DNA of 64,000 nt. Source: Paraniabella defluvii (GTDB lineage Bacteria > Bacteroidota > Bacteroidia > Chitinophagales > Chitinophagaceae). The notes beneath the pieces are model-generated. The model searched no databases. It was not told the origin of the DNA and saw only the letters and a program-made list of their open reading frames with translations. The DNA lies in contig CP079215.1 of assembly GCA_019316985.1 (NCBI GenBank), positions 1,488,001 to 1,552,000 of the forward strand. Direction: 5' to 3'. Positions 1-64,000 of this stretch are shown one piece after another; within the stretch, counting starts at the first letter, position 1; each line of letters begins with the position of its first letter. The translations under genes were made by a program, and so were the position numbers.

Positions 1-722
1 TTGATTAAAACCGGTCAGCTCGTTTTATCTGTCGATTATGCCGACTCTACGCTTGTTCGAAAGAATGGAGTATTAACCGAATACCACGGCAATGGCCAAC
101 TGGCCAGATTAATTCATTACAGAAACGACGTACAGGAGGGTTCAGCCTTAAAGTGGAATGTGCAGGGACAAATGATCGATTCGGCTCATTTTGTTTCAGG
201 CAGGCAGGTATCTATATGCCGATATAATTACGCGCAAAACACTTTGGTAAATACTGAGTTAGTAGATGAGAACCGGAGCCTGTTTCAGCAAGAATGGTAT
301 CACCCGGGAGGTCATATGTCGAAAAAGTGGTTTTTATCGCAAACCTGGGACAGGTGATCACCTACGATAAGAATGGTGTGCAGCTTTCTTCAGATAGTGT
401 GTTTACCAGAAAGCGCACCAGTGCTGAGTTTAAGGGAGGGCCTTCTGCATGGAGAACTTACCTGGAAAGAACCCTAAATGCAAAGGTTCCTGTCTCCAAA
501 GGCGCACCGCCCGGAGTTCACACGGTGAAGATTAGGTTCATCATTAATAAGGATGGTACCGTTAGCGATATTAAGCCTGATACCCAGGTAGGTTATGGCA
601 TGGAAGAAGAGGCCGTGAACGTCATCAGCTCCTCTTCGAAAAAATGGATTCCGGCGACCGAATATGGCTTACCCGTCAGGTCTTACAGAGTTCAGCCTAT
701 CAGCTTCAGTATCTTCATGTAG
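1..722 (+). CDS. TonB C-terminal-domain protein (5' truncated, one frameshift)
   Basis: The N-terminus lies before the window. The first ~105 residues visible are beta-rich, with MORN-like turns such as NGVLTEYHGNGQLA. The C-terminal ~75 residues look like a TonB C-terminal domain (VKIRFIINKDGTVSDIK, then a conserved KKWIPA segment), the fold that energy transducers use to contact outer-membrane receptors. The frame breaks in the A run at 322-326; adding one A joins both parts as ...MSKKVVFIANLGQ.... A full-length paralogue lies at 51766-52673 with the same layout, including the shared ADSVFTR-like linker. Proteins of this layout in Bacteroidota are usually secreted and of unknown role. Family call is firm; function is not. 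Confidence 0.8.
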
Positions 723-759
723 AGCAGCTTTTTTAATGATTAAATCGGCAATTCCTGTT

Positions 760-767
760 TATTTTTG
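760..767 (+). promoter_or_regulatory. Bacteroidota -7 box (TATTTTTG)
   Basis: TATTTTTG matches the Bacteroidota -7 consensus TAnnTTTG and ends four bases before the start codon of the FrnE-like gene at 772. If it is used, the transcript would be leaderless or nearly so. A single short box is weak evidence alone. Confidence 0.35.
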
Positions 768-771
768 CAGG

Positions 772-1436
772 ATGACTATTTATTATTGTTATGATGCGCA
801 CTGTGGCTGGTGTTATGGATTTAGTAAAGTGATCAGCCGGTTAGCCACTGAGTATCAAAATCATTTTCACTTCGAGGTGTTAAGCGGGGCATGATCCCCA
901 AAGAATCTGCCAGGCCCATTAAAGCTATGGCTGGCTATATTGGCGAAGCATACCATAGAGTGGAGGAACTGGCAGGGGTGAAATTTGGCGCTGATTATCT
1001 CTGGCATATCCAAAACCCCGATGATAGCGACTGGTTTCCCGAATCGTTAACACCTGCAATAGCCCTTTGCATTTTTAAAGAGTACCAACCCGAACAGCAG
1101 GTAGCCATAGCAGCCGATTTTCAAAAAGCATTGTTTGAAGAAGGGCGCGACCTGAGCGATGGAGAAGCCTACCGCCATTTACTGGAAAAATATAACATAC
1201 CTGTTGACGCTTTTTATGAAAAGCTGAAAGACCCTGCCTATGCCGAAAAAGCAAGGTATGAATTTGCCTTATGCGCACAGCTGCAGGTAACCGGTTTTCC
1301 CAAATTATTATTACAGGTAAACGACACTAAATTTTATTTGGTAGCTGAGGGTTATACGCCATACGACACACTCAATGCCAGGCTGGAAAAAATTTTGCAG
1401 GAACTATCTGCAACAAACCAGGGAACCACCAATTAA
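772..1436 (+). CDS. DsbA-family FrnE-like thiol oxidoreductase (one frameshift)
   Basis: A protein of about 221 residues beginning MTIYYCYDAHCGWCYGF. The CGWC motif near residues 11-14 is the thioredoxin-fold redox pair of the FrnE/DsbA-like family (COG3531 type). The helical insertion and a cis-Pro region (VTGFPKLLL) follow. No signal peptide is visible, so it is probably cytoplasmic, as for FrnE proteins linked to oxidative-stress tolerance. The frame breaks in the G run at 886-889; one extra G gives ...VLSGGMIPK.... The ATG at 772 is chosen because an earlier in-frame start would add unrelated sequence from the preceding gene. A TATTTTTG box lies four bases upstream, suggesting a very short or absent leader. 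Confidence 0.85.
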
Positions 1437-1459
1437 TACCGCACAGCTATTACAAAAAG

Positions 1460-2177
1460 ATGACTACTGAAGATTTACAAACTATTGATTTTGCAGAGGG
1501 CGCTGTGTTATTGATCGATAAGCCACTGGACTGGACCTCTTTCGACGCAGTAAGAAAAATACGTAACCTGGTCCGCATTAAGAAAGTGGGCCACGCCGGA
1601 ACATTAGATCCGTTAGCCAGCGGGCTGCTGATTGTTTGTACCGGTAAGTTTACCAAAAAGATCAACGAGTATATGGCGCAGGAAAAAGAATACACCGGAA
1701 CCTTTACCCTGGGCGCTACCACACCTACCTATGACCTGGAAAGTGAGCCTGTAAATAGGCAGCCTATCGATCATTTATCAGTAAATGATATAGAGAACGC
1801 CACTGCGGGTTTCCTGGGCGAAATTGACCAGGTACCACCTATTCATTCTGCCATAAAAATAGATGGTAAAAGAGTGTATGAGCTGGCACGAAAAGGAGTA
1901 GATGTAAAGCTGGAACCCCGTAAAATAACGATCAAAGAATTTGAAGATAGATGCATCTAACCTGCCGGTTGTATCATTTAGAGTGGTTTGTACAACGGGC
2001 ACTTATATACGCAGCCTGGCCAATGATTTTGGTGCAGCCCTTGGCTGTGGCGCTTATTTAAGCAGCCTGCGCCGTACCCGCATAGGCGCTTTTACTACGG
2101 ATGACGCTGTATCTATGGAAGACTTTGAAAAAGCCATGCGCGAAAGAAAAGCAAAAGCTGCTGCGGGTCAGCAATAA
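1460..2177 (+). CDS. truB: tRNA pseudouridine(55) synthase TruB (one frameshift)
   Basis: TruB converts U55 in the tRNA T-loop to pseudouridine. The protein is about 238 residues, the short form typical of Bacteroidota. It has the N-terminal LLIDKPLDWTSFD motif, the catalytic-Asp motif GHAGTLDPLASGLL (residues ~47-60), the Y-containing motif ALRKGV-like KRVYELARKG, and the GTYIRSLANDFG arginine motif after the break. The frame shifts near 1942-1950, where one surplus base separates ...KEFE from IDASNLPVVSF. In many Bacteroidota truB follows ftsX-DUF3098-uppP; here that trio lies 41 kb away. It follows the FrnE-like gene by 23 bases and may be cotranscribed with it. Confidence 0.95.
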
Positions 2178-2271
2178 ATATCATTGGGTATATTTCTTAA
2201 ACCAGTTTAAGTTTAAAGGTTACAGGTGTTGCCATCTTTGTAGTGAACCAACAACATTTAAACAATAACAA

Positions 2272-2711
2272 ATGGAAAAAAGAGTAAACATCTACGAAAC
2301 AGAACCCGCCGGTTATAAAGCTATGCTGGGCCTGGAAGGATACCTGGCTGGTACCCAGTTAACAAAAACGCATAAGGAGCTGATCAAAATAAGGGCCTCT
2401 CAAATCAATGGCTGTGCCTTTTGTATTGATATGCACACCAAAGATGCCTTAAAGAATGGAGAAACCAACCAGCGCATCTTCCTGCTGAACGCATGGCGCG
2501 AAACAGATCTTTTTCTGCAGAAGAAAAAGCAATACTGGCAATCACCGAAGAAATGACGCTGATTCACCAGCATGGCTTGTCTGATGCCAGCTACCAGCAG
2601 GCTTTACAATTCTTTGATAAAAATTATGTGGCCCAGATCATATTGGCGGTGGTAACTATCAATGCCTGGAACCGCATTGCTATTAGCACCCAACTGGAAG
2701 TGCCGAGGTAA
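2272..2711 (+). CDS. AhpD-like carboxymuconolactone decarboxylase family protein (one frameshift)
   Basis: A helical protein of about 146 residues with the AhpD-core motif NGCAFCIDMHTKDAL (residues ~43-57), where the CxxC pair and downstream His carry peroxidase-type thiol chemistry. The N-terminus MEKRVNIYETEP is typical of small alkylhydroperoxidase-family proteins in Bacteroidota. The frame breaks in the T run at 2510-2514; one extra T joins ...WRETDLF to SAEEKAILAI. Exact substrate is unknown; likely a peroxide or small electrophile. It stands alone, ahead of a hairpin terminator shared with the convergent patatin gene. Confidence 0.88.
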
Positions 2712-2721
2712 TTATGCTATT

Positions 2722-2762
2722 AAAGGAAGCAGCAGGCTTTGTATGCTGCCTCCTTTATTTAT
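2722..2762. terminator. Hairpin between convergent genes
   Basis: Arms AAAGGAAGCAGCA and TGCTGCCTCCTTT flank a nine-base loop, followed by TTTATTT. It lies between the AhpD-like gene (+) and the patatin gene (-) and could terminate transcription from both sides. Confidence 0.7.
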
Positions 2763-2768
2763 CAGCCC

Positions 2769-4232
2769 TCAATTGCTCACTGCCCCAGCCTTTGTTCCGT
2801 CTATCGTTGCCTGCATAAAAGCCCGGTCGTTTTTATACTCCTCCCAATTGAATTGTAAAAGGAAATTCGTAGCAGCTTCTGCCCCTCTTTCAAACATGGC
2901 CAGCTTTTCGGTATCGGTAATAAAAAAATTCAGCCAGTTGTATTCTGCCAGAGGTATGGAGCCAATTCCTTTTGAATAAACCTTATTCTTCAACTGGAAG
3001 TCTTTGTCGTAATAATTCCGGATGGTATTAAAAATACGGCCGAAATAACCCATAATGGTCCAGCTGTCCGCATGTTTGGATTTATCTTCCGGGGCGGAGT
3101 CGTCCAGGTCGATACCAAAAGAAGGTAGCCGTGGAACCGTAACTTTCGGGTTATAAAAGATATTTATGGGGAAGTTAGAGAGGATGCCACCATCTACAAA
3201 ACGGGCTACGGAGGGCGGATCATCTTCATCAAAAATCTCCTTCCATTGCGTCCTTATTTCGGGCAGATGGCAGGGAATATCTTTTATAAAATAAGATTCA
3301 AAAAACATAGGGATAGACATGGAGGCCCGCACAAAGCCGGCAGGATGCAGGTCGTCTTTTTCCCTGGTACGAAACAATCCCGCCATAGCCGGGAACTCAA
3401 TTTTGTTCTGGGTAACCAGTTCGGAAGTGATCAATGTGATATCACCTTTTAAACCAGCCATGCCCTGCGGATGATCATGCCGTAAATGCAAACCAGGAAT
3501 ATCCTGTGCAGCCTTATTAACCAGGTCGGTAGTATTCAATACGCCATTATCGCGCATTTGCTTTTCAATCCAGTTATAAAAAAATGACCCGGGTTGATCC
3601 CATAGCCTGCTGTTTTAAATTTTCGGATCAGCTTTAAAATATAATGAACCAATTCTCCAATAATAATCATTACTACTACCAGGGCAAATAACAAAGAGCG
3701 GCTCAGGTTCAGCAGCCCTTCATTTTTCTGAACCAGGATCAACGAAACAATGCTGCCGGCAAGCAATAAAGTAAACAGGCCAATAATGCCAATAGCTACA
3801 TTACGAACCCGTTGAAAATATTTTTATGAGTAATAAATCTTTTGATCATCCAGCGGGCGACAGGATGCCCGTCAACCAAATCAAAAAAATTAAGATTGGT
3901 AATGGCATCCAGCACACGGCCCGATTTTTCTTCCTGCTTTTTACCAATAACCGTCAACATTGCCGTGTTAATAGCCCCGCGCTGGTGCCGGCCATTCTCA
4001 GGAAACGAATGCCCATCTGCTCCAGAATATAAGTATACCCTACGAGGGCAACGCCTAAAACCCCTCCGCCCTTTTGCACCAGGTTTACATATTGATGGCC
4101 ATCAGCGTCCAGCACATCAGATACCACAAAGGGCTTCCCGTTAGGGCTGAAAGCCTCCCGCAGCTTTTTTAAATGATTCTGCACTTTGGGGCTGTTCGTA
4201 AAGTCCTGAACGGTGATTTTGGGAGTAGACAT
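2769..4232 (-). CDS. Patatin-like phospholipase with hydrophobic insertion (three frameshifts)
   Basis: Patatins are Ser-Asp dyad lipid acyl hydrolases. Reading from 4232, the protein (~488 residues) shows the glycine-rich oxyanion loop KGGGVLGVALVG, the nucleophile elbow GTSAG, and after a long gap the catalytic-Asp motif VDGGILSNFP. Between Ser and Asp lies an insertion with two hydrophobic stretches (IGIIGLFTLLLAGSIVSL and LLFALVVVMIIIGELVHYI), predicted as a membrane hairpin. Frame breaks fall at C3975-3978, near 3821-3825 and near 3588-3593; each is repaired by one base. The start ATG at 4232 has no competing upstream start. Substrate is unknown, presumably membrane phospholipid. Confidence 0.87.
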
Positions 4233-4424
4233 TGTAGCGGCTTTATTGTATTTTCCGGGCGTTTTTATTCAATGTTTTGTAACCTTATTGGGTTATTGAA
4301 GGTAAAAAGATCTGGTTGAAATATGCTTTGCGTTACATCGCCAATTCGAGCTATCAATGTAAGCCGTCTTTAAAGTATATTTAGAGAGGCTAAATTATAA
4401 TCTCTTCACATTAAACATCAATAT

Positions 4425-6571
4425 ATGAAGCCGGCTCATTGTATATTAGCTATTTTTACGATTTTATTTTACCTACAAAAATCAAGCGCACAAATGACCG
4501 CTGTAAAATGGCCTGATCAACCCTACCCGACGCCCGCTAAAAAAACGCATACCAGAGATATTCATGGCGACAAAGTGAACGATGATTATTACTGGATGAT
4601 CGACTACTTTAAAAAAGGACCCGATAGCAACGAGGTAGTTCAATACCTGGAAGCAGAGAACCAATATTTGGATACTATGATGGCGGATACCAAAGCCCTG
4701 CAGGAAACGCTGTTTAAAGAAATGCGCGGACGCATCAAAGAGCAGGATCAAATGGTGCCCTATTTTAAGAATGGTTATTTTTATTATCGCCGTACAGAAA
4801 CCGGCAAACAGTATTATAAGCTCTGCCGGAAAAAGGGTTCCCTGTCTGCCCCGGAAGAGATACTGCTGGATGTGGATGCGATGGCAGAAAAACATGCCTA
4901 CTATTCAATAGCCGGCGCTGCCGTGAGCCCTGATAGCTGGCTGGTTTTTGGAGAAGACACCGTAAGCCGCAGGCAGTACTCGGTAATGGTTAAGAACCTT
5001 ACTACCGGCGTTATCATTCCACAAGGTATTACAAATACCAGTGATGACTATGTTTGGGCTGCGGATAATAAAACCATATTCTATATCTCCAATAACCCGC
5101 TCACGCTGTTGTCTGAAAAAGTATGGCGCCATACCATTAACGAGCCTGCGACAGGCGATGTACTGGTATACGAGGAAAAAGCAATAATAACTATCTCGGA
5201 CTTCATAAAACCAAAGCAGACAACTATATCCTGATCAGCTCGGGCAATTTTACCAACTCCGAAATACGTTACCTGGCGGCCAATCAGCCATCCAGCAACT
5301 TCAATGTTTTCCAGGAAAGAATGGATAGCGTATTGTATGAAGTAGATGCGGATACCGAACAGTTCTATATCGTTAATAATAACAAAGCATTGAACTTTAA
5401 AGTGTCTACTGCACCATTCAATGCAACCGATGTACGCATTGGAAGGATTACGTGCCGCATCGCTCCGATGTATTGGTGGAGGAAATAACCCTGACTAAAG
5501 GTTTTGTGATCGTAAAGTCCAAGAAAAATGGCCTGGACCAGTTTCAGGTATTATCTAAAGATGAGAAAGAAAACAAACTGATTCCTTTTGAAGATGCGGT
5601 TTACACCGCCTCCTTCTCTTCTAATGCAGACTACAATGCTACGCAACTCAGGTATAGCTATAGCTCGCCCGTAACGCCTAATAGTGTTTATGATTATAAT
5701 TTGGCAACCGGGCAAAAACATTATTAAAGCAGCAGGAAATACCCAGCGGCTATAATAAAGACGAGTATACTACCGAAAGGGTTTATGTAACGGCTAAAGA
5801 TGGCTCGAAGGTTCCCCTGTCCATTGCCTATAAAAAGGGATTTAAAAAAGATGGCACACAACCTTTTTTACTGATTGGCTACGGCAGCTATGGTTTTTCT
5901 TATCCCACTTACTTTAACGCCAACCTGGTAAGCCTGATGAACAGGGGCTTTGCTTACGGCATCGCGCATATAAGAGGCGGGCAGGAAATGGGCCGCCAAT
6001 GGTATGAGGATGGCCGGTTGATGAAAAAGAAAACACGTTCACCGACTTTATCGATTGTGCCTCTTATCTCGTAAAAGAAAAATATACATCACCAGCGCAT
6101 TTATACGCCAACGGAGGCAGCGCAGGCGGCCTGCTGATGGGCGCTGTAGCCAATATGGGCGGCGAACTTTTCAACGGTATTATAGCTGATGTACCTTTTG
6201 TGGATGTGGTGAACACGATGCTCGATCCTACCATTCCACTTACTACCAACGAATATGACCAGTGGGGTAACCCGGAAACCAGTAAAGAAGCTTATTTGTA
6301 CATGAAGTCCTATTCTCCCTATGAGAATATTGAAAAGAAAGCCTACCCCAATATACTGGCAACAACGGGGCTGCATGATAGCCAGGTGCAATATTTTGAG
6401 CCGGCCAAATGGGTGCCCAAGCTGCGTGACCTGAAAACCAATAATAGTGTGATTTTTTTACGTACCAATATGGATTACGGTCATGGAGGTGCTTCCGGCC
6501 GGTTTGATTACTTAAAGGAAGATGCACTGCGTTATGCGTTTTTATTAAAGCTGGAGGGGATAACAAAATAA
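4425..6571 (+). CDS. Secreted prolyl oligopeptidase, S9A family (four frameshifts)
   Basis: About 716 residues. An N-terminal signal peptide (MKPAHCILAIFTILFYLQ, cleavage after SSA) precedes the S9A N-terminal segment (PYPTPAKKTHTRDIHGDKV, then DDYYWMID), a beta-propeller, and an alpha/beta-hydrolase domain. The nucleophile lies in NGGSAGGLLMG (Ser codon 6119-6121), the Asp in GLHDSQVQY and the His in DYGHGG. It should act in the periplasm or outside the cell on short, often basic- or proline-containing peptides (oligopeptidase B/POP group). Frame breaks fall in A runs at 5176-5180, 5714-5718 and 6024-6034 and near 5443; all need one added base. The end is set by the stop after LKLEGITK. Confidence 0.93.
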
Positions 6572-6597
6572 GCCACGCTAAAAACGTGGCTCATTAT
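6571..6597. terminator. Hairpin between S9 peptidase and korA
   Basis: AGCCACG and CGTGGCT pair across a seven-base loop directly after the stop of the S9 peptidase. The T-tract is weak, so this is a probable rather than certain terminator for the convergent pair. Confidence 0.5.
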
Positions 6598-6614
6598 ATT
6601 TGAAAGAAGCAATT

Positions 6615-8475
6615 TTATACAACCTGTTCCTGTATAAAGTATTTGTCCAGCTCTTCTACCAGCTCATGCTTAGTAATTGGTATACCCATGATCTTATGGT
6701 ATCCTTTCGCATCTACCAAGTACTGGTCGCGGATAATTTTAATCAGCTGGCCGTTATTGATCTCTGGAATAACCACATGCTCAAAATTGCGGATAATTTC
6801 ACCCAGGTTTTTGGGGAAGGGGCGTAAATGACGCAAATGCGCATGGCTTACACTTTTACCCTGCGCCTGTAATTCCGCTACCGCAGATTTAATGGCTCCA
6901 TACGTAGAACCCCAGCCAATTACCAGTACTTTGCCTTTATCGGCTCCGCTGTCAATTTTCTGATCGGGTATATGATCGGCAATCTTATCTACTTTCTCCT
7001 GGCGGATCTTCACCATCGTCTGGTGATTCTCGGGGTCGTAGCTGATATTACCGGTTATATTTTGTTTTTCGATACCGCCAATCCGGTGTTCCAGTCCGGG
7101 TGTACCAGGCACTGCCCATGGACGCACCAGGTTTTCGTCCCTTAAATAAGGTTGAAATTTATCTTCGTGATCCCATAGCTCTGTTTTGAATTTTACGTGG
7201 ATAGGCGCGAGCGTTTCCTCCGTTGGGAAACGCCAGGGCTCTGCACCATTGGCAATATATCCGTCGCTGAGGAAGATAACCGGCGTCATGTGTTGTACGC
7301 TTATTTTAACGGCTTCATAAACCGCATCGAAACAATCAGCAGGGCTGCTTGCGGCAATTACCGGCATAGGGCATTCCCCGTTTCGGCCGTAATAGGCCTG
7401 TAACAGATCCGACTGCTCGGTTTTGGTAGGCAATCCGGTTGAAGGTCCGCCACGTTGTACGTTGATAATCACCAAAGGAATTTCCAGCATCACTGCCAGT
7501 CCCATGGCTTCTGTCTTAAGCGCCATACCAGGCCCCGAAGTAGTAGTAACACCCAGGGCGCCGCCGTAAGAAGCGCCTATAGCTGCTGTAATAGCCGCAA
7601 TTTCGTCTTCAGCCTGGAAAGTACGGATACCAAAATTCTTGTGGCGACTCAGCTCGTGCAGGATATCGCTGGCAGGTGTAATAGGGTATGTACCTAAGAA
7701 CATAGGCAGGCCGCTCTTGGTAGAGGCTGCAATCAAACCCAGCGCCAGCGATTGATTACCCATAATAGAACGGTAGGTTCCGGGCTCTATCCTTGCTTTT
7801 TCAACTTTGTAAGTAGTGGTAAATGTTTCGGTAGTATCGCCGTAATTGTAACCGGCTTTTAAGGCTTTGATATTGCTGTCTAAAATATCTTGCTTTTTAG
7901 AAAACTTCTCCGTTAAAAAGCTGATCGTGTGTTTCCATATCCCGGTTGTACATCCAGTACAAAAAACCCAGGATGAACATATTTTTGCCCGGTCTTTTTC
8001 CTTGGTGCCTAAAGTGAACTCCTTCAGCGCCTCGCGGGTGAGCTTGGTTACATCTATTTTTATAAGTTCATAACCTTCCAGGCTGCCATTTTCAATAGGG
8101 TTTACACCGTCCGGGTAATTTGCCAGGCGCAGGTTTTTAGAGTCAAAGCCATCTGTGTTGGCAATGATCCGTCCGCCTTTTTAAGACTTTTAAGATTGGC
8201 TTTCAATGCAGCAGCATTCATCGCTACCAGCACATCACATTCATCTCCAGGTGTATATATATGATCTGACGAAAAACGTAGCTGGAAACCACTCACCCCG
8301 GGAATGGTACCCTGCGGGGCCTGATTTCCGCCGGGAAATCGGGAAAAGTGGATAAATCGGCGCCTAATAAAGCGGTATTGGTAGTAAACTGGGTGCCTGT
8401 AAGCTGCATTCCATCGCCACTGTCACCCGCAAATTTGATCACTACATCCTTTAAAACTTCCTGTGTTCTGTTCAT
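6615..8475 (-). CDS. korA: 2-oxoacid:acceptor oxidoreductase, alpha subunit KorA-type (several frameshifts)
   Basis: About 620 residues in the fused gamma-alpha order. The first 190 residues form the gamma domain ([19 protein letters not shown]). The pyrimidine-binding/alpha domain follows ([10 protein letters not shown], then [15 protein letters not shown] and [17 protein letters not shown]). The C-terminal domain carries [11 protein letters not shown]. With a TPP-binding beta subunit, the enzyme oxidises 2-oxoacids such as 2-oxoglutarate to acyl-CoA with ferredoxin. No korB is visible on either side (next genes are an S9 peptidase and ridA), so the partner must be encoded elsewhere. Frame breaks lie near 8295, 8180 and in 7765-7960. 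The start is ATG 8475 ([10 protein letters not shown]). Confidence 0.92.
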
Positions 8476-8559
8476 GCCTCAAAAATTGGGGCACAAAGGT
8501 ACGAAAGTTCAGAGGTTGGTCTCTTTTATTTTACGAAGCGCTGACAAAAAGGGAAGAGG

Positions 8560-8630
8560 GCAGTTTATAGCTGACAGCTGACGGGTACTCATAACTGGCA
8601 GCTGCCATCTGCCAACTTACAGCTACCGCA
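8560..8630. repeat. Intergenic 'agctgacagctg' type repeat
   Basis: The interval between korA and ridA holds short reiterated units (TAGCTGACAGCTGAC, CTGGCAGCTGCCATCTGCC, TACAGCTACC). Such CAGCTG-rich strings recur between genes in many Bacteroidota genomes. I see no coding potential here. Confidence 0.45.
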
Positions 8631-9003
8631 CCGCTATCATGCTGATTTCTACATTCACAAACTTCGGCAAAGCCGACACCTGTACTGTTTCCCTGGCAGG
8701 GAAATCGGCCGTAAAGTATTGCCCGTAAACTTCATTAATTTCAGCAAATCGCTTCATATCTGTGATAAAGATGGTTGTTTTTACCACGTTGGAGAAATCA
8801 AGACCGGCTTCGGCTAAAATAGCGTGCAGGTTCTTCATACATTGATGGGTTTCATCCTGTAAGCTTGCATTGCTGAGCTCTCCTGTTTGAGGGTTTATTG
8901 CAATCTGCCCCGATATATATAGCGTATCGCCGGCAAAAACGGCCTGGTTGTAAGGCCCGATAGGAGCCGGAGCATTACCGGTTGTAATTATTTGTTTTTC
9001 CAT
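8623..9003 (-). CDS. ridA: RidA family reactive intermediate deaminase
   Basis: An intact 126-residue protein, the normal RidA length. It has the N-terminal MEKQIITTGNAPAPIGPYNQ segment, LYISGQIAINPQTGEL, the catalytic Arg in FPARETVQVSALP and the C-terminal Glu in VEISMIAVR. RidA trimers hydrolyse reactive enamines/imines made by PLP dehydratases, protecting PLP enzymes in the cytoplasm. I choose ATG 9003, not an in-frame start 14 codons upstream, because MEKQII matches the family N-terminus. This is one of the few genes in the window without a frame break. Confidence 0.96.
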   Translation of the reverse strand: MEKQIITTGNAPAPIGPYNQAVFAGDTLYISGQIAINPQTGELSNASLQDETHQCMKNLHAILAEAGLDFSNVVKTTIFITDMKRFAEINEVYGQYFTADFPARETVQVSALPKFVNVEISMIAVR

Positions 9004-9138
9004 GAAATCAATTGAAAGGTACCTGCAATTGTACAAAAGAACCATTGAAAAAACAATTTCTACGAAGTTTTACTTCTTTTTAAAACTTTAAATGTATTTC
9101 CGACATATTTTAAACAATATTCATTTTTTTTTGCAGGA

Positions 9139-9815
9139 ATGCTTCTTTTAAATATAGATACAGCGATTGACAAAGGCTCTTTCTGCCTTAGCAGGAATGA
9201 GGAGGTAATTGCTTTTGATATAACCACGAGCAGGAACGACCAGGCCGGGTGGTTACACCAGGCCATTCAGTCGGCTTTTAAAAATAACAACATCAGTTTC
9301 AGTGAACTGAGCGCCGTGGCGGTAAGTAATGGCCCCGGGTCCTATACCGGTTTAAGAATAGGGCTTTCCACTGCAAAAGGTCTTTGTTATGCATTAAACA
9401 AGCCGTTAGTTTGCCTCAATACACTACAAATTATTGCGGCTGCAGCGGAGTTACAGGCCAAGCGCTATATTTGCCCAATGATTGATGCGCGCCGTATGGA
9501 AGTGTTCACAGCGCTGTTTGATAAAAATCTGGTTCCGGTAAAAGAGCCCTTTGCCACGATATTGAACGAGGAGAGTTTTTCAGACATCTTACAAAAAGAC
9601 CATATACTGTTCACAGGCAATGGTAGTGAAAAATTCAGATCATTGATTAAAGACAATGTTAATGCTGAAATAGTGGAAATTGATATTGACGCACGGAACA
9701 TGGTGGCCCTTTAAAAAAAAAAAAAAAAAATTATCAGGAAAAAAATTTTTCAGATGTTGCATATTGTGAACCATATTACGTTAAAGATGTATATATATCT
9801 AAAAAAGAAATATAA
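9139..9815 (+). CDS. tsaB: tRNA t6A biosynthesis protein TsaB (break in an 18-A run)
   Basis: TsaB is the inactive-ASKHA partner of TsaD in making N6-threonylcarbamoyladenosine on tRNA. The protein starts MLLLNIDTAIDKGSFCLS and carries the GPGSYTGLRIGLSTAKGL motif (residues ~68-85). The first frame ends at 9714, but after the A run at 9713-9730 the next frame reads NYQEKNFSDVAYCEPYYVKD, the expected TsaB C-terminus (DVAYxEPxYxKD), ending at 9815. Total is about 225 residues, normal for the family. The 18-A tract is unusually long and would encode a poly-Lys stretch where relatives have only a few residues. Confidence 0.93.
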
Positions 9816-9879
9816 ATAGCATAGCAATAAATCATTTTTAAGCTGGTATTTTTAAACCCTCTAAACACGATCATTTATA

Positions 9880-10217
9880 ATGAGCAATTATCACATTTCC
9901 TTTGGAGTAAAAGAAAGCCCCGGAGAAGACCTAACGCTGGATACTCTGGCTATAAAAAAGCCGCACTGATTTTGCGCGCCTTTAATCATAAATTACGGCA
10001 ACAGATACTTAAACTCATTGATAACCAAGAGAAAGTAACGGTAACTGAAATTTATGTAAAATTAAGAATTGAACAATCTGTTGCTTCTCAACACCTGGCA
10101 ATTCTGAGGAAAGCAGATTTTGTAAAAACTGAGCGCGACGGAAAATTTATTTACTATACAGTAAATACCCAACGCATGAAAGATCTTAACAAATTTGTTG
10201 GAGAACTCCTATCGTAA
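9880..10217 (+). CDS. ArsR-family winged-helix regulator (one frameshift)
   Basis: About 112 residues. The helix-turn-helix core is plain: RQQILKLIDNQEKVTVTEIY, then VASQHLAILRKADFVKTERD and the wing GKFIYYTVN. Relatives repress metal- or sulfide-responsive genes. No clear metal-binding cysteine cluster (such as CxC in helix 3) is visible, so the effector is unknown. A short start (ATG 9880, MSNYHISFGVKESPGED) in another frame joins to ...YKKAALILRAFNHKL if one base is restored near 9948-9952; a TTG start at 9972 is the alternative. The rhodanese gene begins 22 bases downstream, suggesting a two-gene unit. Confidence 0.85.
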
Positions 10218-10239
10218 CTTTTTATAATATTTATCAGGC

Positions 10240-10903
10240 ATGACAGCACTTAGCGTGGAGGCGTTTGGCCAATTGGCAGAACAGGGGCTTACGATCGTTG
10301 ATATCCGGGACACCGCAATTCTGAAACAGGGCTTTGTAAAAGGCAGTATTTCCCTTTGTTCTCCATCGATATTTGGCGTCTATCTCGGTTTCTTTTCCGG
10401 GTTTTCACTCAGCTCGGGCCCTACACCACTGTTATTGGTGGGAGAGCCCTCTCAAAATTTGGAACCCTTTTTAAAGGCGCTGCCCGATGGCTCAGGTGAT
10501 CGCATAAAGGGATACCTGCAGGGTGGCTTTGAAGCCTGGGAAAAAGCCGGGGAACCCGTAGATATGATTATTGATGTGGAGGCGGATGAGCTGATGATGG
10601 ACATTCCATTTGACGATAACCTCGTGGTGATGGATATACGCCCCGCTATCAGCTTTGGAGATGGCCATTTGAAGGATGCCGTTAGTTTGCCGCTGGCTCA
10701 AATGCAGGACCCCTGAGAATTTCTGCAATTGAAGAAACTGATAACCTGTACCTGGTAGGAGAAAACAACGAGGAAACTTTTTTAGCTGCCACCCTCTTAA
10801 AAAAACAGGATATTCATAATCTGCGCGTAGTACTGGGAGGTTGGGAAGCGATACAATCGGAGAAAAAGCGGAAATTGTAAAGGAGCCCGATGTATTAAAT
10901 TAG
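10240..10903 (+). CDS. Tandem rhodanese-like protein lacking catalytic cysteines (two frameshifts)
   Basis: About 221 residues in two rhodanese-like halves. Half one: LTIVDIRDTAILKQGFVKGS, then PLLLVGEPSQN and LQGGFEAWEKAGEPV. Half two: NLVVMDIRPAISFGDGHLKDAVSLPL, then NLYLVGENNEE and VLGGWEAI. In active rhodaneses the loop after the central strand begins with Cys; here both loops read LVGE, so no persulfide-forming Cys is present. The layout resembles the rhodanese repeats at the end of MBL-rhodanese proteins, without the MBL domain. Frame breaks lie near 10710 and 10862-10866. Pairing with the ArsR gene upstream suggests a sensor or scaffold in sulfur or redox signalling; this is inference. 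Confidence 0.8.
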
Positions 10904-10968
10904 GTAACAGCAAACCGGAGGTTACAATAATTTTATCTCATACCCATTAATATTTTAAGTAATTTCGT

Positions 10969-10998
10969 TGCCCCGGCAGTGCCGGGGGCAATTTTTTT
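10969..10998 (+). terminator. Rho-independent terminator
   Basis: TGCCCCGGC, loop AGT, GCCGGGGGCA, then ATTTTTTT. This strong hairpin with T-tract closes the ArsR-rhodanese unit and separates it from the arginine genes. Confidence 0.85.
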
Positions 10999-11019
10999 AT
11001 TTTCAATTTACAGGAAAGA

Positions 11020-12168
11020 ATGAATCTATTTGATGTTTATCCCTCAACAATGTAACTATCACCAAAGCTAAAGGATCTTATGTTTGGGATAGCGAAGGTA
11101 ACCAGTATTTAGACCTCTATGGCGGGCACGCTGTGATCAGCATTGGCCATACACATCCCCACTGGGTGCGACGCATTGAAGAGCAGCTGGAGAAAATCGC
11201 ATTCTATTCCAATTCTATTCAAAATCCCCTGCAAACAGACCTGGCTAAAAAGCTGGGCGAGGTATCGGGTAAAGAAGATTACAGCCTTTTCCTGTGCAAC
11301 TCGGGCGCCGAAGCCAATGAAAATGCTTTGAAAATGGCCTCTTTTCATACCGGCAGGAAAAAATAGTGGCCTTCAGCAAATCTTTTCACGGGCGTACCTC
11401 GCTGGCGGTAGCTGCAACGGATAACAAAATTATGTAGCACCGGTAAATGAAACCGGCAACGTAGATTTTCTTCCGTTTAATGACGAAGAAGCATTGGCTG
11501 CACATTTTGCTAAACATGGCAAAGAAATAGCTGCTGTGATCATTGAAGGTATACAAGGTGTGGGCGGCATTAATGTAGCCAGTGAGTCGTTCCTGCAACT
11601 GATCAGGTCTTTATGCGATAAATACGGGGCAGTGTACATTGCCGATGCGGTGCAATGCGGTTATGGCCGTAGCGGTAAATTTTTCAGCCACGATTTCGCA
11701 GGTGTAAATGCTGATATCTATTCAATGGCTAAAGGTATGGGTAATGGCTTCCCTATTGGCGGTATTATCATTGCACCTCATATTAAACCTAAACATTTTC
11801 AGTTAGGAACAACCTTTGGCGGCAACCACCTCGCTTGCGCTGCAGCCCTGGCGGTGCTGGAAGTAATGAAGGAAGAAAAACTGATGGGTAATACGGTAAT
11901 GACCGGTAAATACCTGCGCGATGAATTAAATGCCATCCCCGAAATACAGAATGTACGCGGACGTGGCTTAATGATAGGCTTTGATGTACCGGAGGAAATA
12001 GCCGCGCTGAAGAAAAACCTGTTAACGAATCAAAAGATTTTTACCGGTGAGGCTAAACCAAATGTAATCAGGTTACTACCTTCACTGGCACTGAAGAAGA
12101 AAGACGCTGAGCAGTTTATTGATGCAATAAAAGAAGAAATTGAAGCCTTTGCTGTAGCAGCAGAGTAA
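11020..12168 (+). CDS. argD: Acetyl/succinylornithine aminotransferase ArgD (three frameshifts)
   Basis: Class-III PLP aminotransferase, ~383 residues. It begins MNLFDVYPLNNVTITKAKG after one C is restored near 11042-11045. Family motifs are YLDLYGGHAVISIGHTHP, NSGAEANENALK, FHGRTSLAVAAT, the cofactor Asp in IADAVQCGYGRSG and the Schiff-base Lys in SMAKGMGNGFPIGG. In the arginine pathway it transaminates N-acyl-glutamate semialdehyde with glutamate. Further breaks lie in A runs near 11356-11362 and 11427-11430. It is first of five arginine genes on this strand, but a terminator-like hairpin follows it. Confidence 0.94.
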
Positions 12169-12246
12169 CTTTTTGTATCGATCGCTGGCATAGCTGTCAT
12201 CGGTCTTCGCATCGCCGGAGGTAGTGCATACATCAAACAGTATTGA

Positions 12247-12281
12247 AATGGTTCGTGCACACACACGAACCATTATTTTTT
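12247..12281 (+). terminator. Hairpin terminator after argD
   Basis: AATGGTTCGTG and CACGAACCATT pair around a six-base loop and are followed by ATTTTTTAG. It lies between argD and argF', so it may reduce or regulate read-through into the rest of the cluster. Confidence 0.75.
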
Positions 12282-12309
12282 AGAATATTAAAACTTTATC
12301 CATACGACC

Positions 12310-13287
12310 ATGTCACTTTTAAAAGGCAATACATTCATCAGTGCATTGGATGTTACCGACATCAACGCGCTAGCGGCCAAAGCGCTGGCTTATAAAGCTG
12401 CTCCTTTAACTGATAAAAAACTGGGAGAAGGTAAACGCATCGGGTGCCTGTTTCTTAACCCAAGCATGCGTACCCGCCTAAGCACGCAAATTGCAGCGCA
12501 GAACCTGGGGATGGAGGCCATTGTATTTAATGTGGGTAATGAAGGCTGGCAACTGGAGTTTGAGGAAGAAGCCATTATGAGTGGTAAAACAGTAGAGCAC
12601 GTAAAAGACGCTGCACCCATTTTCGGGAAATATTTCGATATACTGGCCATCCGTACTTTTCCCTCGTTGGTAAACAAAGAAGATGATTACAGCGAGCTTT
12701 ATATTAACCAGTTTATAAAATATGCGGGTTTGCCGGTAGTAAGCCTCGAAAGTGCTACCCTTCACCCTTTACAAAGCCTTACCGATGTAATTACTATAAA
12801 AGAAACATTTAAAGAACAGCGTAAACCCAAAGTAGTATTAACATGGGCCCCGCATGTAAAGCCTTTGCCACAGTGTGTGGCCAATAGCTTTGCACAATGG
12901 ATGAATGAATGGGGAGAAGTAGATTTTGTGGTAACACACCCCGAAGACTATGAACTGGACACAAAGTTTACCGGCAATGCACCCATTATTTACAACCAGG
13001 ATGAAGCATTGAAAGATGCCGATTACGTATACGTAAAAAACTGGAGCACCTATAATGATTACGGTAAAATTTATAGCAATGAACCCGAGTGGATGCTGAC
13101 ACAGGAAAAACTAAAGCTTACCAACCCCGCAAATGGCGGGGCTAAAATAATGCATTGCCTGCCCGTACGCAGAAACGTAGAGCTGAGCGATGAAATATTG
13201 GACAGCCCTAACAGCATCGTTACCCAGGAAGCCGGCAACAGGGTGTGGGCAGCACAAGCAGTATTGAGTGAGCTGTTGAAAAAGTAA
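12310..13287 (+). CDS. argF': N-acyl-ornithine carbamoyltransferase (AOTC/SOTC type)
   Basis: Intact, 325 residues. The carbamoyl-phosphate motif is present as NPSMRTRLS (residues ~50-58), with HPLQSLTDV and the C-terminal HCLPVRRNVE signature of acyl-ornithine transcarbamylases in place of the ordinary ornithine enzyme. It transfers a carbamoyl group to N-acetyl- or N-succinyl-ornithine. The Bacteroides fragilis enzyme uses the succinyl substrate; a Pro versus Glu residue near position 90 is reported to set the choice. Here the nearby segment reads SGKTVEH (residues 91-97), apparently with Val at that spot, so I cannot assign the acyl group. Flanked by argD and argB. Confidence 0.93.
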   Translation: MSLLKGNTFISALDVTDINALAAKALAYKAAPLTDKKLGEGKRIGCLFLNPSMRTRLSTQIAAQNLGMEAIVFNVGNEGWQLEFEEEAIMSGKTVEHVKDAAPIFGKYFDILAIRTFPSLVNKEDDYSELYINQFIKYAGLPVVSLESATLHPLQSLTDVITIKETFKEQRKPKVVLTWAPHVKPLPQCVANSFAQWMNEWGEVDFVVTHPEDYELDTKFTGNAPIIYNQDEALKDADYVYVKNWSTYNDYGKIYSNEPEWMLTQEKLKLTNPANGGAKIMHCLPVRRNVELSDEILDSPNSIVTQEAGNRVWAAQAVLSELLKK

Positions 13288-13305
13288 CCTTGGCCGATCG
13301 CCTTC

Positions 13306-13332
13306 AATTCTTGGGACAGTGTCCCAAGAATT
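13306..13332. repeat. Perfect 13-bp inverted repeat between argF' and argB
   Basis: AATTCTTGGGACA and TGTCCCAAGAATT are perfect reverse complements around a single G. It is too tight for a stable RNA hairpin loop, no T-tract follows, and the symmetry suggests a DNA-level site (operator or repeat end) 30 bases before argB. No second copy is obvious nearby. Confidence 0.7.
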
Positions 13333-13362
13333 CAAAACAGAAGTAATTTATATAAAAGAAAA

Positions 13363-14173
13363 ATGTCAGAAACTCTCTTTGTAGTAAAAATAGGTGGTAA
13401 CGTTATTGACAACCCTGATGCATTGCATGCCTTTCTAAAAGACTTTGCAATGGTAAAGGGCCATAAGATACTGATCCACGGAGGAGGTAAGATTGCTACC
13501 AAAATAGGCGACCAGCTGGGTATTACATCTAAATATATTAACGGGCGCCGTATTACAGATGACGACACCATTGATATTGTAACTATGGTGTATGGCGGGC
13601 TGGTTAATAAAAAAATAGTGGCCCGGCTACAAGCCCTGCAAACCAATGCTATTGGTTTAACCGGTGCCGATGCCAATATGATACCGGCCACAAAAAGGCC
13701 GCTGAAGGTGATTGACGGAGCAAGCGTTGATTTTGGCTGGGTGGGCGATGTAGATCATTCAAAATTTGAGGGCCGGAATTTAAGGCTGCTGATTGACAAT
13801 GGCTTTACGCCTGTGTTTGCACCACTCACGCATGACGGGCAGGGCCATATTTTAAATACCAATGCCGACACCATTGCCTCTACCCTGGCAGTGGGTTTAT
13901 CTTCATTGTATGATGTACGCTTGATTTATTGTTTCGAAAAAAAAAGGGGTATTGGAAAACGTGGATAACGATGACTCTGTAATAAGAAATATCAACAAGG
14001 AAAAGTACCGGCAACTACTGGCTGAGAACAAATTATTTGAAGGCATCCTTCCCAAAATAGATAACGCTTTTGACGCTATTAATGCCGGTGTAAAAGAAGT
14101 ATTGATTGGCCACGCAGCTGATTTGGTTCAAAACACTACTGAAGCAACTGCAGGAACATTAATTACCCGCTAA
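13363..14173 (+). CDS. argB: N-acetyl/succinylglutamate kinase ArgB (one frameshift)
   Basis: Amino-acid-kinase fold, ~269 residues. Motifs: N-terminal VVKIGGNVIDN, phosphate loop LIHGGGKIATKIGDQLG, NGRRITDDDTIDIV, GLTGADANMI and NTNADTIASTLAVGL. It phosphorylates the N-acyl-glutamate gamma carboxylate. The break is in a nine-A run near 13937-13945; removing one A yields the expected FEKKGVLENV junction, so this is an insertion, unlike most breaks here. The stop TAA shares its last A with the argE start (TAATG), so the two are translationally coupled. Confidence 0.94.
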
Positions 14174-15236
14174 TGAGTGAGCAAGCATTATACAGCAGCG
14201 CTGTAGCGCTATTAAAGCAACTGATACGAACTTCCAGCTTCAGCAAAGAGGAAGATCAAACAGCGGCACATATTAAGAACCACTTAGCGCAATTTGGTAT
14301 TATAGCTGAACAGCTGGGAAACAATATTATTGCTAAAAATAAATTTTTCGATCCTGCCAAGCCTACTGTACTGCTCAACTCGCATCATGATACGGTAAAA
14401 CCTAATCCCAACTACACTTTAGATCCCTTCGATCCTATTGAGAAGGACGGAAAGCTGTTTGGACTGGGAAGCAATGATGCGGGGGTGCCTGGTGTCGTTG
14501 ATAGCTACTTTTATCCATTTTTATGAAGCGCCCTCTTTACCATACAATGTAATGCTGGTGGCCAGTGCGGAAGAAGAGATATCGGGGTATAACGGAATTG
14601 AAGCAGTTAAAAGAACTACCGCCTGTTGATTTTGCTATCGTGGGTGAACCCACCTTAATGCAAATGGCTGTTGCCGAAAGAGGCCTGATGGTATTAGACG
14701 CTGTTGCCCGTGGCCAGGCCGGGCATGCTGCCCGTAACGAAGGCGATAATGCTATCAGCAAAGCCATTAAAGATATTCAATGGTTTCATACCTACCAGTT
14801 TGATAAAGTATCGCCTTTGCTGGGCCCTAACAAAATGTCGGTAACGGTAATTGAAACCGAAAATAAAGCACATAACGTAGTGCCTGCTATCTGTAAATAT
14901 GTGGTTGATGTAAGAGTAAATGAACTGTACACTTTTGATGAAGTGATTGCAGCAATTGAACAGCATGTGCAAAGTGAGATCAGGCCCCGGTCTACGCGTT
15001 TAAAATCTACTTCCATTGCTACCGATCATCCCATCATTCAGGCGGGACTGGCAATGGGCAAAACTATGTACGGCTCTCCTACTACCTCCGACAAGGCCTT
15101 AATGCCCTTTCCCGCTTTAAAAATGGGCCCCGGTGATAGCGCCCGCAGCCATTCTGCCGACGAGTTTATTTACCTGGAAGAAATCGAAAAAGGGATAGCG
15201 GAGTATATCGAAATAGTAAGGAGGTTAATGCTTTAA
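14173..15236 (+). CDS. argE: M20 family N-acyl-ornithine/citrulline deacylase ArgE (two frameshifts)
   Basis: Zinc peptidase-family M20, ~354 residues. The metal ligand motif LLNSHHDTVKP, GLGSNDAGG, the general-base motif SAEEEISG and the dimerisation-domain GQAGHAARNEG are visible. The C-terminal MGPGDSARSHSADEFI carries the last His ligand. It removes the acyl group from N-acyl-citrulline/ornithine in a linear arginine pathway. Breaks lie in the G run at 14478-14482 and near 14607-14612; each is repaired by one base. The start overlaps the argB stop by one base. Placement next to an acyl-ornithine transcarbamylase supports an acyl-citrulline substrate. Confidence 0.92.
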
Positions 15237-15395
15237 TTACAGGCCTTTCACCGACAAAAACGTTATGCTAAATTGAAAGAAAATATACTGGCTTAAACAA
15301 ATAAATCAATAAGTTCATCGAATGAATAAAACCGGGTTAATTTTCCTTCCGATGACACAAACCAGTAACCAATAACCCTGAAACTTGTAATTCAA

Positions 15396-16729
15396 ATGAA
15401 ACTCTGGCAAAAAGATACAGCAGCGCTTAAAGAAGTAGAAACTTTTACAGTTGGTAAAGACAGGAAATGGACCTGTACCTGGCTCCGTTTGATGTGCTGG
15501 GCTCGCTGGCCCATACCCGCATGCTGGAATCGGTTGGCTTATTAGACAAAAAAGACCTGGGCGATCTTCAGGCGGCTTTAAAAGAAATCTACCGGCAAAT
15601 CGAAAAAGGCGATTTTACGCTGCAGGACAATGTGGAGGACATTCATTCGCAGGTGGAATTGCTGCTTACCCAAAAACTGGGCGATGCGGGCAAAAAAATA
15701 CATAGCGCCCGAAGCCGTAACGACCAGGTGCTGGTGGATATCAAGCTCTTTCTGCGTAGCGAAATTGAAAGCATCGTGAATGCCATTCTCCCGTTTTTGA
15801 ACTGCTGCAAAACCAGAGCGAAAAATTTAAGGATCATTTATACCCTGGCTATACGCATTTACAACTAGCCATGCCGTCTTCTTTTGGCCTGTGGTTTGGC
15901 GCTTATGCCGAAAGCCTGGTAGATGATATGCAAACCCTCAAGGCAGCATTTGAAGTGGTGAATAAAAACCCGCTGGGTTCAGCTGCAGGCTACGGCTCTT
16001 CCTTCCCTATCAACCGGCAAATGACCACCGACCTGTTGGGCTTCTCCAGCCTTAATTATAATGTGGTGTATGCCCAGATGGGGCGGGGCAAAGCAGAGCG
16101 TATTGTAGCGCAGGCCCTGGCGAATATCGCCGATACATTATCGAGACTGAGCATGGACATGACCTTGTACCTGAACCAGAATTTCGCTTTTGTAAGCTTC
16201 CCTGCTGAATTAACCACCGGCAGCAGCATTATGCCTCATAAAAAGAACCCTGATGTATTTGAACTCATCCGCTCTCATTGCAACCGTATCAAAGCATTGC
16301 CTAATGAGATAACAATGATGACCACTAACCTGCCCTCGGGCTATCACCGGGATCTGCAGTTATTGAAAGAACATTTATTCCCGGCTTTTAAAGTATTAAA
16401 AGATTGCATTGAAATGGCAGGCCTGATGCTCTCCAATATCTATAAAAAAAAATATACTGGCAGATGAAAAGTATAAATACCTGTTTACAGTAGACCTGGT
16501 AAACCAATTGGTATTACAGGGTGTTACTTTCCGTGATGCCTATATACAGGTAGGCAGATCGGTAGAAGATGGCACTTATAAAGTACCCGAACAAACGCCC
16601 ATCAGCAATCCGCATGAAGGGTCTGTTCAAAATCTCTGTACAAAAGAAATTAAGCTTTTAATGGATAAAGCCATAAGCGATTTCAATTTCGAAAAAGTAC
16701 ATTCTGCCATCCAAAGCCTGTTACAATAA
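15396..16729 (+). CDS. argH: Argininosuccinate lyase ArgH (three frameshifts)
   Basis: Fumarase/aspartase superfamily, ~445 residues; cleaves argininosuccinate to arginine and fumarate. The start MKLWQKDTAALKEVETFTVGKD is the short Bacteroidota N-terminus. Motifs: DIHSQVELLLTQKLG, HSARSRNDQVLVDIKL, YPGYTHLQLAMPSSFG and the superfamily signature GSSIMPHKKNPDVFEL in the mobile active-site loop. Breaks near 15463, 15797 and 16448 (A run) each need one base. argG and argC are not in the window. A 160-base gap without a visible gene separates it from argE. Confidence 0.94.
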
Positions 16730-16739
16730 ATCATTTGCA

Positions 16740-16772
16740 AAAGAGCCGGGAAATATCAGCCCGGCTCTTTAA
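16740..16772. terminator. Hairpin terminator after argH
   Basis: AAGAGCCGGG and CCCGGCTCTT form a ten-base-pair stem around a nine-base loop. The genes on either side converge, and on the minus strand the stem is followed by CTCTTTTG, so it may serve both. Confidence 0.8.
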
Positions 16773-16785
16773 GTTATGTTCCCAC

Positions 16786-17177
16786 TCATTTCAATCGCTC
16801 CAATACACCTTTTCTCTTCACCAGGTTTTTATAATCCCATTGAATGTCGCGGGCCTTTTTCAGCCAGCGTTTCAGATCCTTTATATTAATCTGCTCTTTA
16901 GATACATAAGTAACAGAAGCATCTTTAAACTTCCCGGTGCCGGGTATTAAAAGCGGCTCATCAAAATCTGCCCGCTCCAGAACATTAAACGAAGCCCTGC
17001 CTTCAGCTTGCTATAGCCCGCCACAGGATTTCCATCTAAAAACCAAACGGGGTGCGCATGCCAAATTTTGCTTTCCGCTTCCGGTAATGCTTTATCAATC
17101 TGTAGGGCCAGCTCGTTGCAGATGGCCGCATCACCGGCGGTTTGAGCCCTGTTATATAATTCAATTTCTTTATGCAT
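16786..17177 (-). CDS. DUF1801 domain protein (one frameshift)
   Basis: About 130 residues: MHKEIELYNRAQTAGD, ESKIWHAHPVWFLDGNPVAGY, LRLMFWSGADF and a Lys-rich C-terminus ending GVLERLK. This matches the DUF1801/YdhG-like fold, a small cytoplasmic family of unknown biochemical role. The frame breaks near 16965 in a G run; the second frame supplies the normal C-terminal half (LLIPGTGKFKDASVTYV). I use ATG 17177 since the upstream in-frame sequence runs into the next promoter region. Confidence 0.82.
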
Positions 17178-17290
17178 GTTGCCTTTTGTATGGAAATTTA
17201 CACCTTTTATAAAAAGTTGGCGCCATAACTGTAACATTCTGGGAATCTTTACGATTACTAATAATCATGTTTATCGTATCCAAACCACCA

Positions 17291-20102
17291 ATGAGACATT
17301 TTTTGTATTTGCTAACTGTAGTTGCAGGCCTCTTAGTTTCGGCTTCATCATTTGCACAAGGTTCTGTAAAGGGCAAACTGGTGGACGCAACTACCCAAAA
17401 GCCTTTATATATGGCTACGGTGACCGTATTCCAGGCACAGGACACCTCTTTAGTTACGTACAGACTGAGCGCAGAAGATGGGAGCTTTAAACTGCCCGGA
17501 CTTGCACCCAACAAGCCTTATCGTATCCTTGTTTCTTTTAGCGGCTATGCCGTTCATCGCCAGCCGTTTCAGTTGAAAACAGATTCGTTAGACATAGATC
17601 TCGGGGTCATTACCCTGCATCCGGCAGCCACCCAGCTGGACGAAGTATTGGTAATTGCTGAGAGGCCTCCCATGGTGATCAGGAGAGACACGGTAGAGTT
17701 CAACGCCAATGCCTTTAAAACCTTACCCAATGCAATGGTGGAAGACCTGCTAAAAAAATTGCCGGGTGTACAGGTAGATAAACAGGGCAATATTATGGTA
17801 AATGGCAAGCGCGTAAACCGGATATTGGTAGATGGCAAAAATTTCTTTGGCAGCGATCCTAAAATGGCTTCGCGCAACCTGCCCTCTAATGTTATCGATA
17901 AAATACAGGTAACCGATGATAAAGATGAGTTACTGGAGCGTGGCGATGACAACCTGAATAATGTAGGCAAGGTTATTAATCTTACCTTTAAAAAAGGCGT
18001 AAAGAAAGGGCTCTTTGGTAAGGCCTATGGCGGTGGCGGATCGGGTATTAACGGCGGACGTTATGAAGGAGGCGCCATTGCCAACATGTTCAGAGATACG
18101 CTGCAGGTAAGCCTTCTGGGATACACCAATAATTTAAACCGCCCTGGCTTTGGATGGTCAGACCTTATGCAAACCGGGGGCTTCAACGCAACCGCGATGT
18201 AAGCGGCAGCGGCAACAACAGCAGTAACAATTCCAATTTTGGATCTAATATCAGCATCAACGGTATTAACTTCGGAGGGATGTCCCGCCTGGGTGGGGTA
18301 ACCACCAGTAACGGGCTGGGCTTTAACCTCAATCATTCTCCCAACAATAAAAAGCTTTTTTTGCGCAATATTACCTGGGGCGGTGAAAACAGACCTGGAA
18401 ACCAACACCACAACAAAAATCACAAATGGAGATACGATTATCACTAACCGTTCTTTGTATGATGCCCAGGTAAAGGGACTCACCCACACCCTTGGTGCAG
18501 GCATTAACCTTAAGCCCGATACGGTAACCACTATCAACGCTACCGCCAATTATATACTGGCTACCGAAAGAACCAACAGTACCAATAATCAAAATGGCGA
18601 GAATAATTTTTGGGTATGCTGAACGAAGGTATGGTGGGTATCAATGGTAAAACAGGCAATAATATATTCAGGGAAAACTTTTCGATCACCCGTTTATCTA
18701 AAAAGAAAACAGGGCGGCGTGTGTCATTGGCACAGGGGCTCACCTGGAACAGCCGGTCGGTAGATAACTATACCGATGCCGAAATCAATTACCGCCAACC
18801 CAGGCAGTACGACAGCCTGATCAACCAGTTGAGGCAGGAACGTGTGCCCACCTGGTTTGCTTATGCAGGTATCAACTATAGGGAACCACTTGCTAAAAAG
18901 CTCTTCCTTCGTGCGGGAGCCCGTTACGAATATGAAAATTTAAAGAACGACATAACTACCCTGGATAAACAAGGCGCTGTTTACAATACAAGGAACAATG
19001 AGCTAAGCAGCGATTTCTCAAGGAATAGTAATCGCTATTACTTAAGCACCGGGCTGGAATTAAAATTAAAAGACCTGGCAATTACTCCTGGTGTGCGATA
19101 CCAATACCAGCAGTTTGACAACAAGCTTTCTTTTTAACCAACCCCGTTGTACAAAGATTAAATAATGTGCTGCCACAATTAGAAATCACTTATCGTAAGC
19201 TTACGGTAAATTATAACAGGGATATCGTATTACCTGATTATACGTATATGATACCGGTGAGAAATAATACCAATCCATACCAGGTTAATTTAGGCAACAC
19301 CGATCTGTTGCCTGCAATCATGGACAGGGTATATATGAATTTGAACACCTTCAATCCTAAAAACAATTTGAATGTGTGGAGCTGGGCTGAAGCCTGGGTT
19401 GCAAATAATGATGTAGTGCAAAGCATTACTATGGATCAAAGCGGCTTACAAACTATTAAACCTATTAATGCCGACGGCAGTAAGCGCATTGCCGCCAACT
19501 TTGGATTGAACCAGGACATCAAATACAAAAACAGCTTTATTTTCTCATGGAATGTAGGCACCTGGACAGAATACCGGGAAAATCCCTTTATCTATAATAA
19601 CGAAGGGAGTAAACAAAGAAGGCTGATCAGCAATATATGGAGCAATATAGGATTTAACTGGGACGACAAGCTGGAGCTAAACCCCGCTTACTCCTTCTCC
19701 TATATGAATGTAACCAATACCAATAAACTGTTTAAAACACAAAGCAGCTTTGATCAAACTATAGGTATTGAGACCATCATGCGCTATATCAAGCACGTGA
19801 TCTTCGATAGCGAGCTACGTTATCTTAATAACAATGCTTTTGCCAACCCGGAGTATCGCCGCATGTTTATGTGGAATGCCGGTGTTAATTTTACTTTCTT
19901 TAAAGACGAAAGAGCCGTGTTAAGGGTATTCGCTAACGATATCTTAAATCAAACCCGCAATACCGATATCATTCCCAATCAAAATACCGTACGAACCGTT
20001 TACAGCAATGTATTAGGGCAATACTTTATGGCCACTTTTACTTATAACCTGCGGCCATCGGGCGCTAAAGGAAAAGTAGGCGGTGGCTGGTCTTTATTTT
20101 AA
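17291..20102 (+). CDS. Outer-membrane beta-barrel protein with CarboxypepD_reg domain (four frameshifts)
   Basis: About 940 residues. Signal peptide MRHFLYLLTVVAGLLVSASS, then a carboxypeptidase-regulatory-like beta-sandwich (VKGKLVDATTQKPLYMATVTV). A plug-like region follows (FNANAFKTLPNAMVEDLLKK, LPGVQVDKQGNIMVNGKRV), then a long Asn-rich barrel. This is the SusC-like/OMP_b-brl_3 group seen in Bacteroidota. No SusD partner adjoins, so the substrate is unknown. Frame breaks lie near 18187, 18390, 18614 and 19134. A paralogue of the same layout lies at 55469-58415. A start at 17267, eight codons upstream, is possible. Confidence 0.9.
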
Positions 20103-20105
20103 AGC

Positions 20106-21102
20106 TTAAACAACAAGCGCCCCGCGGGTAGCAGGCTGTTCCCCTTTATTTAAAGTTGCTACGCTATCCAGCGTTACTGTAGCAATTTGCGCCAAAGCTT
20201 CTTTTGTAAAAAACGCCTGGTGGGCGGTAACCAATACATTGGGAAAACTCATCAGGCGTTGTATCATATCATCCTGTATAATATGGGTAGAAAGATCTTT
20301 AAAGAAGAGCTTTTCTTCCTGCTCATAAACATCTATACCCAGGTAGCCGATATGACCGGTTTTTAAGGCGTCTATCACATCTTTGGTATCTATTAGCTTC
20401 CCCCGACCCGTGTTGATGATCATCACGCCTTTCTTCATATAAGATATCGTGTTTTTATCGATCAAGTGGGTTGTCTGTTCGGTCAGCGGGCAGTGCAGGG
20501 AGATAATATCGCTTTGTTGCAGCAGCTCTATTAATGGCAAAATGCCACTCCCGCCGCTTCCAGGTCTTTGTCTGCAATCAGATCAAAGGCCAGTACCTTG
20601 CAGCCCATCCCCAGCATTATCCTGCAAAAAGCTTTTCCTATATTACCGGTGCCAATTACCCCTACCGTTTTCTGATACAGGTTAAAACCCAATAATCCCT
20701 GTAAGGAAAAGTTCTGCTCGCGTACCCGGTTATATGCTTTATGCGTTTTGCGGTTCAGCGTCATAACCATCGCCAGCGCGTGTTCTGCAACGGCCTCCGG
20801 CGAGTAGGCCGGTACACGGCACACCCTGATACCCAATTCGCGCGCAGCCTCTATATTCAGGTTATTAAAACCGGCACATCTCAGCGCTATCATTTTTACC
20901 CCTTTTGCAGCCAGGGCCTCCAACACCTGCCTGTTCAGCTTGTCGTTTACAAATGCACAGATCACCGTGCTGTTCTGCACCATTTCCACCGTAGGTGCAC
21001 TTAACTCTGTATCAAAAATTCAAATTCGAACCCGTATGCTTCATTGGCATGCAGGAAGCTTTCTTTATCGTACGGCTTCGCAGAAAAGAATGTAATTTTC
21101 AA
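20106..21102 (-). CDS. D-2-hydroxyacid dehydrogenase, D-lactate dehydrogenase type (two frameshifts)
   Basis: About 332 residues. Visible are the N-terminal LKITFFSAKPYDKESF, LRCAGFNNLN, the NAD-binding GVIGTGNIGKAFCRI, IINTGRGKLIDT, the Glu/Asp region GIDVYEQEEKLFF and the catalytic His in LVTAHQAFFTKEAL. This set matches the fermentative LdhA/D-LDH group, which reduces pyruvate with NADH. Breaks lie near 20545 (missing T) and 21015. The start seems to be TTG at 21102, or an ATG spoiled by an indel. It is convergent with the outer-membrane barrel gene, only three bases from its stop. Confidence 0.92.
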
Positions 21103-21187
21103 TGTAGAAGGTTGTAAATTAAAAAAGCAAATTTAGTACTCTGCGCTATATGACCGTCTCCGGCACAGTTTTGTATTATTAAAGCGT

Positions 21188-22265
21188 ATGAAACACTGGC
21201 CCTTTTATTTATTGCTGATCTTTTTCATACCTGCCTGCAAGCAAATACGCCCATTGCTGCAAAATACAGTCCGTGGTAAATATGAAAGCGGCTTTAGCAA
21301 AAAGGACAGCTTGTTTACGGTATGGAAAGCATCACACGAGCATGCCATGGCGGCTCCATTACAGGTGGCACTTCCTTACATGGCAAGCATACAAATAAAA
21401 CATGCTGATGCATCAGCTCTGGTTTATACGGCATCTGTCAAAAAGAGGAGAACAGCTAATAGCTGAAATTAAAAAACCCACTGATAGCAGCCGTTTTATA
21501 CTGGAATTTTTAATGGAGACCTGGCAGCTAACGCAATCCTGTTGGCCGAATTGCCTGAAAAAAAAGCAGCATTCATTGGATAGCCGGAGATGATGACAGT
21601 GTACGTATTAGCCTGCAGCCGCTATTAAATGATTCTGGCATCTTTCATGTTAAGATTTATAAACAACCCGCCTATCAATTCCCTGTAGCCGGCAAAAGCA
21701 ATAATGCCATTCAAAGTTTCTGGGGCGCCAATCGGGATAGAGGATCCCGTTCACATGAGGGCATCGATATTTTTGCAGCAAGAGGCACACCGGTGGTAGC
21801 CGTAGCTGATGGACATATTGGCTTTTCAGGCGAAAGAGGCCTGGGGGTAAGCAGGTATGGCTGCGTGAAAACCTCGCCGGCTTTAATGTTTACTATGCCC
21901 ATCTCGACAGCTTTATTGTAAACAGTGGTGATGCGGTGACCCGTGGGGATACGCTGGGCTTTGTGGGCAGTACCGGTAATGCCGCCGGAGGCGCACCACA
22001 CCTGCATTTCGGCATATATGGCAATAATGGCGCAGTAGACCCGTTGACTTTTGTAAAGGAGTTACCTGTTCCTGCCTATCAGGTATTTACCATCGATCCC
22101 CAGGCTAAACTATCCCGCAGCGTACCACTTCGCAAAGGTCCCGGCACTAAATACCCTATACTCATAGAGGTCAACAAAAATGAGCCGGTGAAAATACAGG
22201 CCCGATCGGGCAACTGGCTGCACGTAACTGTAAGAGACAGTATTGCCGGGTTTGTGCCGAGGTAA
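21188..22265 (+). CDS. M23 peptidase lipoprotein with C-terminal SH3-like domain (several frameshifts)
   Basis: About 360 residues. The N-terminus MKHWPFYLLLIFFIPACKQI carries a lipobox (IPAC), so the protein is probably anchored in the outer membrane. The LytM/M23 zinc motifs are present: SHEGIDIFAARGTPVVAVADG, YYAHLDS and HLHFGIYG. A C-terminal bacterial SH3-like domain (LRKGPGTKYPILIEVNKNEP, then GNWLHVTV) may bind peptidoglycan. It likely cuts cross-links or cross-bridges in the wall. Breaks lie near 21440, 21515, 21575 and 21870. No regulator or partner adjoins it. Confidence 0.9.
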
Positions 22266-22522
22266 TATAAGGCCCTGTTTAAAAATTAGCCCGGGAATAA
22301 CAGACGGCGAAAACGGTTTATGATCAGGGATGGGCCGGTAGAAGGCATTTGTAAAAACAGGGATAGTGTATTTACTTATTGGTATTACGAATACAACCAG
22401 GAAGCATTGCAGAGGAGATCACATCAAGCAGGATGCTGTATTTTTTGAAGCCGGTTAGCACCAAATAAATTCACTAATTTCGATACTAGTTATGCTAACA
22501 GCATCCCTATTAAAAAACAAGT
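22266..22522 (+). other. Intergenic stretch with a possible gene remnant
   Basis: No full gene. A short open stretch from ATG 22321 to 22446 reads MIRDGPVEGICKNRDSVF then TYWYYEYNQEA and stops. It has a protein-like composition but matches no family I recognise, and it may continue in another frame. The final part before 22523 holds an ATTTCGATACTAG segment that could be a promoter for the TPR gene. Confidence 0.25.
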
Positions 22523-23608
22523 ATGAAATTCAACATCAAAACAATTAGCTTACTACTGCTTTTAACAACCAGCCAAATAACGCTCGCACAAACCAACAAA
22601 GAAAAAGCATTGGCCAAAGGAAAGGAGGCGATCAAATTGATGGATAACGGACAGCTGGATAAAAGTATTCAATTGCTTGAAGAAGCGCAAAAGATCGATC
22701 CTGAAGATGTCAATTATCCTTATGAGCTGGGCTATGCGTACTACATTAAAAAGGACTTCAGAAAAGCATCGCAAATACTGGAAGGGCTGCTCGTACATAA
22801 GGATGCCAACGACAGGGTGTATCAATTACTGGGCAACGCATACGACCATATGGGTAACAGCGATAAAGCAATAGCACAATACGAAGCAGGGCTCAAAAAA
22901 TTTCCCAATTCCGGAAATCTCTATTTAGAAATGGGCGTCATGCAAATGGCAAAGCAAGATTATGCCAAGGCACTGGCCTATTATGAAAAAGGCATAGAAG
23001 TAGCGCCTGGATTTCCTTCCAACTATTATTGGGCGGCTAAATTTTATTTGTCTTCTGATGAAGAAGTATGGGGAATGATCTACGGAGAACTTTTTATGAA
23101 TTTGGAACGCGGTAGCCAACGCACTTCAGAAATCAGCAAATTGCTTTACGACACTTATAAAAAGAAATTAAGTTTACGAGCGATACGTCGGCGTCGGTAA
23201 GCTTCAGCAAGAACGCAACTATTAATGTAGCCGATCTGGCGGATCCTAACAACGTAAAACTTCCTTTTGGCGTTGGAACATATGAGCCGGTTTTAATAAT
23301 GTCGATATTGGATACGAAAGTGATCAACATTAGTTCCTTAGTACTATAAGAAGCAATTTTGTTGACATTTATTTTAAGAATGGCTACGACAAAAGTATCC
23401 CAACGCTTTGTTCAGCTTTCAAAAACAAATAAAAGATGCAGGGCATATGGAGTCCTATAACCATTGGATATTGATGAAAGGAGATGAAGCCGGTTTTACC
23501 CAATGGCAATCGGCCAATAAAGAAAAATGGGAAAATTTTATAAAGTGGTTTACCAACAACGGTATTAAAATAAGTGAAACCAATAAATTTTACCGCAGGC
23601 AATATTGA
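22523..23608 (+). CDS. Secreted tetratricopeptide-repeat protein (frameshifts)
   Basis: Signal peptide MKFNIKTISLLLLLTTSQIT (cleavage after LAQ), then about four TPR units between residues ~25 and 185 (for instance NYPYELGYAYYIKKDFRKA and GNLYLEMGVMQMAKQDYAKA). The rest, after frame breaks near 23165 and in 23345-23410, is a domain that reads SFSKNATINVADLADPNNV and ends FIKWFTNNGIKISETNKFY. Total ~360 residues. TPRs mediate protein contacts; the periplasmic role is unknown. The C-terminal domain occurs in related TPR proteins of Bacteroidota but has no assigned function that I know. Confidence 0.82.
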
Positions 23609-23627
23609 GAGAAAAATACAAGAGCAC

Positions 23628-24079
23628 ATGATCACAATTCGCAGAACCAACTCCGAAGACAATAATTTCCTGCACCTGGTTGTTGAGCTGGATAAGGACC
23701 TGGCCAAACGAAACGGGGACAGCAACGATTTCTTCGCACAGTTCAATAAAACAGACCTCATCAAAAACGTTGTTGTAGCTTTCAGCAACAATACACCAGC
23801 CGGTTGTGGCGCTATGAAACCCTATGATCAATCGGCTATGGAAATTAAGAGAATGTTTGTAAAGCCGCACATGCGTGGCAACGGCATTGCTGTAGCCGTG
23901 CTGCAGGAGCTGGAAACATGGGCCAAAGAATTGGGTTATATAAAAAGTGCATACTGGAAACCGGGGATCAAATGCGCGAAGCGATCAGGCTTTATCAGAA
24001 AACCGGTTATCAAATTATTCCCAATTATGGCCCGTACGAAAACGTAGCAAGCAGTATTTGCTTTGAAAAATTTTTATGA
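23628..24079 (+). CDS. GNAT family N-acetyltransferase (one frameshift)
   Basis: About 150 residues. The acetyl-CoA site is visible as VKPHMRGNGIAVAVLQELE (R/Q-x-x-G-x-G/A form) at residues ~80-98, preceded by AMEIKRMFV. The C-terminal motif LETGDQMREAIRLYQKTGY lies in the other frame after a break near 23955. I use ATG 23628 (MITIRRTNSEDN), the usual GNAT start; an in-frame start 18 codons upstream overlaps the TPR gene. Substrate is unknown. It ends at 24079 (FEKFL). Confidence 0.87.
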
Positions 24080-24227
24080 TTACAAAAGTTCAGTACGGTA
24101 TAAATGATACCAACCGTTGAAGTACTGCAACACCTGGCGCGAACCGCCCCATATTTGACGTAATCCTACTTATTTATTCCCTGCTTAAGCCGTAGGTTTG
24201 AGTATTAAAAAAATTAAATTATTATCT
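24080..24227 (+). other. Short intergenic stretch
   Basis: I see no gene or clear promoter between the GNAT stop and the VOC start. Confidence 0.3.
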
Positions 24228-24668
24228 ATGGCGCTCATTAATCCACACGTTAACTTCAACGGAAATGCAGAAGAAGCATTTACCTTTTACCAATCCGTAT
24301 TTGGCGGCACTTTTACAAAAATTATTCGTTTTAAAGACCTCGAGAGCGAAGACTTCCCGGTAGCCGAAAACGAAAAAAATAAGATCATGCATATTGCATT
24401 ACCCATTGGAAAAACGGGGATGCTGATGGGCAATGATGTGCCGGAAATGCTGGGCCCCACCAACGAAAATGAGAACCGGAGTAAAATTGTAATTACTGCT
24501 GAAACTAAAGAGGAGGCGGATCAGTTATTTAACGGGCTTTCAGTTGGTGGACAAGTGGAGTTCCCCATTGGCGATAGTCCCTGGGGTACCTATTTTGGTA
24601 TGTTTAGAGATAAATATGGTATCGAATGGATGGTAGAATTTGACGCCAATTTTAGAAGGCAGATCTGA
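24228..24668 (+). CDS. VOC family protein, PhnB-like
   Basis: Intact, 146 residues. PhnB/glyoxalase-like fold: MALINPHVNFNGNAEEAFTF, YQSVFGGTFTKIIRF, GMLMGNDVPEM and the end WGTYFGMFRDKYGIEWMVEF. These proteins are dimers of beta-alpha-beta units; despite the PhnB name most have no proven phosphonate role. ATG 24228 is preferred over a TTG ten codons upstream. It stands alone in an accessory stretch. Confidence 0.93.
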   Translation: MALINPHVNFNGNAEEAFTFYQSVFGGTFTKIIRFKDLESEDFPVAENEKNKIMHIALPIGKTGMLMGNDVPEMLGPTNENENRSKIVITAETKEEADQLFNGLSVGGQVEFPIGDSPWGTYFGMFRDKYGIEWMVEFDANFRRQI

Positions 24669-24689
24669 GCAGTACAACGCCCGCCTGGT

Positions 24690-24950
24690 ACAGGCCAGCG
24701 CCAGGCGGGTACGAGTGCTATTGATGCCATTGATACACGGATAATGTATTTGCTGTAAATAAAAACAGGGCGGCTGTAAACACCGTCTCTCAAGGTTCGA
24801 GGAACTCCTTGGGAGAGCCCTTCGGGTATTCTGAGCGTAGCGAAGAGCTTGTCGGCGAATCCTATTAAGCTGGTATTTGATGCCACAATACACGAATGAG
24901 GCATTCAACCTAAAATAGGCAGATTACCATTGAACCTAAAACCTGTATCT
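24690..24950. repeat. Intergenic dispersed-repeat-like segment
   Basis: No gene. The interval contains GGTTCGAGGAACTCC, CCCTTCGGGTATTC and TGAGCGTAGCGAAGAGC, strings typical of small dispersed palindromic repeats in Bacteroidota. Related strings occur at about 27130-27200 and 29745-29800. Confidence 0.5.
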
Positions 24951-24977
24951 TAGGTGTTAGAGAACAATCAGCACAAC

Positions 24978-25463
24978 ATGAACCAACATAACCCTGAGAT
25001 TACCCTTAGACCGACAACCATAGCAGACCTGCACCATCTGTTTGTGTTTCAATTAGACCCCGAAGCCCAACACCTGGCTGCATTTACACCGAAAGACCCC
25101 GCCAATAAAATTGCGTACCTCGAAAAATACACGAACATATTGCTCGACCCTACTACCAACAATCAAACCATTTTGGTTAACAATACTATTGCAGGCAGCT
25201 TAGCCAAATTTATATTGGAAGGCCATGCAGAAATCACTTATTGGTTAGACAAACAATTTTGGGGGCAGGGCATTGCCTCCGAAGCGCTCAAAAAGTTTTT
25301 GGAAGAAGAGTTAACAAGACCGATTTATGGACGGGTAGCATTTGACAATTTTGGCTCCCAAAAAGTATTGGAAAAATGTGGCTTTACTAAGGTAGGCACT
25401 GACAGAGGTTTTGCCAATGCACGCCAAGCGGAAATAGAAGAGTTTATTTATAGGTTGGCCTGA
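24978..25463 (+). CDS. GNAT family N-acetyltransferase (RimJ/RimL-like)
   Basis: Intact, 161 residues. It has the RimJ-type layout: ITLRPTTIADLHHLF, ITYWLDKQFWGQGIASEALK (acetyl-CoA loop WGQGIA) and AFDNFGSQKVLEKCGFTKVG. Relatives acetylate N-terminal amines or small molecules. ATG 24978 (MNQHNPEITLR) is chosen over one eight codons upstream. No frame break. Confidence 0.93.
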   Translation: MNQHNPEITLRPTTIADLHHLFVFQLDPEAQHLAAFTPKDPANKIAYLEKYTNILLDPTTNNQTILVNNTIAGSLAKFILEGHAEITYWLDKQFWGQGIASEALKKFLEEELTRPIYGRVAFDNFGSQKVLEKCGFTKVGTDRGFANARQAEIEEFIYRLA

Positions 25464-25588
25464 TTGTAACCGGCAGCCATATACGAATGCTATTCCAACG
25501 CTGGCGAAGCGTCGCTTTTCACTAGCTATAAATACTTAAATGATCGACAGCCCTGATTTACTTCTACTAAAATTTAGTATTTTAGAAA

Positions 25589-25991
25589 ATGCCATTTCCA
25601 TTAGACGTTAAATATATTGTTGAAGCAGAACAGGAGCTTGGAGTTATTTTCCCAGTACATTTTAAAGCAAAAATGATCCAAGAGAACGGCGGATCATTAG
25701 CCACCAAAGACGATTATTGGCACCTTTATCCATTCTTCGACAAATCAGATCATAAAAGGATCAGCAGAACCTGTAATCATATTGGGTTAGAAACCAGGCA
25801 GGCCAGAAACTGGCGTAATTTCCCCGCCGATGCAATAGCTATCGCCTCCAACGGCAGTGTGGAGACCATCTAGTGCTATTGCCAATGAAAGCGCATGACC
25901 AATATTTAGGGAGGCCATTTTTACCTGGTATCACGAAAACGGCGATACCGAGAAAGTGGCTGATCAAATTGATGATTTAATTGAACAGTAA
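25589..25991 (+). CDS. SMI1/KNR4 (SUKH) family protein (frameshifts)
   Basis: About 133 residues. The family N-terminus is visible as IVEAEQELGVIFPVHFKAKM and QENGGSLA, with the later motif NGSGDHLVLLP after a break near 25857 and a second near 25912. The C-terminus ends VADQIDDLIEQ. SUKH proteins often act as immunity proteins against polymorphic toxins; no toxin gene adjoins it here, so it is either an orphan immunity gene or has another role. Confidence 0.82.
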
Positions 25992-26045
25992 AAGCAACAA
26001 CTACTATCCTTAAGGCAGTTGAGCAAATCTTATAAAAGAAAAATT

Positions 26046-26464
26046 ATGAAGAAGAGATTAATACATTCATGGGGATTGCCATAATTGTTTTTATTGTTAC
26101 ATCCTGTAGTAAAAAAGAAAAGCAGAACTACGACGATATGATCATCAGAATATCGGAAATACAGATAGACCCAAAGTATCTTAAAGAATATATTGCTATA
26201 CTTAAAGAAGAGGCCGAAGCATCTGTAAGATTAGAAAATGGTGTTATTGCAATTTATCCTATGTTTCAAAAAAGGCAAGCCAACGAGATAAGAATTTTGG
26301 AGATCTATGCAAATAGAGACGCTTACGAAGCTCATTTGAAAACACCACATTTCCAGCATTACAAAACATCTACACTAAAAATGGTCAAATCATTAAACCT
26401 GATTGATATGCATGCCTTAGATGCTGAGACAATGCCGAGGATCTTCAAAAAAATGGGCTTATAA
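26046..26464 (+). CDS. ABM-domain lipoprotein, quinol monooxygenase-like (one frameshift)
   Basis: About 139 residues. The start MKKRLIHS is joined to GIAIIVFIVTSCSKKEKQ by one base near 26068; this gives a lipoprotein signal with lipobox VTSC. The mature part is a single antibiotic-biosynthesis-monooxygenase fold (IIRISEIQIDPKYLKEYIAI, RILEIYANRDAYEAHLKTPH). Such proteins dimerise and may oxidise quinols, although many are uncharacterised. A lipid-anchored version is less usual than the cytoplasmic form. Confidence 0.85.
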
Positions 26465-26591
26465 AAACTGCTCCCAACCTCAGCCAGCAAAATGCTTAGC
26501 TAAGTTAAATACCGGTATGCCCATAATAAATACTGGTAGTTTGAAATAACTGTTCGACAATGAAAATGCAGACCAACATTACTAAAAAGCC

Positions 26592-27098
26592 ATGAATAAT
26601 ATCGACCTGTTTAGAAAAGATCTTTTAGGGGCCAATACCTGGGCGCAAAGAAAAGATGGTGTGCGGATTGACCTGCTGGACAACTTAACAAAGGAAGAAC
26701 TGAAAATAGCCGAAACAGAATTGATACATGCACTAAGCCTTAGAGACGATTGGCCGGTCATCGGGGTGGGGCATATACAATCCAAAGCTGCATTGCCCAA
26801 ATTATATGAGCTGCTCCACAAAAGCAGCGGCCCCATGAAGGTAACGATTGCCCATTCCATTTTTCAGATATGCCAGGATGCCCAAATGATCGATATTGTT
26901 TTGAACACAATGCCGGCCATCACCAACCCCTATGAGCTGATTGATATCTTGTATTATTTGCCTGACTTTAATCACAAAAGTATTACTGAGTTGCATCATA
27001 GCTACCGCAACCATACCGACTACCTGGTAGCGTATAATGCAACCCAGGCCCTTGGTTTACCCACCGGCGAAGTGGTTGAAAGGTTTCGTGATAAGTAA
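26592..27098 (+). CDS. HEAT-repeat-like helical protein
   Basis: Intact, 168 residues, wholly helical in pattern. HEAT-like units are suggested by VGHIQSKAALPKLYELLHKS, MKVTIAHSIFQICQD and DYLVAYNATQALGL. It lacks a signal peptide. These proteins are usually cytoplasmic protein-binding modules; no function can be assigned from context. It is followed by repeat-bearing DNA. Confidence 0.7.
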   Translation: MNNIDLFRKDLLGANTWAQRKDGVRIDLLDNLTKEELKIAETELIHALSLRDDWPVIGVGHIQSKAALPKLYELLHKSSGPMKVTIAHSIFQICQDAQMIDIVLNTMPAITNPYELIDILYYLPDFNHKSITELHHSYRNHTDYLVAYNATQALGLPTGEVVERFRDK

Positions 27099-27119
27099 GA
27101 ATAAAGAATCATCACTCCG

Positions 27120-27210
27120 CCCTAAAACGTAGCGAAGCAGGATTTTTTTACCTCTGCCGTCATTCCGGGCGTAACATAGTGGAGCCGAGGAATCTCTTTT
27201 AAAAGCCCTG
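27120..27210. repeat. Dispersed-repeat-like segment
   Basis: Contains ACGTAGCGAAGCAGG and CGTCATTCCGGGCG with GAGGAATCTC. A similar CGTCATTCC...GAGGAATCTC layout recurs at 29752-29800. No coding potential is seen. Confidence 0.5.
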
Positions 27211-27258
27211 ATACGAACGATGTACGGTCTTAAATACAACGGATTAGCCTGCGCTTGA

Positions 27259-27396
27259 CAAAGGCTACAGCCGTTTACGCATGCCACGTTTGATATCAGC
27301 TTGGTAGCAAATGAAATGGAGATGCCGGATATAGATGTGTTTGTGAGAGAGATAACCGGGTTGATGAGTTGGGAGAATGTAATTAGACAAAAGTAA
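27259..27396 (+). pseudogene. Possible gene fragment
   Basis: An open stretch without a start codon reads RLQPFTHATFDISLVANEME then MPDIDVFVREITGLMSWENV and stops at 27396. Its composition is protein-like, but I cannot name a family. It may be the end of a decayed gene or simply chance. Confidence 0.3.
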
Positions 27397-27399
27397 AAG

Positions 27400-27452
27400 C
27401 CGTGTATACACCGGATATTATCCTTCGTAAACACGGCTATAAAAAAAAATTT
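27400..27452. terminator. Hairpin terminator upstream of the DJ-1 gene stop
   Basis: AGCCGTGT and ACACGGCT pair across about 24 bases, followed by ATAAAAAAAAA on the plus strand; on the minus strand T-rich sequence precedes the stem. It lies just beyond the stop of the minus-strand DJ-1 gene. Confidence 0.5.
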
Positions 27453-28011
27453 AAATAGTTTGATTGGGACTTTTATCACGCATGCACCCCTCACTAATCT
27501 CCTCTACCATTTTACGATTGAAGGCGGGAAGATCCTCCGGCGTGCGGCTGGTAACCAGCCCTTCATCTACAATTACTTCTTCGTCTACCCAATCGGCGCC
27601 GGCATTTATCAGGTCAATACTGATAGCTTTTACGGAGGTCATGCGGCGGCCTTCCACCACACCGGCATTAATTAATAACTGCGGACCATGGCAAATGGCA
27701 GCTACAGGTTTGCCCTGCCCGAAAAAGGCCTGCACAAATGCAATAGCCTTATCATTCACCCTTAACTTATCGGGGTTTAAAACGCCACCGGGCAATACCA
27801 ATGCGTCGTAATCATCGGCTGACGCCTGGTCTACGGTTACATCTACAGTATATTCCTGTCCCCAATCTTTATCGGCCCAGGCCTTAATGGTGCCCGGCTC
27901 GGGGCTTACAATATGCGTTTGCCAGCCCTGCTGCTCCAAATGTTCTTTGGGAGATTTTAATTCGCTTTCTTCAAATCCATGTGTGGCTAAAATGGCTATT
28001 TTCTTGCTCAT
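27451..28011 (-). CDS. DJ-1/PfpI family protein (YhbO/Hsp31-like)
   Basis: Intact, 186 residues. The motif EESELKSP near residue 14 supplies the conserved acidic residue, and AAICHGPQLLINAG near residue 105 has the nucleophile-elbow Cys and following His of the PfpI/YhbO group. Relatives have been described as deglycases, glyoxalase III-type enzymes or peptidases; the physiological activity is debated. Cytoplasmic. The gene stands alone. Confidence 0.95.
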   Translation of the reverse strand: MSKKIAILATHGFEESELKSPKEHLEQQGWQTHIVSPEPGTIKAWADKDWGQEYTVDVTVDQASADDYDALVLPGGVLNPDKLRVNDKAIAFVQAFFGQGKPVAAICHGPQLLINAGVVEGRRMTSVKAISIDLINAGADWVDEEVIVDEGLVTSRTPEDLPAFNRKMVEEISEGCMRDKSPNQTI

Positions 28012-28180
28012 GAGTAAAAGTTTAAAGGTTCACTATATCAGTTATCTTAGCAAATGACCCAAAAACCACACCTGAAAAGCAAATATCCCGGCTATTCTGT
28101 TAAATAAATTCAAAAGCGGGAATCCGTAATGGTTTTGCTGTGGCAATAATTATTTTCGCAGACAGCATATATTATTTAGA

Positions 28181-29717
28181 ATGGAACTAATGATTTACAC
28201 ATCGATTGGCGTTATTGCAGGCTTACTGATTGGATGGCTTTTAGGTAAAAGCCGCGCTGCATCTGGCATTCAGGCCGTTAAAGATGAGGCACAAATAAAA
28301 TATAACGAGCTGGACAGAGAGCTGGTATCTTTAAAAGCTACATCAGCTTCGGAGTTGGCAGCCGCACAGCAGCAAATGGCTGATCGCCAGCAGGAATATC
28401 ATATCATCAAAGCAGATCTTTTGGCTTTGAGCACTGAGCTTGATAACAGTCGCCAGCAATATGCTTCGGTTAAAGCGGCTTATGATACAGCCAGGCAAAC
28501 CTTAATTGAAAAGAACAATGAATACCTGAGAATCCGCTCTCTCAGCGAAAATTTACAGGCAGAGCAGGGCGCCCTGCATCAGCAGCTGGCTACCGCTTTG
28601 GCTACCAATAAGGCATTAACGGAAAAGCTGCAAACGCAGAAAGAAGAAATGGAGGCAATGAGCAAAAAATTCAATACCGAATTTGAGAACATTGCCAACC
28701 GGATATTGAAACCAAAACCAGCACTTTTACCGAGCTGAATAAAACCAATATGAAGAACCTGCTGGAACCGCTGGGGCAAAACATACGCGAGTTTAAGCAG
28801 CAGGTGCAGGATGCTTATGGCAAGGAAAGCAACGAACGTTTTCTTTACAAAACGAAGTAAAGAACCTGTTGCTGCTGAACCAGCAGTTAAGTAAAGAAGC
28901 GCAAAATTTAACCAGGGCTTTAAAAAGCGAATCGAAAACACAGGGCCGCTGGGGCGAGCTGATACTGGAAAAGATATTGGATAAATCGGGCCTTCGTAAG
29001 AACGAAGAGAGTTTTTATGGAGTACCAGCTATTTGGTCCGGATGGTAAAGCCTTGCTAAGCGCGGTTAGCGGTAAAAGATGCGCCCGGATGCCCTGATTG
29101 TTTATCCTGATAACCGGCATGTGATTGTAGATGCCAAGGTATCGCTGAATGCGTTTATAAGATATGCTGAAGCAGAAGATGAAGCTATACAGGAAGCAGA
29201 ATTGTTGGCGCATGCCCGTGCCGTAAAGAATCATATCGATCAGCTGCACCTGAAAGCTTATGACGATTACGATAAGTCGATGGACTTTGTAATGATGTTT
29301 ATCCCTAACGAGGCGGCTTACTTTGCGGCTTTGAAGGGTGATGCCAATCTTTGGGAATATGCCTACGACAGGCGCATTCTATTGATCAGTCCAACCAACC
29401 TGATTGCCGCCTTGAAGCTCCTGGCCGATTTATGGAAGCGCGAGCGCAACGACCGCAATAGCATGGAGATTGCCAATCGTGCCATAAAAATGTATGATAA
29501 ACTGGTAAGCTTTGTGGAGAACCTGGATGCGGTAGGCAGGCACCTTGATAATGCACGGGGCAAATATGATGATGCCGTGAAGCAGCTGCATTCCGGCAAA
29601 GACAATTTCTTTTCGCAGGCAGGAAAAATGAAAGCGCTGCTAAATTATAATAAGCCGAAGGATTTTCAGCAGTCTAAGCTAGACCTGGGAGAGGATAATG
29701 ATCTGGGAGAGGATTGA
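28181..29717 (+). CDS. rmuC: DNA recombination protein RmuC (several frameshifts)
   Basis: About 514 residues. An N-terminal membrane helix (LMIYTSIGVIAGLLIGWLLG) leads into a coiled coil (to residue ~180) and the RmuC nuclease-like domain with GRWGELILEKILDKSGL, MRPDALIVYPDNRHVIVDAK and MDFVMMFIPNEAAYFAAL. RmuC limits inversions at short inverted repeats. Breaks near 28712, 28845, 29024 and 29075 (A/T runs) each need one base. The C-terminus carries a short direct repeat (LGEDNDLGED). Confidence 0.92.
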
Positions 29718-29744
29718 TTGGTGATGAAAGCGCAATAGCAAAAG

Positions 29745-29800
29745 ATCGTCATTCCCAGCGGAATCGCATGGGAATAAAGTAGAGGAATCTCGAACTACGG
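29745..29800. repeat. Dispersed-repeat-like segment
   Basis: CGTCATTCCCAGCGGAATCG and GAGGAATCTCG follow rmuC. The layout resembles the segment at 27120-27210, supporting a small dispersed repeat family. No gene lies between 29718 and 29876. Confidence 0.5.
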
Positions 29801-29876
29801 GAGGGAGTCAACTTATTGCAGAGATGCTCCACCCATTTTGTTCTCGCAACACTCAGCCGAAACGACTACATGCTAA

Positions 29877-30699
29877 TTATTCACCCTGCTTCAATGCAAT
29901 TCCTCCCAAAACCCTTTCCATCTCCAATTGGTACTCCTTAAAAGAAGCAAGGTCGTTATGCGCACCGCCAGGTATGGTGACCAATGTTTTATCGGTACAA
30001 GCAGCCTGCTCAAACAATTGCCGGCCTAATGCATAGGGCACAACCTTATCTGCCGTGCCATGAAAAACAGTTAAAGAACAACTAAGCTTTTGAATACAGA
30101 CACTACTGTTAAAAGGGAATTTTAAGAAATACTTTACTGGGAGAATAGGGAAGCGGGCTTTGGCTACATCGGTCATGGTAGTAAACGGCGATTCCAGTAT
30201 CAGGCGCCGGGGCTTGTTTTCGGATGCGACCAGTGCTGCAAAATGAGTTCCGAGCGACCTGCCATACACGATGATGCTATCTTCAGCAAACCTTTGCTGT
30301 GCCTGCTGATAAAAAACACGTGCATCATTTTGTAAATTTGTTTCAGTAACAGCCCCCTGCTTTTTCCATAGCCCCGGTAATCCATCACCAGTACATTATA
30401 ACCATACTTTGTTAATGCCGACGCAATCACTCCCCATCTTTTTAAACTCCCTGGTTTCCATGAAAATAAAGAATCACTCCTTTGGGATCAGGAACGGTAA
30501 AATAAAGCGCATTCAACAGCGCGCCATCGTCCCTTTTAAAATTAAGCTCTTTAAAAGGTTGTTCAAAAGAGAAGCTATAAGCTGCATTCAGCTTCTCCGG
30601 CCTGAATATTAATTTTTGCTGCAACATTAACGTACCGGTGGTTAAAATGATATATACCAACAAAAGCCAGCCTGCTATTTTAAGTGCCTGTAACCTCAT
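29877..30699 (-). CDS. Membrane-anchored alpha/beta hydrolase (frameshifts)
   Basis: About 275 residues. The N-terminal helix (IAGWLLLVYIILTTGTLMLQ) is followed by the BEM46/DUF-type hydrolase core: GVILYFHGNQG, VLVMDYRGYGKS, the nucleophile elbow GRSLGTH and the C-terminal FHGTADKVVPYALG and GGAHNDL, holding the Asp and His. It should be an esterase or acyl hydrolase facing the cytoplasm or periplasm, unknown substrate. Breaks near 30447, 30345 and 30270. It overlaps the stop of the paralogous gene upstream by four bases (ATGA), so the two form an operon. Confidence 0.87.
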
Positions 30700-31548
30700 T
30701 TTCTATGATCTTTTTGATAGCTGCTGCCTTCGAGATTAATGGGCGCTTCTTTATAATGAATGATTTCTTCAAGCATTTTATGGTAAGGCGGAAAATTATT
30801 GAGGTTCTTATGCCCGCCCCGATCACCGTATACAAGCGTGTTCTGTCGGGGTTGATACGCGATAATTTAATCGATGACTCCAGAGGATCAGCTTATCGTT
30901 GGTGCCGTGAATGATAAAAATAGGGCACTTCACATATTTGATCCATTTATACGAAGGCAGTGGAAAACGCATGGCAAGTGACAAAGGCATAAAAGGCACA
31001 AACTGCGCTGCTACCTGTTTAAGGCTGTAATAAGGCGACTCCAGTATTAACATGCGCGGGTTATTGACAGAAGCTAACTTGGTAGCGAATCCTGAGCCTA
31101 ACGATCTTCCGTATAAAATAATATATTTCTCTTCAACCTTTTTCTTTATCTCGTTATAGATCATTTGCAGGTCCTGCTGTATGGCTTTCTGAGAGCGCCT
31201 GCCGGTACTTTTTCCAAAACCCCGGTAGTCGAACATGATTACATCATACCCGTGCCGGGTAAAGTCAACCGCAAACTTGCCCCAACCCTTAATACTTTTG
31301 GAATTACCTTTTAGATACAGCACCACCCCTCTGGGCTGGGTAGTTTTAAAATGCAGGCCGTTCACCACGGCGCCATCATGGGTTTCTAAATTGTATTCAT
31401 CTACCTGCTGGTTCTCATAAAAGAACTGAAAATCCCTGGGTAATTTTTCGGGCTTGAACAAAAAGTACTCCTGCAGGTAATAAATGGCTATACTGATGCC
31501 AACATAGACAGCCAATATAATTAATATGGTTATTCCCCAGGCAGGCAT
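30696..31548 (-). CDS. Membrane-anchored alpha/beta hydrolase, paralogue (one frameshift)
   Basis: About 284 residues. Same layout as the gene it precedes: N-terminal helix (ITILIILAVYVGISIAIYYL), FLFKPEKLPRDF, VVLYLKGNSKSI, VIMFDYRGFGKSTGRRS, elbow GRSLGSG and FIIHGTNDKLI. In HGN of the partner gene, this copy has KGN, a change at the oxyanion-region motif. The C-terminal His segment after the break near 30880 ends YQKDHRK at TGA 30696. An ATG at 31548 is preferred over a TTG two codons upstream. Tandem duplication is the likely origin. Confidence 0.86.
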
Positions 31549-31733
31549 ATTCAACTTTGCATTTACAAGATACTAATGTTTATGGTAAATAGGCCTCCTT
31601 GTAAAAAAGCATTAAGGGGTAAGCATATTAAAGTTCAATGTACCTGAATTTCTTTTTGGGTTAAAAATTATCAAAAACAATTTTCCTGATTGCTAAAAAT
31701 TAATACCTTAACATAACTATAAAAACTATTGCG

Positions 31734-31767
31734 TTTTTTAAGCGTCAATCATTTATCATTAAATTTG
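31734..31767 (+). promoter_or_regulatory. Bacteroidota promoter (TTTT-N20-TAAATTTG)
   Basis: TAAATTTG at 31760-31767 matches the -7 consensus TAnnTTTG, with a T-rich -33 segment about 20 bases upstream. The start codon of the 88-residue gene follows 22 bases later, a normal leader length. Confidence 0.55.
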
Positions 31768-31789
31768 ACTTAAGAATAATCAATTTGCT

Positions 31790-32056
31790 ATGTTAGAACA
31801 TTTGATAGAAAAAGAGGAGATCAGCAGCTACACCATCCTTCCTGCGGAGGAGGACAAGTCTGCGTTCTGGAAAGAAAAATTAGAGTATGCCGTACGGCTG
31901 GGAAACGAGTTTAAAAGCAAAACAAGTATCACTTTTAATACCAGCGAAGGACCTCGCACGGTGCATACCACCGTTTGGTCGCTTACAGAAAATTATATTG
32001 CGTTAAAGGCAGGAACTTTAATTCCGCTGAAAAGCCTGATAGACGTACATTTCTAA
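31790..32056 (+). CDS. Conserved small hypothetical protein
   Basis: Intact, 88 residues, no signal peptide or membrane segment. It begins MLEHLIEKEEISSYTILPAE and ends GTLIPLKSLIDVHF, mixed alpha/beta. It has its own promoter and terminator. I do not recognise a family with an assigned function. Confidence 0.7.
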   Translation: MLEHLIEKEEISSYTILPAEEDKSAFWKEKLEYAVRLGNEFKSKTSITFNTSEGPRTVHTTVWSLTENYIALKAGTLIPLKSLIDVHF

Positions 32057-32058
32057 TG

Positions 32059-32092
32059 CATAAAAAAGCTGGTTAAAACCAGCTTTTTCTTT
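32059..32092. terminator. Rho-independent terminator
   Basis: AAAAAAGCTGGTT and AACCAGCTTTTT form a strong stem with short loop and T-tract directly after the 88-residue gene. It also lies at the end of the convergent HerA-like gene. Confidence 0.85.
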
Positions 32093-32099
32093 TCCTGCT

Positions 32100-33613
32100 T
32101 CCCCGCTAAGCCCGATGGCGCCGAGCAGGAGCGTACAATAGTGTTACCGGCCGTACGGGCCACACTTTTTACAATAGGATTATCGAAGAAACCTTTTTCG
32201 TCTTTTTGTGTCTTTGCTTCTTCCTTCTGCTGTGCTATTTTTCTTCTTTTTGATGGGCTGCTGCCTCCAGTTTTTGCGTTAATATCTCGTAGGCGCTATT
32301 GGTATCAATTACCTCGTTGTAAAACCTGGCTATTTTCGAATTGTCTGCAATAGCATTTAGTTCTGCATCCGTTAATACATCCATGCGGCTCTGCGGCGCC
32401 CTCAGCATACAATGCACCAAAGGCGTGGGTACTCCTTTTTCGTTGAGCATCGTAATTAAAGCCTCTCCAATACCCACCTGGGTGAGCAGCTCATCCGTTT
32501 TATAAAATTCGCTCTCAGGGTAGTTCTCTGCCGTTTGCTTGATCACTTTTCTGTCGGCTGCAGTAAACGCACGTAATGCATGCTGTACTTTCAACCCCAG
32601 TTGGGCTAAAACCGATGCAGGTACATCCATCGGATTCTGCGTACAGAAATAAATGCCTATGCCTTTGGACCGGATGAGCTTTACAATGGTTTCTATCTGT
32701 CTTAACAAAGCTTCGCTGGCTTCATTAAAAATCAAATGCGCTTCATCAATAAACAATACCAGCTTGGGTTTGTCTATGTCGCCTTCTTCAGGACTGGAAG
32801 CATAGAGTTCGGCCAGCAATTGCAGCATAAACGTAGAGAAAAGCTTAGGGCGATCCTGCAGGTCGGTAACCCGTACAATAGAGATCATACCACGGCCATC
32901 GCTGCTTACGCGCATCAGGTCCTCTACATCAAAGCTTCTTTCGCCAAAAAACAGGTCTGCTCCCTGTTGCTGCAGCTCTATTACTTTTCTTAAGATCGTT
33001 CCGGTTGAAGTAGTGGATACTTTACCGTAGTCTTTTTCCAGCTCAGCCTTCCCTTCATCGCTTACGTATTGCAGCACTTTAATAAAGTCTTTCAGATCGA
33101 GAAGCGGCAGTTTATTGTCGTCGCAATACTTAAATATCATGGCTACCAGGCCGCTCTGCGTATCGTTCAGCCCGAGTATTTTGGAAAGCAGCACCGGACC
33201 GAATTCACTTACCGTAGCTCTTAACCTGGTGCCTTTTTCATTGCTGAGGGTGAGGAATTCGACCGGGCAGGCCGCCGGCTTAAATTCAACACCCAGTTGC
33301 TGGCAACGGGAACTTATCTTTTCGTTTTCCGTTCCGGCCGCCCCGATACCACTCAGGTCGCCTTTAATGTCCATCAACACAACGGGTATGCTGGCATCGC
33401 TCAAACCCTCGGCCAGTACCTGCAGGGTTTTGGTTTTGCCGGTTCCTGTTGCTCCGGAATTAAACCATGCCGGTTCAGGGTTTTAAAAGGTATGAACACG
33501 TCTGCACCGTCTACTACCTGGCCATCCAGCATGGCACGGCCTATCTTAAACTTTTCTCCTTTGAAGGAATAGCCATTGTTTACTGCTTCGAGAAACGCGG
33601 ATGTATTGGACAT
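32100..33613 (-). CDS. HerA/YjgR-like ATPase, DUF853 family (frameshifts; end approximate)
   Basis: About 500 residues, as in Escherichia coli YjgR. The Walker A motif reads GATGTGKTKTLQ when one base is restored near 33467; Walker B is LVLFIDEAHLIF. Other motifs: LMDIKGDLSGIGAAG, and TQNPMDVPASVLAQLGLKVQ with downstream arginines (ALRAF). The family is related to HerA DNA-translocating ATPases, but YjgR function is unknown. The first open frame ends at 32235; beyond a break the C-terminus NPIVKSVARTAGNTIVRSLL continues to about 32100, where further indels hide the stop. Confidence 0.88.
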
Positions 33614-33644
33614 AGCTGTGTTTTTGAAAATTGTTTTGTTTTAT

Positions 33645-33652
33645 CAAAAGTA
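33645..33652 (-). promoter_or_regulatory. -7 box upstream of HerA-like gene
   Basis: On the minus strand TACTTTTG fits TAnnTTTG and lies 31 bases before the start at 33613. No convincing -33 element was seen. Confidence 0.35.
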
Positions 33653-33790
33653 AATATTCCACTCATATGATTGTGAGTGTTTTTAAATGGCATGATTTTT
33701 CCATCTTTAACAAAACATTCATGCCCGTATTGTTTATGTATTAAAACCATTAACTTTATTTGTTGTTAGAAAACATTAAAAACGAATACA

Positions 33791-34489
33791 ATGGAAGCAA
33801 ATAAACCACATATTTTATTATGCGAGGATGATCCTAATCTTGGGAACGTCTTAAAAAATTATTTAGAGTTGAACGATTATGATGTGACGCTTGAAAGAGA
33901 CGGAAGGCTGGGTTTAGCTGCATTCCAGAGAGAGAAATTTGATCTTTGCCTGCTGGATGTGATGATGCCGCATATGGACGGGTTCACCCTGGCTGAAGAA
34001 ATACGTGATATTGACGCGGATGTGCCCTTGTTCTTCCTGAGCGCAAAAACCATGAAGGAAGATATCATACAAGGGTATAAGCTGGGAGCGGATGATTATA
34101 TTACCAAACCGTTTGACAGCGAAGTTTTATTGCTGAAAATAAAAGCTATTTTAAAACGCAACGAAGAGCTGAACAAGGAAAGCGAGAACAAAGAATATAA
34201 TTTGGCCAGCTATCATTTTAACCCCAAGCTGCGCCAGTTGATTCATGGAGATAATACACAAACGCTTTCTCCTAAAGAAAATGAATTGCTGAAAATGCTG
34301 GCGGAGCATTTAAACGACCTGCTGCCACGCGAACAGGCATTGAAAAAAATATGGGGCAGCGATACTTATTTCAACGGTCGCAGTATGGATGTATATATCG
34401 CCAAGCTGCGTAAATACCTGAAAGAAGATGAGAAGATTGAGATCGTGAACATTCACGGTAACGGATTCAGGTTGGTAGTGCAGCCGTAA
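33791..34489 (+). CDS. OmpR/PhoB-family response regulator (orphan)
   Basis: Intact, 232 residues. Receiver domain: acidic pocket LCEDDPN, phospho-acceptor in CLLDVMMPHMDG, LSAKT and the Lys in DYITKPFD. A C-terminal winged helix follows (TLSPKENELLKMLAEHLNDL, SMDVYIAKLRKYLKEDEKI). In Bacteroidota the RprY group looks like this and pairs with RprX. No histidine kinase gene adjoins it here, so the partner is elsewhere. A strong terminator follows directly. Confidence 0.93.
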   Translation: MEANKPHILLCEDDPNLGNVLKNYLELNDYDVTLERDGRLGLAAFQREKFDLCLLDVMMPHMDGFTLAEEIRDIDADVPLFFLSAKTMKEDIIQGYKLGADDYITKPFDSEVLLLKIKAILKRNEELNKESENKEYNLASYHFNPKLRQLIHGDNTQTLSPKENELLKMLAEHLNDLLPREQALKKIWGSDTYFNGRSMDVYIAKLRKYLKEDEKIEIVNIHGNGFRLVVQP

Positions 34490-34504
34490 AATTCTACTAA
34501 AAAA

Positions 34505-34541
34505 GAAACCCGCTTTGAAGTATAAAAGCGGGTTTTTTTCT
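34505..34541. terminator. Bidirectional terminator
   Basis: AAACCCGCTTT and AAAGCGGGTTT pair around an eleven-base loop followed by TTTTTCTTT. It serves the response regulator and sits at the stop of the convergent membrane gene. Confidence 0.85.
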
Positions 34542-35129
34542 TTAGTAAGGTAAGTCATACATGTTAACTATAGATTTGAGTCTCCTCAGATAGTTAGCAA
34601 ATAGGAATCGATAACTGGCTTTTTTGAGAACAGAAAACAGTGATAAACATACTATAACGGCTATTACAAAGAACAATGGCTGCCAGCTGAGCACAAGCAA
34701 ATCACGTCCCAAAAAAATGTACTTATTATACCCCGGCCCAATAGGTTCGGTTAAAGTTCCTTTCTATAGATATAATTAACTTTTCAATTTCCAACCTTAT
34801 ATTTCCCGTACCTGCCAGCTCCTTTTCTAGTTTTACAATTGTACTATAGCTATACATAAAAAACAAAAGCTCTGACAGGTAAAGCACTACACCTAACCAC
34901 AGCATCACTTTAACGTATAATCCCTGCGATACATTTGCAAGATCTAATAGTAAAAGGGGCAAAAGCAACACCCTGAAACTATAAATAATAGTAACTTTCT
35001 TTTAATAGCCTTTGCAGATCCGTATGCAGTTCCAGCTATTTTTCCAAAATATCTGATTTTCATATCTCCGACACCAAATGTTCCAATAGTCTGCTGACTC
35101 CATATTTCTTTCAATTCATCCTTTTCCAT
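34542..35129 (-). CDS. Membrane protein paired with sigma factor (two frameshifts)
   Basis: About 196 residues. N-terminus MEKDELKEIWSQQ resembles the proteins that follow ECF sigma genes in many Bacteroidota. Predicted membrane segments: LLLFIVSGCCFCPFYY joined to LLLPLLLLDL, LWLGVVLYLSELLFFMY and LFFVIAVIVCLSLFSVL. The soluble middle (KLEKELAGTGNIRLEIEKLI) is helical. Breaks near 34960 and 34745. It starts one base after the sigma factor stop, so the pair is cotranscribed. It may act as an anti-sigma factor or a target, but no family-specific anti-sigma domain is visible. Confidence 0.7.
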
Positions 35130-35130
35130 T

Positions 35131-35613
35131 TCACATGATTTTTTTAGTTTGTCTTTAATACGAGCTACCCGTACCCTTAATACATTTTCGCTAAGTCCCA
35201 AAATATTTTCCATTTCTTTATACGGCCGTTGCTCCAGATATAAAATGATGATCGCTTTCTCTACGTCTGTGAGAAAGCCTATTGCATGATATAATTGAGC
35301 AATTTTCTGATCAATGGTATGATCATATTCCTGAATTGCTTGTGCTTCGTTTTGAAGATTTAGTGCATGCTTAACAGCCAGATTTTTTTGTTTTGTATTA
35401 TTGAGTGCGGTATAAAGGCATACCTTGTAAAGCCAAGTGCTCAATTTGGCTTCCCGGAAACGTCATACGACTTCCAAAGTTGATAAACGATATCCTGATA
35501 AAGATCCTGCAAGTCTTCCTGGTATTAACATAGGCTCTACATATTTTAAAGATCAACAAATCGTGATCTTTTATTAATGCCTCAAAAGCTGCTTGTTTTT
35601 CCTTATTGCTCAA
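35131..35613 (-). CDS. ECF-type RNA polymerase sigma factor (frameshifts)
   Basis: About 162 residues. Region 2: MSNKEKQAAFEALIKDHDLL, IFKICRAYVN, then the dislocated DLYQDIVYQLWKSYD-like segment in another frame and STWLYKVCLYTALNN. Region 4: VEKAIIILYLEQRPYKEMEN, ILGLSENVLRVRVARIKDKL. Breaks near 35527 and 35450, and in the A run before the stop. This is a sigma-70 group IV protein, transcribing an unknown regulon, likely controlled by the membrane protein downstream. Confidence 0.88.
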
Positions 35614-35860
35614 CCCTTTTTCTGTATTAGTATATGAAGGTTGAAAATATTACATTGTTTTAAAAGATATTTTACATGGAAACAAAATGCTCTTTGCACG
35701 CCTCGTATTCTAACTGTTTGAATAAAAACAATGAGTCGTTTCCGGATAATACCAGGCTTTCTTGATCCCTGAAAAAACTATTAAGGAACATTAAGTAAGT
35801 ATCCGCAAGAAACTGATATTACATCTTCACTATAATTACCCCGATCTCCTAATTGTTTTT
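35614..35860. other. Intergenic stretch
   Basis: No gene, repeat or hairpin was recognised in these 247 bases between the sigma factor start and the ruvB stop. It presumably contains the sigma gene promoter. Confidence 0.4.
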
Positions 35861-36894
35861 TTAAAAATTCAGTTCCAAGCTGCTTCCGCCTCTGTTAGGT
35901 TTCTTTCCTAAATGCTCATAAGCCTTATGGGTTGCCTCACGGCCGCGGGGCGTACGTTGCATAAAACCCTCCTGTATCAGGAAAGGTTCGTATACCTCTT
36001 CAAGTGTGCCCGCTTCTTCTCCTACTGCAGTAGCGATGGTGGTGATACCTACCGGGCCGCCCTTAAACTTATCAATAATGGCCAGCAATATGCGGTTGTC
36101 CATTTCATCCAACCCGTACTCATCTACATTCAATGCTTTTAGCGCATGCTGTGTTATACCAAGATCTATTTCGCCATCATTCAACACCTGTGCAAAATCA
36201 CGCACCCGGCGTAACAAGCCATTGGCGATACGGGGTGTGGCGCGGCTACGTTTGGCTATTTCTTTAGCGGCATCGTCAGAGATGGTAGTACCTAAAATTT
36301 TTGCGGCGCGTAATACGATTTTGGTGAGCGTTTCGGCAGAATAGTACTCCAGTCTTGATTTGATGGCAAATCTTGAAAGCAGCGGCGCAGTAAGCAAACC
36401 ACTGCGGGTAGTAGCGCCAATTAATGTAAAGGGGTTGAGCGACAGCTGTATGCTGCGGGCATTGGGACCACTATCAATTAATATATCCAGCCGGTAGTCT
36501 TCCATTGCAGCATACAGGTACTCTTCCACCACGGTACTCAGGCGATGTATCTCATCGATAAACAACACATCGTTAGGCTCGAGGGAGGTTAATAAACCCG
36601 CGAGATCGCCGGGCTTTTCAATTACAGGGCCGCTGGTTTCTTTGATATTCACTCCCAGCTCATTGGCCACAATGCGCGACAGGGTAGTTTTACCCAGGCC
36701 GGGAGGGCCATGAAACAACACATGATCCAGCGCTTCTCCCTGATCTTAGCTGCCCTTATAAATATGGTTAGGTTTTCAATAAGCTGTGGCTGCCCGGCAA
36801 ATTCTTTTATTTGACCCGGACGGATAGTGTTCTCAAACTCACGCTCAGCAGCATTCAGCCCCTGCTTCTCTCTGTTTAAATTAGGATTGCTCAT
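35861..36894 (-). CDS. ruvB: Holliday junction branch-migration ATPase RuvB (one frameshift)
   Basis: About 344 residues. N-terminus [17 protein letters not shown], Walker [19 protein letters not shown], Walker [11 protein letters not shown], sensor GATTRSGLL, arginine-finger/domain III region [19 protein letters not shown] and C-terminal winged helix [19 protein letters not shown]. It drives branch migration with RuvA. The frame breaks near 36740; restoring one base joins KIREK to [21 protein letters not shown] -7 box sits eight bases upstream of the ATG. Confidence 0.96.
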
Positions 36895-36902
36895 TTGTAC
36901 AT

Positions 36903-36910
36903 CAAAGATA
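36903..36910 (-). promoter_or_regulatory. -7 box adjacent to ruvB start
   Basis: TATCTTTG on the minus strand matches TAnnTTTG exactly. Only eight bases separate it from the ruvB ATG, implying a leaderless or near-leaderless transcript. Confidence 0.45.
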
Positions 36911-37002
36911 ATTATGTGTACCGTGATTTATAAGATTAAATGATAACAGAACCAGGCGGCAAAGCCTTAAGTTATTAGCAACCGGGAACGCCCTACCTGT
37001 AA

Positions 37003-37031
37003 TAAAAAACCGCCTCTTTACAGAGACGGTT
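37003..37031 (-). terminator. Terminator after DUF937-OmpA gene
   Basis: On the minus strand AACCGTCTCT and AGAGGCGGTT pair (one mismatch) around a short loop, followed by TTTTTATT. It lies 29 bases after the stop at 37060. Confidence 0.75.
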
Positions 37032-37059
37032 CTATTGATGGGTTAGTAATATAGCCTTC

Positions 37060-38381
37060 TTATTTCACAGCCACCTTCAAATCTACCCTCCTGTTTTGTG
37101 CTTTACACTCCGGTGTGTCGTTAGCTGCGCATACAGGAAATTCTGGCCCGTAGCCTTCAGCCTCCACTATTTGTTTTGCATCAGCGCCTGCTTTTATCAT
37201 TTCCTGCGAAACGATTTTCGCGCGGTCTGCCGATACCTTTTTATTAATAGCAGCATCGCCGGTATTATCGGTGTAGCCGCCCAGCTTTATAGCAGCCTTG
37301 GGGAAGTTTTTAAGAATGGAAGCAATATTTAGTATTTGCGCTGCCGACTCGGCAGTTAAAACAGACTTCCCGGTTTCAAAATACACTCGGTCTAACACCA
37401 CCCAGTTGGCAGATTTGTTTACGGTGTCAACTGTAAATGATGCATCGTTAAGCATATGATAAAGCTTAGCTTCCGTGCTGTTTTCACCAACTTTTAAAGT
37501 AGTACCGTCTGCGAGTTTTATTTCTGTATCAGCACCAACATTATAAATATAATTGCCTGTAGCAGTATCCAAAGTTCCGCCGGATGCTCCTGTTGAAGGG
37601 GGTAATGCTGCGGTAGTATCCGCAGGAGCTGTTGCCACCGTATCGGAGCCTGCAGTACCGTCGCCTTTGTTACAACCTTTACCCATTAACCACCATAGCA
37701 AAAATGCTAATGCCGCCAACAACAAAAGCGGGAGCAACCATTTCAGCCCGCCACCGGTTCTTTCTGCCTGCTGTTCGGCATAATTATAAGTAGCAGCAGA
37801 TGTGGCCTGCACGTCGGCTACGGTTTCCCGTGCTGCAGTTCCCAAAGATCCTAATCCAAGCATAGAAGCCAGCGAGCCCAGGCCTGATGGCAGAGCATTT
37901 AAAACATTTGCTTTTTGTGTATTTAAAAACCTGAAAAGCCACTGGCATCTAAGTTATGCTCTGCTGCCTGTTTCCCCAGCAATCCCATGATCAAAGGGGT
38001 AACCATACTGATTAATGAGCTGGAAGAGGAAGATTTTACTCCTGCAAAATTGGATATTGTATCAATAACTATATTCGATTGCGATCCAAATATCCGGTTA
38101 AACCAACCCGTGCCCTGCGCCTGTAAATCGGCATTGCCGAAAAAAGAGCTAAGGTTACCCAATAAGCCTGAGTTATCAGCGTCTTTAGCCGCGTCCAGTA
38201 ATTGCCCGGCTTCAGCTTCCGACTGCGTTCCTCTCGCCACTACACCGCCTAAAATTGAAGGTATCAAACCAGAAAGAGCTTTTGAAATGCCGCCATCACT
38301 TTCGCCAAGCAATGCGCTGGCCCTGGAGATCAGATCCGGAGAAACATAGTTCTTAACAAGATCTACGATGTTGATTGACAT
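37060..38381 (-). CDS. DUF937-transmembrane-OmpA fusion protein (one frameshift)
   Basis: About 440 residues. N-terminal DUF937/YidB-like helical domain (residues ~1-150: MSINIVDLVKNYVSPDLISR, ALSGLIPSILGGVVARG), a linker, one membrane helix (WLLPLLLLAALAFLLWWL near residue 205), a Thr/Ala-rich spacer, and a C-terminal OmpA peptidoglycan-binding domain (VYFETGKSVLTAESAAQILN, GYTDNTGDAAINKKVSADRA, NRRVDL). The helix places OmpA in the periplasm on the wall and DUF937 inside the cytoplasm. The break lies near 37923; restoring one base joins ASGFSGF to LNTQKANVLN. Confidence 0.87.
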
Positions 38382-38741
38382 AATTGTGTTTTTAAATTTT
38401 GAATTTTGGTTTTATTTATTGTATGCGAAATTATACATCGGTTTTTTACAGAGCCTGAAATATAGCCGTAACAACCTCATTTCTCGCCAAAGGCAGCAAT
38501 TACATCGTTCAATAACCAATAGATCCGTAAATAATGTTTCCATAAAAAACAATCTGTCATATGGCAGCCGGGGCCAGGGCTTTACCTGCAAATTGTTTAA
38601 ACGCAAAAAGCATTCCTAAATTACGATAAAATATTCAGGTGAAACGATAATTAATATTCCTGACGGTTCCAGAATAAAATAGCTGTCCCACTGGAACGGC
38701 GATAAATATCGGTATATTGATGTCTGGTTAATTAAATTTTT
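38382..38741. other. Intergenic stretch
   Basis: These 360 bases are AT-rich and hold no gene I can support. A weak inverted repeat (GTTCCAG ... CTGGAAC, near 38665-38698) is present. It should contain divergent promoters for the flanking genes. Confidence 0.35.
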
Positions 38742-39166
38742 ATGAAAAAACCTTATTAAAATTACTAACAGGCGCCGCTTTTATCCTGATAACCGTTTTC
38801 TTTTCAGCCTTTTCCAAAGAAGATTCCCAACCTAATCCTAAAAGTTTGACCGGCATTTGGGAAATGCAGATCAACAACCGGCCCACGGGTTTCTTAAAGA
38901 TACTCGGCACCGGCGGCGATTTAACCAATCTGAGGTTAACACCGAACGGATTTTTCAGAACCCTGGGCGGATCGTATGAAATACAATCAGACTCAACCTA
39001 TATTGAAAGGATAGAAGAAAGTGAAAATCCTGCATTGAATAAAAAGACTCTCATTATCCGTTACAATATGGATAATGCTAATACACTGACTATTACCTAC
39101 ACTATCAATAATTACCAGGGCAAAGAAACCTACCGCCGAGTACCCTTTACTATTATAGTGAATTAA
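38742..39166 (+). CDS. Secreted DUF4488-like protein (one frameshift)
   Basis: About 141 residues. The start MKKTLLKLLTGAAFILITVF is recovered by adding one A in the run after ATG; the signal peptide likely ends near SAFS. The mature part SLTGIWEMQINNR, LKILGTGGDLTNLRLTPNG and SYEIQSDSTYIERIEE resembles the lipocalin-like DUF4488 family. Function unknown. Confidence 0.72.
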
Positions 39167-39177
39167 AAACCAGGCAA

Positions 39178-39210
39178 TAAAAAACCTCCGTGGCTCACGG
39201 AGGTTTTTCA
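39178..39210 (+). terminator. Rho-independent terminator
   Basis: AAAACCTCCGTG and CACGGAGGTTTTT around GCT form a strong stem with T-tract after the DUF4488-like gene; it also faces the convergent leuS gene. Confidence 0.88.
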
Positions 39211-39235
39211 ATACATATATAGTAACAGTACGCTT

Positions 39236-42212
39236 CTATATAACGATGTTAACCATTTTATTTTTGATGTAAATGATGATTTTTAGGTGTTTTACCTTCT
39301 ACCCATTTTTGAACAACCTCGTTGCCCAATACCAATTGTTCTACTTCTGCCTGCTCTGCAGTTAAAGCAATGACCATTGTAGTGCGCATTTTGCCATTGA
39401 TGGAAACAGGATATTCCTTGCTGGTTTCTACCAGGTATTTTTCTTCCAGTTTAGGGTAGGTTGCGTCGATCACCGATGTGGTATTGCCCAATGCATGCCA
39501 GAGTTCTTCCGCAATATGCGGAGCATAAGGCGCCAGCATGATCAGCATCGATTGCAATATCTCCTGCTTATGGCATTTAAGATCGGTTAACTCATTTACC
39601 AGTATCATAAAGCCGCTTACGCCTGTATTAAAGCTAAAGCGCTCTGTATCTTCTTCTATTTTCTTAATGGCGCGGTGCAGTACTTTTAATTCAGCATCGG
39701 TAGCCGCGTCATTGATTACCTGCCAGATCGATACGCCGGTATTGGTTTCTTTATAAAATAAACGCCATAATTTTTAAGGAAACGGTGCACCCCTTCAATA
39801 CCCTTGGTATCCCAGGGTTTGCTCATTTCTACCGGGCCTAAAAACATTTCGTACATGCGGAACGTGTCGGCACCGTATTTTGCTACAAGGTCGTCAGGGT
39901 TAACCGTGTTGAACTTGGACTTGGACATTTTTTCTACCTCTGCCCCGCAAATATAGGCCGGCCTTGCCCCTTGCCCCTCACCTGCAGGCAGTGGCGTATA
40001 TACGCTACCATCTTCCAGGATAAAAATGGCATTGGCATATTCGCCATTACGCCATTGCTTGAATTTTTCTATATCCAACTCAAAACCGTCAACGATGTTT
40101 ACATCAACATGCAACTTCACAACCGGAGAGAAATTGATGATGTATTCTTTATCCTGTAGCTTTTCGTGGATTAATTTATTGATTGCTGCATGGTATTTAT
40201 AATCGGATCCCACCACATTCAGCTCATCAGTAATTTTAGATGCATAATCGCTGCTTAAAATCAACTGAAACTCTACTTTGTCACCCGTATTTTCTTTGGT
40301 TGCAGTAGCCTGCATTCTGTATATAAACCGGCTGCTCCCCTGTATCATGCCCTGGTTCACCAGCCTTTTAAAAGGTTCATCAAAACCAATATGGCCCAGG
40401 TCGTACAACGCTTTTGTCCACAAACGGCTGTACAACAAATGCCCTACCGCATGCTCGGTGCCCCCAATATATAAATCCACCTGGTTCCAGTAATCGGTAG
40501 CTTTACGGCCGGCAAACTCCTGGTCGTTCTGCGGATCCATATAACGCAGGAAATACCAGGATGAGCCTGCATAGCCCGGCATGGTGTTCGTTTCAAGGTT
40601 TTGAGAGGTCCATTCGGGAATATTGGCCAAAGGACCTTCGCCTTCAGGGCCCGGGCTATAAGAATCTACTTCGGGCAGGGTTAAAGGCAGCTCGCTTTCG
40701 TCTAAAGCATAAGCCACCCCGTTGATCCATTTAACCGGGAAAGGTTCGCCCCAATAGCGCTGGCGGCTGAAGGCGGCGTCGCGCATCCTGTAATTTACTT
40801 TACGTTTACCTATGCCGCGTTTTTCAATTTCATTAATGACAATCTCCATAGCCTCCCGCATAGGAACGCCATCCAGGAAACCGGAATTGCTTAAAACCGC
40901 ATCTTTTGTAGCATTCGCATCTTCGCCGTTAAAATGCTCACCAATAATATTGGTGATGGGTATATTGAACTGCTGCGCAAACCTGTAGTCGCGTTCGTCT
41001 CCGCATGGCACAGCCATTATAGCGCCGGTTCCATAACCCGCCAGCACATATTCGCTGATCCAGATGGGGATATGTTTGGTTTCGTCAAACGGGTTTACCG
41101 CATAAGCACCTGTAAAAGCACCCGTGATGCGTTTCTCCGCCATACGCTCGCGCTCGCTGCGGCTGTTTACATAATCGATATAATCATCCACCGCTTTCTG
41201 CTGCTCTTCGGTAGTGATTTGCCTTACCAGCTCATGCTCTGGGGCTATGACCATAAAGTCTACACCCATGATGGTATCAGGACGGGTAGTGTATACTACC
41301 ACGTTCGCTTTATGATTAGCGATCTGGAACTCAATCTCAGCGCCCGAGCTCTTCCCGATCCAGTTGGTTTGCATTTCCTTCATGGCTTCGCTGAAATCTA
41401 CTGTTTGCAATCCCTGCAATAAACGGTCGGCATACTCTGTAATGCGCAGGTACCATTGCCGCAGCTTCTTTTTCACCACCGGATGCCCGCCCCGCTCACT
41501 TACGCCGTTTATTACCTCATCATTTGCCAGAACGGTTCCTAAAGCTTCGCACCAGTTCACTTCACCATAGCCGCAATAAGCCAGGCGGTACTCCATTAAA
41601 ATATGCTGGCGGGTCGTTTCGTCAAACGACTTCCAGTCTGCCGCATTAAACACGTGCAGTCCAAAATTAGCTACCTGGTATTTTTCGTTAGGAAAAGGGT
41701 GATTACGGTTCCCCTCCGTTTCAAATATTTTTACGAGCTCGTCAATGCTTTCCGCTTTTTGCGTTTTGCGGTTAAACCAGCTTTTAAATAACTGTAAAAA
41801 GATCCACTGTGTCCATTTATAATATGAGGCATCGCTGGTACGCACTTCGCGGCTCCAGTCGTAGCAAAAGCCAATATTATCCAGTTGCTTCCGGAAAGTA
41901 TCAATATTCTTATCCGTTGACACCGCAGGGTGCACGCCATGCTCTATTGCGTATTGCTGGCAGGTAAGCCAAAAGCATCATAACCCATGGGATGCAACAC
42001 ATTAAATCCCTTCAGGCGCTTGTAACGTGCGTAAATATCGCTGGCAATATAGCCCGGGGATGCCCTACGTGCAGGCCGGCGCCACTCGGATAAGGAAACA
42101 TATCCAGTACGTAATATTTAGGCTTTTCGCTGTCGTTACTTACTTTATAAGCCTCGCTGTCTTTCCAGCGCTGTTGCCACTTTTTCTCTATCGAGTTAAA
42201 ATTATAGTCCAT
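39236..42212 (-). CDS. leuS: Leucyl-tRNA synthetase LeuS (four frameshifts)
   Basis: About 993 residues. Class I motifs: HIGH as GLHVGHP (residues ~46-52) and KMSKS as [18 protein letters not shown]. The CP1 editing domain is visible ([40 protein letters not shown]). Breaks near 42065, 41948, 39762 and 39268. Beyond the last, the end KNKMVNIVI terminates at 39236. Just before KMSKS the segment [19 protein letters not shown] carries a Pro/Gly-rich stretch, apparently extra compared with typical LeuRS; it could be an in-frame repeat insertion. Confidence 0.96.
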
Positions 42213-42495
42213 GTAGTACTACTGTTTTGATGATGCCGGATGCGCAGCGCCAATAAAATAGGGTTGCCTGGTGCGTATTTCCGGAAGCCCACGGCATCTG
42301 TGCATTAAAAGGCGCAAATTTAAGCATTGTAGCCCGGATACACTAAATTTGCGAGGCGGGAAAATATAAGATTAAAAGCCCGCCTGACCGGACGGGCAGG
42401 TTTGATGGTTAAAGGTTCGTTTCACAGACATTCAATTAATATTGAATCGTTGACCTTTAAACCTTACACATTCGAACATTGAACTTAAATAATTT
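42213..42495. other. Intergenic stretch between divergent leuS and ftsX
   Basis: No gene. It holds short inverted strings (GGTTAAAGGTTCG with GACCTTTAAACC; CATTCAATTAATATTGAATC) typical of intergenic repeats in this group, and should carry both promoters. Confidence 0.4.
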
Positions 42496-43360
42496 ATGGC
42501 GGAAAGAACGAAAACGGTAAAACGGGGGAAGGCTTCTTATTTTATGAGTATACTGGGGTTACCCTCGTGCTTTTTTACTCGGTGTCATTGGATGGTTGGT
42601 GATCAATACCCGCACTTTAGGGCAACACTTCAAAGAAGAGGTAGAAGTAAATGTTTACCTGCGGGATCCTTTGGCTACGGCAGACAGCGCTGCCCTGGTA
42701 CAATATATAGCTGCCCAGCCTTATATTAAGGAATATGTATTTACTACCAAGGAGATGGCCAAGGCCAAATACCTGGCAGATGGTAACGAAAGCTGGGAAG
42801 GCATTTTAACCGAAAACCCCTTACCACAAAGCATTGACTTTAAGTTAAAATCGGAATATTTAAACGCAGATACCTTAAAAAATATCCGGCTGGACCTGGA
42901 GAAGCAAACCTATGTAACAGAGGTGAAGTACCCCGAACTACTGGTTGGAGGACTTGACAGCAAGATTAAGAGATAAACTGGGTGTTATTAGGCGTATCGC
43001 TATTGCTATTGCTGGCGGCCATTGTGCTGATCGATAATACCATCAGGCTGGCTATGTTCAGCAACCGGTTTACTATTAAAACAATGCAAATGGTAGGCGC
43101 TACGCGTTGGTTTATTGCCAAGCCCCTCGATCTGCGGGCCATTTTAAACGGGGCCATCAGTGGCGCGATAGCGATTATTGCAGTGCTGCTTATTATTCGC
43201 AGCGCCAAAGGATGTTGCCGGAGCTGGAAGCCATACAAGACAATACGCAATTAGGCCTGCTTTTCGCCAGCATGATGGTGCTGGGCATTTTAATTACGCT
43301 GATCAGCACACACACCAGTGTACTAAAATACCTGAAAAAAAGCTAGACGACCTTTATTAA
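42496..43360 (+). CDS. ftsX: Cell-division ABC permease FtsX (four frameshifts)
   Basis: About 289 residues. N-terminal cytoplasmic tail (AERTKTVKRGKASYFMSILG), first membrane helix (LFLLGVIGWLVINT), periplasmic loop (EEVEVNVYLRDPLATADSAA), then three helices (LLGVSLLLLLAAIVLIDNTI, IAIIAVLLIIR, LLFASMMVLGILITLIS) and the motif MQMVGATRWFIAKP. FtsX with FtsE couples division to wall hydrolase activation. Breaks near 42563, 42975, 43208 and the terminal A run (43336-43342); the last extends the end to KKKLDDLY. Confidence 0.92.
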
Positions 43361-43409
43361 CGGTTATTTTAAAAAAACAATACTAATATTGCATTTCTAA
43401 ATATTTTAT

Positions 43410-43666
43410 ATGTCTGAAAATACTGTTACTACCTCTGCAAGCGGCCCTGCTCTTTTTGGCAAAAGCAACTATATGTGGATGCTGCTGGGTGTAGTGGTTA
43501 TTGCTTTAGGTATGTTCTTGATGGCTGGGGCAGAAGCGAAAATCCTGCTGAATTTAAACCCGAAGAAGTGTACAGCACTACCCGTATTACGGTAGCGCCT
43601 ATATTGATTTTCATTGGCCTGGCCATTGAGTGTTATGCCATTTTAAAAAATCTAAATAGATCCTGA
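43410..43666 (+). CDS. DUF3098 membrane protein (one frameshift)
   Basis: About 85 residues with two membrane helices (YMWMLLGVVVIALGMFLM and VAPILIFIGLAIECYAIL) and the conserved GGRSENPAEFKPEEVYSTTR loop between them. DUF3098 proteins commonly follow ftsX in Bacteroidota; their role is unknown but suggests an FtsX partner. The frame breaks near 43527-43531. Confidence 0.88.
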
Positions 43667-43681
43667 TCTTTAAATATGTAC

Positions 43682-43710
43682 AGGCGATGCAGCAGTATCG
43701 CCTTTTTTTT
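43682..43710 (+). terminator. Terminator between DUF3098 and uppP
   Basis: AGGCGAT and ATCGCCT pair around an eight-base loop, followed by eight Ts. It lies inside the conserved ftsX-DUF3098-uppP cluster, so uppP probably has its own promoter. Confidence 0.8.
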
Positions 43711-43731
43711 ATATAGTACGAACTCCTGATT

Positions 43732-44558
43732 ATGAACCTTATTGAAGCTATTATTATTGCCATTGTAGAAGGAATTACCGAATATCTGCCTGTTTCATCT
43801 ACCGGCCACATGATCATTGCCAGCTCATTTATGGGCATCGAAAAAGAAGAATTTACTAAATTATTTGAGGTGGCTATTCAGCTGGGCGCCATCCTGGCGG
43901 TGGTAGTACTATACTGGAAAAAATTTGTTGATCCCCTTAAAACAGGTAAGCTAAAATTTTATTTCAAGCTTCTTGTTGGCGTTATACCTGCCCTGCTGCT
44001 GGGCTTTTTATTTTCTGACAAGATCGACGAGCTGTTGGAAAGTCCAACCACTGTAGCTATTTCGTTACTCGCGGGTGGCTTAATACTACTGTTTATTGAT
44101 AAAGCGTTTAAAAACCCCAGGATCTACTCCGAGAAAGAAATTACCTATGGTAAATCTTTTCTTACAGGACTTTGGCAGTGTATTGCGATGATACCAGGCG
44201 TAAGCCGAAGCGCCGCCTCTATTATCGGGGTATGCAGCAGGGATTAAGCCGAAGCGCCGCCGCGGAGTTCTCTTTTTCCTGGCGGTACCTACCATGGCAG
44301 CAGCTACATTGTACCCTGTTTCTTAAAAAATGGGATATAGGAGGAGCTGAGCATAAAGGCTATGAGCTCATTACCCAATCGCCGGATAATATGATCGCTT
44401 TTGCGGTGGGCAATATTGTGGCTTTTGTTGTTGCGATCCTGGCCATTAAATTTTTTATCAATTACCTGAAAAAGTATGGCTTTAAGATTTTTGGCTGGTA
44501 TCGCATCATTGTTGGCATTATATTATTGATCCTTTTATCCAAAGGAGTGATCGGGTAA
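43732..44558 (+). CDS. uppP: Undecaprenyl-diphosphatase UppP/BacA (three frameshifts)
   Basis: About 276 residues, polytopic. The active-site motifs are EGITEYLPVSSTGH (residues ~14-27) and PGVSRSAASIIGG, followed by QGLSRSAAAEFSFFLAVP. UppP dephosphorylates undecaprenyl pyrophosphate to recycle the wall lipid carrier and gives bacitracin tolerance. Breaks lie in the G run at 44226-44229, near 44273 and near 44325. The two SRSAA segments are a normal family feature, not a duplication. Confidence 0.95.
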
Positions 44559-44615
44559 ACCGATCTCTTTGCACAGGCCCCTTACAGTTTTTTAAACCGC
44601 TGATAACCTTATTAT

Positions 44616-45198
44616 ATGAAAATACTTTGGGTTCCTGTTTTAATGGCAGCAGGCCTTGGCTGCACTTCTGCTCCCCAACCGCCTGCAACCGTTAAAGCAG
44701 AAACTTTAGCTGCTGATAACAGCGTTCCTGCATCAGATACTGCCCGGGCTATTCAGCATATTAAAGAAGTATACGCCACCATCAATAAAGAAAAGCTTAC
44801 TCAAAAATCATTGAAATGGGAAACAGATACCACCTGTGAAGCGCCTCCCATGAGCGGCACCCTTACCTATTTTTACCGCGGCAATGAAATAGTGAAAATG
44901 CTGAATGCAGGAGGAGAGGACCATGGGTCGTGGAAAGAAGAATACTATTTTGATAACGGCCAGCTTGTTTTTGTGTATCAAAACAATACTTATGGCGGAG
45001 CCGCCAATCCCGACGAATTTAATTACCAAAGCCGCTACTATTTTGCCGGCGGCCAGCCTGTAAAAAACAGCGAGCGACAGTACCATGCAATTGAGCGATG
45101 AGGCCCTGCATGAGCTGGTTAAAACTATTACCCGGCTAAAGAAAGCAGATGGCAATGCGGCTATCGCCCGTATATTTTCCTGTGACCGGGCAGAATGA
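44616..45198 (+). CDS. Putative lipoprotein of unknown function (one frameshift)
   Basis: About 194 residues. Lipobox GLGC after MKILWVPVLMAA marks it as a lipoprotein. The mature region has an Ala/Thr-rich linker (to residue ~45), a helix (ARAIQHIKEVYATINKE) and a beta-rich domain (PPMSGTLTYFYRGNEIVKML, EEYYFDNGQLVFVYQN). The frame shifts near 45078; the second frame gives LSDEALHELVKTITRLKKAD and stops at 45198. No family recognised. Confidence 0.7.
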
Positions 45199-45260
45199 TT
45201 CAACAAACGAAGCCCGAATTGTGATGCGCTTAATCTCTATCTTTGATATAACATCCTATT

Positions 45261-46560
45261 ATGACGCAACAAACTGCTTCAAAAAAGTAATTAACGGCTG
45301 GGCCATGTACGACTGGGCCAACAGTGTATACAACCTGGTAATTACTACTACCTTCTTCCCCATCTACTTCCTGGCCGTAACCAGCAATCGGGCAGACCAT
45401 AAAGTAAGCTTTCTGGGCCGGGAATTTGTGAACTCATCGCTATACGACTATGTGCTGGCTGCAGCCTACCTGCTTATAGCCTTGCTATACCCTATTCTCA
45501 CCTCTATTGCAGATACAAGAGGCAACAAGAAAAACTTCATGCGCTTTTTTTTGCTATATGGGCGCACTGGGCTGTAGCGCCTTATTCTTTTTAAGGCCGA
45601 TACCCTTGGGTTGGGCGTATTTGCTTTCATGCTGGCTGCCATGGGCTATGTAGGCAGCCTGGTATTTTATAACGCCTATTTACCGGAGATCGCCGCTCCT
45701 CACGATAGGGACCGGGTAAGCGCCAGAGGATATTCTTTCGGATACATTGGCAGCGTGATTATGCAAATAGTGGGTTTTGCACTGGTGCTTTTTATGACCG
45801 ACCAGGGTTTAGCAACAAGACTAACATTTTTGCTGGTAGGCATCTGGTGGTTCTTGTTTGCACAGATCAGTTTTTCCCGCCTGCCCCAATCCGGCTCGAG
45901 GCCTGAGAAAAAGGCAATGTTATTAAAGAAGGCTTTGGCGAAATAAGCAAAGTATACGCTGAAATAAAAAAATGCCTGTATTGAAACGGTTTTTGCGCGG
46001 GTTCTTTTTTACAGCATGGGCGTGCAAACCGTTATGCTGGCAGCTACTATATTTGGTAGTAAGCTGCTGAAGCTGCCCGATACCAAATTAATAGTAACAG
46101 TGGTAATTATTCAGCTGGTTGCCATTTTAGGCGCCTGGGGAATGTCTAAATTATCATCGGCATTCGGTAACCTGAAAGTATTGCTGGGCGTAATCATTTT
46201 TGGATTGCCATATGTGTGTTGGCCTATTACACAGCGGTTTTAGCTGAAGGCGGTTTAAATGCCGAATACCTGTTTTACGGGCTGGCAGTATTAGTAGGAC
46301 TGGTCATGGGCGGTATTCAGGCGCTTAGCCGGTCTACTTACGCGAAGCTCATGCCACCAACAAAAGATACCGCATCGTTTTTCAGTTATTATGATTTTAC
46401 AGAAAAGCTGGCTATCGTAATCGGTATTTTCACGTTCGGGCGTATTGAAGAAGTTACGGGAAGCATGAAGAATTCAGTATTATCGCTGATCGTATTTTTT
46501 GCTATTGGCTTCTTTTGGTTATACTCCGCTTTATACAAAGAAAAACAAAACCGCTCATGA
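45261..46560 (+). CDS. MFS transporter, UMF1 (Atg22-like) family (frameshifts)
   Basis: About 435 residues, 12 predicted helices. The family start is seen: NGWAMYDWANSVYNLVITTT. Other features: FNAYLPEIA-like VFYNAYLPEIAAPHDRDRVS, GYSFGYIGSVIMQI, and GGIQALSRSTYAKLMPPTKD near the end. The UMF1 family is related to fungal Atg22 vacuolar amino-acid effluxers; substrate here is unknown. Breaks near 45286, 45554, 45595, 45930-46015 and 46205. The stop overlaps the start of the MBL gene (ATGA), so the two are coupled. Confidence 0.9.
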
Positions 46561-47410
46561 ACCTTTATTCTGTTAACCACGGCTATTTTAAACTGGATGG
46601 CGGCGCTATGTTTGGCGTAGTTCTAAAAGCATCTGGAACGAGCTTAACCCGGCCGATGAAAACAATATGTGCAGCTGGGCTTTACGCTCTTTGCTGATTG
46701 AAGATGACAACCGGCTGATACTGGTAGATACGGGCATGGGGACAAACAAAGTGAAAAATTCTTCGGATATTATTACCTGCACGGAGATGACAACCTGGAT
46801 AAAAACCTGGCTGCACTGGGTTTTCACCGGGATGATATTACAGACGTTTTTTAACGCATCTCCATTTTGATCACTGTGGCGGCGCTATCAAAAATCGGGC
46901 GAACTGTTAGTACCGGCCTTTAAAAATGCTGTTTACTGGAGCAATACCGATCACTGAAATGGGCTACGGAACCCAATCCCAGGAAAAAGCTTCTTTTTAA
47001 AAGAAAATATTTTACCGATACAACAAAGCGGCCAGTTGCAAATGGCAGGAGGTCGTACAGCTAACAGCAGCTCGCTGGATAGCGCCAATTTTTCTGCTTA
47101 CATGCAACTGCGTTTTGCCGATGGGCATACTGACGCGATGATGCTGCCGCAGCTTCGTTATAAAAACAAAACCATCGTTTATATGGCCGACCTGCTGCCT
47201 TCGGCAGGCCACCTGCCGCTACCTTATGTAATGGCTTACGATACCCGGCCGCTGATCACTATGACGGAAAAAGAAAGCTTTTTAAAAGAGGCGCTTGACA
47301 ATGACTATATCCTGTTTTTTGAGCATGATCCCGTAAATGAATGTTGTACTTTAAAGCAAACGGAAAGAGGAATACGAATCAATGAAACTTTTAAGTTATC
47401 AGACCTGTAA
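46557..47410 (+). CDS. MBL-fold metallo-hydrolase (frameshifts)
   Basis: About 285 residues. Zinc motif THLHFDHCGGAIKN (HxHxDH, after repair near 46850), LLIEDDNRLILVDTGMG, a later FADGHTDAMML and the C-terminal FFEHDPVNECCTL with the final His. This is the lactonase/quorum-quenching-like subgroup of the MBL fold, acting on an unknown ester or lactone. Breaks near 46618, 46740-46790, 46846 and 46880-46985. Translation is coupled to the UMF1 gene by a four-base overlap. Confidence 0.88.
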
Positions 47411-47412
47411 AA

Positions 47413-47452
47413 ACAAAGGGCCCGCAGTTTAAACCGCGGGCCCTTTGTTTAT
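47413..47452. terminator. Rho-independent terminator
   Basis: AAACAAAGGGCCCGC and GCGGGCCCTTTGTTT form a long GC-rich stem around AGTTTAAACC, ending in T-rich DNA. It separates the MBL gene and the convergent DUF2911 gene. Confidence 0.88.
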
Positions 47453-47467
47453 TTTATATTGCGTTTC

Positions 47468-47978
47468 TTACTTAACAGTAAAGCTCACTTTATTGTCGCC
47501 CCATAAGAGGGTAACCACACCGTCTTTACCGGCTGTAATATTCAATTGCTCTGAAAAAGCAGGCGCTTTTTCTGCTTTAACAGTAACCCTTAGTATATCT
47601 TCAGCTTCCTTATACTTGAAAGCGCCAAACTGGTCCCATTTTTTATTGAAAATAACTGTCCAGTAATCGCCATCTACCAGGGTAAACAAAGCATATTTAC
47701 CTGCGGCTAAGGGTTTTCCTTCTACCGTTACATCCTTACTTACTTCAAATACAGTAGCTTTATTAGCACCGGTACGCCAAACCTGCCCTGGTAACGGCTC
47801 CAGATCCTTTCAATAGTCCTGCCTTTTACCGAAGGCTGGCTATAATTGATGGTAACCACTGCACCATTGCTTAATTCGGCTTTGGTGGTTGCCGGCGGAC
47901 TTTAGGCGCTGGCTTATCCTGCGCGTTCACCAGCACAACAGCTATCAAACCTAATGTTAACAGTAAAAACTTCTTCAT
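47468..47978 (-). CDS. DUF2911 secreted protein (frameshifts)
   Basis: About 170 residues. Signal peptide (MKKFLLLTLGLIAVVLVNAQ), then VTINYSQPSVKGRTI, WRTGANKATVFEVSKDVTVE, GKYALFTLVDGDYWTVIFNK and WDQFGAFKYKEAEDILRV. DUF2911 is a beta-sandwich family widespread in Bacteroidota, location periplasmic or extracellular, no known activity. Breaks near 47805 and 47890. Confidence 0.9.
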
Positions 47979-48074
47979 TGTATAAATTTAATTAAATAAC
48001 GCTTTACAATTTTACAAATAACCTGCCAATTAAAAACGCAAAAAATGGCAATTTAGTATAGTGCTGTAATGCAA

Positions 48075-48735
48075 TTATTTAGTAGCTGTAATTGAAAAGC
48101 TGATGTTTACTTCGGGCCTGATGAACTTATCACCCAAAGACTGGTCGTTGCCATAAACCAGTCCCCAGTCGGTACGGTTCACATTAAAATTGGCTCGCGC
48201 AGTTAAAGTAGTAGGAGTTACTGTAATAGCGGCAGGGAAGGTTACATTTTTGGTAACACCTTTTAAAGTAAGGTTGCCTTTTACAGTGTTGGTAGCGCCG
48301 TCTAAAACAATTTTATTAGTGCTGTCGGGTTTATATTCTTCTATACTGGTAATTTCAAATGTTGCCGTGCCGTTAGTACCTGCATCAAAAAAGTCGGGAG
48401 ATAATAAATGGCCTTTTAGCTTATAGGCACCTGTTGTATCCGGATCGGTAACTTTAAGGCTGTTAATATCAAAAACCAGTTTGCCCCGGTTACAATGGCG
48501 TCATTTTTTACAAAAAACTCACCTTCTTTGATATTAAAGGTTCCTGGTGCTGGCCAACAGGTTTCGTTCCGATAAATTGTATTGTTTGCGTAGTGTCTAC
48601 TTTATAAGACGCTCCTTCGGCTGCAGCTACTTCCTGCTGATCTTCGGTTTTTGCTTCATCAGCTTTTGGTGCAGAATTGCAGGATACAAAGGCGATAGCT
48701 GCCACTACAAACGATAAGGATAGTATTCTCTTCAT
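48075..48735 (-). CDS. YceI family lipoprotein (frameshifts)
   Basis: About 220 residues. Lipobox FVSC in MKRILSLSFVVAAIAFVSC, an acidic linker, then the YceI lipocalin-like barrel: YKVDTTQTIQFIGTKPVG, NIKEGEFFVKNDAIVTGGKL, DPDTTGAYKLKGHLLSPDFF, GNLTLKGVTKNVTFP and the end GDKFIRPEVNISFSI. YceI proteins bind isoprenoid-like lipids in the periplasm; here membrane anchored. Breaks near 48545 and 48485. Confidence 0.9.
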
Positions 48736-48761
48736 AATTTGATTTTAAGTAGTTTTAAGAT

Positions 48762-48972
48762 TTAGTTTACAACAAAGCATTTCTGAAAAGGTTCAAAAAA
48801 AAACAGCAAATTTTGCGCCGGGAATCTCTCGTAATTAATGGCATAGTTATCAAAGTTCCCAGCCCGCTCCCCGGCAAATACAACCCGGCATGATGGCGGA
48901 TCATCAATCGCCAGCTGAAAATTGACCTCGTCAAAAATCTTCTCCTGAAATACTTTCAGGGAAGTAGGTTAA
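48762..48972 (-). pseudogene. Possible coding remnant upstream of yceI
   Basis: On the minus strand an open stretch reads SLKVFQEKIFDEVNFQLAID, then DPPSCRVVFAGERAGNFDNY and ends CFVVN at 48762. No start codon fits and no family is recognised. It may be the C-terminus of a lost gene or an artefact; the rest of 48736-49066 must contain the divergent promoters of yceI and the chromate cassette. Confidence 0.3.
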
Positions 48973-49066
48973 CTTTACAGCAATTCACGGAAACCTACCT
49001 CCCGTAGCATTGCCGGGGTTAAACTATAGCAAGGGCAATAAACGCAAAACTGTAACTCTGTATATT

Positions 49067-49927
49067 ATGAAATGGATAACCCGAGAGCGGCCTAAAATTG
49101 ACCGGTTGGCTTGTCCCTGGCTGATCAGGAAATTTGTGGATAGCAACGCAGAGTTTTTGTATGTTCCTTTTAATGAGGTACTGCACAAGGCAAAAGAGCT
49201 GAACGCCATTCCTTTGACATTCCCGACGTAGAATACACCCACTATGCGGACCAATGCACTTTTGACTACATCATTAAAAAGCACGCAATAAAAGATCCCG
49301 CCATTGCATTGCTGGCACCCATTGTTCGGGGCGCTGATACAGACAGGCACGATATTGCAGCGGAAGCAGCCGGGCTGCTGGCCATATCATCGGGCTTGGC
49401 CTATAATATAACCGACGACTATGAGCTGCTTGAAACAGGAATGAAGATTTACGATGCACTTTACAGCTGGGCCACGCATTTGTACCGGCAAAGACACTTA
49501 CAAAACAGCCCGTTCGAAAACCTGCTTCATGAAGTATACCTCAAATTTCTTAAAACCAAAACCACCACGCGGCAACCCAAATGGGTAAAAGAGCTAAAAG
49601 AAATGATACAAGACCAGGTAGACGCCCAGCTAGCTGTTGACATCAGGCAGGTGTCATCGGAGCTGGAGCTCAACCCCTCCTACCTGTCGAGAGAATTCTC
49701 CAAATATTTCGACGACCTCAACTTTGGAGATTATGTAAGAAAAAGACGTATTGAAAAAGCTATAGAATTAATGAGCAAGCCCGAATATTCGCTTACTGCC
49801 ATTGCCTACCTTACGGGGTTTTCCGACCAAAGCCATTTTACCCGCACATTTAAAAATATACCGGCGAAAGCCCTTCTCAATTCAAAAAAATCTGAAAAAA
49901 GTAAATCCTGTTCAAAAAGGTAAATAA
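49067..49927 (+). CDS. ChrB-type chromate-resistance domain fused to AraC-family HTH (three frameshifts)
   Basis: About 287 residues. Residues ~1-140 form a Chrome_Resist (ChrB C-terminal) domain: MKWITRERPKIDRLACPWLI, RKFVDSNAEFLYVPF, APIVRGADTDRHDIAAEAAG and LAISSGLAYNITDDYELLE. Residues ~190-285 form an AraC double helix-turn-helix: QVSSELELNPSYLSREFSKY, GDYVRKRRIEKAIELM, TAIAYLTGFSDQSHFTRTF. Both domains share one unbroken reading frame (49309-49854), so the fusion is real and not an indel artefact. Breaks lie near 49218, 49853 and 49890. In proteobacteria ChrB is a regulator of chrA; here an AraC DNA-binding module has been joined, and chrA lies two genes downstream. Confidence 0.92.
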
Positions 49928-49970
49928 GGTTCTATTTAGTAAAATGATGCCGTACTAGGTTTGCTGCATC

Positions 49971-50472
49971 ATGCAAAAGCCTTATTTAATAATAGCTGTT
50001 CTGTGGTTATTTTTAACACAGCCTGTTTTTTCTCAGAATCCGCCGCAATATCCCAGGATTACCGGGTATGCCAGCGTTATGCACCCCTTGTTACCATTAA
50101 TAAAGATCATACTACGGTCAATTTTGATGATTACTACCAGGTGCTCTTTCCATTTGGTATCAATATATGGAAATCTTCACGCATAGGCTTCTCTATTGAA
50201 CTGGCACCCGGCATCAGGGTTGAAAACGGGAGCAGCAAAATGAATAACCTGCTCATTCATCCGGGGTACTGGTCAATTTAGGCAAAGGGTATGGGTTCGC
50301 CGGCCGGCTTGCCTTTGAAACCTCAGGCAGGTATGGCCTTACCCCATATTCAGCAAAGTAGTTAAGAAAAATAAAGGCTCGGCGTTTTATGTAGCTACCC
50401 CTTACCCGTGAGGTTTGGCAATAATTTACCCACATCCTTTTCAGCCGGCTTACTGCTGGGGTATCGTTCTGA
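49971..50472 (+). CDS. Small outer-membrane beta-barrel protein in chromate cassette (frameshifts)
   Basis: About 168 residues. Signal peptide (QKPYLIIAVLWLFLTQPVF, cleavage after FSQ), then amphipathic strands: ITGYASVMHPLVTINKD, YYQVLFPFGINIWKSSRIGF, IELAPGIRVENGSSK, LVNLGKGYGFAGRLAFETSG. The end GLLLGVSF has the C-terminal Phe typical of barrel insertion. Breaks near 50085, 50265, 50345 and 50405 (C or G runs). Start is 44 bases after the ChrB-AraC stop, and chrA begins eight bases after its own stop, so all three are likely one operon. No known function. Confidence 0.75.
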
Positions 50473-50479
50473 TTATTTT

Positions 50480-51637
50480 ATGAAAACAACGCCAACATAT
50501 ACATTGAGCCAGCTCGGGCGCTACTTCTTAAAATTGGGAACCATTGGATTTGGAGGACCGGTTGCGCTGGTAGCAGCCATGCATAAAGACCTGGTTGAAA
50601 CCCGCAAATGGATCTCAGAAGAAGAATATAAAGAAGGACTTGCCCTGGCACAATTAGCTCCTGGCCCCTGGCTGCACAGCTGGGTATTTACCTGGGCTTT
50701 GTACATTACGGTTTTTGGGGGCCACATTGGTGGGCATTGCATTTGTATTGCCTTCCTTTATCATGGTTGTATTACTGGGTATGGCATATCAGCTTTTTGG
50801 AGGCCTGAGCTGGATGCAGTCGGTATTTTATGGTGTGGGGGCTGCCGTGGTAGCCATTATACTCAAAAGCACTTATAAACTTACGGCAAAATCTGTAGGC
50901 GCCTTTACTATGGTGTCGCTCCGGCAAAACTGGTTATTATGGCTGCTTTATATAAGCGCGGCTATCACCACATTTATTACCCGTGAAGAAAATATGTTGC
51001 TTTTTATAGCAGCCGGGGCAGCCTATATGCTTGTAAAAGCCCCGCCTAAAACTTTATTGAAAAAGGCCGTGATGCCACTGACGTTGCTGCAGACAGGCTT
51101 TTTCCATTACGATAATCCTACGCTGGTTAAAATAGCGGTTTTCTTTTTGAAAGCGGGCGCATTTGTATTTGGCAGCGGGTTAGCAATTGTACCTTTTTAC
51201 ACGCAGGTGTGGTAACAGAGCACCAATGGCTTACCGAAAACCAGTTTGTAGATGCGGTGGCAGTAGCCATGATCACGCCAGGCCCGGTAGTAATAACCGT
51301 TGGTTTTATAGGATACCTGGTAGCCGGATTTCCCGGAGCATCGGTTGCAGCATTAGCAACGTTTTTACCCTGCTACCTGTTTACAGTGCTGCCGGCGCCC
51401 TATTTCAAAAAAATAAGCAAAAATCAATCAGTAAAAGCATTTGTAGACGGCATTACCGCCGCAGTTGTTGGTGCACTGGCAGGCGCCGTGGCCGTAATAG
51501 GTATACGCAGCATTTCCGATCTTACCTCGGCAATTATCGCTGCGTCTGCACTGCTGGCGCTGGGTTATATTAAAAACATAAAGGAGCCGGTAGTAATACT
51601 AGCTGCAGCACTGATTGGGCTATTACTCAAGCTTTGA
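50480..51637 (+). CDS. chrA: Chromate transporter ChrA (CHR family, frameshifts)
   Basis: About 387 residues, long-chain (two-domain) form. Half one: SQLGRYFLKLGTIGFGGPVA, ALVAAMHKDLVETRKWISEE, EGLALAQLAPGP. Half two: FFLKAGAFVFGSGLAIVPFL, TENQFVDAVAVAMITPGPVV and ITVGFIGYLVAGFPGASVAA. These are the paired GGP/PGP signatures of CHR proteins that export chromate or related oxyanions from the cytoplasm. Breaks near 50670, 50725 and 51200. The ATG at 50480 (MKTTPTYTLSQLG) fits the family start. A sulfate-like substrate cannot be excluded. Confidence 0.93.
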
Positions 51638-51765
51638 TTATACCGGCATCTATTACAGCCTGGAAACCTTACATCAACCCTGCGGTTCCTCAACAATTGC
51701 ACCCCGGCGTAGCTGTCATCTGCAATAAAAATATTCGTTATTTTTAGCTCCGCAATTGTTAATCA

Positions 51766-52673
51766 ATGAAAATTTTTTTGTCAAAACTACTTGCTTTAAC
51801 CGTTTTGCTGATGTCTGGCAAGCTGGCTATTGCTCAAAACAGAGTTTATACCTACTACTTAAATGCTCAACTGGAAAGTGTTCCAAAAGAAAAAGCAGTG
51901 ATAACAGGAAAGGGGCGGACGCTGGACTCGGTATACCTGGTACAATATTACAAAATGAGTGACAACCGGCTGCTGTGGTTCGAGCAATTTAAAGATTCTA
52001 CACTGGCGGTTCTGCATGGCGATCGGGTGCTATATCATCCCAACAGGAAGGTGGAAAGAAAAGCCATTTTGAGAACAACAGGCTTAACGGCCTTATGATA
52101 AAATGGGATAGTACCGGCAATATTATCGATTCGGGCTATTATCAAAACGATCAGCTATTGTTTGGCCTGAAAAAACGATACATTAATCATAAATGGTTGT
52201 ACAATAAACTGGAAACAGACAGCGCAAATAATACCATGAGAGATACGGATTATGATTCACTTGGCAATAAACTGAGGGAGATTGTTTTTGCGGGCAGTAA
52301 CGGTATATGGACGGAATACAACAAAGACGGCACCGTAGAATCAGCAGATAGCGTATTCACAAGAGAAAACAGAGACGCAAAGTTCCCGCCCCAGAACGGA
52401 GGATGGCGTGCCTACCTTGAAAGAAACCTGGATGGTAGGGTTCTTGTTCGAAACGGAGCTACCGGAGGCCAGGGCACTGTAATTATTCAGTTTGTGGTTG
52501 AAAAGGATGGAACGCTTTCCAATATGAAAGCGCTAACCAGCATAGGTTACGGAGCAGAGGAGGAAGTGTTGCGTATTCTAAAAAAATCGCCTAAATGGAT
52601 CCCGGCCAGCCGGTATGGAAAAATTGTAAAAGCATACCGCAAACAGCCCGTTACCTTTCAAATACGGGGATGA
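51766..52673 (+). CDS. Secreted TonB C-terminal-domain protein (one frameshift)
   Basis: About 302 residues. Signal peptide (MKIFLSKLLALTVLLMSGKL, cleavage after AIAQ), a beta-rich middle with MORN-like turns (DSTGNIIDSGYYQNDQLLFG), linker ESADSVFTRENRD, and a C-terminal TonB domain (VIIQFVVEKDGTLSNMKALT, then KSPKWIPASRYGK). The frame breaks near 52046-52050; one base joins AILK to NNRLNGLMIKWDS. It is a clear paralogue of the first gene in the window and shows what that gene's missing N-terminus should contain. It might link a TonB-type contact to a sensor domain, but lacks a membrane anchor. Confidence 0.87.
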
Positions 52674-52771
52674 CACGGGAATCACACAGCGTTACCGTTA
52701 CACAGGCTGCATGTGTAGATCATATGCATCTCTGCTACATTGGGCACAGTAAAGCACTAAACATTGCGGAA

Positions 52772-52807
52772 TAAAAAAACCTCCCGGTATATCCGTGAGG
52801 TTTTTAG
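52772..52807. terminator. Terminator between TonB-C gene and M3 peptidase
   Basis: AAAAAACCTC and GAGGTTTTT close a stem (inner CCGG/CCG pairs add stability). It ends with T-rich DNA and faces the convergent M3 peptidase gene. Confidence 0.75.
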
Positions 52808-52824
52808 TAATTTATATCAGGAAA

Positions 52825-54535
52825 TTACACTTTTTCCATCTGTTCCTTTACAAATTCCATCAGGCCTTTGATATGTGCAGGCGACAAATCGAATTGTAAG
52901 CCTGCGGCCTCAAACAGCTGTGGTAATGTACGGGTGCCGCCCAGACTTAGTGCAGCAGTATAGTTCTGTAAAGCCTGGTCTTTGTCTTTTTGAAACTGTT
53001 GCCAGAGACCGATGGCGCCTAGCTGGGCAATACCATATTCGATATAATAAAATGGCACTTCAAATAAATGTAATTGCCGTTGCCAGCTGTAATTACGATA
53101 GGCTTCCAAACCGCTAACATCTAAAGAAGCCGGTGTAAACTCGGTAAGAATGCGCTGCCAGTTCTGCAAGCGTTCTTCATGCGTATGGTTGGGGTTTTCG
53201 TATACCCAGTGTTGAAATTTGTCGATAGTGGCTATCCAGGGGAAAATAGTTAGTACCCGTTCCAGCTGCAGCTCTTTGGCTCTTTTGAGCTCTTCATCAT
53301 TATTAAAAAATACGCCCCATTCATTCATGCTGAACAATTCCATACTCATGCTGGCTACTTCAGCAAATTCGGTAGGATATTCTTTAAACCCTGTCAACTG
53401 CAGGGGGTGCGATAAAAAGGAATGAATAGCATGGCCGCCTTCGTGTACCATGGTAATTACATCGTTAAGGGTGCCGGCAGCATTCATAAAAATAAACGGA
53501 GCGCCGGTTTCGGCCAACGGGCAGTTGTAACCACCGGGGCTTTTCCTTTGCGGCTTTCGAGATCGAAGCGTTTTAGCTGGCTCATCTTCTCGAGGCAGGC
53601 TGCAAAAAATGGGTTCAGGGCTTCAAAACAGGCTACTGTTTTTGTAACAGTTCTCCTCCTGTTTTAAACGGCTTTAGCGGTTCCACGCCTGCAGGCTCCG
53701 CATCTACGTCCCAGGGCCGTAAGCTATCTAAGCCCAGCTTCGCCTGTTTCTTTTTATAGATCTCGTCAACGATCGGCAATACATATTGCTTTACCGCATC
53801 CTGGAACTGGAAGGAATCTTCTTTGGTGTAATCAAACCTGCCCAGCTCAGCAAACCGGTAATCGCGGTAATTTTCATAACCGGCGTTCAGCGCTACTTGG
53901 TTCCTCTTTTTTAAAAGCCCATCATACAACTCATTCAAGGCATCCTTATCCTGTAAGCGTCTTTCTGCAATTTTGCGGTACACTTCTTCCCTTACACTAC
54001 GGTCCGGATCTTCCAAAAATTTGGCAGCCTGTTGTAAAGTGTACTCTTTTCCACCCACTTCAATAGCCATTTTGCCGCTGATCACACCAAACTGCTGCGC
54101 TTCTACTGCCAGCTCCGACTGCAGGGGAATGTTTTCTTCCCTGAAGAGATCTATGTTCTTCTTTACATTTCTTAAGTACGTAAAATATGCGGGCTCCTTT
54201 AATTCCTTTGTGAAAGGATTTTCCACCAACTTCCTGTTCAACAAATCGGAGTAAGGTTGAATCTTTGGCTGAATCTCCATCATAAAATAGTTGAAGGATT
54301 CTGCCAGTTGCGGGTTCTCGGTATCGCAGGTCATCTTTATCTGGCGCCAGCAGGCATCTTCACTGATGACAGCTTCCAGCTCGCTCAGGTCTTTAAGCCA
54401 TTGTTCCAGCTCCTGCAACGAGCCGATATTACGTTCCAGCAACTCTTTAAAATAGGGTTCCAGCGCTGGCCAGTCCGTTACCTGGAAATCAGCAGGTAAT
54501 AAATGCCTCGGGGTGGGTTGAATATCTGCGGTCAT
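52825..54535 (-). CDS. pepF: M3 family oligoendopeptidase F (two frameshifts)
   Basis: About 570 residues, cytoplasmic, no signal peptide. The zinc motif is MVHEGGHAIHSF (HExxH), with the downstream Glu in EFAEVASMSMELF. Upstream, a helical domain (residues ~1-290) and PLAETGAPFIFMNAAGTLND precede it, and FEVPFYYIEYGIAQLGAIGL follows. The M3B group degrades peptides of roughly 6-17 residues. Breaks near 53640 and 53520; the joined sequence around KTVACFEALNPFFAACLE is normal. Confidence 0.93.
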
Positions 54536-54549
54536 AAGTTCTCGATGGT

Positions 54550-54640
54550 TAAGTCTGTAAGTCGGAAAGTCCGCGAGACCGGAAGATCAATTGCGCAACG
54601 CATTAACCTGCCGACTTCCGGACTTCCTGAATTTGATTCT
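54550..54640. repeat. Intergenic inverted-repeat segment
   Basis: GTAAGTCGGAAAGTCCG recurs inverted as CCGACTTCCGGACTTCC about 45 bases away. Such AGTCGGAAAGTCCG strings are a common intergenic repeat type in Bacteroidota. It lies between the M3 peptidase start and the DUF5606 stop. Confidence 0.55.
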
Positions 54641-54650
54641 GTATTAAATA

Positions 54651-55267
54651 TTATTCTTCTGCTTTCTTCTTAGCAGGCGCTTTCTTTTTGCTGCTGCTTT
54701 CTTAGGAGCCGCTTTTGGCGTTTCTCCGTCAGCACCCTCTTCAGCTGCTTTCTCTGAAGAAGTCGCTTTGGCTTTTTTGGCGGCTGCTTTCTTAGGCTTT
54801 TCTTCAGAAACTGCTTCCTCTTCTTCAGGTGCTGCTGCTACTTCTGCCTGCATTGCTTCTTCCGCACCTTCTTCAGGTTCTGCTTCTGACAATTTCAGCT
54901 CTACTTCGTTTTTCTTTAATATATCAAACCATTTTACAATCTTCTTCATATCGCTATTGTAAACACGGTCGAAATCCATAACAGGGAATACTTCCTGGAA
55001 ATAAGCCTTTACTGCTTTGTCGTCTTTAGCATCCGGTAAAGCTGCAGTACCCTTTTCCATTGCCTGAAATACTTCTACAAGGTTTACATTTTCTCCGGTA
55101 GTGTAAATTTCAATACTTTCCAAATGCGAAAACTGGTGAATACGGGTAGACGCAAATTTGGTTGTTTTATCCTGTAAAGACCGCACGATCGCACCATCCT
55201 TTTTGCTGCTTACCAATTCATACAGGCCAGGTAATCCTGTAACCGCAACTAATTTATAATATTCCAT
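54651..55267 (-). CDS. DUF5606 protein with Lys/Ala-rich tail (frameshift near the end)
   Basis: About 206 residues. N-terminal DUF5606 domain (MEYYKLVAVTGLPGLYELVS, then GAIVRSLQDKTTKFASTRIH) up to residue ~125, followed by an acidic then Lys/Ala-rich tail (KPKKAAAKKAKATSSEKAAE). In the tail, one A restored near 54686 changes RKRLLRRKQKN into KKKAPAKKKAEE, ending at 54651. The tail looks histone H1-like and could bind nucleic acid or be a flexible linker. The domain is Bacteroidota-specific and uncharacterised. Confidence 0.85.
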
Positions 55268-55269
55268 AA

Positions 55270-55277
55270 CAAAAATA
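55270..55277 (-). promoter_or_regulatory. -7-like box at DUF5606 start
   Basis: TATTTTTG on the minus strand matches TAnnTTTG but ends only two bases before the ATG at 55267, too close unless the transcript begins inside the coding region. Possibly chance. Confidence 0.2.
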
Positions 55278-55468
55278 TTGAGTGGCGCAAGATAAATATT
55301 CTAAGCCATTTAATTGGCAATTTTGGTTTTTTATAATGGAGGGGGAATACCGGATACTGGATGCGGGATGATTGGTCTATCGTTTGTAATCTTCCATCTA
55401 AAGTCTAATTCTTACCGATAGCGAAGGATTACCCTGTTTTGAGCGTCAAACGGGCTAATAAAATTTTT

Positions 55469-58415
55469 ATGAAGTTAGTTGGATTTTTGTCTGTTTTTTT
55501 AGCGTTAAGTATAGTGGGGCAGGCCCAAACCGTTAAAGGCACTTTGATGGACCCGGTAGAAGGTGTTGTGGTAAAAGGAGCTACAGTACAATTACTTAAC
55601 CCTTCCGATAGCAGCAATGTTCGCTCTACTACTTCCGATTCGTCAGGAACCTTTCTTTTTACCAACCTTAACCGGGGCAGTTATGTATTAAAAGCCACCT
55701 CTATTGGTTTCGAAACTTTCCTGAGATCCATTGCCTTAAACGATTCTACCCCTCTCTCGACCTGGACGACGTATATCTTCCCAAAAAAACCACCACGCTG
55801 GAAGGAGTAGTAATTGTGGCCAGCGCGCCGGCGGTAAGCCAAAGGGCGATACCACGCAGTTTAGCGCGGGCCAATACAAAGTGAATCCCGATGCCACGGT
55901 GGAAGACCTGATTAAAAAATGCCGGGTATTACTGTAGACAGGAGCGGTAATGTTACCGCCCAGGGCGAGCAGGTAAGAAAAGTGACCGTTGACGGTAAAG
56001 ATTTTTTTGGAGACGACGCCACGATGGCCTTGAAAACCTGCCTTCAGAAGTAGTTGACAAAATCCAGGTATTTGACCGCCTGAGCGACCAGGCCCAGCTA
56101 ACGGGCTTTGACGACGGCAATGCGGTAAAAGCTATTAATATTGTTACCAAGAGCCAGGTTACCAATGGCCAGTTTGGACGTATTTACGCCGGCTATGGAA
56201 CCGATAGCCGCTACCAGGCGGGCGGTAACGTAAGTTTTTTTAACGGGGACAGGCGACTTTCTTTTGTAGGCAATTTTAATAATGTTAACCAGCAAAATTT
56301 TGCATCGCAGGATCTTTTAGGTGTAACCAGCAGCGGTGGTGGCGGCCGTGGCGGCGGCGGTGGTGGTGGCTTCGGTGGCGGCGGCTTTGGCGGTGGCGGC
56401 AATAATTTTACCGTGGGTATGCAGCCGGGTATCAGCAAAACAAATGCTTTTGGTATCAACTTCAGCGATAAGTGGGGTAAAAAGAAAAATTTCGACCTGG
56501 CTGCCAGCTATTTCTTTAACAACTCTAACAATACCAACGAAACCAACCGACTTAGCCGTACCGAATTTACCGCCGACAGTATCCGGTTTACAGGAAGTAA
56601 CGCGCTTTCCAACTCTAACAATAATAATCACCGCTTTAACTTAAGGGCAGAGTATAAGCTGGACTCCAATAATACTATTTATATCATCCCGTCTATTAAC
56701 TTCCAGGACAATAACTCTTATTCATCCGGCTCTAACTATACCTACAACCAGATAAGAGGCGTTATCGATTCGGTTAACAGTTCCATGAGCCACTCTAATA
56801 ACAACCGCAACGGGTATAATATCAACAACAATATTATGTATCGCCACTCCTTTGCAAAGAGGGGCCGTACATTGTCTTTAGGCATTGTAACAGCTTTTAA
56901 TAAAAACCAGGGCGAATCTTTTAGCTACAACGCTTTGCGATATTACAATGATGGAGAGGTGGTTGATTCTTTACTGGACCAGCACCGGAATAGTAACACC
57001 AATGGTAGCCGTTATTCTGCCCGGGCCAATTATTCGGAACCCGTAGGCAAACAGGGACAGCTTGAATTTGAGTATGAATACGAGGTACAGCACAATAAAG
57101 CCAACCAGGAAACTTTTTCTAACGACGGGGAAGGGAACTACGATATTTTCCAGCCGCTGCAGTCGAATAAGTTCGATAATACCATTACCACCAACACCGC
57201 AGAGATAGATTACCGGTTGGGACGATCCAGAGATAACCAACTTTCTTTTGGGGTTGACTTTCAAAACTCAAAACTCGAAGGAAACCGTATTTACCCACCG
57301 GGAGCCACTCCCGTAAGGCAGCAGTTTAATACCCTGCTCCCTAATTTTCGCTGGTCGAAAAAAATCGGGGTAAACAGCAACTTCCGGTTGTTTTACCGGG
57401 CCCGTACCGATTTCCCTTCAATCGATCAGCTGCAGGACGTTCTCGACATCAGCAACCCGCTTAACGTAGTAGTAGCGGTAACCCTCTTTAAAACAGGCTT
57501 ACACCAATTTTGGATCGGCCAGGTATTCCTATGTTAACCGCAAAACGGGGCATAGCTTTTTGTGAACTTTTTCGGGCAAATGACCAATGACTATATTACA
57601 AATGCAGTGTACTATTTAAATGCAGATTCGCTGATACAGAATGTGAGTGTAAAAAAGGGTTCCCAGTTTAGCAAACCTGTCAATCTTAACGGCTATAAAC
57701 AGCTAAATGCTTTTGTTACTTATAGCTTTCCGTTTAAAGCGCTCAAATCCAATTTAAATATTAACGGAGGTTTTACCTATGTAGACAGGCCCGGGTCGAT
57801 CAATAACCTGATCACAAAAACCACCAACAATACATTAAGCGGGGGCATTGTATGGGCCAGTAATATTAGTGAATACATCGATTTTAATGTGAACTACAGC
57901 GCTAATTTCAGCAATGCCAGGAGCGAGTACCCGGCAGAACTGGTGGCCCGGAACATCGTTCGTAACAGCAATAACCGGTTCATTAATCAATCTGGCGGAG
58001 CCTTTTTAAACCTCCTGTCAAAAAGCGGATGGTTTTACAAAACGATGTAAGCAATCAAACTTATAGCGGACTTTCAGAAGGTTTTAATACCTCCTATTGG
58101 CTGTGGAATGCTGCAGTAGGTAAAAAATTCCTGAAAAATAAAGCAGGGGAATTAAAGTTGTCGGTATTCGATCTTTTAAAACAAAACCAAAGTGTTAGCC
58201 GGACTATTGATGCCAACAATACCATTACCGACCAACAAAGCCGGGTGCTTCAACAATATTTCATGTTGACGTTCACTTATAGTTTAAGAAACTTTGGCAA
58301 GGGCAAAGCAGCTTCTCCGGCTACCAATGAAGAGCGCAGGGAATGGCGTGGAGGCGCTCCCGGGAGCGGAATGCCTGGCGGCGGTGGCCGACCTGGCGGA
58401 GGACCAATGTTTTAA
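55469..58415 (+). CDS. Outer-membrane beta-barrel protein with CarboxypepD_reg domain (about seven frameshifts)
   Basis: About 980 residues. Signal peptide MKLVGFLSVFLALSIVGQAQ, carboxypeptidase-regulatory sandwich (VKGTLMDPVEGVVVKGATVQ, GSYVLKATSIGFETFLRS), plug-like region (DATVEDLIKK, GITVDRSGNVTAQGEQV, RKVTVDGKDFFGDDATM), then a Gly-rich segment near 56333-56402 (GGGGRGGGGGGGFGGGGFGG) and an Asn-rich barrel. The C-terminus is Gly/Pro-rich (GGGGRPGGGPMF). Paralogue of 17291-20102. Breaks near 55762, 55842, 55918, 56032, 57478-57560 and 58042. It precedes the ECF sigma operon by 70 bases; they may be functionally linked. Confidence 0.9.
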
Positions 58416-58485
58416 ATGCTTTCACAAATCGTATAGGAAAAATGTAGTAATATCGCTGCCAGAATTTTGTATCAAACTAAAACTT

Positions 58486-59042
58486 TTGGTTAGCGAGGAA
58501 ATACTGGTAGAACAATTAAAGCGAGGAGAAGACGCCGCCTTTAAACAGGTTGTGGACAGTTATCAGAACATGGTCTACAACACCTGCCTTAGTATCGTGA
58601 AAAGTGAAGAAGATGCAGAAGACCTGGCCCAGGAGGTATTTGTGCAGGTATACCAGTCAATCGGCTCTTTTAAGGGAGAATCCAAACTTTCTACCTGGCT
58701 TTACCGCATAGCTACCACAAAATCGCTGGATCACGAGCGGAAAAAGAAAAGGAAAAAGCGTTTCGGTTTTGTGAAAAGTATATTCGGAGACGATGCCCAG
58801 GTTGAAGTAAACCCGCCCGATTTTAACCATCCCGGCGTAGTGCTCGACAAAAGGAAAGTGCTGCTATTTTATTAAAAGCAGTAGATAAGCTGCCTGAAAA
58901 TCAAAAAATTGCATTTATTTTAAATAAAATGGAAGGCTTGAGCTACCAGGAAATAAGCGAAATAATGCAAACCACTGTATCAGCCATCGAATCGCTGTTA
59001 CACCGGGCAAAAAATAATTTGAGAAAAATATTAGAGTCATAA
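58486..59042 (+). CDS. ECF RNA polymerase sigma factor (one frameshift)
   Basis: About 185 residues. Region 2: VEQLKRGEDAAFKQVVDSYQ, VYNTCLSIVKSEEDAEDLAQ and EVFVQVYQSIGSFKGESKLS. Region 4: LPENQKIAFILNKMEGLSYQ, EISEIMQTTVSAIESLLHRA. The break near 58860-58866 joins LDKRK to the second frame. No ATG fits; TTG at 58486 (LVSEEILVEQL) is the best start, or an ATG is hidden by an indel further upstream. It heads an operon with an anti-sigma-like protein and two Spy-like proteins. Confidence 0.92.
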
Positions 59043-59177
59043 AAAGCGTTATTTTACAAGGAAAATGAAAAAATAACGTCAAAAAGATATAATAAGACAT
59101 GGGAAAGCCAACAGGCGTTGAATTTCCCGGCGAACTATAAAAAACCGGTTTGGGTAAAACAGACAAAAATATTACGG

Positions 59178-59497
59178 ATGAAAAGATCCAACTCAGAAAT
59201 CGATGAAATCTTAAACAGCCTGGATGGCGTAACCCGTGCTGAGGCCCGGCCTTATATGCATACCCGCATTATGGCAAGAATCCAGGAGGAAAACAATTTC
59301 TGGACAAAAACCGTTGGTTTTTAGCAAAACCTGCCGTTGCCATTGCCTGCATTGCGGCAGTTTTACTGGCAAACACCTATACCGTGATCAAGTCAGACTA
59401 TACAGAACCGGAAGTTTCAACTATTACATCCAGCGTGGTATCGGATGGCTTACAAAATGAAAACTATATACTGGCAGTTAACGATGTTAATCCCTAA
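59178..59497 (+). CDS. Anti-sigma-factor-like membrane protein (one frameshift)
   Basis: About 106 residues. N-terminal helix pattern SEIDEILNSLDGVTRAEARP, then YMHTRIMARIQEE resembles the short anti-sigma proteins that follow ECF genes in Bacteroidota. One membrane helix (KPAVAIACIAAVLLANTYTV) leads to a short periplasmic tail. Break near 59305-59315. The stop lies three bases before the next start (TAATAAATG), so the two are coupled. Confidence 0.78.
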
Positions 59498-59500
59498 TAA

Positions 59501-60067
59501 ATGACGCAAAGCCGATCTAATAACAAAGTTCTCGTATTCATTATTTTTCTGCTGCTGGTAACCAATATCGCCGTACTGGCCTATTTCCTTTTTCAGGCAA
59601 AAAGCCTCCTAAAAAAATGGATAATAAAGACGGGTTTGCGGCTGTATTGAGAAAAGAAGTAGGTTTTAATGACGAACAGGTGGCTAAATTTAACGAACTT
59701 AAAAAAGTCACTGGACGGACGCCAAAGCCAAAATGGACCAGATTATCAGTATGAAAAACATTCTTTTGATCTGACCAAGACACAGGATACGGTAGACGCT
59801 GCGGTAATCAAATGGGCAGACTCTATTGCCGGTTTGCAAAAACAGGTGGAAATCAACTCATTCAGGCATGTGGTGCAAACCCGGAAAATTTGTACTCCCG
59901 ATCAGCAGGCCGCCTACGACTCGCTGATGAAAAGAATCATTAACAAGGGCAGAAGCCGTAGGCCCGGCGACGGGCCGCCACCCCGGGAAGATAGGAAAAC
60001 TCCCTTTGCAACTTTTGCGAGATTTTATCCTCTTATATATAGAATCTTTCAAATGAAACAGGCATGA
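59501..60067 (+). CDS. Membrane-anchored Spy/CpxP-like periplasmic protein (frameshifts)
   Basis: About 165-189 residues; the end is uncertain. N-terminal helix (NNKVLVFIIFLLLVTNIAVL AYFLF) anchors a helical periplasmic domain (DGFAAVLRKEVGFNDEQVAK, FNELKKSHW). The later CTPDQQAAYDSLMKRII motif resembles the LTxxQ repeats of periplasmic heavy-metal-sensor/Spy proteins, which sense misfolding or metals. Breaks near 59605, 59712 and 59995. The Pro/Arg-rich segment GDGPPPRED ends the recognisable part. Confidence 0.72.
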
Positions 60068-60171
60068 CCCATTTTAAGCACAATGCTGGTAACAGTTCAG
60101 CGCTCTATTCTGTCGGGCAAACCGATTTACGCCAACATCGGGAAGCGTTAAATCCTTTTAAACATTTACGG

Positions 60172-60571
60172 ATGAAAACCAAAACAGCATTGATTATACT
60201 TCTGTCCGTTATATTGGGGTATACCCCTCTGGCGGCGCAAAATAATGCGTCAAATGAAGATATTAAGACAAAAGTCTCGCTTGCCGTAGATGCCCTGGAT
60301 GAATCTTTTAAGCTGGAAAAAGCCAAAAAGAATGCTATAGAAGAAATATTCAGCGATTTTTATAACGACCAGCAAAAGCTGAAAAATAATATACAACGTC
60401 CGGCCTCAGGCCTCGCCCAGGCTTTCCAGCCAGGATTTTCAAAGTGTCAGAAAAAGAAATGAAGCCCTGATCGCTGAACGCGATAACCGGCTGAAAAAAG
60501 AATTAACAGAAGACCAGTATAAAAAATGGAAGGGAGATATTGAGCCCTCGCTTCATAAACGAAAAAAATAA
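60172..60571 (+). CDS. Secreted Spy/CpxP-like protein (one frameshift)
   Basis: About 132 residues. Signal peptide (KTALIILLSVILGYTPLAAQ), then a helical domain DALDESFKLEKAKKNAIEEI, FSDFYNDQQKL. Restoring a base near 60412 gives the second half, ...FQSVRKRNEALIAERDNRL and LKKELTEDQYKKWKGD, the latter an LTxxQ-type motif. It should be a soluble periplasmic chaperone/sensor under the sigma factor three genes upstream. Confidence 0.75.
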
Positions 60572-60584
60572 CGTCGCACCTGCT

Positions 60585-61762
60585 TTACCGAATTGTGTAA
60601 ATAACCAGTTTATCCGTTCCTGCAAAGGACTCATGATCCTGTACCAAAGCCAGCCGCTCTCCTCCGGCGCTCCATACCACCGCATGCAGATCTTTATCGG
60701 TAATGGCCATTTTTACACGGCTCAGATCTTTTGTATTCATTAAATAAGCCTCCATATGCTGCGTTAGATAAAACAGGTACCTGCCATCAGGACTTAAATA
60801 CCCCTGAAGTAATCATCGTTTAAGGGCCGTTTCTCCATAAGCCGGTCATTTTTATAGGTTACTATATAGTTGGTATCCTCTGCTAAAAAGTGCTCATCAT
60901 CCAGGAAAAGCAATTCATGGCTGGCATTCACCGCAAACTTAAAATTCAGGTTGGTAAATTTTCGAACGCCAAAGTCATGCAATGTATCTTTTTCGGAGAG
61001 TAGCAGGTGCCTGTACTCACTGGCCATACCGCTACCCGAATCTGCAGGGCTGTAAACGGTATAAGCCAGCTTTTTTGAACAAGATAGGGCTCTCCTATTA
61101 ACTCGTACAGGCGATACTTAATACCGGGCTGGCGTATCAATTTTTTTTTGCTGGATAAATCAACTTCGCTGAGCGATACAGCTGCACCATACGGACCGTT
61201 GACCTTATCTCCTGTTTTATAAACCAGCTTTAAAGAATCTACGAAAAACGGGTCGAGCAGGTAATTGTTCAATGGCTTTGCTACTTCTTCGATCTTCCGG
61301 GTAGACTTATTAAATATTTTTATGCTATTGCCTTTATAAGCCTCTGCGTATAATTTATCGGGCCTTTGCAGGGGTTTAAACTGAAATGCATAAGCCAAAC
61401 GGTTGTCGTTTGTAGAAAATGCCGGCCCCAGCCATAATCGATCAGGGAGAATTGTTTTGTTTTGTAATCAGAAGAATGCTTACTACGGGATCAAACTGCC
61501 GCGAGCTGGTGCTATTGGGAGAAAGATAATTGACTGTAGCACCCCGGAAAAAGCTTTGTTGAGGACTTACACTGCTATCCCGGCCGCTGAACCGGCGCGC
61601 AAATGCTATTTCGCTGGTGGTTCGCCCAAAAACAGGGTTTAATATATAATAGCCCTGCTGAAACCATTCAGCTGTTTTTTCCACCCGGGGAGCCTGTCCA
61701 TATAAAAAGTTTCCGGCAAACAGTAAAAAATAAAAAGTCAACGCACACACATGCTTAGTCAT
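60585..61762 (-). CDS. Secreted beta-propeller (TolB/PD40-like) protein (frameshifts)
   Basis: About 392 residues. Signal peptide (MTKHVCALTFYFLLFAGNFL, cleavage after YGQ). The mature region has repeated WD40/TolB-like strands: FRGATVNYLSPNSTS, QPGIKYRLYELIGEPYL, and near the end SPDGRYLFYLTQHMEAYL and AVVWSAGGERLALVQDHESF. A six-bladed propeller is likely. Breaks near 61405-61445, 61075 and 60795-60830. It converges with the Spy-like gene across 13 bases. Function unknown; possibly carbohydrate or peptide binding. Confidence 0.72.
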
Positions 61763-62134
61763 ATTCTGATATCTGTCAATTTGTAAGTAAAACGAATTTT
61801 TAATTAATTTATTATACCCTTTATGACAGCCAAAAGCCGCTTCAGTTTTATACGCGTAATTAATTTAACAAATGCTTGATAGAAAAAATGAGCGCTTCGT
61901 TTGGCTGCCGCGTTACCTGTAAAACGCTTTAGCAGGGTCAACCCTGCTTATTCTTATGCTGCGATGTTTTGCTCTTCAGCAAGCATAGTAATTAAAGCTC
62001 CAGTTAATCTCAAACCAGCAAGGTTAGCGCCCAACTACTTTTACAGCACGAGCCTTCTTATGTTAAATTTCCGGAAGTATGAAAACTTAATATTAAATAA
62101 TTGTTATGTTTTTGTAACTTTAAGTAAGGTGCTC
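61763..62134. other. Intergenic stretch
   Basis: AT-rich DNA, 372 bases, between divergent genes. An open frame from 61888 to 62134 exists but its translation is not protein-like and the downstream gene has a clear signal peptide start at 62135. No recognised RNA or repeat. Confidence 0.4.
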
Positions 62135-63322
62135 ATGAAACAGTTGCTGATTATATTATCGTTTGCTTTATTGCCTTTTTGCACATGGGCTAAGGACAGG
62201 AATATTTCTTTTAACTTTTACGGGGACAAGATCTCTTTCGCATTTAACGATCAGCAATTCGTGAATTTTGACGAAAAAAATCTTACGGATGCTTCTATAC
62301 AGCAGTTTTATGATGCCGCAACAAAAGCCGGTTATAGCAGCATCTTCTCTATGTTGAATAGTTACCGGCAAACACAAAAGGCCGACGACTGGCTTTTTTA
62401 TCAATTGGTGAGAAAAACCGCAGAGCAGATAAGTCCTAAAGCTGATAACTACCTTCGTTACACGTTATATAAATGGTACTTTATGGTACAGTCGGGGTAT
62501 GGCACTATGTTAAGCCAGAATAATGGCCGGCTGTTATTTTATATTCAATGCGACGAAAATATTTACAATATCCCGTACCGCGTAAAAGATGGCAAGCAGT
62601 ATGTATGCCTGAATTACCACGACTATGGCAGTAATATCAACTTCGACAAAGAGCCATTTAAACCGGTAGAAATTGCACTGCCCGCATTCAATAAAACATT
62701 CTCCTATAAAATAGACAAGCTGCCTGATTTTAATGATACTGACTATATAGACAAAGAACTTCAGTTTACCTACAATTCTTACGATTATAATTTCAAGATC
62801 AAGATCAACCCGCAGAAAAAATCTTTTTAATAACTACCCCGCGGTAGACTATAAGAACTTTATTAACATACCGCTCAGCAATGCCACTTACCAATCTTTG
62901 ATCACCCTCCTGAAAAAGCAACTGAAGGGCCTGAATGTAAAAAGCGGTGTAGATTACCTGATGCATTTTACCCGCTATGCTTTTGCATTTGATGCGGACA
63001 CCAAGGTTTATGGCGACGAGAAAAGACTATCGCCCGAGCAAACATTGTTATCTCCTTACAGCGATTGTGAAGACAGGGTAGGATTATTCTTTTTCCTGGT
63101 TAAGGAAATTTATAATCTGCCGATGATCGTGCTGGCCTACCCCAAACATGTTACCATTGCTGTAAAATTCGACAAACCGATAGGCAATACCATAGAATAC
63201 AACGGTGCAAAATATTCTGTTTGCGAGCCTACACCGCAAAGAATGGAGCTGGGTATTGGCCAGCTGTTGCCAGAACTGAAAAAGAACACTTTGAAGTGGC
63301 ATACGCTTATATGCCCGATAAA
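62135..63322 (+). CDS. Secreted transglutaminase-like protein (two frameshifts)
   Basis: About 396 residues. Signal peptide MKQLLIILSFALLPFCTWA, then a beta-rich N-terminal region (DRNISFNFYGDKISFAFNDQ, FVNFDEKNLTDASIQQF), a helical middle and a C-terminal SPYSDCEDRVGLFFFLVKEI with PKHVTIAVKF: the Cys-(x)-His arrangement of transglutaminase-like/cysteine-protease folds. The Asp would lie in CEPTPQRMELG or nearby. Breaks near 62820 and 63290; the end is VAYAYMPDK at 63322. Likely a periplasmic protein-modifying or peptide-binding enzyme; activity unproven. The start at 62135 is preferred over an open extension to 61901. Confidence 0.78.
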
Positions 63323-63514
63323 TAATGTGCCATAGCTTCACAATCTTTCCTGTCTTTTTTGCAAGAAGCCCGGTACAGTTGCCTCGCCTGATAGCGGAAT
63401 GCTATTTTGTATAATAGAAATATGCATATAAGTATGCAGGTTTTCGCCATTTACTCGAATTACGCCCTCATAAGCAGCCTGCTCTTTCTTTATCTTCTTT
63501 AGCCGTGCTACCGT
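63323..63514. other. Intergenic stretch between convergent genes
   Basis: Nothing recognised apart from short hairpin potential; no gene. Confidence 0.3.
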
Positions 63515-63990
63515 TTATTGCTTCTCATACTTAAAATATGGTCCTCCGGCAACTGCCAGATTTATTGAAACCACCTGGGTGGCCGACAAGGGGAAAAGAA
63601 CCTCGCTTTTATTCTGGATATTGTAATAAATATAGTTATCACCGGTACCGCCGGCCTCTGGGTTTGCATCGGTATATTTTAGCAACAGTGCGGTATACGC
63701 ATTATAAACAGTGTCTCTGAATACACCTTTTAACTCCTGATGTGAATAGGCCGTGCTCCATCTCTTTTTAAAAGTGCTGTCTTTATAAAGATAAATATTC
63801 ATGCTATAGCCGATATCGTTACCGGTTTGGGGCACCTGCCATCCCGAGCCAAATTCAACCATCTTATAGGTAGTGAGTATATCCTTTTCCTCCTTCTGGA
63901 TATTTTCTTTATTTTTTGATGACGACCTGACGGGTTCGGCTTTTTTGCACGACAGGGCCATAAAAACAAACCCAAAAAACTATAAACCAT
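63515..63990 (-). CDS. Putative lipoprotein (one frameshift, start near window end)
   Basis: About 158 residues. A lipobox (ALSC) appears after MVYSFLGLFF once a base is restored near 63955. The mature region (GSGWQVPQTGNDIGYSMNIY, LYKDSTFKKRWSTAYSHQEL, KGVFRDTVYNAYTALLLKYT) is beta-rich and Ser/Tyr-rich. No family recognised. The ATG at 63990 lies ten bases from the window end, so an earlier start cannot be ruled out. Confidence 0.65.
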
Positions 63991-64000
63991 GCTTTTCTCA

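Follow-up and report, generated by a model that had tools for sequence, protein, structure and literature searches.

A ChrB_C-AraC fusion regulator conserved in Bacteroidota and its modular neighbours, among them an unnamed outer-membrane-type barrel

The window, a 64,000-nucleotide stretch of a Paraniabella defluvii contig (GCA_019316985.1, CP079215.1), carries at positions 49067-51637 of its + strand a gene for a ChrB_C-AraC fusion regulator, followed by genes for a small barrel and a two-domain ChrA, as read from the raw translation, Pfam and a barrel profile (Table 1). The initial annotation had placed the three genes in this order and on this strand, and all of them were recovered by Pfam or the barrel profile. 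Frame breaks interrupt all three genes in this draft copy, with about eight changes in total, and the intergenic distances previously given, 44 and 8 bases, are unreliable, since the frames are broken where the genes end. No bases were restored in the window, and the analysis was carried out on intact relatives.

Table 1. Genes and domains of the cassette, in positions of the window
Feature	Position	Strand	Remarks
ChrB_C-AraC fusion regulator gene	49067..49923	+	Breaks: one between ~49205 and 49234, one near 49857
ChrB_C (PF09828) sensor domain	49073..49470	+	Pfam; equivalents of R180, R187 and H229 readable in raw frames
AraC-type HTH_18 DNA-binding domain	49657..49857	+	Pfam, E 1.9e-15
Small outer-membrane-type barrel gene, with signal peptide	49971..50482	+	At least 4 frame changes; end inferred; fold from relatives
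chrA, two-domain (long-chain) CHR family transporter	50480..51637	+	Breaks: ~50669-50715, near 51209-51215

Two pieces of the fusion gene, 49067-49228 and 49234-49920, match PF09828 in Pfam over profile positions 1-41 and 52-131 (E 1.8e-16 and 2.8e-22; 61.2 and 79.9 bits against a cut-off of 25), and the second continues in the same frame into HTH_18 (57.3 bits, cut-off 33.6) and HTH_AraC (E 3.4e-10). By BLAST, the pieces are 83% and 74% identical to their best intact relatives. The fusion recognised in the initial annotation is thus real and, as described below, conserved; the frame 49309-49854, which had been taken for the whole of it, is only its middle and later part, lying between two frame changes, as the gene starts at 49067 and encloses the full ChrB_C domain matched by Pfam. 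Neither of two raw barrel pieces matches Pfam, and one of the two has a BLAST match (66% identity), the first having none. Because five raw pieces in three frames together span positions 5-169 of 172 in a profile of the relatives' barrels, the barrel gene is complete in length and contains no fewer than four frame changes. Three consecutive pieces of chrA match PF02417 (E 3.8e-19, 1.8e-14 and 2e-32) and are 84%, 68% and 77% identical to the best intact relatives over the matched parts.

Open frames of at least 250 amino acids cover on average 22% of 14 overlapping window segments; in 51 loci from other genomes, most of which belong to a different family of Bacteroidota, the figure is 63%. Given this scarcity across the window and the completeness of the genome, scored at 72% (one contig, 6.13 Mb), the breaks in the cassette are probably assembly or sequence errors. 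Genes resembling, by eye, an MFS transporter and a zinc peptidase (45149-46560 and 52825-54535) are also split over frames, which is consistent with frame errors throughout the window.

The ChrB_C-AraC fusion is widespread in Bacteroidota and conserved. ChrB_C was found in 11 of 59 genomes (58 relatives and that of the window itself); of these 11, G028 has only stand-alone copies and G037 only a weak partial match (E 2.5e-5); seven intact fusions were obtained from this set, six of them 63-68% identical to the first. A scan of genome contigs gave at least 596 pattern matches, at least 591 of them confirmed as relatives of the fusion. The best 80 of these, a choice biased to close relatives of the query, were taken as loci and include Chitinophaga, Mucilaginibacter, Pedobacter, Flavobacterium, Dyadobacter, Hymenobacter, Larkinella and Algoriphagus; 76 of the 80 hold a full-length fusion (L089, L090, L091 and L093 were dropped), and the fusion counts given below refer to this best-80 sample. 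On a Spirosoma oryzicola plasmid in PLSDB, the fusion is annotated as 'chromate resistance protein ChrB domain-containing protein', so that its ChrB part is already known to annotators, and the adjacent 'hypothetical protein' is the barrel (248 bits to the profile). A partial set of titles and abstract openings, in which subscription journals are little covered, yielded no description of a ChrB-AraC fusion or of an outer-membrane protein in chr operons of Bacteroidota.

The intact fusion of one relative (L062) matches ChrB_C with 168.8 bits and has no match in Pfam to ChrB_N (PF20229), which is present in two Pseudomonadota ChrB proteins (L133, L253); the fusions start directly at the ChrB_C domain. 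Residues R6, R13 and H59 in fusion numbering, equivalent to R180, R187 and H229, are kept in all 75 fusions compared. They were mapped by alignment with Klebsiella and Sphingobium ChrB, with Ochrobactrum numbering brought in through the published positions, and a hand count of the residue spacing from R175 to H258 in Klebsiella ChrB agrees with the published numbers. The Ochrobactrum study reports that changes of R180, R187 and H229 abolish the chromate response, that a change of H258 makes the protein insoluble, and that changes of R18 and R23, in the N-terminal half through which characterised ChrB binds DNA, cause constitutive expression, which its authors attribute to lost DNA binding (PMC3817168). 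The position of H258 is occupied in the fusions by Arg (R88; 41 of 41 alignment rows).

With ChrB_N missing, ChrB_C kept and an AraC HTH present, the DNA-binding part is swapped and none is gained, and the sensor is alike in both proteins. This bears on the earlier remark that characterised ChrB lacks an AraC HTH: it does, carrying ChrB_N instead, but according to that study it binds DNA all the same, by its N-terminal half (PMC3817168). The fusion is therefore not a ChrB that acquired a first DNA-binding domain; it is a new variant of ChrB. A Foldseek search with the fusion found no solved relative of ChrB_C, and its eight matches with E<0.001 are AraC-type proteins or domains by title or sequence; matches by sequence all fall in the AraC half, save for a spurious one to a zinc finger. 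The sequences upstream of 75 fusion loci, read by eye, showed no common operator. Stand-alone ChrB_C genes lie behind 9 of the 76 fusions (L014:6910-7362, L020, L038, L073 and others), and these proteins of about 150 amino acids suggest that ChrB_C can also function with no DNA-binding part attached.

What follows the fusion varies, though in most loci the next gene on its strand, no more than 350 bases away, encodes an envelope or export protein, most frequently the barrel or ChrA. In the 3.2 kb downstream of the fusion (same strand; five of the 76 loci have less sequence there), the barrel is present in 36 and chrA in 40, with both in 15 and neither in 15; the barrel occurs without chrA in 21 loci and chrA without the barrel in 25, five of the latter having a stand-alone ChrB_C in addition. 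Thus chrA is absent from this interval behind 36 of the 76 fusions. Scored at 75 loci (L063 was left out), the nearest same-strand gene no more than 350 bases downstream is a barrel in 31, ChrA in 19, a DUF1259 gene in seven and a TolC-type gene in six, followed by DUF2490, ornithine-cyclodeaminase-like, stand-alone ChrB_C and MacB/FtsX-type genes with two each and by four loci with none; the labels rest on similarity to reference proteins from these very loci, classified by Pfam. All six TolC-type genes have an RND gene next, giving the order fusion, TolC-type protein, RND pump, with no ChrA in that place (L027, L039, L043, L076, L079, L092). The DUF1259 gene follows the fusion in L017, L022, L026, L032, L033, L036 and L040, in several of them before chrA. 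In 46 of the 75 loci, the first four genes include a barrel, a TolC-type protein or DUF2490, the last of which we take to be an outer-membrane protein. In L010, a 128-amino-acid protein between the fusion and chrA (2416-2802) looks barrel-like by eye; it matches no Pfam family and not the barrel profile.

A fixed barrel-ChrA pair was rejected as the rule, both genes being present in only 15 of 76 fusion loci and chrA often missing from the flanks of barrels. The two-membrane export route proposed in the initial annotation is only partly supported, and not as a fixed one: each gene frequently occurs without the other (21 and 25 of 76 loci), and elsewhere DUF1259, DUF2490 or TolC-type plus RND genes lie behind the fusion. 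What the survey of Bacteroidota bears out is a widespread fusion, often followed by a barrel or chrA, in variable pairing. The fusion is constant in this sample by the way it was made; its partners are modular. On a quick fusion tree of 71 rows, barrel adjacency changes at least 14 times and chrA adjacency at least 16 times, which speaks against one obligate route; the two adjacencies are not associated on the tree, with too few informative pairs for significance. Mantel tests relate fusion distances to barrel distances (r 0.65, 36 loci) and to ChrA distances (r 0.45, 39 loci; both p 0.0005). The ranking is the opposite in the 15 loci that have all three genes, where fusion distances follow ChrA (r 0.50, p 0.0015) more than the barrel (r 0.28, p 0.017), and barrel and ChrA correlate with r 0.29 (p 0.015). 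Such correlations are no proof of coevolution, because the common descent of genomes alone would yield some.

The intact ChrA of L062 has about 390 amino acids and two PF02417 stretches, and scores above the cut-off of TIGR00937, the chromate efflux transporter. ChrA is present in 48 of the 59 genomes, and the window's genome has a second ChrA-type transporter (G000:C1:1993943-1995136) away from its sole ChrB_C site.

The more novel part of the cassette is the unnamed barrel with its oxyanion-linked neighbours. Five barrels gave one chance match below the cut-off and no family in Pfam, and the L062 barrel matched no NCBIfam family. An AlphaFold2 model of the latter, built from 37 rows (mean pLDDT 90.6, pTM 0.75), has eight strands behind an N-terminal helix, as counted in the model, where two of the eight are interrupted. 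Six Foldseek matches to it, OmpA, OmpX and designed barrels, have E<0.001; Ail, NspA and OmpW match at weaker E, with TM scores of up to 0.63 by target length and identities of about 6-12%. The protein is thus predicted to be of a small outer-membrane type with a signal-like N-terminal helix and has no family name, and the description of an unrecognised outer-membrane barrel holds up in the databases searched and in the eight-stranded model. K71, E80, H100, R116, R124 and R152 are identical in all 37 rows. The inner face, read from the alternation of residues and not from coordinates, is clearly the more polar one on strands 3, 5, 6, 7 and 8, and weakly or not so on strands 1, 2 and 4. Eight-stranded barrels such as OmpA and OmpX are mostly plugged, and an inner Arg/Glu network can serve structure alone.

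Among the 59 genomes the barrel was matched in eight, twice marginally (E 6e-4 and 9.5e-4) and six times with E<1e-30, and the six strong barrels, the window's own included, all adjoin the fusion. Exclusivity to ChrB-AraC loci, true for these six, was refuted in wider samples at phylum, family and genus level. Among 296 genomes sampled across the phylum, barrel and ChrB_C were each found in 14, together in 10 and singly in four each, and in two of the 10 genomes with both (G082, G304) they lie apart. We collected 79 barrel loci from the 59-genome, phylum and two further searches (of the last two, only the 30 best places), leaving out the window's own and the two marginal ones. Flanks of 1.5 kb, beyond which partners are missed, contain the fusion in 62 loci, chrA only in five and neither in 11, the remaining locus being a fragment in which no barrel was called; 23 of the 62 fusion-flanked loci have no chrA in the flanks.

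Some barrels keep other company. Across 149 genomes of one genus, 80 have barrels, 68 a ModE-like gene and 39 both, and in 20 of the 39 the two lie within 1.5 kb, 16 times with the barrel behind on the same strand and four times divergently, where by our own estimate, made from genome size, well under one such case is expected by chance, related genomes not being independent. These neighbours were seen in L193 (3311-4486), L195 (3995-7252, with XdhC-like genes as well), L198, L199 and 16 other genomes. Three of the ModE-like proteins, of 123 amino acids, match TIGR00637 (E 1.5e-22 to 1.4e-21, below the curated cut-off) over the first ~100 of the 263 positions of full ModE, in the HTH part only, and for this reason seem to lack the molybdate-binding half. 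Among 60 regions with larger flanks, picked for low barrel scores or missing partners and a few of them with a fusion, seven have the barrel directly behind a nitrate-reductase-like module, formed by a rubredoxin/nitrite-reductase-like gene together with a gene that fuses a molybdopterin oxidoreductase to a NirB-like part (L197, L214, L215, L221, L222, L223 and L226; families tested in one locus of each kind, here L197). Four barrels have FdhF-like genes within about 3 kb, in three cases 3 kb off on the other strand. Sulfur-metabolism genes (L201, L202) and another AraC regulator (L210) were also observed beside barrels, and some barrels adjoin genes with no visible oxyanion link, the oxyanion theme being frequent and not exclusive. 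Since the barrel adjoins ModE-like and nitrate-reductase-like genes as well as the fusion, it is likely tied to oxyanions.

From the domain content, gene order and conserved residues, all of which are seen directly, we infer a ligand, a direction of control and a function of the barrel. With moderate confidence, we read the cassette as an oxyanion-stress operon in which a chimeric regulator drives modular envelope and export genes. Chromate or a like anion would bind ChrB_C through R6, R13 and H59, and binding would alter the placement of the AraC HTH on the promoter of its own operon, thereby switching transcription. ChrA would move chromate from the cytoplasm to the periplasm, and the eight-stranded barrel may act on the same anions in the outer membrane, either by providing a narrow anion path or binding site or by reducing re-entry. 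The R, H and E residues kept on its presumed inner face favour a path or binding site, and the frequent occurrence of barrel and chrA without each other suggests that the barrel serves in permeability or binding and does not form a fixed channel with ChrA. Of the steps in this mechanism, that of the barrel is the least secure. More tentatively, and with clearly less confidence, the barrel family could be a shared outer-membrane part that handles tetrahedral and related oxyanions in Bacteroidota and was recruited under two unrelated oxyanion regulators, ChrB_C-AraC for chromate and ModE-like or nitrate-reductase operons for molybdate and nitrate.

A plainer account, which we consider rather unlikely, takes the locus as an ordinary chromate-resistance operon, with the fusion as the ChrB of Bacteroidota, ChrA as the working part, and the barrel as a passenger or an OmpX/OmpW-like envelope-stress protein with no role in anion handling. 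The sensor residues shared with ChrB and the score of the L062 ChrA above the TIGR00937 cut-off agree with it, as do the OmpX/OmpA fold class of the barrel, its adjacency elsewhere to unrelated genes, and the closer tracking of ChrA than of the barrel by the fusion in the 15 three-gene loci. However, a passenger would not be expected to have separate linkages to ModE-like and nitrate-reductase-like genes, and the fusion stands within 1.5 kb of 62 of 79 barrels, 23 times in a locus without chrA. The loci with TolC-type and RND genes (6 of 75), MacB/FtsX-type genes (two) or DUF1259 (seven) behind the fusion would fit a general export regulator that senses redox or envelope stress from several toxins and controls whichever pump lies nearby, be it ChrA, TolC-RND or a MacB/FtsX type; this is improbable in view of the 50 of 75 loci that still have ChrA or the barrel in first place, and of the three chromate-response residues, which are kept in 75 of 75 fusions and hence also beside other partners. 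Decay of the window copy into a pseudogene cluster, suggested by some eight frame changes across three genes, is very improbable, as long open frames are few throughout the window of a genome scored at 72% completeness, six of the seven pieces still match the best intact relative with 66-84% identity in the aligned parts, and the region of the seventh, the first barrel piece, fits the barrel profile even with no BLAST match.

The fusion shows that the ChrB_C sensor is a portable module, found with either of two kinds of DNA-binding part, and it could yield a chromate reporter for Bacteroidota. Chr operons have been described as inner-membrane systems, and to our knowledge the passage of chromate and molybdate across the Gram-negative outer membrane has been little studied; a barrel family that follows oxyanion-type regulators offers a direct genetic test of such passage.

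Compared with known systems, the fusion shares with the ChrB proteins of Ochrobactrum tritici and Cupriavidus, which consist of ChrB_N and ChrB_C, the ChrB_C domain with the same R, R and H, and, as in their chr operons, its gene often adjoins chrA. It differs from them in lacking the ChrB_N half, in having a C-terminal AraC HTH instead, and in R88 in place of H258. A report on Arthrobacter FB24 describes a ChrB split into ChrB-Nterm and ChrB-Cterm in a chromate-induced cluster (PMC2751784); there, too, ChrB_C is separate from ChrB_N, standing alone in that strain and fused to AraC here. The ChrA of the cassette has two CHR domains like the long-chain CHR family (TIGR00937, PF02417), and no difference from it was seen. 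The barrel resembles OmpX, the OmpA barrel, NspA, Ail and OmpW in its eight strands, its N-terminal signal-like helix and its C-terminal Phe, and is set apart from them by an identity of only about 6-12%, the absence of a family model, its conserved K, H, R and E residues and its linkage to oxyanion genes.
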